Shown: positions 1 through 64,000 of the stretch, one piece after another
How the letters are laid out: every line of letters starts with the position of its first letter
Position numbering within the stretch: the stretch's first letter is position 1
Origin: Natronococcus sp. CG52
GTDB taxonomy: Archaea; Halobacteriota; Halobacteria; Halobacteriales; Natrialbaceae
Assembly (NCBI RefSeq): GCF_023913515.1
Contig: NZ_CP099391.1
Location: 3,224,001-3,288,000 of the forward strand
Length of the DNA stretch: 64,000 nt
Direction of reading: 5' to 3'
Translations under genes and position numbers: made by a program
Notes under the pieces: model-generated
The model's input: the letters and a program-made list of their open reading frames with translations, nothing else
What the model was told of the DNA's origin: nothing
Databases searched by the model: none

Positions 1-526
1 CCGACCCGCCGGTTTTGATGTAGTACGAGACGACGGGCGTGCCGTCGCTCTCGTAGGCCGCCGTCCGTTCGACGCTCGAAGCCGACAGGTCGTCGTCGAT
101 CGCCGCCGTCGCCGGGAAGTCCACGTCGTCGAGCGTTTCGGCGTCGTTCGTCGTGGTCGCTTCCAGTTCGTGGCTATCGACGTTCACGTAGTGAATCGCG
201 GTCACTTGGTCGGAGAGTTCGAGGTGGAGACTGTTCAGATAGGATTGAATCTCCTCCTCGTCACCCGATTCAACGACCGGAGTGTTGGACGTACTCGCCG
301 TTCGCCTGTCGTTCTGTTCGTTCCAGTTGTCGAGAGCCGTCGCCTCCTGCCCCGCGAGGGCCTCCTGGTCTTCCAGTGCGTTCTGCTCGACGCTGTCGGT
401 GATCTGTGCGGTTCCGATAACCCCGATCAGACCGACCGACAGCCCGAGGATCAACAGTGCGATCCCGAACTTGACTGCGTACCTGCGCCGAATCGGCGCC
501 GGCACCAGCCGTCGAAGGAACTCCAT
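1..526 (-). CDS. Methyl-accepting taxis transducer (Htr-like), N-terminal part, truncated by window edge
   Basis: This minus-strand frame runs off the left edge. The first 175 or so residues are visible. They start MEFLRRLVPAPIRRRYAVKF and lead into one hydrophobic helix (about residues 20-42), then an acidic extracytoplasmic segment with the 'QEATALDNWNEQN' signature that I associate with haloarchaeal transducers. Such proteins sense a ligand outside the membrane and signal through a C-terminal HAMP and methyl-accepting domain to CheA/CheW; those domains would lie outside the window. The start at 526 is chosen because it opens with the usual basic stretch before the helix and has a TATA-like box about 31 bases upstream. 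A different extracytoplasmic sensor (histidine kinase) with the same N-terminus is possible. Confidence 0.75.
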   Translation of the reverse strand, partial: MEFLRRLVPAPIRRRYAVKFGIALLILGLSVGLIGVIGTAQITDSVEQNALEDQEALAGQEATALDNWNEQNDRRTASTSNTPVVESGDEEEIQSYLNSLHLELSDQVTAIHYVNVDSHELEATTTNDAETLDDVDFPATAAIDDDLSASSVERTAAYESDGTPVVSYYIKTGGS

Positions 527-550
527 TGATAGCACACGGATCTCATCACC

Positions 551-563
551 ACTACATAAATGG
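551..563 (-). promoter_or_regulatory. TATA-like box for the transducer gene
   Basis: Read on the minus strand the sequence is CCATTTATGTAGT, centred about 31 bases before the ATG at 526. This spacing suits an archaeal TATA box and a very short leader. Bases 527-784 hold no other gene that I can support. Confidence 0.4.
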
Positions 564-784
564 TCAGCCTCCATTATTAGTATTGATAATCGGACGGGTA
601 CTTTCGAGCGCAAAAGCCACGTGGACCGTGTCACCACTCACCGCGTCGAATTCGAACGATACGTGCGCAGGAGTTTCCACTCAAACATCCGAGAGAACGA
701 GCGAATACGCGTTTCGAGGTGACTCACTTCCTGACGCTCGCGCTGCAACTGCGAGCGATCGGCGGCGAAAGAGGCGGAGGATTT

Positions 785-2053
785 CTAATCGTCCGTCGTG
801 GAGTCGACCGGTCGGTCCGTCTCGACGAACCGGTCGAGTCCCGAAGCCAGCGCCACCGAGAGGAGCATCCCGACGAGCGCGAAGCCCGCGATCATCACGA
901 AAAACCAGCTCAGCGAGACGTCGAGGACGAACCCGCCGAGTGCGATACTGGCGGCGCCGAAACCGAACTCGCCCAGATAGGTGTAGCCGTAGGAGAGACC
1001 GCGACTGTCCGCCGGCGTGTAGACCGCGACCGCGTTCTGGTAGAACGGCTGGATGGCAAACAGGAAGAAGCCGAAGACCCCGCAGAGAGCGGCGATCGCC
1101 ACCAGCCCCAGTCCGGTAACCGGAACGAACGTGACCGCCAGTACCACGAGCACGGCGAAGATAGCCGCCAGACCGCGAGCGGGCGGCACTCGGTCCGTTA
1201 GCTTGCCGCCGACGTACTGGCCGCCCATCCCGACGACCAGCAGGCCGACGTAGATGTAGAAGGACGGTTCGATTCCCTCGAGCCCCGTCGGGAGTGCCAG
1301 CCCCGCTATCGCGGGCAGTCCGTACAGGATCTCGGGGAGATAGGTGAGCATCCCCCGGTAGTACAGCCCTTCGAAGGTGACGATGACGAAGACGACGGCG
1401 AACGCGCTCGCGAAGAGGGCCTTCGAGTTCCCGACGAGCGTCGAGAGCGACAGCGCTTCGTCCGGGCCCGCGTCGACGTCGTCCTCGACGGCCGCGGTCG
1501 GCTCGAACTCCGCCGAGAGGCCGTAGAGGACGGCGAGAATTCCGGGAACGGCGAGCAGTGCGGCGACGAGTTGCCAGTCGAGGAAGATCAGCATGGTCGC
1601 GGCGGCGAACGGCCCGAGCGCGATGCCGGCGTTGCCGGCGATGCCGTGCCAGGCGAAGACGGTCCCGCGTTCCTCGACGCCGGTGCTGATGAGTGCCAGC
1701 CCCGCGGGATGGTAGATGCTGGCGGCGATCCCCCACAGCAGCAAGCCGAGGGCGACCATGTAGATCGAGGTGCTCATCGCGAGGACGACGAACGCGAGGC
1801 TCATCCCCGCGAGACAGAGCACGATGAGTCGTTTCGTTCCGTACCGATCCGCCAGGATGCCGCCCGGCAGGGCGCCGATCCCGAACGGTGCGTAGCCGAG
1901 CGCGACGACGAGTCCCATCAGGGCGACGGCGACGTCGAACTCGGCGAGCCAGACGACCAGAAAGATCGGAATCGCCGTCTCGAACCAGTGAACCAGCGCG
2001 TGGCCGGCCATCGTAAAGCCGGCGATCGAACGATCGTTTGCGTTCAGTGCCAT
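785..2053 (-). CDS. MFS transporter
   Basis: A 422-residue protein with about twelve membrane helices, typical of the major facilitator superfamily. The family's motif A between helices 2 and 3 is intact at residues 63-75 (GGILADRYGTKR). The substrate cannot be told from the sequence; the family moves sugars, drugs or organic acids by proton symport or antiport. A longer reading frame begins 57 bases upstream, but the start at 2053 (MALNANDRS) is preferred because the extra residues are basic and unlike a transporter N-terminus. It stands alone: the upstream gene (2139-3395) is on the same strand, 85 bases away, and has no obvious functional link. Confidence 0.88.
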   Translation of the reverse strand: MALNANDRSIAGFTMAGHALVHWFETAIPIFLVVWLAEFDVAVALMGLVVALGYAPFGIGALPGGILADRYGTKRLIVLCLAGMSLAFVVLAMSTSIYMVALGLLLWGIAASIYHPAGLALISTGVEERGTVFAWHGIAGNAGIALGPFAAATMLIFLDWQLVAALLAVPGILAVLYGLSAEFEPTAAVEDDVDAGPDEALSLSTLVGNSKALFASAFAVVFVIVTFEGLYYRGMLTYLPEILYGLPAIAGLALPTGLEGIEPSFYIYVGLLVVGMGGQYVGGKLTDRVPPARGLAAIFAVLVVLAVTFVPVTGLGLVAIAALCGVFGFFLFAIQPFYQNAVAVYTPADSRGLSYGYTYLGEFGFGAASIALGGFVLDVSLSWFFVMIAGFALVGMLLSVALASGLDRFVETDRPVDSTTDD

Positions 2054-2138
2054 CGAGTCAGTATCCGAACGGCGACGCGCCGAGTATTTAGCCGCTTGGA
2101 TCCGCGACAACGATCCTCAGCCCGGCGGTTGGAGCCTG

Positions 2139-3395
2139 CTAAAACAGGTAGTCCCGCTCGAGATCCTGCGGGAGAATCACGTCGATTTCGCCGGCGGACT
2201 CGTACTCGTAGAGCAACTCGATCGTGGTTTCGAAGTCCTCGAGCAACTCGTCCTCGAGCCGGTGGTAGAAAAACGAGGTGATGCCGCGCATCTCGGCGGT
2301 TCGCTCGAGTTCGGTCGCCATCCGTTCGGCGCTCGGATCGCCGATGCGGGAGTTCAGGACGTGATTAACGTTGTATCCCTGGGCCGGGTGGCCGCCGCCG
2401 AAGCCGAGGTCGTGGTACTCGTCGATCAGTTCGAGCGTCGTCGCGTCGTAGGAGCCGTGGGGGTAGGCGAAGTAGCGAGCGCCCTCGTCGAACCCTTCGC
2501 TCTCGAGCCACTCCTTGCCCCGGCGGATCTCTTCTTCCTGCTCGGCCGGTTCGAGCTCCGCGAGTTCAGGGTGGTTGTAACAGTGGTTGCTGATGACCCA
2601 GCCGGCGTCGTGGAGTTCGTGCGCCTGGTCGACCGTGATCCGGGGGAAACCGCCGGGATCCGTCACGCCGGAGGTCTCGGCTTCGATCCGACCCGGGTTG
2701 ACGAACGTCACCGCCGGATAGCCGTACTCCTCGAGAATCGGGAGCGCTTTCGTGTAATCGGTGACGTGGTTGTCGTCGAACTGGATCATCACCTTCCCCG
2801 TATCGGGCCGGGGAACGAAGTGGAGGTCGTCGAACCAGACGGTCGGTTCCCGACCCTCGTCCGTCCACATGTGCAGTTGCACTTTGCTGACGGTCGTGGG
2901 ATCGAACGCGTCGTCGCCGCCGTCGACGCCGAAGTTGTACCGCATGAGCGGCAACTCCCCTCTCGATCCGCGGCGGTAGTCGATCCGGTTCCCGTCGGCG
3001 TCGAACAGGCGGAGCCACGGGAAGACGAACTCCGAACTCGCCATCGCGACGCCCGGAACGACGTCCGTGAGATCGAACGGCGACTCGTACTCGAGCGAGA
3101 GCCGCGTCGATCCCGACGCCGCAGGGATCCCGATTCGTGCGCTCTGGGAGCCGACGAGGACGCGGTCGGTCTCGGCGTTCATCGATCCGCCGTCGATCGA
3201 CCAGCGAGAGAGGTCCTCGAAGTCGTCCGCCGCGTCGGGGACCAGCGGCTCCCGTGGTTCCGTGGAGTCAGAGTTCGTCTCGTCGTCGCTCGAGCCGTTT
3301 CGATTCGAGGTGGTGTCGGACTCGAGGGTTTCCGATCCGGCACACCCGGCGAGACAGACCGCCGACGCGGCCGCGAGGTACGCGCGTCGTTTCAT
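2139..3395 (-). CDS. Polysaccharide deacetylase family lipoprotein (NodB domain)
   Basis: A 418-residue secreted lipoprotein. The lipobox LAGC puts the lipidated Cys at residue 18, followed by a Ser/Asp/Glu-rich spacer to about residue 50. Residues 55-195 look like a beta-sandwich, possibly carbohydrate-binding. A NodB-type domain follows, from about residue 200: FDDN (206-209) gives the catalytic and metal-binding aspartates, SNHCYNHP (269-276) gives the two metal histidines, and FAYPHGSYD (309-317) is the arginine/tyrosine-type active-site motif. The family removes N- or O-acetyl groups from cell-surface polysaccharide; in a haloarchaeon the substrate would be exopolysaccharide or glycan rather than peptidoglycan. 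The specific substrate is not visible. Confidence 0.88.
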   Translation of the reverse strand: MKRRAYLAAASAVCLAGCAGSETLESDTTSNRNGSSDDETNSDSTEPREPLVPDAADDFEDLSRWSIDGGSMNAETDRVLVGSQSARIGIPAASGSTRLSLEYESPFDLTDVVPGVAMASSEFVFPWLRLFDADGNRIDYRRGSRGELPLMRYNFGVDGGDDAFDPTTVSKVQLHMWTDEGREPTVWFDDLHFVPRPDTGKVMIQFDDNHVTDYTKALPILEEYGYPAVTFVNPGRIEAETSGVTDPGGFPRITVDQAHELHDAGWVISNHCYNHPELAELEPAEQEEEIRRGKEWLESEGFDEGARYFAYPHGSYDATTLELIDEYHDLGFGGGHPAQGYNVNHVLNSRIGDPSAERMATELERTAEMRGITSFFYHRLEDELLEDFETTIELLYEYESAGEIDVILPQDLERDYLF

Positions 3396-3525
3396 GTACG
3401 AGGAACGGTCTGTCAGTCTCGGCTATTGTTATGGCCGCGTTTCTCCCGACGGCAGCGAATAAGGGGGTGGAAAACGATCGAGAGAACGGTTTCGCTCGCG
3501 TCAACAGTCGGTGATTAGACGGCGA

Positions 3526-4122
3526 TCACTCCTCGTCGTCCGCGGTCTCGTCGACGCCGACGGCCTGCGAGACGTCGACGTCATCGGGCTCCCTCCGACC
3601 GCCGACGACCAGGTTTCCGTCCTCGGTTTCGACGTAGACGTCGTCGGCGAAGCCGCCCTCGGCGTACGGATGTTCGGGCTCGTCGAGTTTTTCCGGCGTC
3701 GACGGCGCCTCGGGGATTCCTTCCGGCGGTTCGAACTGCCCGAGCGGGTCGTCGATGGCGATGTCCCAGCGCTCGAAAAAGTCGCGGTGGCGGTCGTAGT
3801 GGTCGTCGAGTTCGTCCGTCGGGAACTCCATCATCTCGGTCCAGCCGTGGTTGTAGAAGTCGAAGTTGGCCTGAACGTGCGTGATCTCGCGCGCTTGTGC
3901 CTCCGAGTACCCTTCCTGGAGCGCGCGCAGGTAGGCGTCCATCGTCGCGTCGAAGAAGGCGTCGAGCCGTTCCGTTCGGTCTTCAGCGTGGGCCGGGTCG
4001 GCCTTCTTCGTGAATATTTTCGTGTGAAGTCTGACGAGGCCGGACTTGGCAACCGAGCGGACGACCGGCGTCTCGAGCGCCTTGCGAGAGGCGAAGTGAC
4101 GCGCGTTCTGACGGATCTTCAT
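3526..4122 (-). CDS. Conserved haloarchaeal protein (DUF6149-like)
   Basis: A 198-residue soluble protein. It opens with a basic stretch, MKIRQNARHFASRKALETP, and continues with a helical region containing 'QANFDFYNHGWTEMMEFP' and a Pro/Glu-rich acidic tail. I recognise the pattern as a haloarchaea-restricted family, probably the one named DUF6149; no function is known to me. An in-frame ATG lies 27 bases upstream at 4149, but the start at 4122 gives the conserved beginning. The downstream neighbour is the lipoprotein deacetylase on the same strand, 130 bases away, with no evident link. Confidence 0.8.
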   Translation of the reverse strand: MKIRQNARHFASRKALETPVVRSVAKSGLVRLHTKIFTKKADPAHAEDRTERLDAFFDATMDAYLRALQEGYSEAQAREITHVQANFDFYNHGWTEMMEFPTDELDDHYDRHRDFFERWDIAIDDPLGQFEPPEGIPEAPSTPEKLDEPEHPYAEGGFADDVYVETEDGNLVVGGRREPDDVDVSQAVGVDETADDEE

Positions 4123-4311
4123 GTCCGGATGTAGGGAAGCGATCCCCAAGAGCAGTTCGGAGGGGGCGAAGGTGGCTGCAACACCACGGTGCTCGAGCGT
4201 TTACGGCCGTTCTCGGTCGCGAGCGCCGGACGAATCCGAACGGTTACAGCCGATAGCGTACAACGGGCGGGACAGTTCGGTTCGGCACAGAAAATAAACG
4301 AGATAGCAATC

Positions 4312-4322
4312 CACTTTAACCC
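4312..4322 (+). promoter_or_regulatory. TATA-like box for the FAD oxidoreductase gene
   Basis: The sequence CACTTTAACCC is centred about 26 bases before the ATG at 4343. There is no Shine-Dalgarno motif in between, so a leaderless transcript is expected. Confidence 0.5.
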
Positions 4323-4342
4323 TCATTACGAACGGTCACGAT

Positions 4343-5581
4343 ATGACCGAGTACGTCATCATCGGTGACGGGATCTCGGGCAGTTCGGCTGCCGAGACCC
4401 TCCGGGAGGAAGACCCGGAGTCTTCGATTACCGTCATCACCGATGAGGGGGAGCCACTGTATAATCGCATTCTGATCAAAGAGCACGCGAAAGGGAAGCT
4501 CCCGGAGGCCCCGATTTCGATCCACGACGAGGGCTGGTACGAGGAACGCGACATCGACCTCTCGCTTAACACTCACGTTACTGGCCTCGACACCGACGCG
4601 AAGACGGTGCACACCCACGAGAGCGAGGACATCTCCTACGACAAACTGCTGATCGCGACCGGCGGGACGCCTACGCAACTGCCCGTCGACAACAGTGACG
4701 CCGACGGAATCCACCACTTCTGGACGTTCCAGGACGCTCGCAGGATCCGCGAGAGCGCGGAGGACGCCGACGAGGGAGTGATCGTCGGCGCCGGACTCCT
4801 CGGAATCGACTTCGCCGCCGTCTGTGGTGCACAGGGCGTCGAAGGGAAGTATCTCATGCGCGGCGACCGCTGGTGGCGCTACGCGCTCTCGGACGAGGGT
4901 GCAGAGATCATGCACGAGGGGATGCGCGAGAAGGGCGTCGAGCCGGTTTTCGACAGCGGTGTCGACCACTTCGAGACCGACGACGACGGTTGCGTCAACG
5001 CCGCCGTCGATCCGAACGGTGACCGTTACGAGTGTGACTTCGCCGGCGTCGCTATCGGCCTGACGTTCAACACCGAGTACCTCGGGAACGTCGGACTCGA
5101 GCAGAACAACGGCATCGTCGTCGACGAGTACATGCAGACGAACCTCGAGGACGTCTACGCCGCCGGGGACATCACTCGCTTCTACGACGTCTTGCTCGGC
5201 GAACAGGCCCAGAACGGCTCGTGGGGCTCCGCGAAGGAACAGGGCCGGGTCGCCGGCATCAACATGGCCGCAGACGACGAGGCCGAAGGGTTCGAGTGGG
5301 TCTCCTCGTACTCTATCACGCACTTCGACTTCCCCTTCCTCTCCTTTGGCCACCCGACCCTCGGCGACGAGTACGCCGAGCGAAAGTACAGCGACACCGA
5401 GTGGCGCCGCGTCGCCTTCAAGGACGGCAAGATCGTTGGCGGCGTTCTCATCGGCGACCTCTCGCCACAGAGCAAGTTCAAACAGCTGATGCGCGAACAG
5501 CGCGTCGTCTCCGATCAGGCGGAGGTGTTGCTCGAGCAGACCGTCGATCTCGACAACCTCGCGCCGCCACAGGAGCAGTAG
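4343..5581 (+). CDS. FAD/NAD(P)-dependent oxidoreductase (NirB/rubredoxin-reductase-like fold)
   Basis: A 412-residue two-dinucleotide-binding-domain flavoprotein. Residues 8-13 (GDGISG) form the FAD Rossmann motif, 149-154 (GAGLLG) the NAD(P) motif, and 273-276 (AAGD) with the following residues the second FAD-binding motif typical of this family. The C-terminal 100 residues match the extra domain seen in nitrite-reductase-like and ferredoxin-reductase-like proteins. It probably passes electrons between NAD(P)H and an unidentified partner. No redox-active CxxC pair sits next to the FAD, so it is not a thioredoxin- or lipoamide-reductase type. The start is fixed by the FAD motif and by the TATA-like box 26 bases upstream. 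Confidence 0.85.
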   Translation: MTEYVIIGDGISGSSAAETLREEDPESSITVITDEGEPLYNRILIKEHAKGKLPEAPISIHDEGWYEERDIDLSLNTHVTGLDTDAKTVHTHESEDISYDKLLIATGGTPTQLPVDNSDADGIHHFWTFQDARRIRESAEDADEGVIVGAGLLGIDFAAVCGAQGVEGKYLMRGDRWWRYALSDEGAEIMHEGMREKGVEPVFDSGVDHFETDDDGCVNAAVDPNGDRYECDFAGVAIGLTFNTEYLGNVGLEQNNGIVVDEYMQTNLEDVYAAGDITRFYDVLLGEQAQNGSWGSAKEQGRVAGINMAADDEAEGFEWVSSYSITHFDFPFLSFGHPTLGDEYAERKYSDTEWRRVAFKDGKIVGGVLIGDLSPQSKFKQLMREQRVVSDQAEVLLEQTVDLDNLAPPQEQ

Positions 5582-5704
5582 CGCGAACCCGACGATTCAC
5601 TCGTTTTCCGGCTGGTTTCGAGGGGAACCACCGTACCCGATCAGTCGATCCGCGTCGACGGTTCGACAGAAAACGTAACTCGCCGGAGGGCGTTTGGTAC
5701 TGTC

Positions 5705-5996
5705 ATGAACGCCAACGAGTGGCACTACCGGTCGATCCCTCACGCTCAGGCGGTCGGTCGCTGCGGCGGCAACCGTCCGGCACGTCGGCCAGTTCGACGA
5801 GGAGACGCTGGTCGCGTTCTACCGGGCGCTCGAGGGCGCTCGTTCGCCGGTTGCGACTGAAACCGACCTCGAGCCGGAGCGATCGTCGCCGCCACCGACT
5901 ACTACCGGGCGAGGCGACGTAACCGCCACGAGCGGCGATTCTTCCGTCGTTGGACGTATCGAAGCCGTTTTCCCCCGCGCGCGTTTTCGATACCGT
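5705..5996 (+). pseudogene. Possible frameshifted remnant of a small gene
   Basis: From ATG 5705 a frame reads MNANEWHYRSIPHAQAVG, then continues in a different frame (from about 5763) as a protein-like acidic stretch including ATVRHVGQFDEETLVAFYR and ending near 5880. Neither piece alone is convincing; joined by a one-base shift around 5755-5765 they would make a plausible 60-70 residue protein. The second frame then runs without a stop into the next gene at 5997. I do not recognise the family. The rest of the 415-base interval between genes shows nothing else. Confidence 0.25.
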
Positions 5997-6407
5997 ATGA
6001 ACGGCGGTAGCGACATGACCCTGGCGTTCGAGCTCGAAGCACTGAAAGAGCTCGCCTCGCCCGAGAGCGTCTTCGAGGACGCCAGAGGGTGGAGCGAGTA
6101 CATCGGCGTCGTCTCCGAGAAACCGACCTACGTCGTCACGAACTACACGCGAAAGAACCGCATCCGGCAGGACTTCTTCTCCGGCCCCCGCGGGAAACGC
6201 GAGAGTCTCGAGGCCGTCAAGGACCAGTTCGACACCGATCGGCACGTCCTGATCGGCGCCAGCGACGAGGACGAGCAGCTGGCCGAGGACGTCGACTGGG
6301 AGTACCTCCCCGTCGAGGACGCCGCCGACGCGGCCGACTGGATCCTTGCGACGAACGTCGAGGACGAGGAGGACGACGCCGAACCGGTCCGAGACGACTG
6401 GCCCTGA
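5997..6407 (+). CDS. Conserved haloarchaeal protein, paralogue of the gene at 40865-41617 (DUF7124-like)
   Basis: A 136-residue acidic protein. Its core aligns along its whole length with the C-terminal half of the protein at 40865-41617: MTLAFELEALKELASPESVF here against MTVAFTFRAVQRLATPAAVF there, then shared W-S/A-x-[YW]-I-G-[IV]-V, D-F-F-[ST]-G and D-W-E-[YF]-[LI]-P motifs. Because the longer paralogue sits in a molybdenum-enzyme operon, a related role is possible but unproven. An alternative start at the internal Met (residue 6) would also fit. The family is probably the one named DUF7124; no biochemical function is known to me. Confidence 0.8.
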   Translation: MNGGSDMTLAFELEALKELASPESVFEDARGWSEYIGVVSEKPTYVVTNYTRKNRIRQDFFSGPRGKRESLEAVKDQFDTDRHVLIGASDEDEQLAEDVDWEYLPVEDAADAADWILATNVEDEEDDAEPVRDDWP

Positions 6408-6439
6408 GACCGGCTCCGGAGCCGGATCGATTCTGCGGC

Positions 6440-7105
6440 TCAATTCTTTCCGATTTCCTCGCGTCGTCGGAGCGTCTGCGCCGTCGGGAGCGTCCACCCG
6501 TACGCAACCGCGGCCATCCGCGCCAGAACGGTCGCCGCGGCGCACGCGATCGCGGCGGTACTCCCGGCGACGCCGCCGAGCGTCGTTCCCAGGTAAACGG
6601 TGCCGCCGAGCACCGCACAGCTGGCGTAGAAGTCATCGAACAGGATGAACGGCGACCGGTCCAGAAGAACATCCGCGATCGCGCCGCCGCCGACCGCGTT
6701 GATCGTCGCGACGGCGACGACGCCGAACCCCGAAACGCCGGCGTCGACGGCCACGATCGCGCCGGCCGTGGTGAACGCGGCGAGTCCGACCCCGTCGGCG
6801 AACAGCGTAATCGGGTGATCGTCGGGGGCCTCGAGAACGAGGTGCAGTCCGATCGCCAGGGTAACGCCGACCGTTCCGAGAGCGATCTCGCTCGTCGACT
6901 GGAGCGCCAGCGGGATGCGTCCCACGAGGACGTCCCGCGTCGCACCCCCGGCGAACGCCGTGGCGAGTCCGACGACGGTGACGCCGAACAGGTCGAACTT
7001 CTCGCGTATCGCCTTGGTCGACCCGACCAGGGCGAACGCGATCAGGCCGATCGCGTTCATCACGACGAACGGGTCGAACGCTTCCGCGACGAACTCCTGA
7101 CTCAT
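6440..7105 (-). CDS. Trimeric intracellular cation (TRIC) channel family membrane protein
   Basis: A 221-residue protein with seven predicted membrane helices made of two related three-helix repeats. Each repeat holds the glycine-rich family motif: AGGATRDVLVGR in the first and VGGGAIADVLLDR in the second. The second has lost the Arg-Asp pair (Ala-Asp instead), which also occurs in some family members. Prokaryotic TRIC (formerly UPF0126/YadS) proteins form trimeric potassium/sodium channels. Converges with the DUF7124-like gene, 32 bases apart, and diverges from the gene at 7223. Confidence 0.88.
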   Translation of the reverse strand: MSQEFVAEAFDPFVVMNAIGLIAFALVGSTKAIREKFDLFGVTVVGLATAFAGGATRDVLVGRIPLALQSTSEIALGTVGVTLAIGLHLVLEAPDDHPITLFADGVGLAAFTTAGAIVAVDAGVSGFGVVAVATINAVGGGAIADVLLDRSPFILFDDFYASCAVLGGTVYLGTTLGGVAGSTAAIACAAATVLARMAAVAYGWTLPTAQTLRRREEIGKN

Positions 7106-7222
7106 TATCTCGGAACACGCGGGACCGGCTCTTGAGGGCTGCGTCTCGGCTCGATTCCACGGCGGCCGAACCCGCGCTCTCGAGTCGTCGACCTTTTACT
7201 GTCGCCGAGCGAACTACGTCCA

Positions 7223-7759
7223 ATGGCAGAGCCCCGCGTACCGGGTTCCGGCGGCGACGATCGGCTCGAGCTCCCCTGTGGGGAAACGCTCGACCCCCAC
7301 GAGATCGACCTCGGGATGCGCGAGTACACCTGTTCTTGCGGCGAGTCCCACGCCGTCGTCACCGACGTCCACCCGCCCTCTCGGTTCTTCCCCGAGTCGT
7401 TCGTGGTCGTCCTCCAGGAACTGGTCGAGACCGACGACGAGTTCGACGAGTTCGGGACGCCGCACTTACTCGGCGTCGTCATGGAGGAGTTTCCGGAAGC
7501 CGTCGTCACCCACGACGCCAGCGACGACGGCGCCGTCGGCTACTCGATGCTGTGGGTGACGGACTTCGACTCTCGACGGCTCCACGAGATCGTCGTCGAA
7601 CTCGTCGTCGAACTGATGGAGCACGCGATCAGCCACGCCGAGGACGACACCGCGATCTCGGAATTCGAATCGCAGATGCTCGAGTTCGACGTCGGCGAGT
7701 TCGTCGAGCAGTACCGCCGGCAGCGGGAGTTCGAGAGCGAGCACGACCGGGCGCTCTAG
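7223..7759 (+). CDS. Conserved haloarchaeal protein (DUF5815-like) with N-terminal zinc-type cysteines
   Basis: A 178-residue acidic protein. Cys19, Cys37 and Cys39 (LPCG ... TCSCG) make a small possible metal site near the start, followed by an alpha/beta region with PHLLGVVMEEFPEAVV. I recognise the N-terminal pattern as a family conserved across haloarchaea, probably DUF5815; function unknown. It lies 117 bases downstream of the divergently transcribed TRIC channel gene. The start is the only ATG before the conserved PRVPGSG motif. Confidence 0.82.
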   Translation: MAEPRVPGSGGDDRLELPCGETLDPHEIDLGMREYTCSCGESHAVVTDVHPPSRFFPESFVVVLQELVETDDEFDEFGTPHLLGVVMEEFPEAVVTHDASDDGAVGYSMLWVTDFDSRRLHEIVVELVVELMEHAISHAEDDTAISEFESQMLEFDVGEFVEQYRRQREFESEHDRAL

Positions 7760-7840
7760 ACGCAGTTTTCGATCGATTCAGTGCCGTCAGGACGCGCCGA
7801 CCGGTGCCCGAGTTAAGTCGATCGGCGGCGTCGAATACCT

Positions 7841-8353
7841 ATGTCTAGCGCGGATCGTCCCGGCGACGAGCCGGTTCAACACTCGTGGCCCGAACTGACG
7901 TGTTACGGCTGCGGACCGGCGAACGACGAGGGACTCCAGTTGCAGAGCTACCGCTCCGAGGACAAAGAGGCGCTCGTGACGACGGTCGAGCCCGAGGAAC
8001 TGTTCACCTCCGGCGCGCCGAACGTCATGTACGGCGGTCACATCGCCTCTCTCGTCGATTGCCACTCCATCTGGACCTCGATCACGTTCGCCTACGACGC
8101 CGAGGACCGGCCGCTGGGGAGTTCGCCGCGAATCGCGTACGTAACTGCAGAGCTCTCGGTCGAGTATCTGAAACCGACCCCGCTCGATCGGCCGGTACAC
8201 CTCACCGCGCGGATCGACGGCGAGATCGGGCGAAAGACGGTCGTCCGGAGCGAACTCGGCCCCGAAGGCGAAACGACCGCGAGAGGAACGGTACGAGCCG
8301 TCAGAGTCCGCCCGCCGGATCTCGAGGGGCACCATCAGGCGGATCGAACCTGA
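7841..8353 (+). CDS. PaaI/hotdog-fold thioesterase family protein
   Basis: A 170-residue single hotdog-domain protein. Residues 64-74 (GGHIASLVDCH) match the PaaI-type active-site segment, where the Gly-Gly-His/Asp cluster polarises the thioester. An N-terminal pair Cys21-x2-Cys24 (CYGCG) is typical of the subgroup that includes YbdB/FcoT-like halophile members. Probable substrate: an acyl- or aryl-CoA; the exact one is not visible. A TATA-like GTTAAGT at 7812-7818 lies 26 bases before the ATG, so the transcript is probably leaderless. Confidence 0.85.
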   Translation: MSSADRPGDEPVQHSWPELTCYGCGPANDEGLQLQSYRSEDKEALVTTVEPEELFTSGAPNVMYGGHIASLVDCHSIWTSITFAYDAEDRPLGSSPRIAYVTAELSVEYLKPTPLDRPVHLTARIDGEIGRKTVVRSELGPEGETTARGTVRAVRVRPPDLEGHHQADRT

Positions 8354-8507
8354 CTCTCTACCGTATTCGGTACCGCTCGTCTCGGAGGAGGAACGAACTG
8401 TCGCTCGTCGCGTTGGATCGTCATCTCACACGGACGACGTTGCGCTCATTGGGGTCAAGTAGCACCCCGCGGCAATTCTGAAGTATTTCGCCCGTATTGG
8501 CGAACCA

Positions 8508-9074
8508 ATGGTCGACGCGAACGACGACCCGATCGAACTCGTCGCGTCTAGAGGCGAGACGTGGAGCGAGCGGTTTGCCGCCGAACGCGAGCGCGTGTAC
8601 GACGCGTTATCGGCCGGCGGACTCAAGGCCGACCGTGAACGGATCGAACACGTCGGCTCGACCGCCGTCCCGAACCTTGCCGCGAAGGATATCGTCGACC
8701 TCGATATCGTCGTCGCCGACGACGCCGTGAGCGAAGTCTCGCGAACGCTCGTCGACGAGCTGGGCGGTACTCGCGTCGAGAACTCCGAGCAGTGGCACCC
8801 CGTCTTTCGCGAGCACGACGGCCAGCGGTTCAACGATCACGTCTTTGCGGCGTCCAGCGACGGCTGGAGGGTCAGCGTGATCACGTGCGACGTCCTCGCG
8901 GCGCGGCCGGACCTCCGCGCGGAGTACGAGCGACTGAAACGGGACCTCGCCGCCGAACACGACGACCTCGTCGCCTACTCCGAGGGCAAGTCGGCGTTCG
9001 TCCGGCGCGTTCTCGAGGTCGCCCGGACTGACGACGACCTGACGTTCGATTTCGCCGTTCCCGCGGGAAACTGA
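8508..9074 (+). CDS. GrpB-like (UPF0157) nucleotidyltransferase-fold protein
   Basis: A 188-residue protein of the GrpB/UPF0157 family. The diagnostic segment HVGSTAVPNLAAKDIVDLD lies at residues 48-66: a Gly-Ser followed by the Asp-x-Asp pair that in the nucleotidyltransferase fold would bind metal. Some family members are fused to dephospho-CoA kinase, but this one is stand-alone. The biochemical role is unknown. The 154 bases upstream (8354-8507) hold no gene; TATTTCGCC-like sequence 25-30 bases before the start may be its promoter. Confidence 0.85.
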   Translation: MVDANDDPIELVASRGETWSERFAAERERVYDALSAGGLKADRERIEHVGSTAVPNLAAKDIVDLDIVVADDAVSEVSRTLVDELGGTRVENSEQWHPVFREHDGQRFNDHVFAASSDGWRVSVITCDVLAARPDLRAEYERLKRDLAAEHDDLVAYSEGKSAFVRRVLEVARTDDDLTFDFAVPAGN

Positions 9075-9190
9075 GTTCCGCTCGATCGGCCGGTTCGGCG
9101 ACTCGTTTCGGGAGCGGACGGCGACCCGTTCGGTTTTCGGGACGCGCGGCCGGTGAGAACGTGCATACGTCGGTCGCTCGTACGACCGGT

Positions 9191-9488
9191 ATGATTCGGC
9201 GCGCCGTGCTCCGGCTCGCTGTAGGGATCGCTCCGCTCGCGGGTGGGTGCGCGGGGAATCGCTCCTCGTCCCCTCGCGGAGGAATATACGCTGACGCCGG
9301 CAGATACCGACGACTGGATGGTACGAGAGACGAGCGTCGCGCGACCTCGCCGGCGATACGTCGTTTCGGTGGAGACGGCCGAACGAACGCAGGAATACGA
9401 ATGGAAGGTTCCACCGCGGACCGGAGTTTTGAATATCGAAGTTGGAGCCAACGCGATCCGGTTTCAATTCGATCCCGGGGAAGGCTGA
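9191..9488 (+). pseudogene. Frameshifted small lipoprotein gene
   Basis: From ATG 9191 the frame encodes a lipoprotein-type signal (MIRRAVLRLAVGIAPLAGGC, lipobox Ala-Gly-Gly-Cys), then becomes an unprotein-like Arg-rich run. One frame over, bases about 9255-9488 encode a coherent beta-rich stretch (EEYTLTPADTDDWMVRETSV ... VVSVETAERTQEYEWKVPP) ending in a stop at 9486-9488. Joined by a one-base shift near 9235-9260 the two parts give a small lipoprotein of about 100 residues. A sequencing error would look the same. The remainder of 9075-9677 shows only the carB promoter. Confidence 0.45.
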
Positions 9489-9640
9489 GAACCGGGACGC
9501 GTAGAACCAGCGCACCGCCGACGCTCTCGCCCCGTACGGGAACCGTCAGCCGATGTTCCGGATCCGAACTGAGCGAAGCACCGATCGCCGCCTATTCGAA
9601 TTTCGAAATCGAGTTACGAGAATCGTATCGTTTCGTGGGG

Positions 9641-9650
9641 CTTATTACGA
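9641..9650 (+). promoter_or_regulatory. TATA-like box for carB
   Basis: CTTATTACGA is centred about 32 bases before the carB ATG at 9678, leaving a leader of only a few bases. No Shine-Dalgarno sequence is seen. Confidence 0.45.
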
Positions 9651-9677
9651 TGTACGAACTTCGGACGGACAGGACCA

Positions 9678-12600
9678 ATGAGTACGGACCACCAGGGCGA
9701 CGGTGACGCCACAGGGGACGGACGCACGATCCTGCTGATCGGCAGCGGGCCGATCCAGATCGGACAGGCCGCCGAGTTCGACTATTCCGGCGCGCAGGCC
9801 TGCCGAGCGCTTCAGGAAGAGGGTGCTCGAGTCGTCCTCGTCAACTCGAACCCTGCGACAATCATGACGGATCCGGAGATGGCCGACCGGGTGTACATCG
9901 AACCGATCACGACCGAGGCCATCGCGGAGATCATCCGCGAGGAGAACCCGGACGGCGTCATCGCCGGGCTGGGCGGCCAGACGGGACTGAACGTCACCGC
10001 CGAACTCGCCGAGGAGGGCGTGCTCGACGACTACGACGTCGAGATCATGGGGACTCCCCTCGATACGATCTACGCGACCGAGGACCGCGATCTCTTCCGC
10101 CAGCGCATGGAGAAGATCGGGCAGCCGGTCCCCGCGTCGACCACGATCGCGCTCGACGAGGGCGAGGAGGTCTCGGAACTGACCGAGGCGGACCTCGAGG
10201 AACGCGTCCAGGCGGCCGTCGACGAGGTCGGCGGCCTGCCGGTCATCGCCCGCACGACCTACACGCTGGGCGGCTCGGGATCGGGCGTCGTTCACGAGTT
10301 CGACGAACTCCTCCGTCGCGTTCGCAAGGGACTGCGCCTCTCGCGCAACAGCGAGGTCCTGATCACGGAGTCGATCGCGGGCTGGGTCGAGTACGAGTAC
10401 GAGGTGATGCGGGACGCCGACGACTCCTGTATCATCATCTGCAACATGGAGAACATCGACCCGATGGGGATCCACACCGGCGAGTCGACGGTCGTCACGC
10501 CCTCCCAGATCGTTCCCGACGAGGGCCACCAGGAGATGCGCACCGCGGCGCTGGACGTCATCCGCGAGCTGGGCATCCAGGGCGGCTGTAACATCCAGTT
10601 CGCCTGGCGCGACGACGGCACGCCGGGCGGCGAGTACCGCGTCGTCGAAGTGAACCCGCGCGTCTCGCGATCCTCGGCGCTCGCGTCGAAGGCGACCGGC
10701 TACCCGATCGCTCGCGTGACCGCGAAGGTCGCCCTCGGGAAACGGCTCCACGAGATCACGAACGAGATCACCGGCGAGACGACCGCGGCCTTCGAGCCCG
10801 CGATCGACTACGTCGTCACCAAGGTGCCGCGCTGGCCCAAGGACAAGTTCGACGACGTCGACTTCGAGCTGACGACGGCGATGAAATCGACCGGGGAGGC
10901 GATGGCCATCGGCCGCACCTTCGAGGAGTCGCTGCTGAAGGCCTTACGCTCGAGCGAGTACGAGCCCGACGTCGACTGGGCCGACGTCTCTGACGAGGAA
11001 CTCGAGGAGCGCTACCTCGAGCGTCCCTCCCCCGACAGACCGTACGCGATGTTCGAGGCCTTCGAGCGCGGCTACGACGTCGAGAAGGTCGTCGAGCTGA
11101 CGGGCATCTTCGAGTGGTACACCGAGCGGTTCGTCCGCATCGCGGAGTCGACCCGCGCCGCCCAGGAGGGCGACTTCACCGAGGCCGCCATCGCCGGCCA
11201 CACCAACGCGACGATCGCCGCGACGGCGGGCGGCGACGTCGACGTTGACACGGTCGAGCAGGAGGTGCCCGGCCGCACCTACAAGCAGGTCGACACCTGC
11301 GCCGGCGAGTTCGCCGCGGAGACGCCGTACTACTACTCCGCGCGCAAGTCGGAGTTCGAGTCGGGGCCGCTCGAGGGTGCGGCCGCCGCGGGCGAACTCG
11401 AGGTCGACCGCGACGTCGAGAGCATCATCGTGGTCGGCGGCGGCCCGATCCGGATCGGACAGGGCGTCGAGTTCGACTACTGTTCGGTCCACGCGGTCCA
11501 GGCGCTGCGCGACATGGGCATCGACGCCCACGTCGTCAACAACAACCCCGAAACCGTCTCGACGGACTACGACACCTCCGACGGCCTCTTCTTCGAGCCC
11601 ATAACTGCGGAAGAGGTCGCTGACGTCGCCGAGGCGGCCGACGCCGACGGCGTGATGGTCCAGTTCGGCGGCCAGACGTCGGTGAACATCGGCGATCCGC
11701 TGCAGGACGAGATCGACCGCCGCGGGCTCGACTGCGAGGTCGTGGGGACTTCCGTCGAGGCGATGGACCTGGCGGAGGACCGCGACCGGTTCAACGCGCT
11801 CATGGACGAACTCGGCATCGCCCAGCCCGAAGGCGGCGCCGCCCACAGCAAGGAGGAAGCGATGAAACTCGCCCACGAGATCGGCTACCCGGTGCTCGTG
11901 CGCCCCTCCTACGTGCTCGGCGGCCGCGCGATGGAAGTCGTCTACGACGACGAGGAACTCGAGCGCTACATCGAGGAAGCGGTCCGCGTCTCGCCGGACA
12001 AGCCGATCCTCGTCGACGACTTCCTCGAGGACGCGGTCGAACTCGACGTGGATGCCGTCGCGGACGGCGAGGACGTCCTGATCGGCGGCGTGATGGAACA
12101 CGTCGAGGCCGCGGGCGTCCACTCTGGCGACTCAGCCTGTATGATCCCGCCGCGTTCGCTCGACGACGAGACGCTCGCCCGCGTGCGCGAAGTGACGGAG
12201 GATATCGCCAGCGCGCTCGAGACGGTCGGACTGCTGAACGTCCAGCTCGCCGTTCGTGACGGGGAGGTGTACGTCCTCGAGGCGAACCCGCGCTCCTCGC
12301 GCACGGTGCCGTTCATCTCGAAAGCCACCGGCGTCCCGATCGCCAAACTGGCGGCCAAGGTCATGGCCGGCAACTCGCTCGCCGACCTCGCGGTCGAGGA
12401 GCAGATCCCCGAGCAGACCTCGATCAAGGAGGTCGTTCTGCCGTTCGACCGCCTGCCGGGCTCCGATCCGCGTCTCGGTCCGGAGATGAAATCCACAGGC
12501 GAGGTCATGGGCAGCGCCGACTCCTTCGGCAGAGCCTACGACAAGGCCCAGGACGCGACCGGCAAGCCGATCCCCGAATCGGGCACCGCGATCATCGACC

Positions 12601-12911
12601 TCTCGGCCGACAAGTTCCCCGATCCGGACACCGATGCGGGCGAGGAACTGGTCGAGGGCTTCACCGACCACTTCGATCTCTGCGAGGAGATCGACCTCGT
12701 ACGGGCCGTCAAGGAGGGCGGCGTCGACCTCATCGTCTCGCGGGACCGCGACCTGCTCGAGATCGCCGTCGAGGAGGATGTTACCTACTTCTCGACGCCC
12801 GCGAGCGCGAAGGCCGCACTCGAGGCGCTCGAGGCGAAGGACGAGCCGATCGACGTCCAGCCGATCACCGAGCGGCCGAAGCGGGTCGGCGAGTGGGGCC
12901 GCTCGAACTGA
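9678..12911 (+). CDS. carB: Carbamoyl-phosphate synthase large subunit
   Basis: A 1077-residue protein, the full length for CarB. It makes carbamoyl phosphate from bicarbonate, two ATP and ammonia delivered by the CarA glutaminase subunit, feeding pyrimidine and arginine synthesis. The two homologous ATP-grasp halves are evident: GSGPIQIGQAAEFDYSG at about 18-34 and GGGPIRIGQGVEFDYCS at about 587-603, each with its GGQT motif. An oligomerisation segment lies between about 400 and 550, and the C-terminal 140 residues form the MGS-like allosteric domain. carA is not in this window, whereas many genomes place it next to carB. A hairpin followed by a T-run ends the transcript at about 13068-13096. 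Confidence 0.97.
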   Translation: MSTDHQGDGDATGDGRTILLIGSGPIQIGQAAEFDYSGAQACRALQEEGARVVLVNSNPATIMTDPEMADRVYIEPITTEAIAEIIREENPDGVIAGLGGQTGLNVTAELAEEGVLDDYDVEIMGTPLDTIYATEDRDLFRQRMEKIGQPVPASTTIALDEGEEVSELTEADLEERVQAAVDEVGGLPVIARTTYTLGGSGSGVVHEFDELLRRVRKGLRLSRNSEVLITESIAGWVEYEYEVMRDADDSCIIICNMENIDPMGIHTGESTVVTPSQIVPDEGHQEMRTAALDVIRELGIQGGCNIQFAWRDDGTPGGEYRVVEVNPRVSRSSALASKATGYPIARVTAKVALGKRLHEITNEITGETTAAFEPAIDYVVTKVPRWPKDKFDDVDFELTTAMKSTGEAMAIGRTFEESLLKALRSSEYEPDVDWADVSDEELEERYLERPSPDRPYAMFEAFERGYDVEKVVELTGIFEWYTERFVRIAESTRAAQEGDFTEAAIAGHTNATIAATAGGDVDVDTVEQEVPGRTYKQVDTCAGEFAAETPYYYSARKSEFESGPLEGAAAAGELEVDRDVESIIVVGGGPIRIGQGVEFDYCSVHAVQALRDMGIDAHVVNNNPETVSTDYDTSDGLFFEPITAEEVADVAEAADADGVMVQFGGQTSVNIGDPLQDEIDRRGLDCEVVGTSVEAMDLAEDRDRFNALMDELGIAQPEGGAAHSKEEAMKLAHEIGYPVLVRPSYVLGGRAMEVVYDDEELERYIEEAVRVSPDKPILVDDFLEDAVELDVDAVADGEDVLIGGVMEHVEAAGVHSGDSACMIPPRSLDDETLARVREVTEDIASALETVGLLNVQLAVRDGEVYVLEANPRSSRTVPFISKATGVPIAKLAAKVMAGNSLADLAVEEQIPEQTSIKEVVLPFDRLPGSDPRLGPEMKSTGEVMGSADSFGRAYDKAQDATGKPIPESGTAIIDLSADKFPDPDTDAGEELVEGFTDHFDLCEEIDLVRAVKEGGVDLIVSRDRDLLEIAVEEDVTYFSTPASAKAALEALEAKDEPIDVQPITERPKRVGEWGRSN

Positions 12912-13067
12912 TCGGTCCGCAGTCCAACTGATTCGACAGCGAGCTGACTGCTGATTACTCGTCTATTCAGCCGGAGGGCGTACCGCTGCGGTCGGACCAC
13001 AAGTGTTGCACCCGCGAGCGATCGACGGGAGCGGGCGGCCTCCTCGCGAGTGAAGCGAGCGAGGGTT

Positions 13068-13096
13068 CGGAAGCGCTGCACGCTTCCGGTATTTTT
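13068..13096. terminator. Hairpin with T-run between carB and the ABC permease gene
   Basis: A perfect 8-base stem (CGGAAGCG / CGCTTCCG) with loop CTGCA lies at 13068-13088, followed by GTATTTTTC. It is placed to end carB transcription, with the convergent permease gene finishing at 13105. Just upstream (13042-13063) is a GC palindrome, CTCGCGAGTGAAGCGAGCGAG, of the kind seen elsewhere in the window. Confidence 0.5.
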
Positions 13097-13104
13097 CATC
13101 GAAG

Positions 13105-14766
13105 TCAGTCGAACCTGTACAGATCGAACGTCTCGAGCGCGTACAGGTACGAGACCGGCGGCGCGAGGACGCCGACGGCGAGAACGGTCCAGGCGGCGAC
13201 GGTGAGCTGACCGGCGGTAACCGCGAGGTCGGGCGTGGACGCCCAGGCGGCGGTCGCCGTGAGCACGGCGGCGATCGGTTCGGCCGCGTCGGCGTAGAGG
13301 ACGACCGCGGCGGCCGCCGGGAGGAGAATTGCGAGCGAGTAGAGGAGGAAGGCGGTCTTGCTCGGCACGACGGCCTCGCGGTTGTTCGTGACGTTGACGC
13401 TGCCGAATCGGGGGAACGCGGTGCCGATGCCGGTCGCGAGCGCCGGTGTGACGACGGTGCCGACGACCGTACCGGCGACCAGTATCGCGGTGTGCTCGAT
13501 CGAGAGCGGGCTGACGACTCCGAGCAGGAGTGAGACGGGGAGTCCGATCGGAACCGCGACGAGTGAGCCGGCGACAACCAGCCCGGTGATCGCCTGTCGT
13601 CCGGTGAGCGTCGAGGTGACGACGGCCGGCAGCGCCCGGCCGAGGTCACCGAGCGGGTTGAGCGTAAACAGGACACCGGCCGCCCAGACGGCGTACAGCG
13701 AGAGGAAAACGGCGACGTACGACGGGACCGTTCCGCTCCGGACGATTCCCTGGACGAAACCGATCGCGCCGAGCAGCGGGTAGGCGACGTACACCAGTCG
13801 GATCGGGGCACGTCTGGTCCGACGGATCGCGGTGAGCGTCACCGTCCGAACCGGGCGGCCGAGCCCGCGTGCGAGCGCATCGGCGAGCCGGCTCGACGAG
13901 TCGGCCGTCGCCGACCTCTCCTCGTCGTCGAACCGTGCCGGATCGGCGAACCAGTGCACCCGCGCGGAGGCGATCGCGATCGCGAACGCAGCCGCACTGA
14001 CGAGTGCCGTCCCGATCACCGCACCGACGATCGTGGCGCTCGAGGCCGGAACGTTCGGAACGCCGGCCAGCAGGAGGTGGCCGGGCCAGCCGAGCGGACC
14101 GTCCTGAAGCGCGACGAACAGTTCGCCGACGACCAGATCGAACCGGCCGGTTGCGATCGCCCCGAAGTAGAGCCCCCAGAACGCGACGAACAGTACCCAC
14201 CGGTAGCGGGCGATCGGTTCGTAGACGGTGACCAGGTGTCGAACCCAGATGCCGAGCACGAATCCGAGCGGAACGGCGGTAAGGAGCGCGAGTACGACGA
14301 CGAGCGCGGCGAAAAGCACCGGCAGGACCGTTCCCGCACCGACGGCGAACGCACTCGAGAGTAAGACGGCTGGCGGCACCAGCCAAACGCCGAACAGCAG
14401 CATTTCGGCGCCGATAACGCCGACGGCGACGTTTCGAACGGACGTCGAGACGAGCAGAAAGGCCGACTCGTCGGGATCGGTTGCCGCGGTAAACGCCCGT
14501 ATTCCGGCCATGACGAGCAGAGCGAGCCAGCCGACCGCAGCGCCACCGGTAACGACCTCCGTTGCGAGTGCGGCGCTCTCTGCGGTAACTGCCCCGGCGA
14601 AGTGCTCTCCGAGCGCAGGAAGCAGGTAGCCGCCGGCGACCGTGATCGAGCCGAAGACGAACAGCGCGAGCAGTGCCATCAACAGCAGTTTCGTCCGCTG
14701 GGTTGCCATCGCACGAACCGTTCGCCGAAACTCCGTCCTGGCGACGGTCAGCGGAACGCGCGTCAT
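13105..14766 (-). CDS. ABC-2 type exporter permease, large single-chain
   Basis: A 553-residue protein with about twelve hydrophobic segments, long and very hydrophobic, with a charged cytoplasmic loop in the middle (about residues 255-300, containing FDDEERSATADSSSRL). This length suits two ABC-2 type transmembrane halves joined in one chain. It is divergent from the ATP-binding gene at 15009, 242 bases apart, the most likely partner. The start at 14766 (MTRVPLTVARTEFRR) is preferred to a frame opening 75 bases earlier because basic residues followed directly by helix 1 are typical. The substrate is unknown. Confidence 0.75.
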   Translation of the reverse strand: MTRVPLTVARTEFRRTVRAMATQRTKLLLMALLALFVFGSITVAGGYLLPALGEHFAGAVTAESAALATEVVTGGAAVGWLALLVMAGIRAFTAATDPDESAFLLVSTSVRNVAVGVIGAEMLLFGVWLVPPAVLLSSAFAVGAGTVLPVLFAALVVVLALLTAVPLGFVLGIWVRHLVTVYEPIARYRWVLFVAFWGLYFGAIATGRFDLVVGELFVALQDGPLGWPGHLLLAGVPNVPASSATIVGAVIGTALVSAAAFAIAIASARVHWFADPARFDDEERSATADSSSRLADALARGLGRPVRTVTLTAIRRTRRAPIRLVYVAYPLLGAIGFVQGIVRSGTVPSYVAVFLSLYAVWAAGVLFTLNPLGDLGRALPAVVTSTLTGRQAITGLVVAGSLVAVPIGLPVSLLLGVVSPLSIEHTAILVAGTVVGTVVTPALATGIGTAFPRFGSVNVTNNREAVVPSKTAFLLYSLAILLPAAAAVVLYADAAEPIAAVLTATAAWASTPDLAVTAGQLTVAAWTVLAVGVLAPPVSYLYALETFDLYRFD

Positions 14767-15008
14767 CGGCTTCTCCCACCGACGAACCAGTAACGGCGTG
14801 GCGTTCTGGGTACCATGACCGATAGCCCGTCCCGCATCCAATAAACAGTTCGGATACTGTCATACCCCCGGTCCGGCCGCTCCGTCGTCCAGAGATAGCG
14901 TGCTGGGTGTCGAGTTCGACCCCTCTCGAGAGAATGATTCGGTTCGAGCGGCACAATCGATTATAATTCCAACATGTTGTGGTTTTACGTAGAGTGCAGC
15001 GAAACGAG

Positions 15009-15797
15009 ATGACTATGAGCCCTGCTGACGCCCCTGCTATCGAGACCGACGCCCTCACGAAACGCTACGGGGAGACGACGGCCGTCTCCGAGCTGACGAT
15101 GGCGGTCGATCGAGGGACCGTCTACGGGTTTCTCGGTCCCAACGGTGCTGGCAAGACGACGACGATGCGGATGCTGACGACGCTCACCCGCCCCACGTCG
15201 GGCGCGGCACGCGTCGCCGGCCACCCGATCACCGATCGCGAGAGCGTCACGCCCCACATCGGCTACCTGCCGGAGGAGCCGCCGATCTACGACGAACTCA
15301 CCGGCCGCGAACAGCTCGAGTACGCCGCCGGACTGCGGGATCTGCCCGAGGCCGACGCCACGGAGCGAATCGAGTCGCTGCTCGAACGGTTCGAGCTGCT
15401 CGCGGACGCCGATCGGCGCATCGAGGGCTACTCCAAGGGAATGCGCCAGAAGGTCGGCGTCATCCAGGCCGTGCTTCACGAGCCCGTCGTCGCCTTTCTG
15501 GACGAGCCCACGAGCGGACTGGATCCGCGTGCTGCCCGGACGATGCGGGAAACGATCGCCGATCTCGCAGACCGGGAGATGACGATCTTCCTCTCGACGC
15601 ACATCCTGCCCGTCGTCGACGAACTGGCCGACGAGATCGGCGTCCTTCACGACGGTGAACTGGTCGCAGAGGGCGATCCCGAGACGCTGAAGTCCCGCGC
15701 CGAGACGGGCGACGCGCGCAGCCTCGAGGAGGCGTTCCTCGAGATCACGCGGGATAACCCGGCAGATGGCCACGCCGCGGAACCGCCGACGGAGTAA
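15009..15797 (+). CDS. ABC transporter ATP-binding protein (ABC-2/CcmA-like family)
   Basis: A 262-residue ATPase with every motif in place: Walker A GPNGAGKT (43-50), signature YSKGMRQKV (141-149), Walker B and D-loop VAFLDEPTSGLD (161-172), and a switch histidine in LSTHILP. The Asp/Glu-rich C-terminal segment resembles ABC-2 exporters of drugs, polysaccharide or heme-type cargo. The most likely permease is the divergent gene at 13105-14766. Either ATG (15009 or 15015) could be the start; a frame opening at 14979 adds non-conserved residues. Confidence 0.9.
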   Translation: MTMSPADAPAIETDALTKRYGETTAVSELTMAVDRGTVYGFLGPNGAGKTTTMRMLTTLTRPTSGAARVAGHPITDRESVTPHIGYLPEEPPIYDELTGREQLEYAAGLRDLPEADATERIESLLERFELLADADRRIEGYSKGMRQKVGVIQAVLHEPVVAFLDEPTSGLDPRAARTMRETIADLADREMTIFLSTHILPVVDELADEIGVLHDGELVAEGDPETLKSRAETGDARSLEEAFLEITRDNPADGHAAEPPTE

Positions 15798-15885
15798 GCC
15801 GACCTGCGGCATCTCGAGACTGCCGGTGCCGTAGGTTACGTTTTAGCGAACCTATATGTGAGGCAGCCGTCGTATTTCGAATACG

Positions 15886-16704
15886 ATGCGTCCGTCCCTC
15901 CGAACGATCGGGGTCGCAACCGTCGGCGGACTCGCGAACGTCGCCGTCGTGCTCGCGCTGTACGTCCGCGCCGACTATCCGACGCTCGAGTCGACCGTCG
16001 ATACCGCCAGCCTCGTGATTCCCGTCTTCGCGGCCGGGTTCGTCCCGCTGCTCGTCTCGGCACACACCCGCCTGGTGGCTCCCGCCGCCGTCTTTCTCAC
16101 TGCTCTGGGCGGAACCGCATACGTCGAACTCACTACCCCGATGCCCGAGTGGAGCGAGCTCGGCGGGTACGTCGTCGTCGAGGGGCCGACGCACGTCGCC
16201 AGCTACGCGAACGCGTGGTACGTCTGGCTCTCGCTCGCGCTGGTCGCGGGCCTCCTCGAGTTCGCGGTTCGGCGCGGCTACGGAATCGCCGGTACCCCAG
16301 TCACGAACCTGCCAGCCTTCCCGCTCTCGCGGATCGTCCTCGTCGGGACCGTCGTCGGGGTCGCCGGACTCGTCGGCATCGCGACGACGCTGCTGGTGCT
16401 TCGAGCCGGGATCAGGCCACCGATCGCCGCACTGGTCGTCTTCGCCGTCGCCGCGGCTGTTACGGCAGTCCCGCTCTGGGCGTTGCTCGGCAGGGGTCTG
16501 GTTTCACCGGCCGTCCTGTTCGCCATCCTCGTTCCGTACTTCCTGGTCGTAGAGGTGTTCGTCGCGACCGACAGCCCGGTCCACCTCCTGCTGTTCGGTC
16601 CGTACGCCGTCGCCCTCGCGATCATCGGGGCACTCGAGGCGGCGATCCGATCTCGGCTTCGGGGCTGGGACGGCGGTCGGTTCGCCGGCGAGCACTCGCG
16701 GTAA
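15886..16704 (+). CDS. Integral membrane protein of unknown function
   Basis: A 272-residue protein with about seven or eight hydrophobic helices and a basic C-terminus (RSRLRGWDGGRF). I do not recognise a family. It follows the ABC ATPase gene on the same strand after 88 bases, so it could belong to that exporter, but the gap contains TTTTAGCGAACCTATATG-like sequence and its own promoter is equally likely. The 3' end is followed 55 bases later by a MITE-like repeat. Confidence 0.7.
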   Translation: MRPSLRTIGVATVGGLANVAVVLALYVRADYPTLESTVDTASLVIPVFAAGFVPLLVSAHTRLVAPAAVFLTALGGTAYVELTTPMPEWSELGGYVVVEGPTHVASYANAWYVWLSLALVAGLLEFAVRRGYGIAGTPVTNLPAFPLSRIVLVGTVVGVAGLVGIATTLLVLRAGIRPPIAALVVFAVAAAVTAVPLWALLGRGLVSPAVLFAILVPYFLVVEVFVATDSPVHLLLFGPYAVALAIIGALEAAIRSRLRGWDGGRFAGEHSR

Positions 16705-16758
16705 TCCCCGATCGGTGGGGGAGACCCTGTGTTCTCCGCCCTCCGACTCGCTGGTTCC

Positions 16759-16875
16759 GTAGTAGCCGCTGAAAATCGGTGCACACCCGATCGACGTCAT
16801 CTCGAGGTCGACACCACCGACCTCGCCCACGACGGCTGTGTGATCGGGACGAAAATCGTTTCAGTCGTTACGATA
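16759..16875 (+). mobile_element. MITE-like element, copy 1
   Basis: A 117-base non-coding element closely matching the one at 63710-63827 (which is inverted relative to this) and, at its ends, the shorter one at 26999-27083. The left end GTAGTAGCCGCTGAAA and the right end, read in reverse, GTAACGACTGAAAC form imperfect terminal inverted repeats. The core has GTGCACACCCGATCGACG and a stretch reading CCACCGACCTCGCCCACGAC. There is no transposase. The right end overlaps the last codons and stop of the signal peptidase gene on the opposite strand. Confidence 0.7.
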
Positions 16876-17673
16876 CGAGCGACGGCGGCTACAGGCCGCG
16901 AGCGAGCCGGTGAACGTGGCCCCGACGGCGGAAGCGATCGCAACTGTGCCGACCGAACCCTGTCCACTCACGAGCAACTGTCCGAACGTCAGTCGAACGT
17001 AGCCGAGCCACGGAATCCGGAACGACGCCTTCCCCAGTATCCACTCCGGTTTGACGACGCTGTTGTCCCGGCTGTACAGTCCGCCGGCCTGGTCGTAGTG
17101 GCGGTTCGCGTCACCTTTCGTGACGAAGCCGTCGTGCGGCGCCGGACAGTCCTCTACCGCCTCGCAGGAGTCTCCGTTGACGTACTCCTCGTCGGCCCGC
17201 GTCTCCACCCAGTTTTCGTCCGCTTCGACCCACAGGTGAGCGCGGTGGATTATCGGCGTTCGACGGTCGTCGCCCCCGGGTGCGAAGACGATGACGTCAC
17301 CGCCAGTCCCGAACGTCTCGCCGTCCTGGTCGTCCGCGAGCGGCGTGACGCCGGTGTCGCCGGCGGAATCGTCGTCGGCGAAGCGATCGGGCGCGACGAC
17401 GACAACGAGATCACCGACCTCCACGTTCGGCTCCATACTGCCGCTCTCGACCGCGACCAGCGGCGGCCAGACGCCGCTAACCGCGAGGAGCAGTAATCCG
17501 ATTACCCCGACGATGGCCACGCTGCTCAGTACGTCACGCACGAGGGATGCCGGTTCGCCGTCGGTAGCGAGAAAGCGGCGAACGGGTCCGTCGTCCTCGA
17601 TCGACTCGCGACGCGAGGTATCGGCGTCGTCACCGTCGTTTTCCGTCTCCCCGGCGGGATCCGAACTACCCAT
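16861..17673 (-). CDS. Archaeal signal peptidase I (S26 family)
   Basis: A 270-residue membrane protease that would remove Sec signal peptides outside the membrane. An acidic N-terminal tail (about 1-40) precedes a membrane helix (about 48-68). The catalytic serine is Ser79 in ESGSMEP; archaeal and ER enzymes use a histidine rather than a lysine as base, and His143 in IIHRAH fits. VVKPEWILGK marks the family's C-terminal box, and a second hydrophobic helix follows at about 240-262. The start at 17673 skips five non-conserved upstream residues. Odd: the last residues (SYRND) and the stop codon are encoded by the inverted repeat of a MITE-like element, so the natural C-terminus may have been changed. 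Confidence 0.88.
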   Translation of the reverse strand: MGSSDPAGETENDGDDADTSRRESIEDDGPVRRFLATDGEPASLVRDVLSSVAIVGVIGLLLLAVSGVWPPLVAVESGSMEPNVEVGDLVVVVAPDRFADDDSAGDTGVTPLADDQDGETFGTGGDVIVFAPGGDDRRTPIIHRAHLWVEADENWVETRADEEYVNGDSCEAVEDCPAPHDGFVTKGDANRHYDQAGGLYSRDNSVVKPEWILGKASFRIPWLGYVRLTFGQLLVSGQGSVGTVAIASAVGATFTGSLAACSRRRSYRND

Positions 17674-17867
17674 TTTGATGCGGTACAATATCTGAAGTAA
17701 TCAAACCTGCTCTCCGTATCAGTTCGCGTCTCGGACCCGTCTGCTAATCCCGCCCCGCCGGTTTGGACTCGAGATCGAGAGTCGCCGATCGCAGGACGCA
17801 TCGCTACGGGATCGCGCGCGATGACGAACTCCGACATCCCTAAGCGCCCGGACTTGCTGGTTCGGAT

Positions 17868-20369
17868 ATGGAGTATCACGAGGCGGCGGACTTCTTATTC
17901 GGTCTGCGGCGCTTCCGGCCGAAGCCGGGGACGGCGTCGACGGCGCAGTTACTCGCCCACCTCGAGGACCCACACGAGAGCGTCGATTTCGTCCAGATCG
18001 CCGGTTCGAACGGGAAGGGAAGCACGGCGCGGATGCTCGAGCGCACGCTGCGGGAAGCCGGCCTCTCGGTCGGACTCTACACCTCGCCCCACCTCGAGGA
18101 CCTGCGCGAGCGGATCCGCGTCGACGGCCGCAAGATGCCCAGGTCGGCGGTGTGCTCGTTCGTCGAGGAGGCCCGCGAGTACGTCACCGACCGGGGCGCC
18201 GACGGCGAGTCGCCGACCTTCTTCGAGGTGATGACCGCGATGGCGATCCGGGAGTTCGCCCGCGCGGACGTCGACGTGGCCGTCCTCGAAGTCGGGATCG
18301 GCGGCCGGTACGACGCCACGAGCGTCGTCGATCCGGTCGCGAGCGCGGTCACGAGCGTGACCTTAGAGCACACCGGCATCCTCGGCGACACCGAGGAGGA
18401 GATCGCCCGCGACAAGGCCCACGTCGCGCCCGCCGACGCCCCGCTCGTCACCGGCGTCTCGGGCGAGCCGCTCGAGGGAATCCGCGAGGTCGCCGGCGAG
18501 GTCGTCACCGTGGGAACGGCTGCGGACGGCGAGGCGAGCGACGAGGAACGCCCCGACGTGCGGGTCGCCTACGGCGGCCGGACGAATCACACCGAGGCCG
18601 TCGTCTCGATCGACGCCGGCGACGGGGAACTCGAGACGCGGATTCCCCTGCTCGGCAGCCACCAGGCCGAGAACGCGGGGATCGCCGCAACCCTCGCCCG
18701 ACAGGTGGCGGACGTCTCGGACGACGACCTCGCGCGCGGCCTCCGGAACGCCCACTGGCCGGGTCGCTTCGAGGTGATCGACACCGAGCCGCTGGTGATC
18801 CTCGACGGGGCGCACAACCCCGGCGCCTGCGAGCAGTTGGCGAAGACGCTCGCCACCTACGAGTACGACGACCTCCACCTCGTCGTCGGGGCGATGCACG
18901 ACAAGGACCACGGCGAAATGGCTGCAGCGCTGCCGACCCCCGACGTCGTCGTCGCGACCGAACCGGACCTCGAGCGCGCCGAGGACTCCGACGTCCTCGC
19001 CGAAGTATTCGAGCGGACGGGAGTCGACGGCGCCGCCGTTCGGACCTCGCCATCCGTTCAAAACGCCCTCGAGAGCGCGCTCGCAGCGAGCGACGAAACC
19101 GACTGCGTGCTCGTCACCGGCTCGCTGTTCGCGGTCGCCGAGGCGCGCTCGCGGTGGACGAACGCGGGGATCCCGAAACGGATTCGCGACCTCGACGACG
19201 CCCGCGAGGCGCTCACAGGCGCGACCGCGACCGACGTCGAGCGAACGTCGGGGTCCGCGGTCCACCGCGTCGTGAAGACGAACCTGCGGTACCGCCAGGC
19301 GACCGCTCTGCGGGAGGAACTGCTCCGCGTCGACGGAGAGTGTACACTCTCCGGACTCGAGCGAAGCGACGAGTCGGTCGACGCCGTCCTGATGGGGACG
19401 CTCGCACAGTTCGATCGGCTCGTCGACCGACTCGAGGCCCGGTCGGACGGACTGGCCGAGACCGCACGGGAGCTGCGAGAGCGCCTCGAACTCGACGCGA
19501 GCGGGTCGACGGCGGACGAGACGGGGAGCGAACGACAAACGGACGCCGACTCGCGGCACCCCTGGGACGACCGGACGGCGGTGATGGGGATCCTGAACGT
19601 CACCCCGGACAGCTTCCACGACGGCGGCGAGTACGACGCGCTCGAGGACGCCGTCGTCCGCGCCGAGGCGATGATCGAGGCCGACGTGGACGTCATCGAC
19701 GTCGGCGGCGAGTCCACGCGGCCGGGCGCCGACCCCGTCCCGAGCCAAGAGGAGATCGACCGCGTCGTTCCCGTGATCGAGCGCATCGCCGACCTCGACG
19801 TGCAGGTCTCGATCGACACGCGGAAGGCCGCCGTCGCCGACGCCGCGCTCGAGGCCGGCGCGGACATCGTCAACGACGTCTCGGGGCTCGAGGATCCCGA
19901 GATGCGCTTCGTCGCGGCGGAGCACGATGCGGGACTGGTCGTGATGCACAGCATCGACGCGCCCGTCGTTCCGGACAGGGACGTGGAGTACGACGACGTC
20001 GTCGAGGACGTGATCGACCAGCTGCAGGAACGGATCCTGCTGGCGAAGAAGGCCGGCCTCGACCGCGAGGACATCGTCGTCGATCCCGGCATCGGGTTCG
20101 GCAAGTCGGCCCGCGAGAGCTTCGAACTGCTCGACCGGATCGACGAGTTCCGGGCGCTCGGCTGTCCGATCCTCTTCGGTCACTCGCACAAGTCGATGTT
20201 CGGTCACGTCGGCCGCGACGCCGGCGATCGCCTCGAGGCGACCGTCGCGGCGAGCGCGCTCGCGGCGGATCGCGGGGCGGACCTCGTCCGGGTCCACGAC
20301 GTCCCCGAGAACGTCGCTGCGGTCCGAACGGCGCTCGCGGCGCGCGACCCCGACGCGTTCGAGTGGTGA
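17868..20369 (+). CDS. Bifunctional folylpolyglutamate/dihydrofolate synthase and dihydropteroate synthase (FolC-FolP fusion)
   Basis: An 833-residue fusion of two folate enzymes, an arrangement known in haloarchaea. Residues 1-430 are FolC: P-loop GSNGKGST (46-53) and a Mur-ligase domain, adding glutamate to dihydropteroate or folate. Residues from about 566 are a full dihydropteroate synthase TIM barrel: MGILNVTPDSF, the GGESTRPGA loop, IVNDVSG and the C-terminal RVHDV, joining pterin diphosphate to p-aminobenzoate. A middle segment (about 440-560) containing NLRYRQATALREELLR has no counterpart in either single enzyme. Start: ATG at 17868, with CCCTAAGCG-type sequence about 30 bases upstream as promoter. 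Confidence 0.93.
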   Translation: MEYHEAADFLFGLRRFRPKPGTASTAQLLAHLEDPHESVDFVQIAGSNGKGSTARMLERTLREAGLSVGLYTSPHLEDLRERIRVDGRKMPRSAVCSFVEEAREYVTDRGADGESPTFFEVMTAMAIREFARADVDVAVLEVGIGGRYDATSVVDPVASAVTSVTLEHTGILGDTEEEIARDKAHVAPADAPLVTGVSGEPLEGIREVAGEVVTVGTAADGEASDEERPDVRVAYGGRTNHTEAVVSIDAGDGELETRIPLLGSHQAENAGIAATLARQVADVSDDDLARGLRNAHWPGRFEVIDTEPLVILDGAHNPGACEQLAKTLATYEYDDLHLVVGAMHDKDHGEMAAALPTPDVVVATEPDLERAEDSDVLAEVFERTGVDGAAVRTSPSVQNALESALAASDETDCVLVTGSLFAVAEARSRWTNAGIPKRIRDLDDAREALTGATATDVERTSGSAVHRVVKTNLRYRQATALREELLRVDGECTLSGLERSDESVDAVLMGTLAQFDRLVDRLEARSDGLAETARELRERLELDASGSTADETGSERQTDADSRHPWDDRTAVMGILNVTPDSFHDGGEYDALEDAVVRAEAMIEADVDVIDVGGESTRPGADPVPSQEEIDRVVPVIERIADLDVQVSIDTRKAAVADAALEAGADIVNDVSGLEDPEMRFVAAEHDAGLVVMHSIDAPVVPDRDVEYDDVVEDVIDQLQERILLAKKAGLDREDIVVDPGIGFGKSARESFELLDRIDEFRALGCPILFGHSHKSMFGHVGRDAGDRLEATVAASALAADRGADLVRVHDVPENVAAVRTALAARDPDAFEW

Positions 20370-20453
20370 GCCGGGAACCGCATCTGCCGGTCCAACCTTC
20401 AACTGTTCCGAAACCGTACCGATCGTGAGTGCGACGTACTCGGTGACCGATAC

Positions 20454-21185
20454 ATGACGGATGAACACGAACACGATCTGCAGTCGACCGTCGAGGCAGA
20501 GGGACTGGAAGAACTCGCGGACGACCCGATGAACGCGGCGGTGTCGGTCGCGACCGATAGCGCTCGCAACGGCAAGCTCGCCGTACTCGGCGGCGGGCTC
20601 TTGCTCCTGTCGACGCTTCGCTCGCTGGCCCGCGGCCAGCTTCGAGCGCTGCCGAAGGCCGCGGCCGGTGCCGGGCTGCTCGGGTTCGGGCTTCGACAGC
20701 GGGCTTCGAGCGAGCCGACCACCTTCGAACCGAGTACGGACGAGATCGAGGGCGAAACCGAGAGCAAGGAGACGTCCGACGAGGCCCACGCTGCCGGCGA
20801 GCGACCCGACGCAGGACAGGAGTCACAGATCGACGGGAGCGGCGACGTCGAAGAGTCGGCACAGCTCGGCGACGAGGGCGACACGGGCTCGAAGATCGAG
20901 TTCACGGACGATCCCGAGGGGGAGGAGCCGCGGTCGAAACCCGACGCCGACAAGGACCAGGAGGACCCTCGGCGCGATACCGACGACGACACGACGGAAA
21001 TCGACGTCTCGGATACGGCGATGGCCGAAGAGACGGCCGAAGCGACCGGACCGGACCCCGAGCAAGCCCAGCCGACGCAGACCGACTCGACGGAGCCCGA
21101 AGAGACCCCGGAGGAGGACGCGTCGGATATGAAGGTCGAACCCGACGACGAAAACGAGGACGAAACGGACGACGAAGAGAACTGA
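20454..21185 (+). CDS. Acidic membrane-anchored protein of unknown function
   Basis: A 243-residue protein. The first 35 residues are polar, then a hydrophobic pair of segments at about 40-82 (LAVLGGGLLLLSTLRSL and AAAGAGLLGFGLR) separated by basic residues. The remaining 160 residues are an extremely acidic, low-complexity tail rich in Glu, Asp, Thr, Pro, which is likely disordered. I do not recognise the family. It lies 84 bases after folCP on the same strand and could be cotranscribed, but nothing ties it to folate. Confidence 0.7.
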   Translation: MTDEHEHDLQSTVEAEGLEELADDPMNAAVSVATDSARNGKLAVLGGGLLLLSTLRSLARGQLRALPKAAAGAGLLGFGLRQRASSEPTTFEPSTDEIEGETESKETSDEAHAAGERPDAGQESQIDGSGDVEESAQLGDEGDTGSKIEFTDDPEGEEPRSKPDADKDQEDPRRDTDDDTTEIDVSDTAMAEETAEATGPDPEQAQPTQTDSTEPEETPEEDASDMKVEPDDENEDETDDEEN

Positions 21186-21274
21186 TTGGCGCTCTCGAGT
21201 CGCGGCGGTAGCCGGTCGCCGTGAGCGGCTCGTGCAGCCCGGCGACACTTTACTTTCGATCACCACGCACCGCC

Positions 21275-21703
21275 ATGAAGACGGGGAGTACCGTCCGCTA
21301 CTACGGCCGAAAGCTGTGGCGGCGACTGGCCCACTACGCCGCGAAGCGACGCCACGGCTACCGGGACTACGGCTCGCTCGAGACTCCGAACGGGCTCGGG
21401 ATGCGCCAGCGGCCGTTCTCGCTCGGCGAAGTTCGGCCGTTTTTCGTACTCCACCGGGACTACCACTTCCACGTCTGCCCCTGGAACAGCTTCGTGTACG
21501 CCAACGGCCTCGAGCGGTACGGGTTCGACCGCAAAGCACAGCAGGAGGTCGACCGGATCGAGCGCGTTACGGAACCCTACGGCAACTTCCTCCAGGTGCT
21601 CACGCTCGAGGGCGAGCCCTACGTGAAACGAGGGTACGCCACCGCGGAGGACTTCACCGTCACGGCGGCGCTGTGCGTGGAGTACACCGGCAGCCAACGA
21701 TGA
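21275..21703 (+). CDS. Conserved hypothetical protein
   Basis: A 142-residue basic protein, unusual in this acidic proteome (N-terminus KTGSTVRYYGRKLWRRLAHY). The middle has a compact pattern rich in aromatics (PFFVLHRDYHFHVCPWNSF). I do not recognise a family. The start at 21275 is supported by a TATA-like CACTTTACTTTCG at 21246-21258, about 24 bases upstream; a frame opening at 21221 lacks this. The nuoCD-type gene follows 149 bases downstream. Confidence 0.65.
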   Translation: MKTGSTVRYYGRKLWRRLAHYAAKRRHGYRDYGSLETPNGLGMRQRPFSLGEVRPFFVLHRDYHFHVCPWNSFVYANGLERYGFDRKAQQEVDRIERVTEPYGNFLQVLTLEGEPYVKRGYATAEDFTVTAALCVEYTGSQR

Positions 21704-21852
21704 GGGTCGTGATCGTGCGGTAGAGCGTCGTCGCTCGACGGTCGTATTGCCACCGGAGAGAGTCACTCCAGATCACCAAAACCCTCATTTCACTGTCAGC
21801 TGTACGGTACCAAAGCGCACGCCGAGATCCACGGCGTGGCGACGAGCGGACC

Positions 21853-23538
21853 ATGAGCGAAACACCCCAACGCGAGCGCGAACCGATCGATCCCGAGTTC
21901 GACCATCAGCGAGCGGAAGGTGTCGACGAGAGGGCGCTCGAGGCGTTGCTCGAGCCGTACGCCATCGGGCGGGACGACCACGAGAACGCGCCCGCGTTCG
22001 TGATCCGGGCGGACGAGGTACAGGAAACGCTCAGGCTCCTGCGGGACGAAGCGGGGTTCGATCACCTCTCGTGTATCACGCCCCAGGAGTACGAGGACCG
22101 CTACGAGTCGATCCTCCACCTGACGAAGTACGACCGGCGGACTCACGAGGTGACTCTCGTCGTTCCGCTTCCGAAGGACGATCCGCGGTGTGAGACGGCC
22201 GAGCCGGTGTTCCGGACGGCGGACTGGCACGAGCGCGAGGCGTTCGACCTCGTCGGGATCGACTACGAAGGTCATCCCGACCCGAGGCGGATTCTCCTGC
22301 CGGAATCGTGGCAGGGGCATCCGCTCTCGATGGACTACGACCAGGACAAGCCGCAGGTCGTGCGGTACGCCGAGCACGCGAACCCGCTGCAACCCGACCA
22401 GAGGGTCCCCGAGTCGGATACGATGCTCATCAACATCGGCCCGCACCACCCGGCGACCCACGGCGTCCTCCACCTCAGGACGATCCTGGACGGCGAGACG
22501 GTCGTCGACGTCGACCCCGACGTCGGCTACCTCCACCGCTGCGAGGAACAGATGTGCGAACAGGGGACCTATCGGTACCAGATCATCCCCTACTCGAACC
22601 GGTGGGATTACACCGCGAACCTCCCGAACGAGTGGGCCGTCGCCCGCGCGGTCGAGGATCTCGCGGACATCGAGGTCCCCGAGTACGCCCAGGTCCTGCG
22701 GACGATGGCAACCGAGTTCGGCCGCATGCTCGGGCACTTCCTCGCGCTCGGCACCTTCGCGCTCGACGTCTACGGCGACTTCACGGCCATCTTCCAGTAC
22801 TCCTTCCGGGACCGCGAGGTCGTCCAGGATATCCTCGAGGACCTGACCGGTCAGCGAATGATGTTCTACTTCTTCCGGCTCGGCGGGATCGCCTGGGACC
22901 TCCCCGAACCCCGCGAGGAGTTCATCGAGAAGTGCCGGGACTTCCTCGACGAACTGCCCGCCAAAATCGACGAGTACCACGCCTTAATTACTGGAAACGA
23001 GATCTTCCAGATCCGAACCATCGGTACCGGCATCCTCGAACCCGACGTCGCGAAGTCCTACGGCTGCACGGGGCCGGTCGCCCGCGGTTCGGGAATCGAC
23101 TACGACCTCCGCCGAGACGATCCCTACGGCTACTACGAGAACCTCGAGTGGGACGTCGTCACCGAGGACAGCTGTGACAACTACGCCCGGGTCCTGGTTC
23201 GAATGCGCGAAGTCGAGGAATCAGCGAAGATCATCGAACAGTGTCTCGACCTGCTCGAGGAGTGGCCCGAAGACGAGCGAACCGTCCAGAGCAACGTTCC
23301 CCGCACGCTGAAACCCGACCCGGACACCGAAACCTACCGCGCCGTCGAGTCCGCGAAGGGCGAACTGGGAATCTACGTGCGCTCGGACGGGACGAACAAA
23401 CCCGCCCGGTTCAAGATCCGCAGCCCGTGTTTCCACAACCTCTCCGCCCTACCGGAGATGGCAGAAGGGGAGTACGTCGCCGACCTGATCGCCACGCTCG
23501 GCAGCCTCGACATCGTGCTCGGGAGCGTGGATCGCTAG
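21853..23538 (+). CDS. NADH-quinone oxidoreductase subunits C and D, fused (NuoCD-like)
   Basis: A 561-residue fusion protein of the Complex I peripheral arm. Residues about 40-165 are NuoC, with the family motif DWHEREAFDLVGIDY (124-138). From about 188 the NuoD part runs to the end: NIGPHHPATHGVLHL (194-208) holds the quinone-site histidine, YLHRCEEQM the conserved tyrosine, and TGPVARGSG and SRPCFHN-like segments follow. It lacks the Ni-Fe ligands, as expected for Complex I. No other nuo gene is in this window: upstream lies an unknown gene and downstream a small protein on the other strand. It is therefore either a second copy or a detached one; I assign no gene symbol. Confidence 0.88.
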   Translation: MSETPQREREPIDPEFDHQRAEGVDERALEALLEPYAIGRDDHENAPAFVIRADEVQETLRLLRDEAGFDHLSCITPQEYEDRYESILHLTKYDRRTHEVTLVVPLPKDDPRCETAEPVFRTADWHEREAFDLVGIDYEGHPDPRRILLPESWQGHPLSMDYDQDKPQVVRYAEHANPLQPDQRVPESDTMLINIGPHHPATHGVLHLRTILDGETVVDVDPDVGYLHRCEEQMCEQGTYRYQIIPYSNRWDYTANLPNEWAVARAVEDLADIEVPEYAQVLRTMATEFGRMLGHFLALGTFALDVYGDFTAIFQYSFRDREVVQDILEDLTGQRMMFYFFRLGGIAWDLPEPREEFIEKCRDFLDELPAKIDEYHALITGNEIFQIRTIGTGILEPDVAKSYGCTGPVARGSGIDYDLRRDDPYGYYENLEWDVVTEDSCDNYARVLVRMREVEESAKIIEQCLDLLEEWPEDERTVQSNVPRTLKPDPDTETYRAVESAKGELGIYVRSDGTNKPARFKIRSPCFHNLSALPEMAEGEYVADLIATLGSLDIVLGSVDR

Positions 23539-23586
23539 CTGGAACTGGACGAATTCGAGAGCCCGCGACTGTGACCTGTCCGACTG

Positions 23587-23877
23587 TCAATCGTCGCCTT
23601 CCATTCGTTTCAGGTACTCGCGGCGGTGGTCCCGGGCCGTCGCGATGTATTCGCGGGCCTCGTCGCCCGCCTCGTTCTCCAGGCCGTCCAGTTTCTTCGT
23701 CAGTTCGGCAATCCGGTCGGCCTTCGGTCCCGGCTCGTCCTGCGTTCCGTGTCCGTCTCGCTCCTCGTCGAGGCCCTCGACAATCGAGTCAACCCGTTCC
23801 TGTACCGTGCGGTCGGCCGCGTCGCTGGCTCGCCCGAGCGATTCGCACGCCTGCTCGAGGTGAGACCCCTCGGACAT
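23587..23877 (-). CDS. Small conserved haloarchaeal protein (DUF7553-like), helical
   Basis: A 96-residue acidic protein, almost wholly charged helices (QACESLGRASDAADRTVQER near the start; LDGLENEAGDEAREYIATAR near the end), so coiled coil is likely. The pattern resembles the haloarchaeal family DUF7553; function unknown. It converges with the NuoCD gene, 48 bases apart. Confidence 0.65.
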   Translation of the reverse strand: MSEGSHLEQACESLGRASDAADRTVQERVDSIVEGLDEERDGHGTQDEPGPKADRIAELTKKLDGLENEAGDEAREYIATARDHRREYLKRMEGDD

Positions 23878-24134
23878 ACGCCGCAGTACGGACCGAAGCG
23901 GGATATCTCTCGAGCGAGCGAGTGCTACCCCGCAGTTAACCCGAAACGCGGACGTGACCGACAGGCATTAGGGACGCCGATCCGGAGGAATCGAACGGAT
24001 GTCGCTCGATCGGAGGAACCGGAGAATCGCGGCCGCTCGTTACCGCCGGACGGGCCTCGAGCGCGACCGACGGAGCGTCGTCGGAGCGACGATCGGCGCA
24101 CCGACCGGAACGGTGCAGCGTTCCCGGTGACGAG

Positions 24135-25118
24135 ATGTCGGCATACCGGTTCCTCCCGGGGCTCGCCGCCCTCTGTCTCGGCGCCGTTCTGGCGCGAGCC
24201 GTCGAGTTAGCCGTCGGCTTCAACCACCTGCTCGTCGCCATCGCGCTCGGATTCGCCCTGGCGAACGGGTTCGGCGTTCCGGATCGGCTCGAGCCGGGAA
24301 TCGCGACGCACGACTTCTGGCTGGCCGCCGGAATCGTCCTCATGGGGGCGTCGGTAACGCTCGGAACGGTGCTGGAAACGGGAGCGCTCGTCCTGTCCAT
24401 CGTCGTCTGCGTCTCGGGGTTCACGATCGTCGTCGTCGAACTGCTCGCGCGCAACGTCTTCGGGATCACCGGCCGGCTCGGCTCGCTGCTCGCGGCCGGC
24501 TCGGGAATCTGCGGCGTCTCGGCGGTCGTGGCGGTCGCCGGCGCGATCCGGGCCCGGGAGAACCAGATCGCCTACGCCGCGGCGACGGTCCTGCTGTTCG
24601 ACGCGGTCACGATCGTCGTCTACCCGATGATCGGCGATCTGCTCGGGCTCTCCGGAACCGTCTTCGGCGTCTGGGCCGGCGTCAGCATGTTCTCGACCGG
24701 TCCGGTCGTCGCGGTCGGGTTCACCCACTCGGAGGCGGCCGGCCAGTGGGCGACGATGACGAAACTCGCCCGGAACGCCCTGATCGGGGTCGTCGTCCTC
24801 GTCTACGCGAGCTACTACGCCCGATCGGGGGACGGGAGCCGGCCCTCGATGCGAACGCTCTGGGACGAGGTTCCGACGTTCGTCCTCGGCTTCTTCGCGC
24901 TCATGGTCCTCGCGAGCGCGGGCCTCCTCTCGTCGTCCCAGCGGGCGGTTATCGAGGACGCCTACGGCTGGCTGTTCCTGCTCGCGTTCGTCGGTCTCGG
25001 GACCGAGATCCGGATCGCCGAACTCCGAACCACGGGACTGGTACCCGCACTCGTCGTGCTGACGGCGTTAGTCCTCGTCAGCACGCTCTCGCTCGCGCTG
25101 CTGCTGCTCCTGTTTTGA
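24135..25118 (+). CDS. YeiH/UPF0324 family putative sulfate exporter-like membrane protein
   Basis: A 327-residue protein with about ten membrane helices. It carries the family's recognisable segments: GAGS-type GSLLAAGSGICGVSAVVAVAG near residue 115-135, PMIGDLLG and STGPVVAVGFTHSEAAGQWA, and a Lys-Leu-Ala-Arg-Asn segment in the second half. The family name 'YeiH' covers proteins proposed as sulfate or sulfonate exporters, but the substrate is not proven for most members. The 257 bases before it (23878-24134) show nothing else. Confidence 0.85.
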   Translation: MSAYRFLPGLAALCLGAVLARAVELAVGFNHLLVAIALGFALANGFGVPDRLEPGIATHDFWLAAGIVLMGASVTLGTVLETGALVLSIVVCVSGFTIVVVELLARNVFGITGRLGSLLAAGSGICGVSAVVAVAGAIRARENQIAYAAATVLLFDAVTIVVYPMIGDLLGLSGTVFGVWAGVSMFSTGPVVAVGFTHSEAAGQWATMTKLARNALIGVVVLVYASYYARSGDGSRPSMRTLWDEVPTFVLGFFALMVLASAGLLSSSQRAVIEDAYGWLFLLAFVGLGTEIRIAELRTTGLVPALVVLTALVLVSTLSLALLLLLF

Positions 25119-25203
25119 GCACGGCGGGTTCGGACCGCCGCTGACGGTCGCCTCAGTACGAGCCGGTAGTGCCGTCGGTGTCGATGGGAATTCCCGACGA
25201 CCG

Positions 25204-26724
25204 TTACGCGGAGTCCCACTCGAGTCCGTACTCCCCGGCGACGTCGGCTGCCACCGACTCGAACCGGTCGAACGGCATCGGCGGCGGATGCGCGTAACGC
25301 GCGTCGATCTCCTCGGGAAGATCCGCGTGGTAGCGGACCTGCGTCTCGACATCGTAGGGGAACTCCTCGGTGTCGACGCCGACGAAACCGTGCCGGTCGC
25401 GCGCGTTCGAGAGCACGTCCCGCCAGTCCTCGACGGAGGCCAGGCCCGCCGACTCCATCCCGTGAGAGAACAGCGTCGTCCGGACCTCGGCGTACGGATC
25501 GGCGTCCTCGAGGTACGACTCGAGGTGCTCGACGTCGGATCGGGTGTTGAAGGCCGTCCAGTACGGTACTGATCCCGTGCGGAGCGTCCACCACGGCTCG
25601 ATCAGCGCGAACGACTGGACGAGCAATCTGCCGATCGGTCGGTCACGGTCGGCGTACCGCTCCCGGTAGCGGTCCGCGACGAACGGACTCAGGTCCCGGG
25701 GTTCGTCGAACGCGAGCCGCCGGAGTTCGTACCCTCGCTCGTCTGCGACGCGTTCGAGGTCTTCGCGAAGCGCCGGATCGAATCCCCACTCGGCCTCGGG
25801 GATCCGTTCGTCCGGTTCCGGCACGTCCCATTCACGCCGGTCGGCGCCCTGTCGTTCGAGGAACTCGGCGATCCGTTCGCTCCCCTCGTAGTACTCCTCG
25901 GGGGAGAGACCGCCACAGCCGCCGAGCTGGAAGCTGTGGCGCTCGCCGACGTCGATCGCCGGCCAGTCGTACTCGCACTCGAGCGAGATGACGGTGCCGC
26001 CGGGCTCGAGCGCCGTCTCGAGGAACTCCTCGTAGGCTTCCCCGAGCACTCGCGATTTGACGCGAAAGTAGGCCAGCTTCCGGACCATCAGCCGATCCTG
26101 GTTCGGGTCGTGCATCTGGTGGAGCGAGACGTCCGGGTTAGCCTCGAGGAACGGCGGCGCGCGCTCTGCGCCCCACTGGATGTCCTCGCGGATCGCGTCG
26201 GCATCCATCGACCGCTGGATCGGGAGGAGGAAGGTTTGGGGCAGCCACGGAACCCCGAGGAGCGCGGCGAGGTGGACGGCCGCGCCGTTGCTCGAGCCGA
26301 CGACCACCGCAGGGTAACCGCGCTCGGGATACTGGTCGACGACCCACTCGCGGAACCGTTCGACGTCGATGTCGCCGAGGTCGTCGGGGTCGATCCCCTC
26401 GTTCGCGCCTCCCCTGGTGTAGATGGTGGTCCGGACCTCCCGCGGCAGGACGTTCGCCCGCTTTGCGAGCGGCTCCAGTTTCGGATGGATCATCCCCAGC
26501 CTCGGAAACGCCTCGCCGCGCAGGTAGCTGGCGGCGGCTCGGACGAACACCGTCGTCGAGTCGAAGTTCGGCAGTCCGTACGGCGTCGATCGCTCGCCGG
26601 CGAACAGTCTCGAAACTCTCACCGGCCGTCCACCTCGGATCGGCGACGTGACGTCGCGGTTCGACCGCGAGTCGAACCCGACCGTCCGGTATCGTTCGTC
26701 ATCGGTCGTTCGACGTTCTACCAC
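25204..26724 (-). CDS. Unknown protein, possibly alpha/beta-hydrolase-like
   Basis: A protein of up to 506 residues that I do not recognise as a named family. It contains VVVGSSNGAAVHLAALLGVP, in which Gly-Ser-Ser-Asn-Gly resembles a nucleophile elbow (G-x-S-x-G) of alpha/beta hydrolases, and WDVPEPDERIPEAEWGF. A Cys-rich GGCGG turn (LGGCGGLSPEEYY) follows. The start is uncertain: a GTG at 26622 would drop about 34 residues that look unprotein-like (RRTTDDERYR). The upstream 428 bases have no gene. No operon partner is visible. Confidence 0.7.
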   Translation of the reverse strand: MVERRTTDDERYRTVGFDSRSNRDVTSPIRGGRPVRVSRLFAGERSTPYGLPNFDSTTVFVRAAASYLRGEAFPRLGMIHPKLEPLAKRANVLPREVRTTIYTRGGANEGIDPDDLGDIDVERFREWVVDQYPERGYPAVVVGSSNGAAVHLAALLGVPWLPQTFLLPIQRSMDADAIREDIQWGAERAPPFLEANPDVSLHQMHDPNQDRLMVRKLAYFRVKSRVLGEAYEEFLETALEPGGTVISLECEYDWPAIDVGERHSFQLGGCGGLSPEEYYEGSERIAEFLERQGADRREWDVPEPDERIPEAEWGFDPALREDLERVADERGYELRRLAFDEPRDLSPFVADRYRERYADRDRPIGRLLVQSFALIEPWWTLRTGSVPYWTAFNTRSDVEHLESYLEDADPYAEVRTTLFSHGMESAGLASVEDWRDVLSNARDRHGFVGVDTEEFPYDVETQVRYHADLPEEIDARYAHPPPMPFDRFESVAADVAGEYGLEWDSA

Positions 26725-27152
26725 GGTCCGCTGAATAACGGTGCGGCCGGCATCGAACGCGGCGGCCCCGTTGAACCCCTCTTCTTCGGACGGTTTTCGT
26801 TGAAGGTAATTGTCACGTGCATCCGCGGACGTATCGTTGAGAAGCTATCGGATGTGCACGGTATTACCGGAGCCGCGCTGACGCTCATACGGAGAGCAGT
26901 GGCGAGCGAGCGGTACGGATCGGAATCTCTCGGTACCGTTGTTCGATACCGTCTGTGAGTGCTCCTCCGGAGGTATTTGTACGGCGACCGACACCGGCTA
27001 TAGTAGCCACTGACAGTCAGTGCACACCTGATCGCACGGCTGTTGAACGAACGGTGTGTAAACCGTTTCAGTTGTTACTACAGTAAAATCGGCGGTTCGT
27101 CTTCGAACGTGCGTATCTGCTCTCGGCCAACGACGTCCGCACGAATCAGCGT
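26725..27152. other. Intergenic stretch without a gene
   Basis: Reading all frames, no protein-like segment is found. The only recognisable content is the internally deleted MITE-like copy at 26999-27083. The promoter of the minus-strand gene ending at 25204 should lie here close to 26750. Confidence 0.6.
26999..27083 (+). mobile_element. MITE-like element, copy 2, internally deleted
   Basis: An 85-base element. The left end TATAGTAGCCACTGACAG and the right end, reversed, CTGTAGTAACAACTGAAAC form imperfect inverted repeats like those of the copies at 16759 and 63710. The segment after CACACCTGATCG skips directly to CACGGCTGT, so roughly 35-40 bases of the core found in the other copies are missing. 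No coding capacity. Confidence 0.65.
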
Positions 27153-27716
27153 TTACGGGTCGAACTCCAGGACGTCCCCCTCCTCAACTCCGCGCTCGGA
27201 GGTCCACTCGTAGACGACTTCCAGAACGTACTGTCCGCGACCGGGATAGATTTCTTCGGTCCCGTCTTCATCCGGCCCAGGCTCCGGCGCGTGGAAAATA
27301 CTCGTTATCACGCCCTCGTCATCGGCGAAAATGATGTCGATTCCAAACGACATGTCCGGCATGGCGAACGTCCGATCTTCGACCGTTTCGTAGACGAACA
27401 GCATGCCGCGGTCTTCGGGTAACTCTTCGGTGTCGCTGAGTCCGAGCCGCTGAAGCTCCTGCGTATCGGCGATAGCCGCCGTCACTTCACCCAGTTCGTC
27501 GCCGTCAGGTGTCGTCACGCGAACGTCGGTCGACTCGTAGTCCGCGTGAACCTCCGTCGAAGATTCGTCGTCGCTCGAGCCCGACTCCTTCGTCGTCCCT
27601 TCGCTTCCGTTGATAGCGTCGAGACATCCTGCGAGCCCGACGGAACTGAGGGTTGCAGCGAGTCCTGTTAGAACGGTCCGTCGGCCCGGGGCCGGTGAGC
27701 GCAGCGGAGTCATCAC
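27153..27716 (-). CDS. Lipoprotein with DUF192 domain
   Basis: A 187-residue exported protein. The N-terminus has a twin-arginine motif (GRRTVL) and a lipobox LAGC (Cys31), so it should be exported by Tat and lipid-anchored. A short Ser/Asp/Glu spacer is followed by a DUF192 domain (about 68-187) with DRTFAMPDMSFGIDIIFAD, matching the family's hallmark 'F-x-M-x-x-M/V-x-I-x-I-D-V-x-F' pattern. DUF192 proteins are secreted beta-barrel proteins of unknown activity. It diverges from trpB, with 326 bases between. Confidence 0.88.
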   Translation of the reverse strand: MMTPLRSPAPGRRTVLTGLAATLSSVGLAGCLDAINGSEGTTKESGSSDDESSTEVHADYESTDVRVTTPDGDELGEVTAAIADTQELQRLGLSDTEELPEDRGMLFVYETVEDRTFAMPDMSFGIDIIFADDEGVITSIFHAPEPGPDEDGTEEIYPGRGQYVLEVVYEWTSERGVEEGDVLEFDP

Positions 27717-28042
27717 GGTACGCTACCGATCACGGAGAGACTCATAAACGTTTGTTTAGATCCCCGTGAATATAACGTGCGAGACGGAAAGTCCGCGATC
27801 TACTCTCCCGGATTTATCTGGTTCGAGTGATTCGGAGAACGACGACCGTCTCCGACGGGAAGATGAATCACGACGGTCTCGAGGTACTTCCCGAAGCTAT
27901 CGGGGCGGAGTTCCACGTCACCCGAAACGGTGGACTCCCGGCGGGTCATCGAATGAAACCGACACGGCGGACAGTTCACAACAGCTAGCCACGGATCTCA
28001 TCCCACAGAACATACTTTACCCCGAGCGCGAAACACGAACCT
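27717..28042. other. Divergent intergenic stretch with the trpB promoter
   Basis: No protein-like frame. An unproven imperfect dyad (GACCGTCTC ... GACGGTCTC, about 27843-27880) lies here. The right end holds the trpB TATA-like box at 28013-28020; no tryptophan-rich leader peptide is seen. Confidence 0.4.
28013..28020 (+). promoter_or_regulatory. TATA-like box for trpB
   Basis: TACTTTAC is centred about 26 bases before the trpB ATG at 28043; no ribosome-binding site is present, so a leaderless transcript is expected. Confidence 0.5.
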
Positions 28043-29194
28043 ATGTCAAACGGAGAGTTCGAAGGCTACGGCGGCCGTCACGTGCCGGAACCGCTGCGAG
28101 AACCGCTCGAGCAACTCGCGAGCGCCTACGACGAGGTCGCGTCGACCGACGAGTTCCAGGCGGAGTTCCGCGACCACCTCGAGGGCTTCGCCGGCCGGCC
28201 GACGCCGCTGTACCACGCCCGCAACCTGAGCGAGCGCTACGGGGCCGAGATCTACCTCAAGCGCGAGGACCTGCTCCACGGCGGCGCACACAAGATCAAC
28301 AACTGTCTCGGCCAGGCCCTGCTCGCGAAGCGGGCCGGTCGGGACCGACTGATCGCCGAGACCGGTGCCGGCCAGCACGGCACGGCCACCGCGATGGTCG
28401 GCGCGCTGCTGGGCCTCGAGACGGAGATCTACATGGGCGCGAAGGACGTCGGGCGCCAGGAGATGAACGTCTTCCGGATGCGCCTGATGGGTGCCGAGGT
28501 CAACGAGGTCGAGCGCGGGAACGCCGGCCTGGCCGACGCCGTCGACGCCGCACTCGAGGACTTCGCCGAGAACGTCGAGGACACTCACTACCTCGTGGGC
28601 AGCGTCGTCGGTCCCGATCCGTTCCCGCGAATGGTCCGGGACTTCCAGTCGGTCATCGGCGAGGAAGCCCGCGAGCAGTTTCAGGAGCGAACCGGCGGAC
28701 TCCCCGACGCCGCGGTCGCCTGCGTCGGCGGCGGATCGAACGCCATCGGCCTTTTCCACGCGTTCCGCGAGGACGACGTCGCCTTCTACGGCGCCGAAGG
28801 CGGCGGCGAGGGGTCGGACTCGAGTCGCCACGCGGCCCCGCTCGCGAAGGGGAAAGACGAGGTCATCCACGGGATGAAGACCCGCGTCATCGACGACGAG
28901 GTCGACGTCCACTCCGTTTCTGCGGGTCTCGACTACCCCGGCGTCGGCCCCGAGCACGCCATGTTCCGGGCCGTCGGTCGCTGCGAGTACACCGGCGTCA
29001 CCGACGACGAGGCGCTCGCCGCGTTCCGGGAACTGAGCGAAACCGAGGGGATCATCCCGGCGCTCGAGTCCAGCCACGCGGTCGCTCGAGCGATCGAACT
29101 CGCCGAAGCGGGCGACCACGAGACGATCCTCGTGAATCTCTCGGGTCGCGGTGACAAGGATATGGAGACCGCAGCGGCGAAATTCGACCTCTGA
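28043..29194 (+). CDS. trpB: Tryptophan synthase beta chain
   Basis: A 383-residue protein with the standard TrpB features. It condenses indole with L-serine using PLP: Lys84 in HGGAHKINN binds PLP, Glu106 in [11 protein letters not shown] is the acid/base residue, and the [12 protein letters not shown] loop holds the phosphate. It is the TrpB1 type by length (TrpB2 is longer). No trpA, trpC or other tryptophan gene is adjacent, whereas haloarchaeal trpCBA genes are usually clustered, so this may be a second copy. The preceding gene is divergent and the next one downstream is a pseudogene on the other strand. Confidence 0.95.
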
Positions 29195-29235
29195 GCGGGG
29201 CGGGGACGTCCCGTCTCGCGGACGCCGGTTTCCAG

Positions 29236-29790
29236 TTACAGGTAGTTTCCGACGACCGCTCCGGCCGGGCCGAACGCTGCGGGATAACCGGGACCGGCGA
29301 CGAAAATCGCCGACGGCGGCGTCGGACCGGCGGAACCGCCGCCGCTCGCGGTGAAGACGATCGCACCGGCGAGTGCGACGGGCAGGTAACCGGCCGCGAC
29401 GGTGAGACCGTGTTTTGCGGCGCTGGTCGCCGGGAGCCGCGGCGACCCGGCCCGAACGACGACGCCGGCCGGGAACAGCAGGAGCGGCGGGATCGCGAAG
29501 AACGCCGCGCTCACCTCGCTCATCGTCGAGACGAGGTTGACGGTCTCGGCGCCGAACAACGCCGAAATCGTGCTCTCGGAGAAGTGCGCGCTGCAGAACA
29601 GCTAGCCGACCATCCGCCAGTCGCCGGAGATGCCGGTGACGACGGCCACGAGTTGCGCCAGCGTCGACTCGCGGGCCGCTCCGCCGGTGAGGACGTAGAA
29701 GACGGCGTAGCCGACGAGCCAGGCACCGACGCCGGTCACCGTTCCGCGACGGATCGGAAGCCGTGCCGACTGCTCGTCCGTGGAAGTCGC
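29236..29790 (-). pseudogene. Multi-helix membrane protein with an in-frame stop codon (DUF7978-like)
   Basis: Read on the minus strand, a continuous frame of about 180 codons has one in-frame TAG at 29602-29604. Upstream of it the frame reads GAWLVGYAVFYVLTGG and DWRMVG; downstream it reads LFCSAHFSESTISALFGAE and ends with three hydrophobic segments to the stop at 29236. Related haloarchaeal proteins have a tryptophan at this place (Val-Gly-Trp-Leu-Phe), so a single TGG to TAG change explains it. The 5' end is uncertain: no ATG fits well, and I set it near 29790. Likely family: a haloarchaeal membrane protein (DUF7978-like). Confidence 0.55.
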
Positions 29791-29866
29791 CGTGCTGAAG
29801 TGCGGTCGGATCGGAGGAATTCTCGAGTCGATTATCGGTCGGTATCCGTCGCGAACGGTCGGGCCG

Positions 29867-30049
29867 TTACAGAATCGAGGTGCCGATGGCGGCGGCGGCG
29901 AGGCCGAGCACGACGATCGCGAGCACCGCGTCGCCCGCGGTTCCGAAGCCGCCGACCGTATCTTTCGTCGTCGCGACCAGGGCGATCATGCACGCGCCCA
30001 TCGCGAGCAACACGAGCGCCGCGTACACGAGATAGATCGACGAGATCAT
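29867..30049 (-). CDS. Small two-helix membrane protein
   Basis: A 60-residue hydrophobic protein (MISSIYLVYAALVLLAMGAC at the start, VLAIVVLGLAAAAIGTSIL at the end) with two membrane helices. Function unknown. A longer frame starts at 30070, but 30049 is a better fit because the extra residues are polar and the helix begins right after Met-Ile-Ser-Ser. It is divergent from the gene at 30142, 92 bases apart. Confidence 0.55.
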   Translation of the reverse strand: MISSIYLVYAALVLLAMGACMIALVATTKDTVGGFGTAGDAVLAIVVLGLAAAAIGTSIL

Positions 30050-30141
30050 ATTTCGGCACAGTTTTTCCACCCTAGTAAGCGTTTGGAAGCAGATCGTCGG
30101 TGATCGAACGATTATAATGCGTTCGTTTGTTATAGGCTTCC

Positions 30142-30540
30142 ATGCGGATGGAACTGCGGGTGTGTAAGCACTGTTACAACGGCGATCACGGCAACCCCCA
30201 GAAGACGGCGGTCACGGAGGACATGGTCGCCTGCGCCAAGCGAATCCGGGAGTACAAGGACCTCATCGGCATCGACTCGCTGTACATCTCGATGGTCGAG
30301 GAGGGCGACCGCGGCGGCGCCGAGGCGCTGACCGTCTACGTCGCGAACATCGAGAACGATCAGATCCAGATGAACGACACGCAACTGGTGATGGAGGACG
30401 GCGACGGCAATACCCTCGTCTACCCCGAGCCGGACGACATCCTCGAGGTACTCACGCGAAACATCGATCAGATCGCCGAACAGACGCGACAGGACGTTAC
30501 GGTCGAACTCTCGCCGGATAGCGAACAGATTCTCTCCTGA
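30142..30540 (+). CDS. Small protein with an N-terminal Cys-x2-Cys, unknown
   Basis: A 132-residue acidic protein with CKHC close to the N-terminus (VCKHCYNGDHGNP), a possible metal site. The rest is acidic alpha/beta sequence (YKDLIGIDSLYISMVEEGD) with no family that I recognise. A TATA-like ATTATAATGC at 30111-30120 sits about 27 bases before the ATG. The start could also be the internal ATG two codons later. No operon partner. Confidence 0.65.
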   Translation: MRMELRVCKHCYNGDHGNPQKTAVTEDMVACAKRIREYKDLIGIDSLYISMVEEGDRGGAEALTVYVANIENDQIQMNDTQLVMEDGDGNTLVYPEPDDILEVLTRNIDQIAEQTRQDVTVELSPDSEQILS

Positions 30541-30732
30541 ACCGTCGCTACGATTCTGTCCGCCGGCTCCGAGGATCTTCGACCGTTCCGTTTCGCACAG
30601 GGTGCGAACGTACCCCAGAGAGCTCTACCAACCCAGATGGAGGTGATACGACGCGCGCGTACATAATCAGGCCTGTTCGAATCTCGAAAACGAGCGGCAG
30701 GTGCCGACCCCGTCGAACAACGGGCGGCGGGC

Positions 30733-31239
30733 TCAGTCGCAAGTGGAGCCGAGCGCCGTGTTCTCGCCGGTCACGCTGGTCAGGGTCTGGAGATAGTCGT
30801 CGAGGTCGAGGGCGAAGGCGGCGTCCGTCGGAAGGTCGATCCAGAAGAATTCGAACTGCTCTCCGCGTTCCGCACCCGTCCCGGTAACGGTGTGGGTCCA
30901 TGCGTCGCGCTGTTCGTGGATCGATGCGCGAAAGAAGCTCCTCACGTACCGCTTCGGTGGGGACTCGCGCCGAGTCCAGACGTCGGTGGTCAGGTGCTGC
31001 AGGTCTTCGATGGTCGCCAGTCCGCTCTCCTCGACGATCTCTCGGTACACGGCTTCGTCCGGCGTTTCATCGGTCTCGACCGTTCCTTTCGGTATCTGGA
31101 GACCGTCGTGTCCGGGCCCTTCGAACACGAGCAGCTCCGACTCGTTTCTGGTAATATAGGCGCAAGCTTTCTTGACGTGCGTTACGTTCTGAGAGGATAT
31201 ATTGACGAACGGTATCCCCAGTCGTATAGTAGTAGTCAA
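30733..31239 (-). CDS. NUDIX hydrolase
   Basis: A 168-residue protein with a perfect Nudix box, GTVETDETPDEAVY followed by REIVEESGL (G-x5-E-x7-R-E-U-x-E-E-x-G-U), which binds the metal that hydrolyses nucleoside-diphosphate derivatives. The substrate is not visible. The start is unusual: the frame opens with TTG at 31239, and a TATTATACC box lies about 23 bases before it. No ATG or GTG lies between this and the conserved THVKKACAYITR segment, so either TTG is used or an upstream start is needed. Confidence 0.8.
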   Translation of the reverse strand: MTTTIRLGIPFVNISSQNVTHVKKACAYITRNESELLVFEGPGHDGLQIPKGTVETDETPDEAVYREIVEESGLATIEDLQHLTTDVWTRRESPPKRYVRSFFRASIHEQRDAWTHTVTGTGAERGEQFEFFWIDLPTDAAFALDLDDYLQTLTSVTGENTALGSTCD

Positions 31240-31349
31240 ATATCTCCCTAAAGGTATAATAAGTGAAAACTACCCATAAAGGTGCGAGTATATTCGACGG
31301 ATGTTTGTGAGCCCGGGGAGAAACGGCGGGCCGAACCGCGGCAGTCGCG

Positions 31350-32357
31350 CTATTCGCTCGAGCCGCCGTCGGTCGCGACGCCGTCGCGCTCGGCCTGAAT
31401 CTGCCGTTCGCGCTGTTTCAGGTAGCGCACTCGCAGGATGTTGCCGTACATCGAGAGCGCGAGGCCGACGAACAGCACGAGGATGCCGACGTTGATGGCG
31501 ATGGTCCGGAAGATGTTTCCCTCGGCGAACGCGAGCGAGTCCGGAATCGGATAGCCGCCGTAGGTCATACTCCCGGCAAGCGCGCCGGCGACGCCGATGA
31601 TGACCATCGCGCCCATGACGTTCGTCGCCCACTTCCAGGTCGGCTTGAGACGCAGCTTCTCGATCCCCGTCGTTTCGTGGTCGTCGGGATTGCCGTGGAA
31701 GTTCGGCGTCTGGTCCTTCGGCAGGAACGCCTTCATCTCGACCGGGTAGAACGCCGGATGGCAGGCGTGCTCGAAGGTGTGAAACATCACGCCCATCAGC
31801 ATGATGACCCCGAGCAGGCCGTGGAAGGCGACGAAGCCCATCACGACCGACTGGGAGTTGTAGAACTCCATCAGCAACGTCTTCTGCCAGATGAGCAGCC
31901 CCGAGATCATCAGCAGGACGAGTTCAACGGTGAAGATAGCGATGACGCCCTTGCCGACGTACGACAGCAGCGGGATCTCGTCGGCCTTGTAGCCCGCGAA
32001 CTGCTTGGCGTTGGGGTGGCGCTCGTCCGCGTAGCCGAGGGCGAACTTCACGTCCTGGACGAACGCCATCACGTCCGCCTTCAGATCCGGCAACACCGCA
32101 CCCAGATTGGACCGACTCGAGGTCCGAAGCAGCATGTACAGGACCCAGAAGACGGTCAACAGGATGAGCGCGAAGCCGGCGACGCGGTGGACCGTGAGCA
32201 CCCACGAGTTGCCGCCCATCAGCTCGACGAGCCACCACAGCTCCGCGTTAAAGGCGATGGCGTACCCCGTAAAGAACAGGAAGAACACCGTCAGCGCCAG
32301 CAGCGAGTGGAACGTGGTCGTCACTCGAGAGAACTTCCCGTGATCGAGGTTCGTCAC
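31350..32357 (-). CDS. Formate-dehydrogenase-type cytochrome b subunit
   Basis: A 335-residue integral membrane protein. Several hydrophobic helices and histidines (His17, His57-like WVLTVHRVAG, FHGLLGVIML, MFHTFEHACHP) are positioned to bind two b-type hemes as in the gamma subunit of formate dehydrogenase N. It is the last gene of a four-gene minus-strand operon: it overlaps the preceding gene (32354) by four bases (ATGA). It would take electrons from the iron-sulfur subunit to the quinone pool. Confidence 0.85.
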   Translation of the reverse strand: MTNLDHGKFSRVTTTFHSLLALTVFFLFFTGYAIAFNAELWWLVELMGGNSWVLTVHRVAGFALILLTVFWVLYMLLRTSSRSNLGAVLPDLKADVMAFVQDVKFALGYADERHPNAKQFAGYKADEIPLLSYVGKGVIAIFTVELVLLMISGLLIWQKTLLMEFYNSQSVVMGFVAFHGLLGVIMLMGVMFHTFEHACHPAFYPVEMKAFLPKDQTPNFHGNPDDHETTGIEKLRLKPTWKWATNVMGAMVIIGVAGALAGSMTYGGYPIPDSLAFAEGNIFRTIAINVGILVLFVGLALSMYGNILRVRYLKQRERQIQAERDGVATDGGSSE

Positions 32358-32965
32358 GCGCGATCACCTCCGCTCGAGCGGTCGCTTCCGGAAGATTCCA
32401 GGTCTTCCGACGTTCGCCTCGTTTCACTCGGCTCACCGCCGTCGGAGCGCACCTCCGACGAGGATCGCGAACCGTCCCCGGAGCGCTTCGCGCTCCGACG
32501 CGGATCGCGCTCGCTTCGCTCGCGCTCGCCGTTGGTTCGCTCACCGCCGTCGGTCGCGACGTCGGCGTCGGCGCTCCGCGGCGGCTGCATGCGATCCGCG
32601 AGCCGTCGGAACGCGGCCCAGTGGATCACCACCATCACGATGATGAAGATCCCCATGATCACGTCGGCGAAGTGGATCAGGGCGATCAGCGCGTTGAGCA
32701 CCGGCTCCGTGTTGCCGGCGACCCACTCGGAGCCGATCCCGCCGCCGCCGACCGTCGGTCGAACGCGCATGACGGTCTGGTAGAACGGCCCCTGGAAGAG
32801 CCAGACGGAGCCGACCGCGACGACGACGCTCGTGACCGCGGCGATCCAGAACGCCGCCCTGTCGGAGAGTCCGCCCGTCGCCTCGTCGGTCGTCGCCCGC
32901 GGATCGGCCGGCCGGTCGGAGCCGCCGTCGCGTTCCGCGTCGGAGTGTGTCGGCTCGCCGGTCAT
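32354..32965 (-). CDS. Small membrane subunit of the formate-dehydrogenase-like complex, with palindrome-expanded tail
   Basis: A 203-residue protein with two or three hydrophobic helices (about residues 38-62 and 92-118; VSVVVAVGSVWLFQGPFY, ADVIMGIFIIVMVVIHW). It sits between the ferredoxin and cytochrome b genes and overlaps each by four bases. From about residue 140 the protein turns into low-complexity Ser/Arg/Asp/Glu sequence, encoded by the tandem GC palindromes at 32441-32530. Function: presumably a membrane anchor; I do not recognise a named family. Confidence 0.75.
   Translation of the reverse strand: MTGEPTHSDAERDGGSDRPADPRATTDEATGGLSDRAAFWIAAVTSVVVAVGSVWLFQGPFYQTVMRVRPTVGGGGIGSEWVAGNTEPVLNALIALIHFADVIMGIFIIVMVVIHWAAFRRLADRMQPPRSADADVATDGGERTNGERERSERDPRRSAKRSGDGSRSSSEVRSDGGEPSETRRTSEDLESSGSDRSSGGDRA
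32441..32530 (-). repeat. Cluster of GC-rich palindromes inside a coding sequence
   Basis: Hairpins in a row: GTCGGAG-n5-CTCCGAC at 32441-32459, GGAGCG-CTTCG-CGCTCC at 32480-32496, and a run of GCTCGC/GCGAGC units to about 32527. The first has the same arms as the hairpin in the broken gene at 54160-54175. They are in the last third of an open frame, so the palindromes are translated. Confidence 0.5.
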
Positions 32966-33636
32966 GACTCGAAGAGGTCGGCGTCCTCACCGAAGATGAT
33001 CCGCATGGACTCCTCGTTGAAGAACGTCCCGCTGTCGCGTTTGTCGAGTTCGTCGGCGATGTCGCCGGCCGAGCCGACGAGCAGCGCGTTCGTCGCGCAC
33101 TCGTCGACGCAGGCCGGCGCTTTTCCGACGTCCTGGCGCTCCTTGCAGCCGGTACACTTGTCCATCGTCCCGCCGGTGCCGACGATGTCGGCCGACCCGT
33201 CGTTGCTCTCGGGGAACTGCGGCGCGCCGAACGGACAGCCCGAGAGGCAGTACTGGCAACCGACACAGAGGTCTTCCTCGAGGTCGACGAAGCCGTCGTC
33301 GCTCTTCCGGAGGGCGTCGGTCGGACAGACCGAGACGCAGGGCGCCTCCGCGCAGTGATAACACTGCATCGGCAGGTTCGTCTCGCCGGGGTTGACGCCG
33401 TCCTCGAGGGCCTCGGTCTGCTGGCCGTTGTAGCCGTCCTCGGCTTCGCGGCCCTCGAGCATCTTCACGACGTCGATCCGTTCGCGTTTGGGGTCGACGT
33501 CCCAGGTTCGCTTGCACGCGACGACGCAGGCGCCGCAGTCGATACAGGCCTCGACGTCGGGGAAGAGGCGCATCCCCTCCCCGACGCCCATCGTCCCGTC
33601 GCCGATTCGGTTCCGTTGTGGTTCGTTCGTTGACAT
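32962..33636 (-). CDS. Iron-sulfur (four 4Fe-4S cluster) subunit, FdhB/NrfC-like
   Basis: A 224-residue polyferredoxin with four cysteine clusters in order: CIDCGACVVACKRTW (start), CYHCAEAPCVSVCPTDAL, CVGCQYCLSGCPFGAP and CTGCKERQ ... CVDECAT. This is the pattern of beta subunits that carry electrons from a molybdopterin subunit to a membrane cytochrome b. It begins six bases after the alpha-subunit gene ends and overlaps the next gene by four bases, so it is one operon. Confidence 0.92.
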   Translation of the reverse strand: MSTNEPQRNRIGDGTMGVGEGMRLFPDVEACIDCGACVVACKRTWDVDPKRERIDVVKMLEGREAEDGYNGQQTEALEDGVNPGETNLPMQCYHCAEAPCVSVCPTDALRKSDDGFVDLEEDLCVGCQYCLSGCPFGAPQFPESNDGSADIVGTGGTMDKCTGCKERQDVGKAPACVDECATNALLVGSAGDIADELDKRDSGTFFNEESMRIIFGEDADLFES

Positions 33637-33642
33637 TGTCTG

Positions 33643-36600
33643 TTAGTCGTCTGCGAGCATGTCGTGCTCCCGTACGTCGAACTGTTTCTGGAGCCCGAGC
33701 CCTTCCTCGTCCTGCGGGAAGTCGATGAATTCCATGTCGTACTCCTCGATCCGTTCCGGCGTGGCCGGCAGGACCCTGACCATACCGACCTTCGTCTCCT
33801 GCATCTGGGTCTCGGCGTCGAACCCGCTGGCGGTGATGAGGTTCGCGGAGTCGCCGATCGCCATGGGTTCCGTGCCGTCGGGCCAGTTGTCGCGCTGGTC
33901 CTTACCGCCGAAGACGCCGCCCCAGTGGTACGGCAGGAAGATCTCCCGCGGATGCGGCTCGGCCGTCTCGGTCCGGTAGTCGACTTTCGCCTTCACGAGG
34001 ATCGCGCTCTTCCCGCTGTCGGCGGGTTCGATGATGACCATGTCCTCGCCGCCGGTGATCCCGAGTTCCTCTGCCATGTCGGGGTGGATCTCGGCGTACA
34101 TGTGCGGCTGGACGTCGGCCGTGAGGCGGTTGTTACGCGTCTCGGAGCCGCCGCCCTGGTGTTCGACCTGGCGTCCGGAGGTCATGATGACGTCGAAGCC
34201 CTCCTCGTGAACGCGCTGGGTCGCTTCCTGCTGAGTCGCGGCGTTGTTCTGGTCGAGACGGAAGACGTTCTGCTGGTGGCCGTTCGCCGGCCACTCCTCG
34301 GTGATCCCGAGGTGCGGACTCTGAATCGGCTCCCGGTGGATCGGGACGGTATCGAGGAAGTTCCACGCGACAGCGCGGGCCTTCCCGCGACCCGTCGGCG
34401 GATCGGGCTGTTCGTTGTCGAACTGCTCCCAGAACTCCATGTCGAGGTCGTGGCCGTACTCCTCCTCGAGCGCCTGGGCCGCGTCGAACGCCGAGTACTC
34501 GTCGCTGAGCGCGTACTCGACGGGGAGCGACATCTGGTGGGGTTCCGTGACGTCGTCCGGGAGGGTCGTCGTGTAGTGGGGGTACTGGGGAACGCCCTCG
34601 ACCTCGCCGTCCCACCACTCGGGTTCGTACGGCTCGCGGAGCAGGTCGAGGCCCTCCTCGCCGTGTTCCTCGTAGGTTTCGCTGAGCGGGTACTCCTGGT
34701 CGATGTCCATCTCCTCCCACTCTTCGGGGGTAGGTGCCTCGATCCCCCAGTTCGTCCGGAAATCGTGGCCGCCCTCGCGGGGGTCCACGTCGTCGCGCCA
34801 GATGATCGGCGTCCCGGTGTGACCCTCGCCCCAGTAGGGCCAGGGGAGCATCCAGTACTCGCCGTCGACCGGGGTTCCCGGCGCGTCGGCGCGCAGATTC
34901 TCGGTGGTAAAGAGGTGGTCGTTGTCCCGGTGTTGCTGGAGCTTCTCGGGGGACTGCTGGTAGCCGATCGAGCGAGCGCCGAGGTTGATCTCCCGAAGCG
35001 CGTCCTCGTAGGTGCTCTTCCCGTTGTACATCCCGTCGCCCGTACCCCAGTTGAAGTGCTCGCCGAAGCCGAGGGTCTCGGCGAGTTCCTGGATGATCTG
35101 GAGGTCCGGCTTGGAGTTGTGCGCCGGCGGGCCGGCGGGTTCGCTCCACTGAACCGACCGGTGTGTGTTCGTCAGCGACCGGTAGTGTTCGTACTGGCTC
35201 GAGGCCGGCAGCAGGAGGACGTCCGAGTCGTCCGGCAGCGTGCCGGCGACGGCGGGGAAGACGTCGACGACGACCAGCAGGTCGAGCGCCTCCATCGCCC
35301 GCTTCATCTTCTCCATCTCGCTGATGGAGTTCGCCGAGTGACCCCAGAAGAAGACCATCTTCAGCGGGTCCGGCTGGTAGAGGTTCGACTCGTGGAGTCG
35401 ATCCTCCTGGCCGAGCGCCGCCTCGTACCAGCGAGCGACGGTGAGCCCGGGCTGGAACATCATCGACCGGGTCGTCACATCCTCCGGTCGGTGCGAGTCC
35501 TGTTGCTCCTCCCCGAGTTCGTCCTGCACCTCGAGGTCGACCTCGGCGGGCGGGATCGTCTCCTCCTCCTCGCCGAGTTCCTCCCAGAGGTCCTCCGGCA
35601 TCGACCCGAATCGGTCGTAGAGTTCGTCGAAGTCCGTGCTGCCGTCGGTCCACGGACTCTCGGTCCAGACGTTCGCCCAGTGGGTCCACGACCCGGCCGA
35701 GGTCACCGAGTAGTAGCCCGGCAGGTACTCGGCGTCGACGCCGAGATCGGTCGCCCCCTGGACGTTCGCGTGGCCGCGCATGACCTGGAGGCCGCCGCCG
35801 CTCCGTGCGGCGCTGCCCGAGGCCAGGCTGAGCAGGGCGTACGAACGGATGTTCTGGGTGCCGTTGTTGTGCTGGGTGCCGCCCATCGCCCACTCGATCT
35901 GGACGTTGGGCTTGTTCTCGATAATCATGTCGCCGATCTCCTCGAGTTCCTCGACGCCGATCCAGGTCAGCTCGGAGACCGTCTCGAGGTCGTACCGGTC
36001 GAGTTCCTCGTAGGCGTCCTCCCAGCCCTGAACGCGGTCGTCGAGCATCTCCTCCTCGAGTTCGCCCTGCTCGTCGAGGTAGTTGATCAGCCCCATCATG
36101 ATCGCGACGTCCGTGCCGGGCCGCATCCGATAGAAGTAGTCGGCGTGAGAGGACGTCTTCGTGTAGCGGGGGTCGATCGAGACGATCGTGCCGCCGCGGG
36201 CCTGCCCTTCGAGAATGTGCTGCATCGCGACCGGGTGGGCTTCGGCCGGGTTCTGCCCGATAATGATGTTGAGATCGAAGTTGCGGTAGTCGTTGACCGT
36301 GTTCGTCATCGCGCCGAAACCCCAAGTGTTCGCGAGACCGGCGACGGTCGGCGAGTGACAGATCCGGGCCTGGTGGTCGACGTTGTTCGTGCCCATGAAC
36401 GCGCCCAGTTTGCGGAACGCGTAGGCCTCCTCGTTGGCGTGGTGGGCGCTGCCCAACATCATGACGCTGTCGGGGCCGTACTCCTCGAGGATCTCCTCGT
36501 ACCGCTCGGCGATGAGATCGTACGCCTGGTTCCAGGAGATCTTGCGCCACTCGCCGTCGACCTTCCGCATCGGATGCTTGAGTCGCTTCGGCGAGTGTTC

Positions 36601-36903
36601 GGTCTCGAGGATGCCCGCACCCTTCGAGCAGAGCGAGCCGTTGTTGATCGGGTTCTCCTTCCAGGATTCCATCGCGACGAAGGAGTCGCCCTCCTTGACG
36701 GCCTTGAACCCGCAGCCGACGGAGCAGTAGTTACAGATCACCTTCGCCGTCTCGGCGTCGTCGTGAACGCCGTCGGTCTCGTCTTCGTCGTCGCTGAGGA
36801 CGTGACCCGTCGCCCCGCTTCCGAGGATCGTCGCCCCGGCCAGTGCGGATGCTTTCATGAACGACCGACGGTCGAGGTCGAGCGTTACTGGTTCAGCACT
36901 CAT
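33643..36903 (-). CDS. Molybdopterin oxidoreductase alpha subunit, formate-dehydrogenase-like
   Basis: A 1086-residue protein. It starts with a twin-arginine motif (RRSFMK), so it is exported folded. Residues 57-92 hold the four cysteines of the N-terminal 4Fe-4S cluster (CNYCSVGC ... LCSKG). The metal ligand is Cys182 in ARICHSPTVAGL; formate dehydrogenases have Sec or Cys at this place, and the adjacent His-Ser-Pro-Thr-Val-Ala pattern is a formate-dehydrogenase signature. The long C-terminal part has bis-MGD-binding segments (SGRQVEHQG, ILVKAKV). The enzyme class covers formate oxidation to CO2, but other substrates cannot be excluded. It is the first gene of the operon and diverges from the polyferredoxin gene at 37136. 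Confidence 0.88.
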   Translation of the reverse strand: MSAEPVTLDLDRRSFMKASALAGATILGSGATGHVLSDDEDETDGVHDDAETAKVICNYCSVGCGFKAVKEGDSFVAMESWKENPINNGSLCSKGAGILETEHSPKRLKHPMRKVDGEWRKISWNQAYDLIAERYEEILEEYGPDSVMMLGSAHHANEEAYAFRKLGAFMGTNNVDHQARICHSPTVAGLANTWGFGAMTNTVNDYRNFDLNIIIGQNPAEAHPVAMQHILEGQARGGTIVSIDPRYTKTSSHADYFYRMRPGTDVAIMMGLINYLDEQGELEEEMLDDRVQGWEDAYEELDRYDLETVSELTWIGVEELEEIGDMIIENKPNVQIEWAMGGTQHNNGTQNIRSYALLSLASGSAARSGGGLQVMRGHANVQGATDLGVDAEYLPGYYSVTSAGSWTHWANVWTESPWTDGSTDFDELYDRFGSMPEDLWEELGEEEETIPPAEVDLEVQDELGEEQQDSHRPEDVTTRSMMFQPGLTVARWYEAALGQEDRLHESNLYQPDPLKMVFFWGHSANSISEMEKMKRAMEALDLLVVVDVFPAVAGTLPDDSDVLLLPASSQYEHYRSLTNTHRSVQWSEPAGPPAHNSKPDLQIIQELAETLGFGEHFNWGTGDGMYNGKSTYEDALREINLGARSIGYQQSPEKLQQHRDNDHLFTTENLRADAPGTPVDGEYWMLPWPYWGEGHTGTPIIWRDDVDPREGGHDFRTNWGIEAPTPEEWEEMDIDQEYPLSETYEEHGEEGLDLLREPYEPEWWDGEVEGVPQYPHYTTTLPDDVTEPHQMSLPVEYALSDEYSAFDAAQALEEEYGHDLDMEFWEQFDNEQPDPPTGRGKARAVAWNFLDTVPIHREPIQSPHLGITEEWPANGHQQNVFRLDQNNAATQQEATQRVHEEGFDVIMTSGRQVEHQGGGSETRNNRLTADVQPHMYAEIHPDMAEELGITGGEDMVIIEPADSGKSAILVKAKVDYRTETAEPHPREIFLPYHWGGVFGGKDQRDNWPDGTEPMAIGDSANLITASGFDAETQMQETKVGMVRVLPATPERIEEYDMEFIDFPQDEEGLGLQKQFDVREHDMLADD

Positions 36904-37074
36904 CGCCTATCATTGAAGCAGTGTGAAATTCATTGCAGATTCGATACTCCCACATTATATGGTACGGGCCAGTCTCCAAAGTATAAACATTATGGAATCC
37001 AGACGTTATCGGTTTATTATATTGTAAGTATGATTAACCGACCTCGTAAATTTTGACCTATTCGGGAACTGGAA

Positions 37075-37088
37075 TTGACATCTGTCAA
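37075..37088 (+). promoter_or_regulatory. Perfect inverted repeat upstream of the polyferredoxin gene
   Basis: TTGACATCTGTCAA: two 6-base arms with a 2-base spacer, about 48-61 bases before the ATG at 37136. A probable TATA element, TTTTGTAA, follows at 37105-37112 (28 bases before the ATG). The dyad would be just upstream of a BRE/TATA region, a usual place for activator or repressor binding. It lies between the two divergent transcription units. Confidence 0.4.
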
Positions 37089-37135
37089 TAGAACGCGAAA
37101 CATCTTTTGTAATCGGCACAAATACACAGTCAGCT

Positions 37136-39274
37136 ATGAATACGGGGTCCTTCATCTGCTCGTGTGCGGGGACGTGCGATATCGATCTGGAGGGCGCTCG
37201 CGAGGGGGTCGACGGCGTCGACGTCGCCGCCAGTTCCCGGCTGCTCTGTCAGGATGGACTCGCCGGGATGGAACACGTCATCGAGGAGCACGAATTGGAT
37301 CAGCTCATCGTCACCTGTCCGGAGGCGACTGCCCAGAAGAAGATCAAAGAGACGGCGACGGAGCAGGGTCTCCACCCCGACGCCGTCGAGTTCGTCGACC
37401 AGCGCGAGAGCGCCGGCTGGGTCCACGACGAGGCGGAGGCAACCGCGAAGACCGCTCGCCTGATCAACGCGCGAAACGCCGGCCTCGAGGAGGAAGCGAT
37501 CCACCAGTCGCTGTCTCACGAGACCGGCGATACCGTCGCCGTCGTCGGCGACCCCGAAACGGCGGCCGGACTCGCCGAGAGCGCCGACGTGACGCTGATC
37601 GCCGACGGAAACGATTTCGCCGACGCCGAGTACGACCTGGACGAGGTGGCGATCGAACGCGGCCGCGTCGTCGAGGTCGACGGCAGTTTCGGCGAGTTCG
37701 AACTCACGCTCCGCAGTCGAGTCACCGAGGACTGTATCTCCTGTATGGAGTGCGTCCACGAGGGGCCACCGGGGAAGGTGACACGCTACCCCGTCGACAT
37801 CGACCCCGACGTCGAGGACGAGACGCTACCGGAACTCTGTCCGACCGACGCCATCGACCTCGAGGGCGTCGACCGAACGATAGAGGCCGACCAAGTCGTC
37901 TACCCGAACGCGACCGATTCGGCTCGCGGCGGTCGGATCGGCTTCTACACCGCGCCGCTCACCGCCTCGAAGATCGCGGCGATCGAGCGGCAACTGGGCG
38001 GGATCACGAAACCGGAGTTCCTCGACCTCGAGATGGACGTCTGTGCCGCCGGCGACTCGAGCCAGATGGGCTGTAACGAGTGCGTCGAGGCCTGTCCGCA
38101 CGGCGCCGTCGAGCGCTCGCGGATCGACGAGGTCGAGTTCCACACCGAACTCTGCCAGAACTGCGGGGCCTGTACGAGTTCCTGTCCGACGGGCGCGACC
38201 ATGCTCCGGGAGCCGAGCAACGAGCGCATCGCCCGCGAGGTCGAGGCGTTGCTCGTCCCCGACGAGGTCGAGCGGAGCTGGATTCCGGGTCGATCCGGGT
38301 CGGGCATCGACGAGGCCGTCGTCGCCTTCGTCTGTTCGGAGAGCGCCGAGGACGCACTCCAGGAGTACGGCCGACTCGCCGCGTCCGGCAGGGCCGAGGT
38401 CGACTACCCGCCGATTCTGCCGGTCCGAGTCAACTGTACCGACACCGTCGGCGAGGCCCACGTCGTGCACGCGCTGGCGGCCGGCGCGGACGGCGTCGCG
38501 ATCGTCGGCTGCGGCGGGAGCTGTCTGCACTCCGGTCCGGACCCGAAGGCCGAACTCGTCGACCGGCTCAACCGCGCCACCGCAGACCTCGAGCTCGGCG
38601 AGCGCGTCGAGTTCTTCGCCCCCTCGGCCGACGACCCGGCCGAGTTCGTCGGCGCCGTCTCGGCGTTCGTCGACGATCTCGAGAACTCCCCCGTTCCAGC
38701 GGGCGAGCACGAGGCGACCGGCGGGATCGACGACCCCGACCGCGAGAATCCCGCCTTCGACAGTCACGGCTGGACGCTCGAGAGCGTCCGCACGATCCTC
38801 GAGCACGTCGAGCCCGAACGGGACGTCATCCGCGGCCTGAAGGACTTCGGACAGGTCGAGGTGAACGACGCCTGTACGCTCACGCCGACGTGTTCGAACC
38901 TCTGTCCCACGGACGCGCTCCGTCGAACGAAGACCGGCCTCGAGTTCAACCACGAACGCTGCGTGAGCTGCGATCTCTGTGAAGAGGGCTGTATCGAGGA
39001 CGCGATCACCGTCCACGAGGGACTCGATCTCTCGCTGCTGCCCGAAAACCAGCCCGACGACGCGGACGACCCGGCGTGGTCGACCGTGTTCGAGGGATCG
39101 ATGCTCGAGTGCCGCAACTGCGGGAAGGAGTTCACGAGCGAGCGCTCCGCGGAACGGATCAAGGGCGAGGTCGGCGACCTCGTCTCCGGGATGGCACCCC
39201 ACGCCGACGGCAGCATCTTCGACTACTGTTCGGACTGTCGATCGAAGTTACTGTACCGCCGCAACGACGACTGA
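37136..39274 (+). CDS. HdrA/MvhD-like polyferredoxin fusion
   Basis: A 712-residue multi-domain iron-sulfur protein. Residues 7-130 resemble the HdrA N-terminal domain (CSCAGTC, LLCQDG, IVTCPEATAQ, then SAGWVHDEAEATAKTARLI). The FAD domain that should follow is reduced to a short beta strand (VAVVGDPETAAGLAES, 134-149), lacking GxGxxG. Next come ferredoxin clusters: CISCMEC with CP at 235, CNECVEACP (313-321), CQNCGACTSSCP (340-351). An MvhD-like domain (about 393-515; Cys400, 434, 459, 463) follows, then a second ferredoxin pair (580-590; CVSCDLCEEGC 609-619) and a terminal zinc-ribbon-like pair (CRNC 659, CSDC 698). Probably shuttles electrons in the adjacent molybdoenzyme system. Confidence 0.85.
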   Translation: MNTGSFICSCAGTCDIDLEGAREGVDGVDVAASSRLLCQDGLAGMEHVIEEHELDQLIVTCPEATAQKKIKETATEQGLHPDAVEFVDQRESAGWVHDEAEATAKTARLINARNAGLEEEAIHQSLSHETGDTVAVVGDPETAAGLAESADVTLIADGNDFADAEYDLDEVAIERGRVVEVDGSFGEFELTLRSRVTEDCISCMECVHEGPPGKVTRYPVDIDPDVEDETLPELCPTDAIDLEGVDRTIEADQVVYPNATDSARGGRIGFYTAPLTASKIAAIERQLGGITKPEFLDLEMDVCAAGDSSQMGCNECVEACPHGAVERSRIDEVEFHTELCQNCGACTSSCPTGATMLREPSNERIAREVEALLVPDEVERSWIPGRSGSGIDEAVVAFVCSESAEDALQEYGRLAASGRAEVDYPPILPVRVNCTDTVGEAHVVHALAAGADGVAIVGCGGSCLHSGPDPKAELVDRLNRATADLELGERVEFFAPSADDPAEFVGAVSAFVDDLENSPVPAGEHEATGGIDDPDRENPAFDSHGWTLESVRTILEHVEPERDVIRGLKDFGQVEVNDACTLTPTCSNLCPTDALRRTKTGLEFNHERCVSCDLCEEGCIEDAITVHEGLDLSLLPENQPDDADDPAWSTVFEGSMLECRNCGKEFTSERSAERIKGEVGDLVSGMAPHADGSIFDYCSDCRSKLLYRRNDD

Positions 39275-39906
39275 TGCGCATGGACATGGAAGCTATCTAC
39301 GAGGCTCGCCTCGATCTGGTCGAGTTCCTCGTCACGGCGACCCACGACGCACCGGGAGAAGCGTTCATCGAAGATATCCTCGAAGGCGACGTAATCGGCC
39401 CGTCCGGAACCGTCAACGAGGAACTCGGCGAGGGGTTCGACTTGCTCGAGCAGTTCATCGAGGCGAACGAGGATCGGCCGATCGAGGATGTCGTCGACGA
39501 ACTCGAGGTCGAATACACCCGGCTGCTCGTCGGTCCCCGACCGCCGGTGACCCCCCACGAGACGTACTTCCGCGGGGAGATGCAGTACCTGGGCGAGGGG
39601 CTGCCGAAGGTCGAGGCGAGTTACGGTGCCGCCGGCTGGAGCCCGCCCGAAAACTATCCCGAAGAGAGCGACCACGTCGCGGTCGAACTCGCCTTCCTCC
39701 GGCACCTGATTCGATCCCAGAAACGGGGTCGCGAGGAAGCGCTCGGCTACCAACGCGTCTTCCACGAGGAACACCTCACTCACTGGCTCGACGACTGTGC
39801 TGCGGCGATCGCCGCGGAGGCGAACGCGACCTTCTACGAGGCGGTCGGACACCTGCTCGCCGGGTACAACGAGTTCGAAGAGGAAATCGCGCTCCAGGTG
39901 AGCTAA
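39274..39906 (+). CDS. TorD/DmsD-like molybdoenzyme maturation chaperone
   Basis: A 210-residue protein. It resembles the TorD family, which binds the signal and apo-form of twin-arginine molybdoenzymes while the cofactor is inserted. Typical segments: VEYTRLLVGPRPPVTPHETYF, an aromatic segment at about residue 86-95 (RGEMQYLGEG), then HVAVELAFLRHLI and WLDDCAAAIAAEA. Its ATG (39274) overlaps the stop codon of the polyferredoxin gene by one base (TGATG), so the two genes are translationally coupled. Its target is probably the divergent operon's Tat-exported alpha subunit. Confidence 0.88.
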   Translation: MRMDMEAIYEARLDLVEFLVTATHDAPGEAFIEDILEGDVIGPSGTVNEELGEGFDLLEQFIEANEDRPIEDVVDELEVEYTRLLVGPRPPVTPHETYFRGEMQYLGEGLPKVEASYGAAGWSPPENYPEESDHVAVELAFLRHLIRSQKRGREEALGYQRVFHEEHLTHWLDDCAAAIAAEANATFYEAVGHLLAGYNEFEEEIALQVS

Positions 39907-39921
39907 CAGGCGGCGCGTTCG

Positions 39922-40086
39922 TCAGTCGTCGGACTGCTCCCGCTCTTTTTCCTTGAGTTCCTCGGGGAACTCGACGGTGCCGTCGACCTCGTCGTCGGCG
40001 ACCACGTGAGCGCCAGTGTGCGTCCAGGACTTCCGGTCCGCTTCGTCGCCGTCTTTCGGCGTCCAGTTGGTCCGTTTCTTGGGCAT
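39922..40086 (-). CDS. Small charged protein, unknown
   Basis: A 54-residue protein (MPKKRTNWTPKDGDEADRKS ... EFPEELKEKEREQSDD), basic at the start and acidic at the end. A longer frame begins at 40134, but Met-Pro-Lys-Lys is a natural start. It is probably the last gene of the minus-strand run that contains YqeC and the AOR-like protein, and converges with the TorD gene 15 bases away. Family not recognised. Confidence 0.55.
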   Translation of the reverse strand: MPKKRTNWTPKDGDEADRKSWTHTGAHVVADDEVDGTVEFPEELKEKEREQSDD

Positions 40087-40153
40087 TCGGTATCGACTAG
40101 CGGTCGCTCTCCCATAATGGTTTTTCTGTCGCACGATGCTGCCGGACGACTCG

Positions 40154-40528
40154 TCAGGGCGGGCCGTCCGGCGTCTGCCGATCGTCGTCGAGAAACGCGC
40201 GAGCGAACAGATCCACGTGGAGCTTCAGCAGGCGCTCGGGTTCGAGTCCCGTCTCCGCTCCCTGTCCCTCGAGGAAGGACGCGAGGTCGTCGCTCGGCTC
40301 GTAGCGCACGGTAGTCTCCTCGAGTTCGAACTCGACGTCGACGGCGCCCGAGACGAGGTGTTCGATCTCCAGGAGCGCCTGCTCGACTTTGGCCTCGACG
40401 GCGGCCGGCTCCGTCATGACGCGCGAGTCGCCCCACTGCTCGGCGGCCTCGAGGAACCGATCGCTCAGCTCGATCGTGAGCTGCGACGCGTCCGATTCGT
40501 CGTCGGTGTTTGGCTGTTCGTCCGACAT
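40154..40528 (-). CDS. Small acidic protein, unknown
   Basis: A 124-residue protein rich in Asp/Glu with helical stretches (LTIELSDRFLEAAEQWGDSR; KVEQALLEIEHLVSGAVDV). A frame open from 40729 exists, but the first 67 residues of it are the antisense-like Arg-rich kind; ATG 40528 is the sensible start. It begins five bases after the stop of the two-helix protein's gene, suggesting co-translation. Family not recognised. Confidence 0.6.
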   Translation of the reverse strand: MSDEQPNTDDESDASQLTIELSDRFLEAAEQWGDSRVMTEPAAVEAKVEQALLEIEHLVSGAVDVEFELEETTVRYEPSDDLASFLEGQGAETGLEPERLLKLHVDLFARAFLDDDRQTPDGPP

Positions 40529-40533
40529 CGCTG

Positions 40534-40794
40534 TTACTCGGTCGGCGGGAACTCTTCGGGGCCCGGACTCGTCTCGCCGAGTTCCCCGTAGACGAGCACG
40601 ACCATCAGTCCGAGCGCGAACAGGACGGCCAGTCCGATCAGGCCGACGACGCCGCTCTGTCCGACCCAGTCGCCGTACACCACGTCCCCCATGCTGGAGG
40701 AAACGTTCAGGATCGTCAGGAAGATCCACGCCCCGAACAGCAGGAGGCCGACCAGCACCAGTTGGTTCTGCTGAAACGCCGTTCGAAGTCCCAT
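40534..40794 (-). CDS. Two-helix membrane protein, unknown
   Basis: An 86-residue protein with two clear membrane helices (LVLVGLLLFGAWIFLTIL, about 12-29, and VVGLIGLAVLFALGLMVVLV, about 49-68) and an acidic C-terminus. It sits between the DUF7124-like gene and the small acidic gene on the same strand (gaps of 70 and 5 bases). It may anchor a soluble partner at the membrane. Family not recognised. Confidence 0.65.
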   Translation of the reverse strand: MGLRTAFQQNQLVLVGLLLFGAWIFLTILNVSSSMGDVVYGDWVGQSGVVGLIGLAVLFALGLMVVLVYGELGETSPGPEEFPPTE

Positions 40795-40864
40795 ATCGGT
40801 CTGAGTGAATTAGTCCGAACGGTATGAACGTTTTGAAGACCGTAACGAAAAGTCACTCGGCGTG

Positions 40865-41617
40865 TCAGGACTCGAGCTCCCAGCCGGCCTTTTCGGCCGC
40901 CGTCTCGAGCGGGATGAACTCCCAGTCGGCGGCCTCGGCGATCGCCTCGTCCTCAGTAGTGCCGATGACAACCATCCGTTCCGCGTAGAACATCGAGGTG
41001 CGGTCGATTTCCCGCAGTCGCTCGCTCGGAGTCGTCCCGCTGCCGGTGAAGAAGTCCGCGTCGACGGTGTGGCTCCGCTGGAACTTCGTGATCGCGTGGG
41101 TGTCGACGTCGCCGACGATGCCGATCCAGTCGGCCCAGGAGTAAGCGTCCGCGAAGACGGCCGCGGGGGTCGCCAGCCGCTGGACCGCCCGGAACGTGAA
41201 GGCGACCGTCATGTCGTCGACGCCGCCGCCGTGGGGGCCGTCGGCAGCCGATCCCGCCGGTCGCGGCTCGGCCGTCGTTCCCGTCTTGTCGCTCGAACCG
41301 CCGGCTCCCGCGCCGCCGCTCTGCGTCGGGATGCCGACGGGCCCGTCCCTGTTCGCCCGCGGGACGTGCGGCGCGGGCTGTGACGAGGCGTCACTCTCGA
41401 CGTCGGGTTCGTCTGCTGCGGGAACGCTCGCCGCCTCGTCCGGCGACTCCGAGTCCGTCTCTCGCTGCTCGACCGCAGGTCCGGTGGTCTGGGGCTGATC
41501 CGGTTCCTCCTCGGGACTGCCCTCGCCGCGCCAGAGCCAGTCGCCGGGGTTCGGTTCGTCGGTCTCCTCCTCGTCGTCCCCCACGTCGAGGTCGTCGAGA
41601 TCGATTCGTTCAGTCAT
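40865..41617 (-). CDS. DUF7124-like protein with acidic N-terminal extension, paralogue of 5997-6407
   Basis: A 250-residue protein. The first 135 residues are acidic and low in complexity (GDDEEETDEPNPGDWLWRGE), the last 115 match the protein at 5997-6407 over its full length (MTVAFTFRAV ... WADWIGIVGD, DFFTGSG, DWEFIPLETAAEKAGW). Its ATG overlaps the stop of the AOR-like gene (41610-41617), so the two are coupled in one operon. The close link suggests that it serves the AOR-like protein. The family is probably DUF7124; function unknown. Confidence 0.75.
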   Translation of the reverse strand: MTERIDLDDLDVGDDEEETDEPNPGDWLWRGEGSPEEEPDQPQTTGPAVEQRETDSESPDEAASVPAADEPDVESDASSQPAPHVPRANRDGPVGIPTQSGGAGAGGSSDKTGTTAEPRPAGSAADGPHGGGVDDMTVAFTFRAVQRLATPAAVFADAYSWADWIGIVGDVDTHAITKFQRSHTVDADFFTGSGTTPSERLREIDRTSMFYAERMVVIGTTEDEAIAEAADWEFIPLETAAEKAGWELES

Positions 41618-43391
41618 CGTCGGATACTCTGTGCGTAGATGGGTCGAACTCGAGGACCTCGAGTTCGTACCGTTCGATCGTCTCGCGCGTCGGTCGGCCG
41701 TGTTCGTCCCAGCCGCGCCGGTCGTAGTAGCACTCGAGGGTTCGATCGAACGACTCGGGGGCGATCGCCGCGCCGTCGTTCGGTCCGCCCTCGAGCGGTT
41801 CGGTCAGTCGCTGCGGCAGCGCGTCGTCCTCGCGCGTGAACCCCTCGCGGACGTTGAACAGCCGGATCAGCGTCCAGATTCGCGCGCCGATCCGGCGAAG
41901 CTCCTCGGGTTCGTACTCGCGACCGATCGCCGCGAGCCAGTCCGCGCCGAGCGTCGCCGACAGCGCCTCGCCGAAGAAGTCGTCGGCGACGAGACTCCAG
42001 AGCACCGCCCGGCGGTCCTGTTCCGCGATCACCGCGTCCACGCGGTCGGTGTGGTTCCAGTCGGTTCCCTCGAGCGCCTCCACCTCGACCGGGCGGGCGC
42101 GACGGTGGCAGGCGCCGCGATCGCTCGTCGCGTACGCGAGGGCCATCGCCGACGCCCCGCGCGGATCGTACGACGGCAGCGCCATTCCCTTCACCGACGG
42201 GATCAGGTCGTCGCCGCCGTACTCGTCGGCCGCCGCGTCGAGCCCGTCGGCGAGGGTGTCGCCGAGCGACGTCGAGCGCGACGCGATTTCCTCGATAAGC
42301 TGGCGGGCGTCGTCCTCGTCGCCGAACGAGAGATCGCGCTCGAGCAGTCCCGTCTCGCTCGCGCGGATCGCCCACGCGACGGCGTTGCCGCCGGAGATCA
42401 CGTCCAGCGACAGTCGGTCGCAGATCGAGCCGAGCGTCGCGACGGCGTCGAAGTCGTCGATGCCCAGGCCCGCGCCGAGCGAGATCGGCGTCGAGCCCCG
42501 CGGCACGCTCTCGCCGTCGCCGCTCTCGACCTGAAAGCCACCGGGAACGGGATCGTCGGCGCGCTCGCGGTCGTGGGCGGCGTCGCGAACCGCCTCGATG
42601 CCGATCCCGTCGGCGCCCTCGAACCGGCCCTCCTGCCAGCCGTGGGTCGGGAGGACCCCGACCTCGTTCGCGAAGTCTAGCGTCTCGACGGTCTCGCTGG
42701 CGGCGTGCCAGCGGCCGGTGTCGTCGGTGGCGAACGCCGCCTCGTACCGTTCGCGGAGGTCGCGGAGGTCGTCGTCGAGTTCCGGCGGGTCGTCGTGCGC
42801 GACGAGCGCCTTCAGCCGTTTCGCTCCCATCACCGCGCCCGCGCCGCCGCGACCGGCGTGGTGATCGCCGCCGTCCGAGGCGATCGTGGCGTACGAGACG
42901 CCGTTCTCCCCGGCGGGACCGATACACGCGACCGCGGCGTCGGGGACCCGCTCGTCGGTTTCTCGAGCGTCGAGTCCCCACCACTCCTCGGCGGGTTCGA
43001 TCGAGACCTCGCCGTCGGTGATCGAGAGCGCGACGGGACGATCGGCGCGACCGGAGACGACGATTCCGGCGTGGTCGCCGAGCGATCCGGCGAGGCGTCC
43101 GGCCATCGATCCTCCCGCGTAGGAGTCCAGAAACGCGCCCGTCAACGGGGATTTCGTCACGACGACGTACCGCTGCTCTCCCGGGAGATACCCGGTCAGC
43201 GGTCCGGTGAGAAAACAGAGCACGTTCTCGTCGCCGAGCGGAGCGGCGCCGGCCGCCAGTTCCTCGTACAGGTAGCGCGCGCCGAGGCCCTTGCCGCCGA
43301 CGTACTTCCGGCGCCACGACTCCGGCACCGGTTCACTCCGCACGGACTCGTCCGCGAGATCGACGCGAACGACGGTCTCCCCCAGTACCAT
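41610..43391 (-). CDS. Aldehyde-ferredoxin-oxidoreductase-family protein lacking the usual 4Fe-4S cysteines
   Basis: A 593-residue protein of the tungsten/molybdenum-pterin AOR family: GGKGLGARYLYEEL (32-45), GPLTGY, RGGAGAVMGAKRLKAL (181-196), LDVISGGNAVAWAI (329-342) and SDRGACHRRARP (423-434). Family members hold a 4Fe-4S cluster with CxxCxxxC plus one more Cys. Here the first motif's place (about 281-298, reading PVPGGFQVESGDGESVPR) has no cysteine, and the second (about 463-472, AVLWSLVADD) has none either. The cofactor pocket seems kept but the cluster cannot form in the usual way. The start is 43391, because the frame open farther upstream is unlike a protein. Confidence 0.88.
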   Translation of the reverse strand: MVLGETVVRVDLADESVRSEPVPESWRRKYVGGKGLGARYLYEELAAGAAPLGDENVLCFLTGPLTGYLPGEQRYVVVTKSPLTGAFLDSYAGGSMAGRLAGSLGDHAGIVVSGRADRPVALSITDGEVSIEPAEEWWGLDARETDERVPDAAVACIGPAGENGVSYATIASDGGDHHAGRGGAGAVMGAKRLKALVAHDDPPELDDDLRDLRERYEAAFATDDTGRWHAASETVETLDFANEVGVLPTHGWQEGRFEGADGIGIEAVRDAAHDRERADDPVPGGFQVESGDGESVPRGSTPISLGAGLGIDDFDAVATLGSICDRLSLDVISGGNAVAWAIRASETGLLERDLSFGDEDDARQLIEEIASRSTSLGDTLADGLDAAADEYGGDDLIPSVKGMALPSYDPRGASAMALAYATSDRGACHRRARPVEVEALEGTDWNHTDRVDAVIAEQDRRAVLWSLVADDFFGEALSATLGADWLAAIGREYEPEELRRIGARIWTLIRLFNVREGFTREDDALPQRLTEPLEGGPNDGAAIAPESFDRTLECYYDRRGWDEHGRPTRETIERYELEVLEFDPSTHRVSDDD

Positions 43392-43480
43392 GCAGTTCCG
43401 TGTCGGTACACGGCGAGTCACAAGTAAAAGCTTCTCGCACGACGACGACGGTTCCTCGCCGTGATCTGTGGGCTCACCGC

Positions 43481-44209
43481 TCAGACGACGTCGACGACCG
43501 GATCGTCGTCGATCAGTCGGGTGAGGACGACGCGCGAAACGTCTCGCCGGTCGCGGATCTCCCCCGCAATCTCGCGGGCCGTCTCCTCGAGTGCGGGCGT
43601 ATCTACCATGTTTATCAGTGGAACGACGGCCGCACTGTCGGGAACGTCCTTGCAGCCGCCCCGGTCGCTCGTCAGGACCGTCGCGACGTCGGTCGCCGAG
43701 ATCCGATCGCCGGGCTCGAGGTCGGTGAGCGCCGCGACCCGCTCGGGGCGGTGGACGTGTTCCTCGTCCAGTTGCTCGCCGACGATCTTGGCGCTCGCGA
43801 TCGGGACGACGACGTCGGTCGCGGCCGGCAGTTGCGGTTCGTCCTCGTCGGGAGCCTTGAACCAGCGCGTCCGCGCGCCGTCGGCCTTGACGACGACCGA
43901 GACGTCCGCCTCGAGGTCTCGCGCGAAGTCGTCGACGGTCTCGGGATCGTAGCCGAGGTAGCGGTCCGATCCCTCGCGGCCCGCGACGACGCCGATCGGC
44001 CACGCGTCGGTCGATCGGATCGCATCGAGCGGGCGGTCCGTCACCGTCACGTCACTCACTCGCTCCTCGAAGGGCGGAATTCGAACGGTCGCGGTCACGA
44101 CCGCGCGCTCGAGGCGGGCGGCGAGCGCGTAGAGCGTCGATTTCTTGCCGCCGGCTCCGACGACGCAGGTCAGGTTGCCGTCCGCGTGCAGCGCTTTCAC
44201 GAGATCCAC
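43481..44209 (-). CDS. YqeC-like selenium/molybdenum hydroxylase accessory protein
   Basis: A 242-residue protein starting at GTG 44209. A P-loop-like GAGGKKS (18-24) is followed by ALAARLERAVVTATVRI, and the middle has the family's VVVKADGARTRWFKAP and PIASAKIVG segments, then NMVDTP. In bacteria YqeC occurs with selenium-dependent molybdenum hydroxylases and is proposed to help insert a selenium-type sulfur ligand into the cofactor; the function here is inference. No selD or yqeB is in the window. It precedes the AOR-like gene by 89 bases on the same strand. A frame open to 44386 exists but adds low-complexity residues. Confidence 0.75.
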   Translation of the reverse strand: MDLVKALHADGNLTCVVGAGGKKSTLYALAARLERAVVTATVRIPPFEERVSDVTVTDRPLDAIRSTDAWPIGVVAGREGSDRYLGYDPETVDDFARDLEADVSVVVKADGARTRWFKAPDEDEPQLPAATDVVVPIASAKIVGEQLDEEHVHRPERVAALTDLEPGDRISATDVATVLTSDRGGCKDVPDSAAVVPLINMVDTPALEETAREIAGEIRDRRDVSRVVLTRLIDDDPVVDVV

Positions 44210-44591
44210 GGTGAAACCTGCCGAACCGGAGGTCCCGGATACACTTGTAAGTGCGTCTTTCCGCGCCGAAACCGGGCCAGTATCACGCCGGACGCTCGTC
44301 CGCACCGGCCCGATGGTGGCCGCTCTCACCGGAGCGGATCGCAGGAAACGTGGACCGATGAGACGGCAGGGAACCGGACGAACCACGACCGCCGGACCGG
44401 ATACTGACAGAATCGAGAGACCGTCGTCGCCAGGTCATCGCCACCGCGACAGCGAGACCGCTCCGGAGGGTCGCGATAGAAGCTCGAGATCACTATTGCT
44501 ACGAAGCGGGCGAAGAGATCCGCGGTTTCCTCACAACCACCATCGTTGGCGTGCGACAAAGCCGGGCTGGACGAACGAGGGCGTATTGTGT

Positions 44592-45773
44592 CTATACGTC
44601 TAGAGCACTGGCAACGTCGAGGAGACCGTGACCTTGCTCGTTGTCCTCGAGACCGATATCCTCGGCCGTCTCGCGGAGTCGATCACGCGTTTCCTCGTGG
44701 GTGTACCCGTTGGACATGAGGTGGCCCGCCGCGCCGGCGACGTGCGGACACGCCATCGACGTTCCCGAGAACGTATCGTAGCCGCCGGCGACCGTCGAAT
44801 ACACGTCTTCGCCCGGCGCCGCGAGTTCGATCTCCGGGCCGGTCGAGGAGAAGTCCGCGAGATTGTCGTCGTCATCGGTGGCGCTGATAGCGACCACTTC
44901 CGGTTCTGCAGCAGGGTAGCCCACGCAATCCGAACACGGACCGTCGTTGCCCGCTGCTGCTACCAGGAAGACACCGCGTTCGTGAGCGTACGTGACCGCA
45001 TCGGAGACGGCATCGGACTGGCTTCCGCCGAGGCTCATGCTACAGACGTCCCAGCCCTGGTCGGCCGTATACTCGATACCGGCCGCGATATCGGAGAACG
45101 ACCCGCTGCCGTCACACTCGAGCACCTTTACGGCGTGGAGCGTCGCCTGAGTGGCGACACCGACGACTCCGACACCGTCGTCGGGTGCGACGGCCGTCCC
45201 CGCACAGTGCGTCCCGTGGTCGTTATCGTCGTCCCAGTTTTCGTTACAGTCGTTGCCGTTGCCGCCACCGAACGGGCCACCGCGACAGTTTTCGGTGCAT
45301 TCGGTAAACGCCCGCCCCTCGCCGAGGACGTCCTCGAGGGCTTCGTGCGTCGAATCGATACCGGTATCGACGATCGCAACGTCTGCGCCCTCTCCAGTTT
45401 CACCGGCCTCGTGAGCCTCCGGCGCATCGATTCGTTCGACTCCCCAGGGAGTCTCCTGGGCGAGGGCGTGCATTCGACCGTTTTCTTCCACGTACCGCAC
45501 GTTCGGGTTCTGTCGGAGCCCCGATACTGCCCGTCCTGGGACTGTGATCGTCATCGCGTCGAACGCGAACTCTCGACGAACATCGGTGGCAGCCTCTACT
45601 GCAGCATCTCGGCCACGTTCGTTTTCGAACCCGACGTTTACTTCGAGCGTTTCGTCCGAATCCGCTGCTGCGAGACCAGTGAGTCCAATTCCGGCAACAG
45701 CTCCCGAGGTTGCACGAAGGATCGATCGTCGACTCGTATGCGAATCGGACACAGGTTTGTTATTATCTACCAT
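44592..45773 (-). CDS. Halolysin-type S8 family serine protease
   Basis: A 393-residue exported subtilase. The signal has Ser-Arg-Arg-Ser (residues 14-17, twin-arginine) and a hydrophobic core to about residue 37. An I9-type propeptide (about 40-100) precedes the catalytic domain. Catalytic residues: Asp136 (VDTGID), His186 (DHGTHCAG) and Ser339 (GTSMACPH), with Asn276 (AAAGND) for the oxyanion hole. The C-terminus ends soon after the catalytic domain, with no long extension as in Haloferax halolysin. The promoter probably includes GTATTAATTA at about 45800-45809 (minus strand), 30 bases before the ATG. Confidence 0.93.
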   Translation of the reverse strand: MVDNNKPVSDSHTSRRSILRATSGAVAGIGLTGLAAADSDETLEVNVGFENERGRDAAVEAATDVRREFAFDAMTITVPGRAVSGLRQNPNVRYVEENGRMHALAQETPWGVERIDAPEAHEAGETGEGADVAIVDTGIDSTHEALEDVLGEGRAFTECTENCRGGPFGGGNGNDCNENWDDDNDHGTHCAGTAVAPDDGVGVVGVATQATLHAVKVLECDGSGSFSDIAAGIEYTADQGWDVCSMSLGGSQSDAVSDAVTYAHERGVFLVAAAGNDGPCSDCVGYPAAEPEVVAISATDDDDNLADFSSTGPEIELAAPGEDVYSTVAGGYDTFSGTSMACPHVAGAAGHLMSNGYTHEETRDRLRETAEDIGLEDNEQGHGLLDVASALDV

Positions 45774-45948
45774 CGCAACTGGTAGTGGTACGTGAATGTA
45801 ATTAATACTTTCTTCTAGAACTAGAAAAAATAACTGTCGTCCGAATATATGTTAATATTGTAATGTTTCTCCCATTGTGACCACACACCCGGTAGTGTGT
45901 GGAATAACCGTCGACTTTACTCACGACGTAACGCGACTCTACAGTCGG

Positions 45949-47010
45949 CTACACCATCCCGTGTTCGTCCCGCAGAGTTCGGTACTGCTCGAGGTATCGG
46001 CAGGCGATTGCGTCGCGGTCGTAGTCGGCGAACGACTCTTCGAGCGTTCGGTGTTCGAGATCGCCCGCCGCGCGGATGGCGTCGGTGAGTTCCTCCTCGC
46101 TGGTCGTCCGGAAGCCGCGGTCCCATCCCTCGACGAGTTCGTGGGCGCTGGAGTTCGCGTGGTACTCGACGATCCCGACGCAGCCGGCCGCGAGCCCTCG
46201 GAGCAGTTCCGTCGGAAAAGCGCAGCGCTCGGCCGTCTGTGCGAAAACGTGGGCGCCGCGGTAGGCGGCGATGCGCTCCTCGAGCGACAGATCGCCGACG
46301 AACGCGACCCGATCGTCGATCCGGAGATCGCTTGCGAGCCGTTCGTAGGCGTCGCGCTCGGGGCCGTCACCGACGACGGTCGCCCTCCAGCCGCGCCGTC
46401 GAAGCTCCGCGAGCGCCAGCAGCAGGCTCTCGAGGTTCGCGCCCTCGTCGAGTCGCCGCGCGTAGATCACGTCGACGGGGTCGCCGGGCGGAACGGACTC
46501 GATCCGCTCGAGATCGATCGGGTTCGGCACGGCGTCGACGGCGCTGCCGTCGGCACCCCGTTCGCGCACCCGCGTCCCCACGAGTTCCGAGGGGGTGACG
46601 ATCCGGTCGGGGCGGCCCGCCGCTAACTGCGTCAATCGATCGTCGGCGACTTCGTCGTCTCCGTACCACTCGACGACGAACGGAGAACGGGCGACCGACG
46701 CGCCCAGGCTGGCCGCGAGGACCTGTCCCGGCGGCCGTGCGCTCGCGTGGACCACGTCGGGTCGGGCCCTCGCCAGGACGAACGGCACTCGGAGGAGAAA
46801 GGATCGATACGCTTCGAGACCGACCGAGACGCCGTGATACGTGATCCCATCGCGCTCGAGCGTCGCTCGTGCTCCGGGCCAGAACTGGGTGCAGAACACG
46901 TGAACGTCGTGTCCTCGCGACTCGAGGAGATCGACGACGGTTCGGAAGCGTCGATTCGTCTCGGTATCGCGATGGTGAACCGTTTCGGCCGAGACGAACG
47001 CGACGCGCAT
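45949..47010 (-). CDS. Glycosyltransferase family 4-like
   Basis: A 353-residue GT-B fold enzyme: an N-terminal Rossmann half (MRVAFVSAETVHHRDTETNR) and a C-terminal half with the donor-binding segment NPIDLERI, then VIYARRLDEGANLESLLLAL, VVGDGPERDAY, and a terminal Glu-x7-Glu-like region (CAFPTELLRGLAAGCVGIVE). The acceptor and sugar are not visible. The start at 47010 skips residues upstream that are not conserved in the family. It stands alone, so it is probably for surface glycans or glycolipids. Confidence 0.87.
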   Translation of the reverse strand: MRVAFVSAETVHHRDTETNRRFRTVVDLLESRGHDVHVFCTQFWPGARATLERDGITYHGVSVGLEAYRSFLLRVPFVLARARPDVVHASARPPGQVLAASLGASVARSPFVVEWYGDDEVADDRLTQLAAGRPDRIVTPSELVGTRVRERGADGSAVDAVPNPIDLERIESVPPGDPVDVIYARRLDEGANLESLLLALAELRRRGWRATVVGDGPERDAYERLASDLRIDDRVAFVGDLSLEERIAAYRGAHVFAQTAERCAFPTELLRGLAAGCVGIVEYHANSSAHELVEGWDRGFRTTSEEELTDAIRAAGDLEHRTLEESFADYDRDAIACRYLEQYRTLRDEHGMV

Positions 47011-47128
47011 ATGCCGTCGGGACGTAGCGGGAGAATAAAAAGTCACTTCTTTTGTCCAGTTATCGGTCGGAACCGGACCGCCTGGACGGGTCTACTCGAG
47101 AGGTTCACCGGCCGATTCGGCGAGACCG

Positions 47129-47746
47129 CTACTCGACGGCGCCGAAGAAGCCGCTCGAGTCGTCGTCCTCCTCGGTGTCATCGTCGTCGTCTTCATCGTC
47201 GTCGTCTTCATCGTCGTCATCGCTCTCGTCGTCGTCTTCATCGTCGTCAGATTCCTCGTCCTCGTCACTGGAGTCGTCATCTTCGTCGTCGGACTCCTCG
47301 TCATCCTCGTCGCTCTCGTCTTCGTCGTCAGATTCTTCGTCGTCAGACTCTTCGTCCTCGTCATCGCTCTCGTCTTCGTCAGCAGACCCCTCATCATCAC
47401 CACTGGAGTCGTCATCTTCGTCCTCGTCGTCGTCGCTTTCGTCCTCGTCGTCATCGCTCGTCGATTCGTTTCCGTCCGGATCGTCGTCGTCCGATTCGCT
47501 TCCTTCCTCGTCCGTCTCGGTGCCGTCATCATCGTCAGGAATCGAGACGGCGTCGGACGGGTCCTCGTCCGCTCCGGGGAGTTCGTCGACGGCCCCGCCG
47601 GATCCCGAACCGTTCCCGCCGAGGCCGAGACCGACGCCGGCGACGGTCATCCCGATGGCGACGAGGACGACCAGTGCCGTCGCAAGAACGGCACCGGTCG
47701 AGACGCCGTCGGACGGATTGCGCTCACGTCCTCGCTCGGTTGACAT
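47129..47746 (-). CDS. Membrane-anchored protein with long Ser/Asp/Glu repeat
   Basis: A 205-residue protein: one membrane helix near the start (about 17-40; VLATALVVLVAIGMTVAGVG), a glycine-rich linker, then about 130 residues of nearly pure Asp, Glu and Ser, ending SSGFFGAVE. The DNA of the tail is a microsatellite-like run of GTCGTC and TCGTCA units, which makes length variation by slippage likely. Such tails are typical of haloarchaeal cell-surface or disordered anchor regions. Function unknown. The start at 47746 (MSTERGRERNPSDG) is favoured. Confidence 0.65.
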   Translation of the reverse strand: MSTERGRERNPSDGVSTGAVLATALVVLVAIGMTVAGVGLGLGGNGSGSGGAVDELPGADEDPSDAVSIPDDDDGTETDEEGSESDDDDPDGNESTSDDDEDESDDDEDEDDDSSGDDEGSADEDESDDEDEESDDEESDDEDESDEDDEESDDEDDDSSDEDEESDDDEDDDESDDDDEDDDDEDDDDDTEEDDDSSGFFGAVE

Positions 47747-47980
47747 CGTACGACGATAGATACAGGGAACCGTGATTGTTAAGCGCTCCAAACCGTCGAA
47801 ACGGCGATCGATCGCTCTGAGCGTCCGGATATCGGGACGGTCGCGCGCGCTCCGGAACGAATCGCTGCCAGTGACTCAGTCGCGCCTCGAGTAGGCGGCG
47901 AGTAACGGGGCAGTTCCGGAGGTGGGACGGTGTAGGTCGGAACCGAAACGACTACCGGAACGCGTTCGTACGGCTGTCGC

Positions 47981-49795
47981 ATGGGAACCTACGACATCGA
48001 ACGCTATCTCAATATCCGCAGCGCCTACGGCGCCTCGTTCGGTCCCTCGGGCGAGCGACTCTCGTTTCTGATGGACACGACGGGCGTTTCGCAGGTCTGG
48101 ACGGTCACCGACCCTCGCGAGTGGCCCGAGCAGCGAACCTTCTACGACGAGCAGATCAGCTTCGCCTCCTGGTCGCCGGAGCGAGCCGAACTGGTCTTCG
48201 GAATGGACGAGGGTGGCAACGAGCGCGCCCAGCTGCACCGTCTCGACGCCGAAACGGGCGAGATCGAGAATCTGACGGCGATGCCCGACGCGAAACACCG
48301 CTGGGGCGGCTGGAGCCACGACGGCGAGCGATTCGCGTTCACCTCGAACCGCCGCGACGAGGCCGTCTTCGACGTCTACGTCCAGAACCGGGACGAGACC
48401 GGTGAGGAGGCGACGCTCGTCCACGAGGGCGACGGCTGGCTCTCGCTCTCCGGCTGGAGCCCCGACGACTCCCGGCTGCTCGTCTCGAAGGCGTACTCCA
48501 ACTTCGACCAGGATCTCTCCGTGCTCGACCTCGAGAGCGGCGAGCTCGAGGTCCTCACGCCCCACGAGGGCGACGTCCGCTACCAGAGCGCGAGCTGGGC
48601 ACCCGACGGCGAGAGTATCTACCTGGTCACCGACGAGGGCGACGCCGACACGCTCTACCTGGCCTACCTCGACCTCGAGAGCGGCGAGCTCGAGCCCGTC
48701 GTCGACAGCGGACGGTGGAACGTCGACGGCATCGCGCTGGACGACGAGACTGGCCGGTTCGTCTACTCACAGAACGTCGAGGGTTACACCGAGTTGACGG
48801 TCGGCGAGTTCGACGCGGGCGATCCGACCGAGTTCGAGACGTTCCCCGAGCCGGATCTTCCGGGCGGCATCTCCGGCGGCGTGAGCTTCGACCCCGACGC
48901 CGAGCGCTTCGCGCTGTCGACGACCGGCGATACGGTCAACACGAACGTCTTCGTGGTCGATATCGAGACCGGCGAGACCGAGCGCTGGACCGACGCCCCG
49001 ACGGCGGGCATCCCGCGAGCGTCGTTCGACGAATCCGACCTCGTCCACGTCGAGAGTTTTGATGACCTCGAGGTGCCCGGCTTCTTTACCCTGCCGGACG
49101 ACCACGAAGACGGAAATACGTCCGTCGTCGTCGACATCCACGGCGGCCCCGAGAGCCAGCGTCGGCCGTCGTTCTCGAGCGTCAAGCAGTACTTCCTCGA
49201 CAGGGGGTACGCCTACTTCGAACCGAACGTCCGCGGCTCGGCAGGGTACGGTGCCGACTACGCCGCCCTCGACGACGTCGAGAAGCGGATGGACTCCGTC
49301 GCGGACATCGAGGCCTGCGTCGAGTGGCTCCAAGATCATCCCGCGGTCGATCCCGACCGGATCACCGCCATGGGCGGCTCCTACGGCGGCTTCATGGTGC
49401 TGGCCGCGCTGACGGAGTACCCCGATCTCTGGGCGGCGGGGGTCGACATCGTCGGCATCGCCAACTTCGTCACGTTCCTCGAAAATACTGGAGACTGGCG
49501 CCGCGAACTGCGCGAGGCGGAGTACGGTAGCCTCGAGGAGGACCGCGAGTTCCTCGAGGATATCTCGCCGACCAACAACATCGGGAACATCGAGGCGCCG
49601 CTGTTCGTCCTCCACGGCGAGAACGACCCCCGAGTTCCCGTCGGCGAGGCCGAACAGATCGCCGAGAAGGCCGAAGCGCAGGGCGTGTCGGTTCGAAAAC
49701 TGATTTTCGAGGACGAGGGCCACGGCTTCTCGAAGCTCGAGAACCGCATCGAGGCCTACTCGGCGATCGCGGACTTCCTCGACGAACACGTCTGA
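47981..49795 (+). CDS. S9 family peptidase (prolyl oligopeptidase/acylaminoacyl-peptidase type)
   Basis: A 604-residue protein. The N-terminal part (about 1-350) is a WD40-like seven-blade propeller with repeated 'W-S-P/H-D-x-x-R/E' segments. The C-terminal alpha/beta hydrolase domain has the Gly-Gly-Ser-Tyr-Gly-Gly elbow with the nucleophile Ser at about residue 467, an Asp at about 550 (HGENDPRVP) and His at about 581 (DEGHGF). It releases N-terminal or proline-linked residues from peptides inside the cell. The exact specificity is not visible. No signal peptide is present. The start is the first ATG before YDIERYLNIRSAYGAS. Confidence 0.92.
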   Translation: MGTYDIERYLNIRSAYGASFGPSGERLSFLMDTTGVSQVWTVTDPREWPEQRTFYDEQISFASWSPERAELVFGMDEGGNERAQLHRLDAETGEIENLTAMPDAKHRWGGWSHDGERFAFTSNRRDEAVFDVYVQNRDETGEEATLVHEGDGWLSLSGWSPDDSRLLVSKAYSNFDQDLSVLDLESGELEVLTPHEGDVRYQSASWAPDGESIYLVTDEGDADTLYLAYLDLESGELEPVVDSGRWNVDGIALDDETGRFVYSQNVEGYTELTVGEFDAGDPTEFETFPEPDLPGGISGGVSFDPDAERFALSTTGDTVNTNVFVVDIETGETERWTDAPTAGIPRASFDESDLVHVESFDDLEVPGFFTLPDDHEDGNTSVVVDIHGGPESQRRPSFSSVKQYFLDRGYAYFEPNVRGSAGYGADYAALDDVEKRMDSVADIEACVEWLQDHPAVDPDRITAMGGSYGGFMVLAALTEYPDLWAAGVDIVGIANFVTFLENTGDWRRELREAEYGSLEEDREFLEDISPTNNIGNIEAPLFVLHGENDPRVPVGEAEQIAEKAEAQGVSVRKLIFEDEGHGFSKLENRIEAYSAIADFLDEHV

Positions 49796-49909
49796 ATCCC
49801 CGCCCGGACCTTCGAATCGTGTCGCACCGTTCGGACTGTCTACCGTTTCTTCCACGATCGGAAGTGTTATCGGAACAATAATACAGCCGAATTTTCATTA
49901 TCGGATCAC

Positions 49910-50857
49910 ATGCCTGCCATCGAGACGTCCGCCCTGACGAAACGGTACGGCGAGGACGTTCTCGCCGTCTCGGATCTCGATCTGACCGTCGAGAGCGGGG
50001 AGATTTTCGGTTTCCTCGGCCCGAACGGCGCCGGAAAGTCGACGACGATCAACACGTTGCTCGATTTCGTCCGACCGACGTCGGGAACCGCGACGGTCCT
50101 CGGTCACGACACTCGCGACGAGACCGAACGCATCCGCGAGCGGATCGGCGTTCTCCCCGAGGGGGCGACCCTCTACGAACGGCTCACGGCTCGCGAACAC
50201 CTCGAGTGGGTGATCGAGACGAAAGACGCCGCCGACACGCCCGACGAAATTCTCGAACGCGTGGACCTGCTCGAGGACGCCGAACGAACGGCGGGCGGCT
50301 ACTCGAAGGGAATGCGCCAGCGGCTAGGGCTCGGGATGGCCCTGGTCGGCGACCCCGACCTGCTGATTCTGGACGAACCCTCCTCCGGACTGGACCCGAC
50401 CGGGATCCAGGACATGCGCGAACTCCTCCGCGAGGAGGCGGCGTCGGGCACGACGGTGTTCTTTTCGAGTCACATCCTCTCGGAGGTCGAGGCGGTCTGT
50501 GACCGCGTCGGCATCATGAACGAGGGAGAACTCGTCGCCCTCGACACGATCGAGAGTCTTCGGGACGAATCCGCTGGAAGCGCTACGATCGACGTCGAAC
50601 TCGCGACGGTTCCGGACGACCTCGACGTGGCGTCGATCGGCGGCGTCCAGCAGGTCACGGTCGAGGGGAACGTCGTTACCGCGGCCTGCACGGACTCGAG
50701 CGTGAAAGTCGACGTCGTCCGCTACCTCGACGAGCGGGCGACCGTCACGGATATCCTCTCGGCGGACACGTCGCTCGAGCAACTGTTCAACCGGTACACT
50801 GGGGCGTCGAGTGGGACCGGGACCGACGAAACCGTCGTCCCGGAGGTGATCGCGTGA
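49910..50857 (+). CDS. ABC transporter ATP-binding protein (ABC-2 exporter)
   Basis: A 315-residue ATPase. Walker A GPNGAGKST (37-45), signature YSKGMRQRLGLG, Walker B LLILDEPSSGLD and a switch His in SSHILSE are all present. The C-terminal 90 residues are an extension common in ABC-2 ATPases. Its stop codon overlaps the GTG start of the permease gene that follows (GTGA), so the two genes are coupled and form one exporter. Cargo unknown. The promoter may include AACAATAATACAG at about 49874-49886. Confidence 0.93.
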   Translation: MPAIETSALTKRYGEDVLAVSDLDLTVESGEIFGFLGPNGAGKSTTINTLLDFVRPTSGTATVLGHDTRDETERIRERIGVLPEGATLYERLTAREHLEWVIETKDAADTPDEILERVDLLEDAERTAGGYSKGMRQRLGLGMALVGDPDLLILDEPSSGLDPTGIQDMRELLREEAASGTTVFFSSHILSEVEAVCDRVGIMNEGELVALDTIESLRDESAGSATIDVELATVPDDLDVASIGGVQQVTVEGNVVTAACTDSSVKVDVVRYLDERATVTDILSADTSLEQLFNRYTGASSGTGTDETVVPEVIA

Positions 50858-51702
50858 ACGTCGTCTCGGTCGCGAAGCGGGACTTCCTCGACGTCCGCCG
50901 GGCAAAACTCGTCTGGGCGCCCGCCGCGCTCTACGTCCTCTTCATGCTCCTCTTTTATTGGGGCCAGAGCAACAGTTCCGAGCCGGAGTTCTACTGGGTG
51001 CTGTGGAACCTGGCCGGCCTCGGCGGCGCGCTCGTGATTCCGCTCGTCGCCCTGGTCGCGGCGTATCTCTCGATCGCGGGCGAACGCGAGTCGGGCAGCG
51101 TCAAGTACCAGCTGAGTCTGCCCGTCTCCCGGACCGACGTCGTGTTAGGGAAGCTGCTGGCTCGATCGGCCGTCGTCACCACCGCGCTCCTCGTCGCGTT
51201 CGCCGTCGGGATCGTCGCCGCCTGGGTGCTGGTCCCCGACATGAGCCTCGAGTACGGCGAGTACGCGGCCTTTACCGGACTGACGCTCCTGTACGCGCTG
51301 GCGTACGTCTGTATCGCCGTCGGCATCTCGGCGGCGACGGCGAGTCGATCGCGGGCGATGGCCGGCGCCATCGGCTTTTTCTTCGTCTTCAACCTGGTCT
51401 GGAACTTCCTGCCGGTCGGTCCCGTCCGGATGATCGAGTTCGTCTTCGACCGTCTCGGGGTCGACTACACCGAGACCCTCCTCGAGTTCGTCTTCAGCCT
51501 GAGCCCGACCGGGGCCTACCTCAACGGGATGGGACTGGTCTTCCCGGAGGACTTCGGGCCGCTCCATGCCGCCGGTGCCGGCACCGGCGTCGGCGATCCG
51601 TTCTACGTCCAGGACTGGTTCATGCTGGTCATCCTGCTGGGCTGGGTCGTCCTGCCGCTCGCGATCGGTCGATGGCGCCTCGAGCGCGCGGACCTCGGCT
51701 GA
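50854..51702 (+). CDS. ABC-2 type transporter permease (NosY-like)
   Basis: A 282-residue protein with six hydrophobic segments and a basic N-terminus (KRDFLDVRRAKLV). It starts with GTG at 50854, overlapping the ATPase gene's stop. It resembles NosY and other one-component ABC-2 permeases (AYLSIAGERESGSVKYQLSL and VSRTDVVLGKLLARS are typical). The pair may export a lipid, ion or drug; the cargo is not visible. It is followed by the convergent G1P dehydrogenase gene. Confidence 0.9.
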   Translation: MNVVSVAKRDFLDVRRAKLVWAPAALYVLFMLLFYWGQSNSSEPEFYWVLWNLAGLGGALVIPLVALVAAYLSIAGERESGSVKYQLSLPVSRTDVVLGKLLARSAVVTTALLVAFAVGIVAAWVLVPDMSLEYGEYAAFTGLTLLYALAYVCIAVGISAATASRSRAMAGAIGFFFVFNLVWNFLPVGPVRMIEFVFDRLGVDYTETLLEFVFSLSPTGAYLNGMGLVFPEDFGPLHAAGAGTGVGDPFYVQDWFMLVILLGWVVLPLAIGRWRLERADLG

Positions 51703-51763
51703 GACGGTCGGTACGATCCACGCGGGAACTACGGAAGGCTGATTCCCAGCCGTCTCTCCTCGC

Positions 51764-52825
51764 TCAGTCGATGACGCCCGTCTTCGTCGCGACCTCTCGA
51801 GCGGCCCGCTCGTTCATCCCGTCGCCGAGGATCGTGTAGCGGTCGCGGATCGCGTGGCAGGTCGTCAGCGCCTCGATCACGGTTTCGTCGTCGATGCCGA
51901 GTTCGGCCGCGGTCGTCGGCGCGTCGATACTCGCGAGGGCGTCCCGGATGTCCCGCCAGATGCCGCGTTCTCCACCGTGGAGGTAGGCGGTCATGATCGA
52001 GCCGACGCCGACCTGATGGCCGTGCAGGGCAGTCCCGGGCTCCAGTCGATCGAGCTGATGGGAGAAGAGGTGTTCGGCCCCGCTCGCCGGTCGCGAGGAG
52101 CCGGCGATGCTCATCGCGACGCCCGAGGAGACCAGCGCCTTGGTGACGATCCAGGCCGACTCCTCGAGTCCCGGCCGGACGAGGTCGGCGTTGTCGACGA
52201 GGATCTCGGCGGTCATCTCCGAGAGCGCGGCCGAGTACTCGGAGTACTCGACGTCCTTGAGCCGCTTCGCGAGCCGCCAGTCCATCACCGCGGTGTAGTT
52301 CGAGATGATGTCCGCACAGCCGGCCGTCGTCAGCTCCCAGGGCGCTTCGGCCAGGACCCCGGTGTCGGCGACGACCGCGAGCGGCGGTTCGGCCGCGACG
52401 CTGTGGCGCGTATCGCCGTCCGGAACCGAGCCGCGGTTGCTGACGATGCCGTCGTGGCTGGCCGCCGTCGGCACCGAGAGAAAGCCCATATCGAGGTGGT
52501 CGCTGGCCATCTTCGCGATGTCGATCGCCTTGCCGCCGCCGACGCCGACGAGGTAGGACGGATCCTCGGCCTCGGCGGTTTCGATCACTCGCTCGACCGC
52601 GTCGAACGTCGCCGACTCGATCGTGACGATCGCCGGTTCGATGCCGACGGCCTCGAAATCGGCCGCGATCGGATCGGCGGCGACGCGGCGCGGTGTCGGA
52701 CTGGTCACGAACAGCGGCGTCCCCTGAAGGTGGAGTTCGTCGACGACGTCGACGACGTTCGACAGCACGTCGTGTCCGACGATCACGTTCCGCGGGAGTC
52801 GAATCCACGTCGACTTCTCGAACAT
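51764..52825 (-). CDS. egsA: sn-Glycerol-1-phosphate dehydrogenase
   Basis: A 353-residue enzyme that makes sn-glycerol-1-phosphate from dihydroxyacetone phosphate with NAD(P)H, the step that gives archaeal lipids their stereochemistry. Family landmarks: GVGGGKAIDIAKMAS, TAASHDGIVSNRGSVP, a metal-binding AEHLFSHQLDRL and a C-terminal HGHQVGVGS with the second zinc histidine. The length agrees with archaeal G1PDHs. It converges with the ABC permease gene. Confidence 0.95.
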   Translation of the reverse strand: MFEKSTWIRLPRNVIVGHDVLSNVVDVVDELHLQGTPLFVTSPTPRRVAADPIAADFEAVGIEPAIVTIESATFDAVERVIETAEAEDPSYLVGVGGGKAIDIAKMASDHLDMGFLSVPTAASHDGIVSNRGSVPDGDTRHSVAAEPPLAVVADTGVLAEAPWELTTAGCADIISNYTAVMDWRLAKRLKDVEYSEYSAALSEMTAEILVDNADLVRPGLEESAWIVTKALVSSGVAMSIAGSSRPASGAEHLFSHQLDRLEPGTALHGHQVGVGSIMTAYLHGGERGIWRDIRDALASIDAPTTAAELGIDDETVIEALTTCHAIRDRYTILGDGMNERAAREVATKTGVID

Positions 52826-52929
52826 ACGGTAGCTGACTCACCAACGAAATATACGTGTTGTTGCTCGGCGATACGATCGGACGGTCGGACAGCAGGTCAG
52901 CAACGCCACCTTCGTCGTCGACTCGAGCT

Positions 52930-53919
52930 TCAGAACGTGTCCAGAATCCCGAGCACGCGCTCTTCGTTCTCCCGTCCGGGGTCGTAGTCGCTGCCGTCGC
53001 GGTCGCTCTCGAGGAAGTCCGCGACCGAGCGCGCCATCGCCTCCTCGAGCGGCGTCGACTCCCACCCGAGGTCGGCGAGCTTCGCGGTCGAGAGGACGTG
53101 AGGGTACTCCCGGTAGAGGACGTAGTCGTCGGGTTCGATCTCGCCGGCCTCGAGTTCGCGGGGCCCGGCGGTGACGACGTCGACCGTCGTGTCGAGTTCG
53201 GCAGCAATGACGTCGACCATCTCCTCGAGCGTAACCAGTCGACGATCACCGACGTTGTAGGCCTCGCCGGCGTTGCCTCGCTCGGCGACGATCCGGAGCG
53301 CGCTGGCGACGTCCTCGACGTACGCGCGGTGCCAGACGTTCGTCCCGTCGCCGGGAACCACGACGCGGTCGAAGCGGTTCACGCGGTCGATCCAGAAGTC
53401 CAGCCGCTCGGTGTAGTCGCGGGGGCCGTAGACGATGCACGGACGCACCGCCATGGCGTTGACGCCCCGCTCCGCGGCGGCGAAGACGGCCCGGTCACCC
53501 TCGGCCTTGCGCGGGCCGTAGGTTTCGCCGGAGTCGTCGACCGCCTGTTCCGTGGTATAGCTCTCGAGCGGCGTCTCTCCCTCTCGCTTGGGGATCTCCT
53601 CGTTCGCGTAGGCGGCACCGCTCGAAATGTAGACGTACGCCTCGCAGTCGTCGAAGATCCGGGTTGCCGCCTGGACGTCCTTCGGGTAGTAGGCGACGCA
53701 GTCGAAGACGGCGTCGGGGTCAGCCTCGCTCGCGGCCGCCTCGAGCGCCGAGTCGTTCGTCCGGTCGCCTTCGATCCGCCGAACCCGATCGTCGTCGGCG
53801 AAGGGGTTCTCGTGGTTCCCGCGGTTGAAGATCGTCACGTCGTAGCCGTATTCGAGTAACTCCTCGACGAGGTGGCGACCGATGAAGCGCGTGCCGCCGA
53901 TGACGAGTGCGTCGTCCAT
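52930..53919 (-). CDS. NAD-dependent epimerase/dehydratase family protein (extended SDR)
   Basis: A 329-residue extended short-chain dehydrogenase. The dinucleotide-binding motif GGTRFIG is at residues 8-14, and the Tyr-x3-Lys active-site pair is in TYGPRKAEGDR, with the upstream Ser in SSGAAYAN. The family includes UDP-sugar epimerases and the chloroplast RNA-binding-like reductases; the substrate is not clear. The frame continues upstream of 53919, but only with basic, unprotein-like residues. It is divergent from the broken DUF123 gene at 54041. Confidence 0.9.
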   Translation of the reverse strand: MDDALVIGGTRFIGRHLVEELLEYGYDVTIFNRGNHENPFADDDRVRRIEGDRTNDSALEAAASEADPDAVFDCVAYYPKDVQAATRIFDDCEAYVYISSGAAYANEEIPKREGETPLESYTTEQAVDDSGETYGPRKAEGDRAVFAAAERGVNAMAVRPCIVYGPRDYTERLDFWIDRVNRFDRVVVPGDGTNVWHRAYVEDVASALRIVAERGNAGEAYNVGDRRLVTLEEMVDVIAAELDTTVDVVTAGPRELEAGEIEPDDYVLYREYPHVLSTAKLADLGWESTPLEEAMARSVADFLESDRDGSDYDPGRENEERVLGILDTF

Positions 53920-54040
53920 GTGCCGTCGTCGTCGCTGGAACGGAAAACGGTAGCGAAGCCGACGGTTCGAGCGAGACGTCGCGGCTGGGGCGTGGCACTC
54001 GAGTCGGCGGCGTTTTGGCCGGCGGGAGACGAGATCGGGT

Positions 54041-54484
54041 ATGGGCGGCACCTACGTCCTCGCGATCGGCGTCGATCGGGGAGATCGAGTTCGCGGCCGA
54101 AACGCACGCTTGCGTCGGCAGCGCGTTCGGGCCCGGCGGTTTCGCTCGGCTCGACCGCCGTCGGAGTGCTCCGACGAGGTCTCACTCGCGCTGCTCGCGA
54201 GACCGCCATCGCGAACTGGCTCGAGGGGAACGCGAGGTGCGTCACTGGCACGTCGACTACCTGCTCTGCCACGAGGCGACGAGCCTCGCGGCGACCGCAC
54301 GGTTCCCCGACGCCGACCGGGAGTGCGAACTCGCGAGTGCGTCCCCGGGAAGGCGGTTCCCGACTTCGGGGCCTCTGACTGCGACTGTGCGGCCCACCTG
54401 CTCGAGACGCCCGGCCTCGAGACACTGCTCGAGGCGGCCGAGGGCGCCGCCGGCGTCCTCGAGACCGAGAACGAACTGGGGTGA
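54041..54484 (+). pseudogene. DUF123/GIY-YIG-like nuclease gene, broken by frameshifts and a palindrome insert
   Basis: The frame starts MGGTYVLAIGVDRG at 54041. The same gene then continues in a second frame (FAAETHACVGSAFGPGGFAR, from about 54089) and, after a region with the hairpins at 54160-54204, in that second frame again as REVRHWHVDYLLCHEATSLA. It returns to the first frame for AVPDFGASDCDCAAHLLETP up to the stop at 54482-54484. Together they spell a complete DUF123 protein of about 120 residues, so at least two one-base shifts plus an insertion of about 60 bases have inactivated it. Confidence 0.7.
54160..54204 (+). repeat. Palindrome insert in the broken DUF123 gene
   Basis: GTCGGAG-TG-CTCCGAC at 54160-54175 is followed by GGTCTC ... 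GAGACC around CTCGCGCTGCTCGCG to 54204. Within the DUF123 protein these bases lie where the family needs only a short loop between FARLDRRR and the next conserved segment, so they appear to be an insertion. Confidence 0.5.
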
Positions 54485-54526
54485 ACGGCACCGCGAATTA
54501 TATCGATCGACTTCGAAGTCGCGGGT

Positions 54527-55123
54527 ATGTCCGACTCCGGACCCGACCCCGAACTCGAAGCCGACGCGATGGATCGATTCCCCGTTCCCGATTTCGAGGA
54601 CCTGCCGGAGGATCTTCGGGAACGAATCGCCGAGGAAACCGAACGCGCCGGCTTTACCCCGAACGTGTTCTCGGCGCTGTCGTACAAGCCCTCGCACTTC
54701 CGGGCGTTCTTCGAGTACCACGACGCCCTCGTCGAAGACACCGCCCTCGAGCGCGAGGAGATCGAGATGATCGTCGTCGCGGTGTCGGGCGTCAACCACT
54801 GCTACTACTGCAACGTGGCCCACGGCGCGCTCGTGCGGATTTACGCCGACGATCCGCTGCTGGCAGACCAGCTGGTCGCCAACTACCGGACGGCGGACAT
54901 CAACGACGCCCACCGGACGATGCTCGATGTCGCCGTGAAACTCACCGAACGGCCGACCGAGGTCGAGGATGAGGACCTCGAGGCGCTGCGCGAGGCCGGC
55001 TTCAGCGAGGAGGCACTCTGGGACATCGCCTCCGTCACCGCGTTCTACAACCTGAGCAACCGGCTGGCGATGTTCGCCGGCATGCGGCCGAACGACGAGT
55101 TCCATACGCTAGGTCGCGACTGA
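54527..55123 (+). CDS. AhpD/carboxymuconolactone decarboxylase-like peroxidase-related protein
   Basis: A 198-residue helical protein of the AhpD-like family. The active-site pattern Cys92-x2-Cys95-x3-His99 (HCYYCNVAHG) is intact: in AhpD the cysteine pair with the histidine reduces peroxide or a partner protein. A conserved NVFSALSYKPSHFRAFFEYH lies upstream of it. The protein is cytoplasmic (no signal). It is 42 bases downstream of the broken DUF123 gene. Substrate unknown. Confidence 0.88.
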   Translation: MSDSGPDPELEADAMDRFPVPDFEDLPEDLRERIAEETERAGFTPNVFSALSYKPSHFRAFFEYHDALVEDTALEREEIEMIVVAVSGVNHCYYCNVAHGALVRIYADDPLLADQLVANYRTADINDAHRTMLDVAVKLTERPTEVEDEDLEALREAGFSEEALWDIASVTAFYNLSNRLAMFAGMRPNDEFHTLGRD

Positions 55124-55194
55124 CGAACGCGAGAGGCTCAAACGCGCGTTTCACCCTTCTGAAAGGACTTACCCGATCGCCCGCTGGATCGACC

Positions 55195-55899
55195 ATGGAT
55201 GAGAATCGACGGACGCTTCTCGCTTCGGCGGCCGCGAGCGCCGTTGCCGGCGGGTGTCTCGATACGGTTTCGAGAGAATCCGGCAGCCCCGAAGCGGGGT
55301 CGGACGATGACAACGTCGAGTACGCTGAGTGTGTCGCGCCGTTCGTCGATTACGACGAACTTCCCGACGATCTCGCGGCCGAGGTCGACGCCGCGTTCGA
55401 AGACGGCGCGTACGAAACCGACGGCGGGCTCCCGTACGATCAGGCCGTGAACGACAGCACGCCCCTCTGGAAGGACGGCGATTCGTACGAACACGAGGTC
55501 GAGCGCGACGGCGAGAGGCACCGACTCTCGTTCGAACGACAGACGGCGTTCTCCTCGCCGCGAGACGTCTCCATTTCGAACGATACCGACGAATCGATCA
55601 CGGTGACGGTGACGGTCGCAGACGGCACGGAGGGCGAACTCCTCGTCGACGAGGTTGCGCCTGTCGAGCCCGACGATCGAGAACGCCTTTCCACAGTGAA
55701 GGCGTTCGGCGACTACGACGTCGAGATCGAACTCGAGGACGGACGGCGGGAAACGAAGTCGTGGGAGGTTTCGCCGCCCAGACACGAAGTAGCGGACGGA
55801 CTCTTCGTACGGATCACCGACGACGAAATCTCGATTTCGCCCGAGATAATGGTCTACGACTACGAACCCTGCTCGTCGCAGTGGACTCGCTCGCCGTGA
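55195..55899 (+). CDS. Exported lipoprotein of unknown function
   Basis: A 234-residue protein with a twin-arginine signal (NRRTLL) and a lipobox ending VAGGC (Cys21). After an acidic Ser/Gly/Asp spacer the mature part is beta-rich with a 'SISNDTDESITVTVTVADG' stretch resembling an Ig-like or immunoglobulin-fold domain. I do not recognise the family. It lies 71 bases downstream of the AhpD-like gene, same strand. An opposite-strand frame over the same bases (55138-55785) reads as Arg-rich and is not a gene. Confidence 0.7.
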   Translation: MDENRRTLLASAAASAVAGGCLDTVSRESGSPEAGSDDDNVEYAECVAPFVDYDELPDDLAAEVDAAFEDGAYETDGGLPYDQAVNDSTPLWKDGDSYEHEVERDGERHRLSFERQTAFSSPRDVSISNDTDESITVTVTVADGTEGELLVDEVAPVEPDDRERLSTVKAFGDYDVEIELEDGRRETKSWEVSPPRHEVADGLFVRITDDEISISPEIMVYDYEPCSSQWTRSP

Positions 55900-55963
55900 T
55901 GGGCGCAGCGCTCTGCGGGCAATAGAGTGCTCGAGAAGGGGGGCTGAAAGACGGAGTCGTCCG

Positions 55964-60511
<4,548 letters not shown>

Positions 60512-60529
60512 ACCACCGGTTTGCGGGAA

Positions 60530-60542
60530 CAATCATAAGAGG
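60530..60542 (-). promoter_or_regulatory. TATA-like box for gltB
   Basis: Minus-strand TCTTATGATT is centred about 25 bases before the ATG at 60511, suiting a leaderless start. Confidence 0.4.
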
Positions 60543-60757
60543 CTACCCCATAATGGCTAAGTGTATTATATACACATATAGATGTGATTAAGGTGTTTAT
60601 CTAAAACTATTATTCATAGGGAGAGGATGCCGTCAGACGCTAGTTAGAAATCGAACAGTATCGGATGAGATATCAACCTCGGTAGTGAGATCCGGCCCTT
60701 ACGGCGCTACTCGCTAACTCGTAATCGGTTTCCCAGGAAAGGTGTCAGAGGCACGTA

Positions 60758-60781
60758 GTGTTCACCCACCAGAGTGAACAC
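60758..60781. repeat. Perfect inverted repeat in the proS-gltB gap
   Basis: Arms GTGTTCAC (60758-60765) and GTGAACAC (60774-60781) with an 8-base loop. It may act as a regulator binding site for gltB, about 250 bases downstream, or as a terminator for proS (130 bases from its end), but no T-run follows. Confidence 0.4.
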
Positions 60782-60911
60782 CACACTGGTATATCGTTCT
60801 CTCGCGATAAGCAATCTTCGGTTAAAGAGTTAGGTACTGATTGAGACTGTCTGACGTGCGATCCGGCTGCAGTTCGCACACCGACGGCCGAGCGCAGAAA
60901 GGAAGGGAGAG

Positions 60912-62393
60912 TCAGTAGGACTTCGCGAAGTACGCGATTTCGTCGGCCGGCTCCCCGCAGACGCCACACTCGTCGCGGTCGGGTTCGACGACTTCGCCCG
61001 CGGTCGAGCCACCCTGCTCCTCGAGCGGCTGCATGACGATCTCGGCGGCGATCTTCTCCTTGATGGCCTCCTCGCAGGCCTGGTCGCCACACCACGGCGT
61101 CTTCACGTAGCCGCCGTGCTTGCCGATCGTGCCGAGGATGTCCTCCGGGCTGTGCGCTTCGCGAACGTTCTCCTCGAGGTTCTCCTCGGCCGTTTCGTAC
61201 AGCTTGTCGAAGATCGCGTCGAGGTGTTCGTCGACGGTGTCGACGATTCCCTCGCGGTCGGCAACGGTATCCTCGTTGTCGGGACGGTGGACGAGCGTAA
61301 CCTCCTCGTCGTCGACCTCGTTCGGGCCGATCTCGAGGCGCAGCGGAATCCCGTTGAGTTCGTGTTCGTTGAACTTGAAACCGGGGTTGCGCTCGTCGCG
61401 GTCGTCGAGTTCGACGCGGAAGCCGGCCGCCTCGAGTTCGCCGGCGATCTTCTCGGAGTAGTCGAGAACCTTCTCCTGCGTATCGGCCTGCCAGATGGGG
61501 ACGACGACGACCTGGGTGGGCGCGATCGTCGGCGGGAGCACGAGTCCCTGGTCGTCCGAGTGGGTCATGATGAGCGCGCCGAGTGCGCGCCAGGAGAGCC
61601 CCCAGGAGGTCGTGTAGGCGGTCTGTTCCTCCTCGTCCTCGTCGGCGAAGGTGATGTCGAACGCCTCGGCGAAGCTCTGACCGAGGTGGTGGCTCGTCGC
61701 TCCCTGGACGGACTTCCCGTCGGGCATCAGCGCCTCGACGGTCGTCGTCGTATCGGCGCCGGGGAACTTGTCGTGGTCGGGCTTCTTCCCGCGGAGGACG
61801 GGAATCGCGAGGTGTTCCTCGAAGACGCGCTCGTACTGGCCCAGACGGGTCCAGACCTCCTCCCAGGCGCCCTCGTCGGTCGCGTGGGCGGTGTGTCCCT
61901 CCTGCCACATGAACTCCTTCGTGCGGAAGAACGGCTTCGTCTCCGTCGCCTCCCATCGGACGACCGAACACCACTGGTTCAGTCGCAGCGGGAGATCACG
62001 GTGGCTGCGCGTCCAGTCGGCCATGAAGGGTGCGATGATCGACTCGCTGGTCGGGCGCACGGCCAGTCGCTCCTCGAGTTCCTCGTGGCCGCCGTGGGTC
62101 ACCCACGCGACCTCGGGGTCGAACCCCTCGACGATGTCCTTCTCGCGCTCGAGGTAACTCTCCGGGATGAACATCGGGAAGTAGACGTTGTCGACGTCGG
62201 TTTCCTTGAACCAGCCGTCGAGCGTGTCCTGGAGCGATTCCCACAGCGCGTAGCCGCGAGGCTTCGTGACGATGAACCCGCCCATCGGCGCGTAGTCCGC
62301 GAGATTCGCCTTCTGGACGACCTCGGCGTACCACTCGCCGGGTTTGTGCGATTTCGACTCGGTGATCCCGAGCTCTTGACTCTCGTCGCTCAT
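60912..62393 (-). CDS. proS: Prolyl-tRNA synthetase
   Basis: A 493-residue class II synthetase that charges tRNA with proline. The archaeal/eukaryote-like type is supported by length and by the absence of the bacterial editing insert. Class II landmarks: MFIPESYLEREKDIV and the FPMFIPE block, RPTSESIIAPFMADW, then FRTKEFMWQEGHTAHA (motif 2), and a C-terminal cysteine-containing zinc-like end (CGVCGEPADEIAYFAKSY). The start is ATG 62393; a longer frame upstream is antisense to the quinone oxidoreductase gene. Confidence 0.96.
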   Translation of the reverse strand: MSDESQELGITESKSHKPGEWYAEVVQKANLADYAPMGGFIVTKPRGYALWESLQDTLDGWFKETDVDNVYFPMFIPESYLEREKDIVEGFDPEVAWVTHGGHEELEERLAVRPTSESIIAPFMADWTRSHRDLPLRLNQWCSVVRWEATETKPFFRTKEFMWQEGHTAHATDEGAWEEVWTRLGQYERVFEEHLAIPVLRGKKPDHDKFPGADTTTTVEALMPDGKSVQGATSHHLGQSFAEAFDITFADEDEEEQTAYTTSWGLSWRALGALIMTHSDDQGLVLPPTIAPTQVVVVPIWQADTQEKVLDYSEKIAGELEAAGFRVELDDRDERNPGFKFNEHELNGIPLRLEIGPNEVDDEEVTLVHRPDNEDTVADREGIVDTVDEHLDAIFDKLYETAEENLEENVREAHSPEDILGTIGKHGGYVKTPWCGDQACEEAIKEKIAAEIVMQPLEEQGGSTAGEVVEPDRDECGVCGEPADEIAYFAKSY

Positions 62394-62550
62394 GCCTCGA
62401 AAATCAGTCAGCGCGGTCTTAAACCATGCGAAGGTGTGCGAGCGCGTCGTCGCTGTCCGAGGATCGAGATTTCGGCTTCCTCCCGGTTTCGTGATCGGAC
62501 GGCCGCTCCGTCGAGTCGGAGAAACTCTCAGCTGAGGGTTTCCAGTTGTC

Positions 62551-62582
62551 GAATCTTTATGCACACGGGTTACAACCGGTGT
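62551..62582 (+). promoter_or_regulatory. Promoter with overlapping dyad before the quinone oxidoreductase gene
   Basis: A TATA-like TCTTTATG lies around 62553-62560, followed by an inverted repeat (ACAC-n-GGTT-AC-AACC-n-GTGT) at 62563-62582. The dyad covers the expected transcription start, just before the ATG at 62586, so a repressor could block initiation. Confidence 0.45.
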
Positions 62583-62585
62583 TCT

Positions 62586-63557
62586 ATGAGGGCAATCGAG
62601 ATAACGGAGTACGGTGACGCCGAGACGCTCGAGGTCGTCGACCGCGACGCGCCGGAACCGGACGCCGGCGAGGTCCGTCTCGAGGTCGAAGCCGCGGGCA
62701 TCAACTTCGCGGACATCATGCAACGCCGGGGTCTCTACCCGGGCGGTCCGGAGGCGCCGTACGCCCCCGGCATGGAGGCCGCGGGAACGATCGACGCGAC
62801 CGGCGAAGGCGTCGGCCTCGACGAGGGCGACCGCGTCGTCGGAATGCTCGACCGCGGTGGTTACGCGGAGTACGCCACCGCGAACGCCCGGATGCTCTTT
62901 CCGATCCCGGAGGGGATGGGCTTCGAGGAGGCCGCCGGCTTCCCCGTCCAGTACCTCACCGCCCACAGCTGCCTGTTCGAGTGGGCCGGACTCGAGGAGG
63001 GCGAGACCGTACTGATCCAGGCCGCCGCGGGCGGCGTCGGCACGGCTGCCGTCCAGCTGGCCTCGAACGCCGGCGCGGAGGTGTTCGGCACCGCGAGCAC
63101 CGAAGAAAAGCTCGAGCTCGCCGCCGACCTCGGCTGCGATCACCCGATCAACTACACTGAGACGGATTTTCGGGACGTCGTCAATCGGGAAACCGACGGC
63201 GAGGGCGTCGACCTCGTCTTAGAGAGCGTCGGCGACGACGTCTTCGAACGGAGCCTCGACGCGATGACCCACTTCGGGCGGATGGTCACCTACGGCGTCG
63301 CGAGCGGCGTTCCCGCCAGCGCCGAGAACAGGCGGCTGCTCTTCGAGAACAAGACCGTGAAGGGATTCCACCTCGGCCGGGCCTCCTACCACGATCCGGG
63401 CAAGATCGCGAAGGCCGTCCCCGAACTCACGCAGGGGCTGACGAGCGGCGACCTCGAGGTGATAATCGGCGAGTCGTTCGCGCTCGAGGACGCGGCCGAG
63501 GCTCACCGGTACATCGAGGATCGCAAGAGCTCCGGAAAAGTGCTGTTGAAGCCGTGA
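62586..63557 (+). CDS. Quinone oxidoreductase (zinc-free MDR family)
   Basis: A 323-residue protein. It has the zeta-crystallin/QOR fold: GINFADIMQRRGLYPG near the start, the NADPH-binding AAAGGVGTAAVQLA (146-159), and NYTETDF at the cofactor edge. There are no zinc-binding cysteine clusters, as in Qor proteins. It reduces quinones or enals with NADPH. The start is the first ATG after a TATA-like box and dyad. A frame antisense to proS continues upstream of 62586 but is not coding. Its upstream neighbour, proS, is divergent. Confidence 0.92.
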   Translation: MRAIEITEYGDAETLEVVDRDAPEPDAGEVRLEVEAAGINFADIMQRRGLYPGGPEAPYAPGMEAAGTIDATGEGVGLDEGDRVVGMLDRGGYAEYATANARMLFPIPEGMGFEEAAGFPVQYLTAHSCLFEWAGLEEGETVLIQAAAGGVGTAAVQLASNAGAEVFGTASTEEKLELAADLGCDHPINYTETDFRDVVNRETDGEGVDLVLESVGDDVFERSLDAMTHFGRMVTYGVASGVPASAENRRLLFENKTVKGFHLGRASYHDPGKIAKAVPELTQGLTSGDLEVIIGESFALEDAAEAHRYIEDRKSSGKVLLKP

Positions 63558-63877
63558 TCTGACCGGACGGAAGTTCGGTTACGCAGCCGGTACTGCACCG
63601 ACCGCACCGGTGGCCACGACTACCAACATCCGTCGACGACGTGTGTCAATCATCGGGATGGTCGTCGCTACCCGCTAGTAGCCGAAGCGGATTGACGGTA
63701 CGAGTACGATATAGTACCAACTGAAACGGGTTCCACACCGATCGCACAGCCGTCGTGGGCGGGGTCGGTGGTGTCGACCTCGAGATGACGTCGATCGGGT
63801 GTGCACCGACTGTCAGTGGCTACTATAGCAACGCGGACGACTGGAGACCGGTCGACTCGCCGCACAGCCGCGAGCGC
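63558..63877. other. Intergenic stretch without a gene
   Basis: The stretch holds the MITE-like element 3 and otherwise no protein-like frame. A short minus-strand frame at 63668-63865 is only the element's core read as protein (CTPDRRHLEVDTTD). Confidence 0.5.
63710..63827 (-). mobile_element. MITE-like element, copy 3
   Basis: A 118-base element. Read on the minus strand it matches the copy at 16759-16875 through the core (GTGCACACCCGATCGACG). The ends TATAGTACCAACTGAAAC and, reversed, TATAGTAGCCACTGACAG form the inverted repeats, identical for the first seven bases. No transposase gene. It lies between the quinone oxidoreductase gene and the edge gene at 63878. Confidence 0.7.
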
Positions 63878-64000
63878 TCAACAGTTCGACGGGAAGGAGA
63901 CGTCCCACTCGAGCACGTGATCCGCGAAGTTGGCCTCGTCGAGCGGTTCGCCCCCGACGAACCGGAACTCGCCGATGACCGTGTCGCCCTCGAGGACGCC
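63878..64000 (-). CDS. C-terminal end of an unidentified protein, truncated by window edge
   Basis: The last 40 residues of a minus-strand gene are visible (EGDTVIGEFRFVGGEPLDEA ... VSFPSNC), ending in a TGA at 63878-63880. Too little remains to name a family. The upstream part lies beyond 64000. Confidence 0.55.
   Translation of the reverse strand, partial: GVLEGDTVIGEFRFVGGEPLDEANFADHVLEWDVSFPSNC

Follow-up and report, generated by a model that had tools for sequence, protein, structure and literature searches.

The stretch of Natronococcus sp. CG52 DNA analysed here (64,000 nucleotides; "the window", whose coordinates are used throughout) carries at 41610–43391 a minus-strand gene for a protein of the aldehyde oxidoreductase (AOR) family that lacks the cysteines of the family's iron-sulfur cluster. 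The cysteine motif of AORs is described as present in 99% of family sequences and in every known structure (PMC10413684). A first, sequence-only reading had offered two alternatives: the electrons leave the cofactor in another way, or the protein is not an oxidoreductase.

Cluster ligands, catalytic residues and fold

The open reading frame is exactly delimited by an ATG at 43391 and a stop codon at 41610, and encodes 593 aa. Pfam analysis placed the N- and C-terminal AFOR domains, PF02730 (219 bits, 6.6e-65) and PF01314 (325 bits, 1.1e-96), across nearly the whole length of the protein, far above the cut-off. Among solved structures, the closest by sequence are those of the bifurcating AOR 9mqx, Pyrococcus AOR (1aor) and FOR (1b25), whereas on NF007354 (PRK09849, the E. 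coli-type AOR), which we take to be YdhV, the protein scored 147 bits against a cut-off of 868. Homology puts the protein in the AOR family, and, judged by its sequence, the features of a ferredoxin-linked AOR oxidoreductase are missing.

Except where a paper is cited, the residue roles in Pyrococcus AOR follow the 1995 structure: four cysteines as cluster ligands, Glu313 and His448 as the acid-base pair, and N93, R182 and A183 as Mg/pterin positions. When the protein is aligned to 1AOR, C288 has no counterpart (a gap), and C291, C295 and C494 correspond to Asp280, Gly284 and Asp470, so that none of the four ligands is present; the catalytic E313 is replaced by Ser300. Inspection of the sequence found no CxxCxxxC motif and cysteines at positions 59, 156, 324, 428 and 554 only. 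The relevant sites are as follows.

41610..43391 (-): AOR-family protein without cluster cysteines, 593 aa (PF02730 and PF01314; AlphaFold2 model)
42540..42554 (-): D280 to G284, codons 280–284, at the AOR site of the second and third cysteines of CxxCxxxC, the first being a gap (alignment)
42492..42500 (-): R-G-S, codons 298–300, in place of E311-Y312-E313, which includes the AOR acid-base Glu (alignment)
42105..42110 (-): C-H, codons 428–429, the kept equivalent of active-site His448 with its Cys neighbour (C 51/51, H 51/51)
41982..41984 (-): Asp, codon 470, at the fourth cluster cysteine, C494 (alignment)

Orthologs collected from 100 related haloarchaeal genomes share 51–92% identity, and 51 of them make up the detailed alignment. 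All four ligands are missing in each of these 51 and also in each of 54 additional full-length members taken from named genomes. The replacements of C295 by Gly, of C494 by Asp and of E311-Y312 by R-G are fixed (51/51 each), and the position of E313 is held by Ala, Ser or Gly in all 51; of the acid-base pair, only His448 is kept (51/51). In the same alignment, 8/8 sister-group sequences and 15/15 other AORs retain the CxxCxxxC motif together with the fourth Cys and the Glu, and Glu at 311 and 313, like C494, is present in all sequences outside the clade. Since the four ligands are absent across the whole clade, the usual 4Fe-4S cluster cannot form. The sequence-only reading, which had argued this from the lack of cysteines at about residues 281–298 and 463–472 and from only five ungrouped cysteines in the protein, was right on both positions and on the conclusion, and an alignment with AOR sequences, a check of the kind it had called for, bears it out in 51/51 orthologs. 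Coordination of a cluster elsewhere in the protein is disfavoured: the cysteines are dispersed through the sequence and, of the five, just C324 and C428 are fixed throughout the clade.

When 84,980 species genomes were scanned for more members, sequences were added from taxa including Natrialba, Haloarcula, Haloferax, Halorubrum, Halobellus and Halobacterium, and all of these are cluster-less. The four cysteines and the Glu are present in all relatives at 35–44% identity, which come from Halobacteria, Thermoplasmata, Bathyarchaeota, Clostridia and Desulfobacteraceae; at ≤45% identity, no full-length relative departs from CxxCxxxC, the fourth Cys or the Glu. In the phylogenetic tree, the 105 cluster-less full-length sequences, which because of species overlap between the two collections are not 105 independent genomes, form one clade (local support 0.83, stem 0.57), and the sister of this clade is a Cys-bearing haloarchaeal group. 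The dN/dS values among close relatives are 0.12–0.31; the clade is under purifying selection. Sequencing error or a pseudogene is ruled out by the 105 members with the same loss and by the low dN/dS. In the assemblies of two clade members, L165 and L170, the gene seems to be cut short or frame-shifted.

Twenty positions are fixed in the clade and rare elsewhere, several of them at the former cluster and active site; R298, G299, R430, W465 and D470 are among these residues. The change of D489 to Trp was dropped as a clade-specific mark, since Trp also occurs there in several Cys-bearing outgroup sequences. Halorubrum-type members have acidic insertions in the former cysteine loop; insertions of about 15–50 residues, acidic or other, were seen in this loop in L135, L157, L160, L161, L065 and L066. 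The Natronococcus genome encodes five further AORs, all canonical with CxxCxxxC. Away from the window, a Cys-bearing AOR of the canonical type (L001; G000:C1:576244-580471) lies about 2 kb from a short gene resembling that of formate dehydrogenase (FDH).

The AlphaFold2 model, built from 75 sequences (pLDDT 94.8, pTM 0.94), superposes on 1b25, 1aor and 9mqx with Z 50–51 and rmsd 1.9–2.0 over 574–582 residues (Foldseek, VIA-align), the values for 1aor being Z 50.4 and rmsd 1.9 over 574 residues. With the Aromatoleum AorB (8c0z) included among the tungsten AOR/FOR structures, the predicted likeness spans 568–582 residues at Z 42–51. The structure prediction proposed by the sequence-only reading thus suggests that the three-domain AOR fold is kept, although the input alignment held Cys-bearing relatives, so that the model alone cannot prove a functional cofactor pocket.

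The AOR pocket holds two nucleotide-free molybdopterins (MPT) per metal (PMC10413684). Several family residues of this pocket are conserved in the clade: R76, whose equivalent touches an MPT phosphate in AORAa (PMC10413684), is kept in 51/51 sequences of the detailed alignment and differs in just 3 of the additional ones; H448, R444 and D343 are kept in 51/51 and D338 in 48/51, and the Cys447 equivalent is invariant. In these respects the clade resembles the AOR/FOR family, and it differs in lacking the four ligands and the acid-base Glu. The positions N93, R182 and A183 are altered, as they also are in the sister group that has the cysteines, and cofactor binding by the clade protein therefore stands as a prediction.

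Gene neighbourhood and co-occurrence with formate dehydrogenase

On the minus strand, the order of genes is yqeC, 89 bp, the AOR-like gene, an 8-bp overlap, the gene of a DUF7124 protein, and the genes of two small proteins. These and the molybdoenzyme genes further along the window are listed below.

43481..44209 (-): YqeC, encoded in the same direction 89 bp upstream of the AOR-like gene; P-loop GTPase fold predicted (TIGR03172 1.3e-48; AlphaFold2 pLDDT 96.1)
40865..41617 (-): DUF7124 protein, overlapping the AOR-like gene by 8 bp (PF23439 1.6e-39)
40534..40794 (-): small hydrophobic protein of 86 aa, probably in the membrane (conserved neighbour family c6, 23/84 distinct loci)
40154..40600 (-): small acidic protein, start codon uncertain (family c5, 26/84 distinct loci)
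39127..39906 (+): TorD/NarJ-type molybdoenzyme chaperone (PF02613 2.6e-23; NCBIfam TorD 5.1e-12, below cut-off)
37136..39274 (+): HdrA/FlpD-like polyferredoxin, 712 aa (PF02662 FlpD and Fer4 domains; partial HdrA2 match)
33643..36903 (-): putative formate dehydrogenase alpha subunit, 1086 aa, ARICHS active-site motif (TIGR01591 5.3e-129, below equivalog cut-off)
32962..33636 (-): iron-sulfur electron-transfer subunit adjoining FDH (ORF; family c12, 9/84 distinct loci)

The 712-aa polyferredoxin beside a respiratory FDH amounts to a heterodisulfide-reductase-like module in a haloarchaeon, and an HdrA/FlpD-like protein occurs in 34 of the 100 related genomes. Elsewhere in the window, a short ORF at 5997–6407 (+) resembles, by eye, the DUF7124 domain of the AOR neighbour, and about half of the protein predicted at 47129–47791 (-) is Asp/Glu in a low-complexity repeat.

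Across 84 distinct loci, genes for FDH, YqeC, MobA or other FDH-operon proteins lie near the clade gene in 69. The individual counts, which are lower bounds because the flanks were mostly 7–8 kb and some contigs end early, are 49 for FDH, 33 each for YqeC and the HdrA/FlpD-like protein, 30 for DUF7124, 20 for MobA and 15 for TorD. DUF7124 is encoded immediately downstream (offset +1) in 28 loci. The neighbouring proteins with the FDH-type Cys-His motif are probably formate dehydrogenases, as judged by motif and family scores. They are of three architectures (before duplicate removal): the respiratory ARICHS type in 24 loci, the NuoG type in 13 and a short type of about 710 aa in 11. Because three unlike architectures occur as neighbours, the link is to features common to FDHs, and a role as an electron-transfer subunit of one FDH type is disfavoured. 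In the loci of Cys-bearing relatives no match to YqeC, FDH or DUF7124 was found, and MobA was found near one only, in a Bathyarchaeota MAG; as these loci mostly cover about 2 kb on each side, the missing neighbours are weak evidence.

Among the 100 genomes, 51 have the clade gene, 64 have YqeC and 65 have FDH (a match at 1e-60), and all 51 clade-positive genomes have both YqeC and FDH (Fisher 1.3e-16 for YqeC and 6e-16 for FDH, values that ignore phylogeny). In six genera (4, 7, 29, 35, 41 and 45) clade-positive and clade-negative species are mixed, and the gene occurs there only together with YqeC and FDH. The clade gene is present in 33/33 genomes with a respiratory-type FDH, versus 18/32 of those with other FDHs only. 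It is missing from 14 of the 65 FDH-positive genomes, including some with NuoG-type or short FDHs, and is therefore not universally needed; where the loci of clade-negative genomes were read, the FDH was of the short or NuoG type. In 97/100 genomes YqeC and FDH are either both present or both absent: 63 of the 64 YqeC-positive genomes have FDH, and 63 of the 65 FDH-positive ones have YqeC. MobA is also encoded in 18 of the 35 FDH-negative genomes. Based on its presence only in FDH-bearing genomes, often adjoining FDH genes, the clade protein is probably a helper for the FDH metal cofactor rather than an aldehyde oxidoreductase.

Absence of FdhD and the YqeC neighbour

FdhD is essential for the FDHs of E. 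coli and carries sulfurated bis-MGD (PMC6239281). No FdhD (PF02634) was found in the 100 related genomes or in 292 genomes sampled from class Halobacteria, while the same model matched the positive controls E. coli, B. subtilis, Methanocaldococcus, Methanosarcina and Sulfolobus. PF02634 had no match in the Natronococcus genome either, and the protein itself matches only AFOR families at E ≤ 0.001. With FdhD absent, Halobacteria must mature FDH by another route, unless they have an FdhD that has diverged too far to be detected.

The sequence of YqeC contains invariant GAGGKK, KADGAR and N-x-VD motifs. Its AlphaFold2 model (pLDDT 96.1) has MeaB/IcmF G domains as the top Foldseek hits (best E 3e-4, TM about 0.4) and matches SRP GTPases with Z 12.8 (VIA-align); a search against PDB sequences returned nothing notable. 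At the level of predicted fold, this hints at a likeness to SIMIBI-type GTPases, which include cofactor chaperones such as MeaB.

The literature treats YqeC as marking selenium-dependent molybdenum hydroxylases (PMC2276186), whose maturation system (SelD, YqeB, YqeC; Haft and Self 2008) has YqeC (TIGR03172) in common with the present locus. The two settings differ in that YqeC occurs here in 64 genomes with a partner that looks, by sequence, like an FDH of the DMSO-reductase family rather than a hydroxylase. SelD and YqeB score above cut-off in the same 7/100 genomes, six of which have a second YqeC, and the second copies adjoin selD. In the genome of Natronococcus sp. CG52, SelD had no match above cut-off and YqeB no match. 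Because SelD and YqeB are confined to seven genomes, the FDH-linked YqeC is selenium-independent as far as these markers show, and the selenium-hydroxylase context suggested by YqeC was rejected for this locus. In C. difficile, deletion of yqeC gave no clear phenotype (PMC11448449), which counts against the maturation role proposed below, although the setting there is a selenium system. YqeC itself may be the true substitute for FdhD.

A candidate role in FDH maturation and its alternatives

Between the two alternatives of the sequence-only reading, a protein that is not an oxidoreductase is favoured over another electron exit, since the acid-base Glu is gone in 51/51 members and both neighbours and co-occurrence appear to point to FDH cofactor maturation. 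The best explanation, to which we give about an even chance, is that a cluster-less AOR has been repurposed to hold or pass on a bis-molybdopterin metal cofactor in FdhD-independent maturation of FDH. The AOR pocket, suited to bis-MPT without nucleotides, would hold a bis-MPT-metal intermediate (W or Mo); MobA would then add two GMPs, and the putative GTPase YqeC, with the TorD-type chaperone where present, would gate the transfer to apo-FDH. Having lost its cluster and acid-base Glu, the protein would have no redox role but would keep the pocket, so that it may be suited to carry the intermediate without redox chemistry. The loss and its conservation, the fold as modelled, the linkage to FDH and YqeC and the lack of FdhD are observations; cofactor binding, carrier role and the order of the steps are all inferred from these associations. 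YqeC follows FDH more tightly than the clade protein does, which is the main reason why confidence stays evenly divided. The fuller version, in which the protein is the central bis-MPT-metal carrier of an FdhD- and SelD-independent pathway (YqeC GTPase, MobA and cluster-less AOR) maturing the FDHs of Halobacteria, is put forward more tentatively and is somewhat less likely to hold.

A precedent for part of this scheme is E. coli YdhV, also of the AOR family: when bis-Mo-MPT is extracted from it, MobA can turn this in vitro into bis-MGD, which activates apo-TorA (PMC9103625). YdhV has no known service to FDH, unlike the role proposed for the clade. FdhD and FdsC would share the proposed job, that of a cofactor-holding protein needed for FDH (PMC6239281), although the clade protein has no sequence match to them. 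Moreover, FdhD holds sulfurated bis-MGD, whereas the AOR pocket would suit nucleotide-free bis-MPT (PMC9103625). In the literature covered, which lies mostly outside the subscription journals, nothing on point was found on haloarchaeal FdhD, YqeC-FDH, cluster-less AORs or haloarchaeal tungsten enzymes; PDB entry 9q1t indicates that work on Haloferax tungsten enzymes exists.

The strongest rival, which has a modest chance of being correct, is a true tungsto- or molybdo-enzyme working without the cluster, either through a non-redox reaction at the metal (hydration, isomerisation, sulfur or oxygen transfer) or by direct electron exchange with a partner such as the HdrA/FlpD-like polyferredoxin. 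The invariant metal-side equivalents of His448, Cys447 and Arg444 and the predicted intact fold are consistent with this, the fixed R298, G299, R430, W465 and D470 suggest a rebuilt active site, and the polyferredoxin is a neighbour in 33/84 loci. However, the acid-base Glu is gone throughout, and a polyferredoxin found in only 34/100 genomes is too rare to serve as partner in all 51 clade-positive ones.

Rather unlikely is a non-catalytic, FDH-specific chaperone without cofactor that, like TorD, would grip apo-FDH or MobA through the AOR surface. Such a role would fit the FDH linkage combined with altered N93, R182 and A183, as well as a former cluster loop that tolerates acidic insertions of 15–50 residues in Halorubrum. 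The same three changes in a sister group with ligands and Glu are, however, no sign of cofactor loss, and the residues of the pocket interior are still invariant.

We consider improbable a regulatory or storage protein, that is, a cofactor or oxyanion sensor tuning FDH expression or a store of W/Mo cofactor: the operon-like layout with small proteins annotated without function (DUF7124, c5, c6) would suit it, but Pfam reports no DNA-binding or signalling domain, and storage is hard to tell apart from the carrier model. A functionless, decaying pseudoenzyme or annotation artefact, which the loss of ligands and catalytic Glu might suggest, is scarcely credible for a monophyletic, class-wide clade with fixed replacements and low dN/dS.

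The protein, probably a helper for the FDH cofactor, belongs to a class-wide clade built around the absence of the four-cysteine motif that is typical of 99% of AORs. The analysis also exposes a gap in the biology of Halobacteria, which have FDH genes and no recognisable FdhD, so that another factor must sulfurate and insert the cofactor. The clade gene, together with YqeC and MobA, is a concrete candidate for FdhD-free sulfuration and insertion of the FDH cofactor. If true, this would account for the presence of YqeC without selenium genes, and would represent an enzyme fold turned cofactor carrier.

Follow-up and report, generated by a model that had tools for sequence, protein, structure and literature searches.

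The hairpin block that lies within the DUF123 (PF01986) gene of the window, by which we denote the whole stretch of 64,000 nucleotides that was analysed, is likely to be a single copy of a palindromic element that occurs dispersed in haloarchaea and looks mobile. It constitutes a true insertion in DUF123 and in other genes, both of its hairpins covary, and copies of it occur singly, in tandem, and nested within one another. The original prediction, which was made from the sequence of the window, was right in the main and is partly confirmed, whereby it was wrong about the cause of the frameshifts, the completeness of the encoded protein, and the loop in which the hairpins were thought to lie. 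Its wider claim of a palindrome that inserts into genes has good support.

The DUF123 Gene of the Window Is Decayed and Carries an In-Frame Insertion

The window belongs to a Natronococcus genome of 4.74 Mb on three contigs (G000), in which a genome profile search yielded a single PF01986 match, located at the window locus (47.8 bits). The frame-2 reading of this locus scored 54.3 bits against PF01986, which is above the curated cut-off (25 bits), and translation placed the N-terminus in frame 1, the middle part in frame 2, and the C-terminus again in frame 1. The frame translations and an alignment with the orthologue from the congener G004, in which 341 of 390 aligned bases are identical, gave the following features; a second element copy in the window is included.

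54041–54484, plus strand: DUF123 (PF01986) pseudogene, frame 1 open only via mutually cancelling indels
54041–54078, plus strand: segment A, original frame, MGGTYVLAIGVDR (frame translations and G004 alignment)
54078–54083, plus strand: 28-bp and 1-bp deletions relative to G004, first frameshift
54083–54334, plus strand: segment B, second frame, reading in frame across the hairpin insertion
54153–54159, plus strand: GACCGCC, left flanking copy
54160–54207 (equally 54153–54200), plus strand: 48-bp two-hairpin element in its '+' orientation
54160–54175, plus strand: hairpin H1, GTCGGAGTGCTCCGAC
54178–54204, plus strand: hairpin H2, stem GGTCTC/GAGACC, loop ACTCGCGCTGCTCGC
54201–54207, plus strand: GACCGCC, right copy, which is the element end
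about 54334–54352, plus strand: 2-bp deletion and 1-bp insertion, second frameshift (G004 alignment)
54353–54484, plus strand: segment C, original frame, GASDCDC... to the stop codon at 54482–54484
13037–13091, minus strand: second element copy, intergenic, 39.5 bits

The three segments in two frames that had been reported are thus present, as PF01986 is found in two frames, but they do not add up to a complete protein, since about 10 residues (the PLSLEVGAL region of G004) are missing; the 3' end also differs from that of G004. The frame is broken twice by indels other than the hairpins, namely by the deletion of about 29 bp and by small indels. Since the net indel change is a multiple of three, an ORF of 147 codons is still open. 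The insertion itself comprises 48 bp and is in frame, and therefore is not the cause of the frameshift. Hence, the description of the gene as destroyed holds for the frameshifts (54078–54083 and 54334–54352), but is not supported for the in-frame hairpin. The insertion and the other indels, in whichever order they arose, are marks of a decayed gene. DUF123 was matched in 85 of the 125 genomes of the host's family and had no match in the other 40, and split or partial matches were also observed elsewhere (G031:C11:75296-75517, G054, and G062), which together argue that DUF123 is often lost.

Both hairpins lie exactly where the original prediction had placed them, and the insertion extends to 54207. 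Due to a 7-nt ambiguity (GACCGCC), two placements of the 48-bp insert are equivalent. The orthologues of near relatives had been named as the informative comparison, and the hairpin is indeed absent from 7 of 8 congeners: G001 to G007 are without the 48 bases, and at their position G008 carries a 50-bp version. The fold alone is unremarkable, with 14 of 200 shuffled sequences folding as well or better, and it is because of the family and the empty sites that the block is judged to be real. The insertion point lies between R49 (nearly invariant) and H50 (invariant). A short loop had been suggested for the relatives at this point, but the predicted structure of a congener's intact DUF123 protein (37 sequences, pLDDT 94.6) puts it inside the helix of residues 45–54. 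According to this model, an insert of 16 residues probably harms the protein, even in frame. A sequence comparison with solved structures found no DUF123 relative, and a Foldseek search with the model gave no significant fold match; a resemblance of DUF123 to GIY-YIG proteins received no support here. In G008 and G049, the frame-breaking 50-bp form is the sole lesion seen in DUF123. As the two genes otherwise look intact, splicing or translational bypass of the 50-bp form was considered for them.

The Insertion Belongs to a Dispersed Family of Two-Hairpin Elements

Near-exact genome searches with the element recovered the window copy alone, so that a covariance model was needed. A pattern search found matches in 17 of the 125 genomes of the host's family. 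Of these 17 sequences, 5 lie within DUF123 and 8 at the 3' end of a gene that we take to be threonine-synthase-like (together 13). In seven loci (L045, L049, L051, L052, L053, L056, and L059), the threonine-synthase-like gene ends within the element copy, which is the source of the stop codon. The five DUF123 copies served to build the covariance model R1 and hence match it by construction. R1 matched 121 of the 125 genomes at E ≤ 0.1 (561 matches altogether), whereby the E-values are rough and the weakest matches at this per-genome threshold include chance ones; at E ≤ 0.001, 164 of the 243 genomes of the order were matched, with up to 23 copies per genome. Among 148 genomes drawn from the phylum, R1 matched 12, all within the order, and none of the matches listed lies outside the order. 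A search of Rfam at gathering score yielded 0 matches over the window and nine loci, and viral contigs gave no match to one strict pattern.

The alignment comprises 70 copies from 63 searched loci (66 distinct rows), and 93.0% of its pair cells are standard pairs. Changes on both sides of a pair were counted in 156 cells, whereas shuffled alignments gave 42.3 ± 5.3 and slid ones no more than 14, whereby the alignment was fitted to the two-hairpin structure and the counts lean towards it. From these covariation counts, we conclude that both hairpins were kept during sequence drift. The consensus consists of C[A/G]CC, hairpin 1 (about GTCGGAGC..GCTCCGAC), GAG, hairpin 2 with a variable stem and a loop of about CTCGCTTCGCTCGC, and CNNC, and the insert mostly measures 48 to 57 bp. 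Besides single copies, there are tandem copies (L255, L205) and nested ones, such as in L248 and L250 (read by eye), where one element lies within the hairpin-2 loop of another. The copies studied are mostly the best-scoring of the matches listed and thus are not a random sample.

The second copy in the window (13037–13091) is located 13 bp from the end of the minus-strand ORF 13105–14841 and 125 bp from the end of the plus-strand ORF 9678–12911, whereby the two ORFs converge. A run of A (gaaaaaCACC or alike) precedes the copy in L071, L076, L198, L207, and L282. Such copies, like the one at 13037–13091 just past a stop codon, are perhaps terminators. A further match in the window at 32437–32476 (plus strand; 23.5 bits) is not significant (E 0.94 genome-wide) and lies in the Ser/Asp-rich end of a 203-codon ORF.

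Copies Are Inserted in Frame in Conserved Genes

Empty sites are also found in other genes. The 51-bp ileS copy of G000 is absent from all 8 congeners, the nearest of which shares 94% identity across the protein query; in G007, ileS carries a different insertion close by. For kae1, matched in 123 of 125 genomes, filled and empty sites were distinguished by match length and aligned for 30 genomes: 14 genomes are filled, with inserts of 39 to 63 bp, and 109 are without an insert of that size. The kae1 inserts are all multiples of three in length and lie at the same turn, and some are strongly diverged.

The flanks of 85 copies from the host's family were classified by a codon-composition test devised for this analysis, which assigned 35 copies to same-frame flanks, 4 to shifted frames, 21 to noncoding regions, 24 to edges, and 1 to opposite-strand flanks. 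The window copy was counted as noncoding, since its frames are broken. The copies were recounted (n = 126) after L174 and L177, both above E 0.001, had been dropped from the 85 and 43 copies of other families had been added. In this recount, the 34 in-frame copies from the host's family have no lengths other than 48, 51, and 57 bp, whereby the divisibility of in-frame lengths by three is partly circular. The four frame-shifting copies are all 50 bp long and all lie in DUF123, and the noncoding copies mostly have 50 bp as well (12 of 21 in the host's family and 22 of 33 elsewhere).

The host genes by best NCBIfam match are ileS, argH, acnA, elp3, metG, and argG; this comparison was run on fragments, with ileS, acnA, and argG under the whole-protein cut-off. 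As further hosts, kae1 and uvrA were identified by their match to solved structures, the relatives being gapped at the insert (16 aa in Kae1, 18 aa in UvrA). The encoded peptide is DGVSASDASGGSSDESDG-like. Outside the host's family, a copy is present in an S9 peptidase gene on a plasmid of Halorussus salilacus. All 17 distinct in-frame sites, which were grouped by eye on the encoded peptides, are antisense to the element's '+' strand (p = 1.5e-5). An absolute orientation rule was rejected, because the DUF123 copy, a tandem pair in L166 (G000; by eye), and the tandem copies of L255 lie the opposite way.

L166 (1501–1552; G000:C1:1118249-1118300) harbors two tandem elements that are seemingly in frame in the '+' orientation (VEHGSTSPDSHARQDA...), within a gene that presumably resembles a cobalamin-pathway methyltransferase. 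L255 (514–670 and adjacent) carries three tandem 51-bp copies and a divergent one in frame, at NAVEHG, in a gene which we take to resemble a histidine kinase ATPase domain. The gene's own codons form a similar palindrome at this place, which may be where the element originated. L260 contains two separate in-frame copies (700–760 and 1201–1252) within one ORF.

The ends of the element can be read from the kae1 pair G048/G049, which shows TACGACGACGGCG-element-TTCCC versus TACGACGACGGGG-TTCCC. On the gene strand, the element accordingly starts with TCTCC, ends with GGYG, and is placed 3' of a GNNG tetranucleotide. On the '+' strand, the right tetranucleotide is C..C, corresponding to the GNNG side, in 107 of 126 copies, and the left end is CGCC or CACC, corresponding to the element's own end GGCG or GGTG, in 97 of 126.

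Mode of Spread and Alternative Explanations

For the spread of the mobile-looking element, we propose that it would be copied, on the other strand, as hairpin DNA, which probably is single-stranded, and that its insertion would occur 3' of GNNG, a tetranucleotide that usually reads GGCG, and would leave no long target duplication. The own end GGYG would recreate the target, which would explain the tandem arrays. The frame-keeping lengths of 48, 51, and 57 bp would survive in essential genes as Ser/Gly/Asp-rich linkers, and the 50-bp form would break genes such as DUF123. On balance, we lean towards an extended reading, according to which haloarchaea possess a protein-coding, mobile palindromic element of their own, with two hairpins in about 50 bp. 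Its 48-, 51-, and 57-bp forms would insert at Asp-Gly codons (GAC GGC G), always in the same phase, and would remain in essential enzymes as linkers rich in Ser, Gly, and Asp, whereby the same hot-spot sites would be used again and again. A single element would in this way disrupt dispensable genes and also extend essential proteins.

Anatomically, the element resembles IS200/IS605-type ends or REP/RAYT systems. It is possible, if doubtful, that the element constitutes a terminal-only (PATE-like) derivative of an IS200/IS605-type transposon that is moved in trans by a Y1 (HUH) transposase. A pair of palindromes within about 50 bp, the presumed lack of a long target duplication, and a short target correspond to the 52-bp terminal-only PATE of Haloquadratum, as far as the accessible part of its description goes (PMC3119063). 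However, PF01797 (Y1) had no match in G000 and is likewise absent from G031 (19 copies; 81% complete), G148 (16 copies), and G029 (9 copies). The search for shared ends covered 30 Y1 loci with 1.5-kb flanks and detected no element copy and nothing above 20.3 bits, which tends to argue against an IS200/IS605 origin. A link to Y1 transposases thus found no support, as they do not track the element.

We regard as similarly doubtful a spread by hairpin-templated template switching or ectopic gene conversion in replication, which would require no dedicated enzyme. The ileS copy (L299) and G000:177098 (L161) share a tract of 78 nt with 94% identity including the flanks, whereby the H1 loop is inverted, and flanks are common to several copies of G287 and to several of G031. 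The 78-nt tract reaches beyond the element ends, and this sequence pattern suggests ectopic, hairpin-mediated copying in at least one case. However, it was the element alone that was inserted at ileS, kae1, and DUF123, and its ends are conserved.

It is improbable that the hairpin was ancestral in DUF123 and was precisely lost in most lineages via slippage between the GACCGCC repeats. Precise loss is in general promoted by direct repeats and hairpins, and the same site is filled in five genomes from three genera (G000, G008, G049, G099, and G107); G096 has the element elsewhere in DUF123. Orthologues sharing the hairpin had been named in the original prediction as evidence against an insertion, and such sharing exists in form, as G008, G049, G099, and G107 have it at the same site. 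However, each of these genomes requires a separate change on the tree, and therefore the sharing does not support an ancestral native loop. For every one of the five same-site rows, a near relative is empty (G003/G004, G001, G048, G095, and G102), and many losses would be needed because 46 of 52 rows are empty. The DUF123 tree, calculated from 52 sequences with the element removed, requires six changes for all six filled rows and five for the same-site rows. In the AU test, from whose five-row comparison G096 was left out, a single clade of the five same-site rows was rejected (p = 6e-61), as was a grouping of G000 with G008 (p = 0.002).

Since five same-site insertions need five changes on the tree, the DUF123 site was probably hit repeatedly by the element. 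The number of hits expected at one given base is 0.0001, a crude value derived from the 561 family matches under uniform targets and with shared copies taken as separate events. Repeated hits could also be mimicked by short tracts that were exchanged between species. A kae1 tree of all 14 filled genomes and 16 of the 109 others requires 11 changes, 3 of which are forced by well-supported branches, which is weak support. A flank that mimics the right end of the element was rejected as hot-spot cause (27 sites versus 1115 control positions, p = 0.18), with only the G049 and G008 flanks beating all their own controls, and the flanks of the 27 in-gene sites fold no better than controls (p = 0.95). 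Thus, the repeated use of the DUF123 site lacks an explanation from its flanks.

There is little probability, too, that the element is a conventional MITE that is mobilized by a DDE transposase and generates a 7-bp target duplication. GACCGCC flanks the window copy on both sides, and near-repeats of 7 nt (GACGGCG/GACGGTG) occur at ileS and kae1, so that the repeats at these three sites could be 7-bp target duplications. However, inspection of the aligned copies revealed no terminal inverted repeat, the near-repeats owe their right-hand GAC to the paired end of hairpin 1, and the nested copies in L248 and L250 are without such a repeat. Finally, it is very unlikely that errors of sequencing or assembly produced the frameshifts and the insertion, since, even though a single assembly is concerned, a 28-bp deletion and a 48-bp family element are atypical errors and other genomes have a like insertion at the site.

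Comparison With Known Palindromic Elements

In Rickettsia and several other bacteria, palindromic elements have been described inside essential proteins, and their movement and toleration still call for an explanation. The more interesting part of the present observation lies outside the window, where many haloarchaea have the element as an in-frame passenger in their essential genes; a mobile-looking element thus seems to lengthen proteins as well as to break genes. Natural before/after pairs are available in archaea that can be grown and manipulated, in the form of sister species that differ by the insert in ileS, kae1, and DUF123, so that target, ends, frame rule, and protein effect become directly testable. 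Furthermore, the annotation of haloarchaeal proteins could treat such linkers as insertions.

In the literature, mainly open full texts and these in part, we found no such element described within haloarchaeal genes, which is weak evidence of novelty; in PMC3733652, the word "archaea" occurs in the reference list only. The following comparisons refer to the accessible parts of the cited papers. The Haloquadratum walsbyi PATEs, or terminal-only IS605-type elements, are likewise haloarchaeal, have a shortest form of about 50 bp with palindromes near both ends, and show a short target at one end and no target duplication (PMC3119063). The nested copies described here agree with the latter, whereby the 7-nt repeats or near-repeats at DUF123, ileS, and kae1 are ambiguous in this respect. 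Unlike for PATEs, no related Y1-bearing transposon was found here, and the accessible PATE accounts do not mention in-frame residence in essential genes (PMC3119063).

The element is a dispersed, multicopy, short palindromic repeat with in-frame copies in unrelated conserved genes, and in this it corresponds to the Rickettsia palindromic elements (RPEs; PMC10969869) and the intragenic GTAG/CGTC REPs (PMC3733652), which are short palindromic repeats in conserved genes as well. The host genes reported for RPEs and REPs include uvrA and tRNA synthetase genes, and 20–30 residues are added when the repeats are dimeric or grouped (PMC10969869, PMC3733652). RPEs reside in frame, as the element does (PMC10969869), CGTC REPs likewise are without known transposase, and about the same recB site is used by REPs in two Xanthomonas species, comparable to the probably reused sites of the element (PMC3733652). 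An unpaired CGTC/GTAG REP tag at one end of a single stem-loop was not seen on inspection of the consensus, which has two stems, CRCC and CNNC ends, and the GTC of H1 in paired state. Compared by description, RPEs measure about 150 bp, whereas the element accommodates two dissimilar hairpins, always in the same order, within about 50 bp; REPs are single tagged stems that are often paired, whereas the element combines two stems with a GNNG-type target and resides in haloarchaea.
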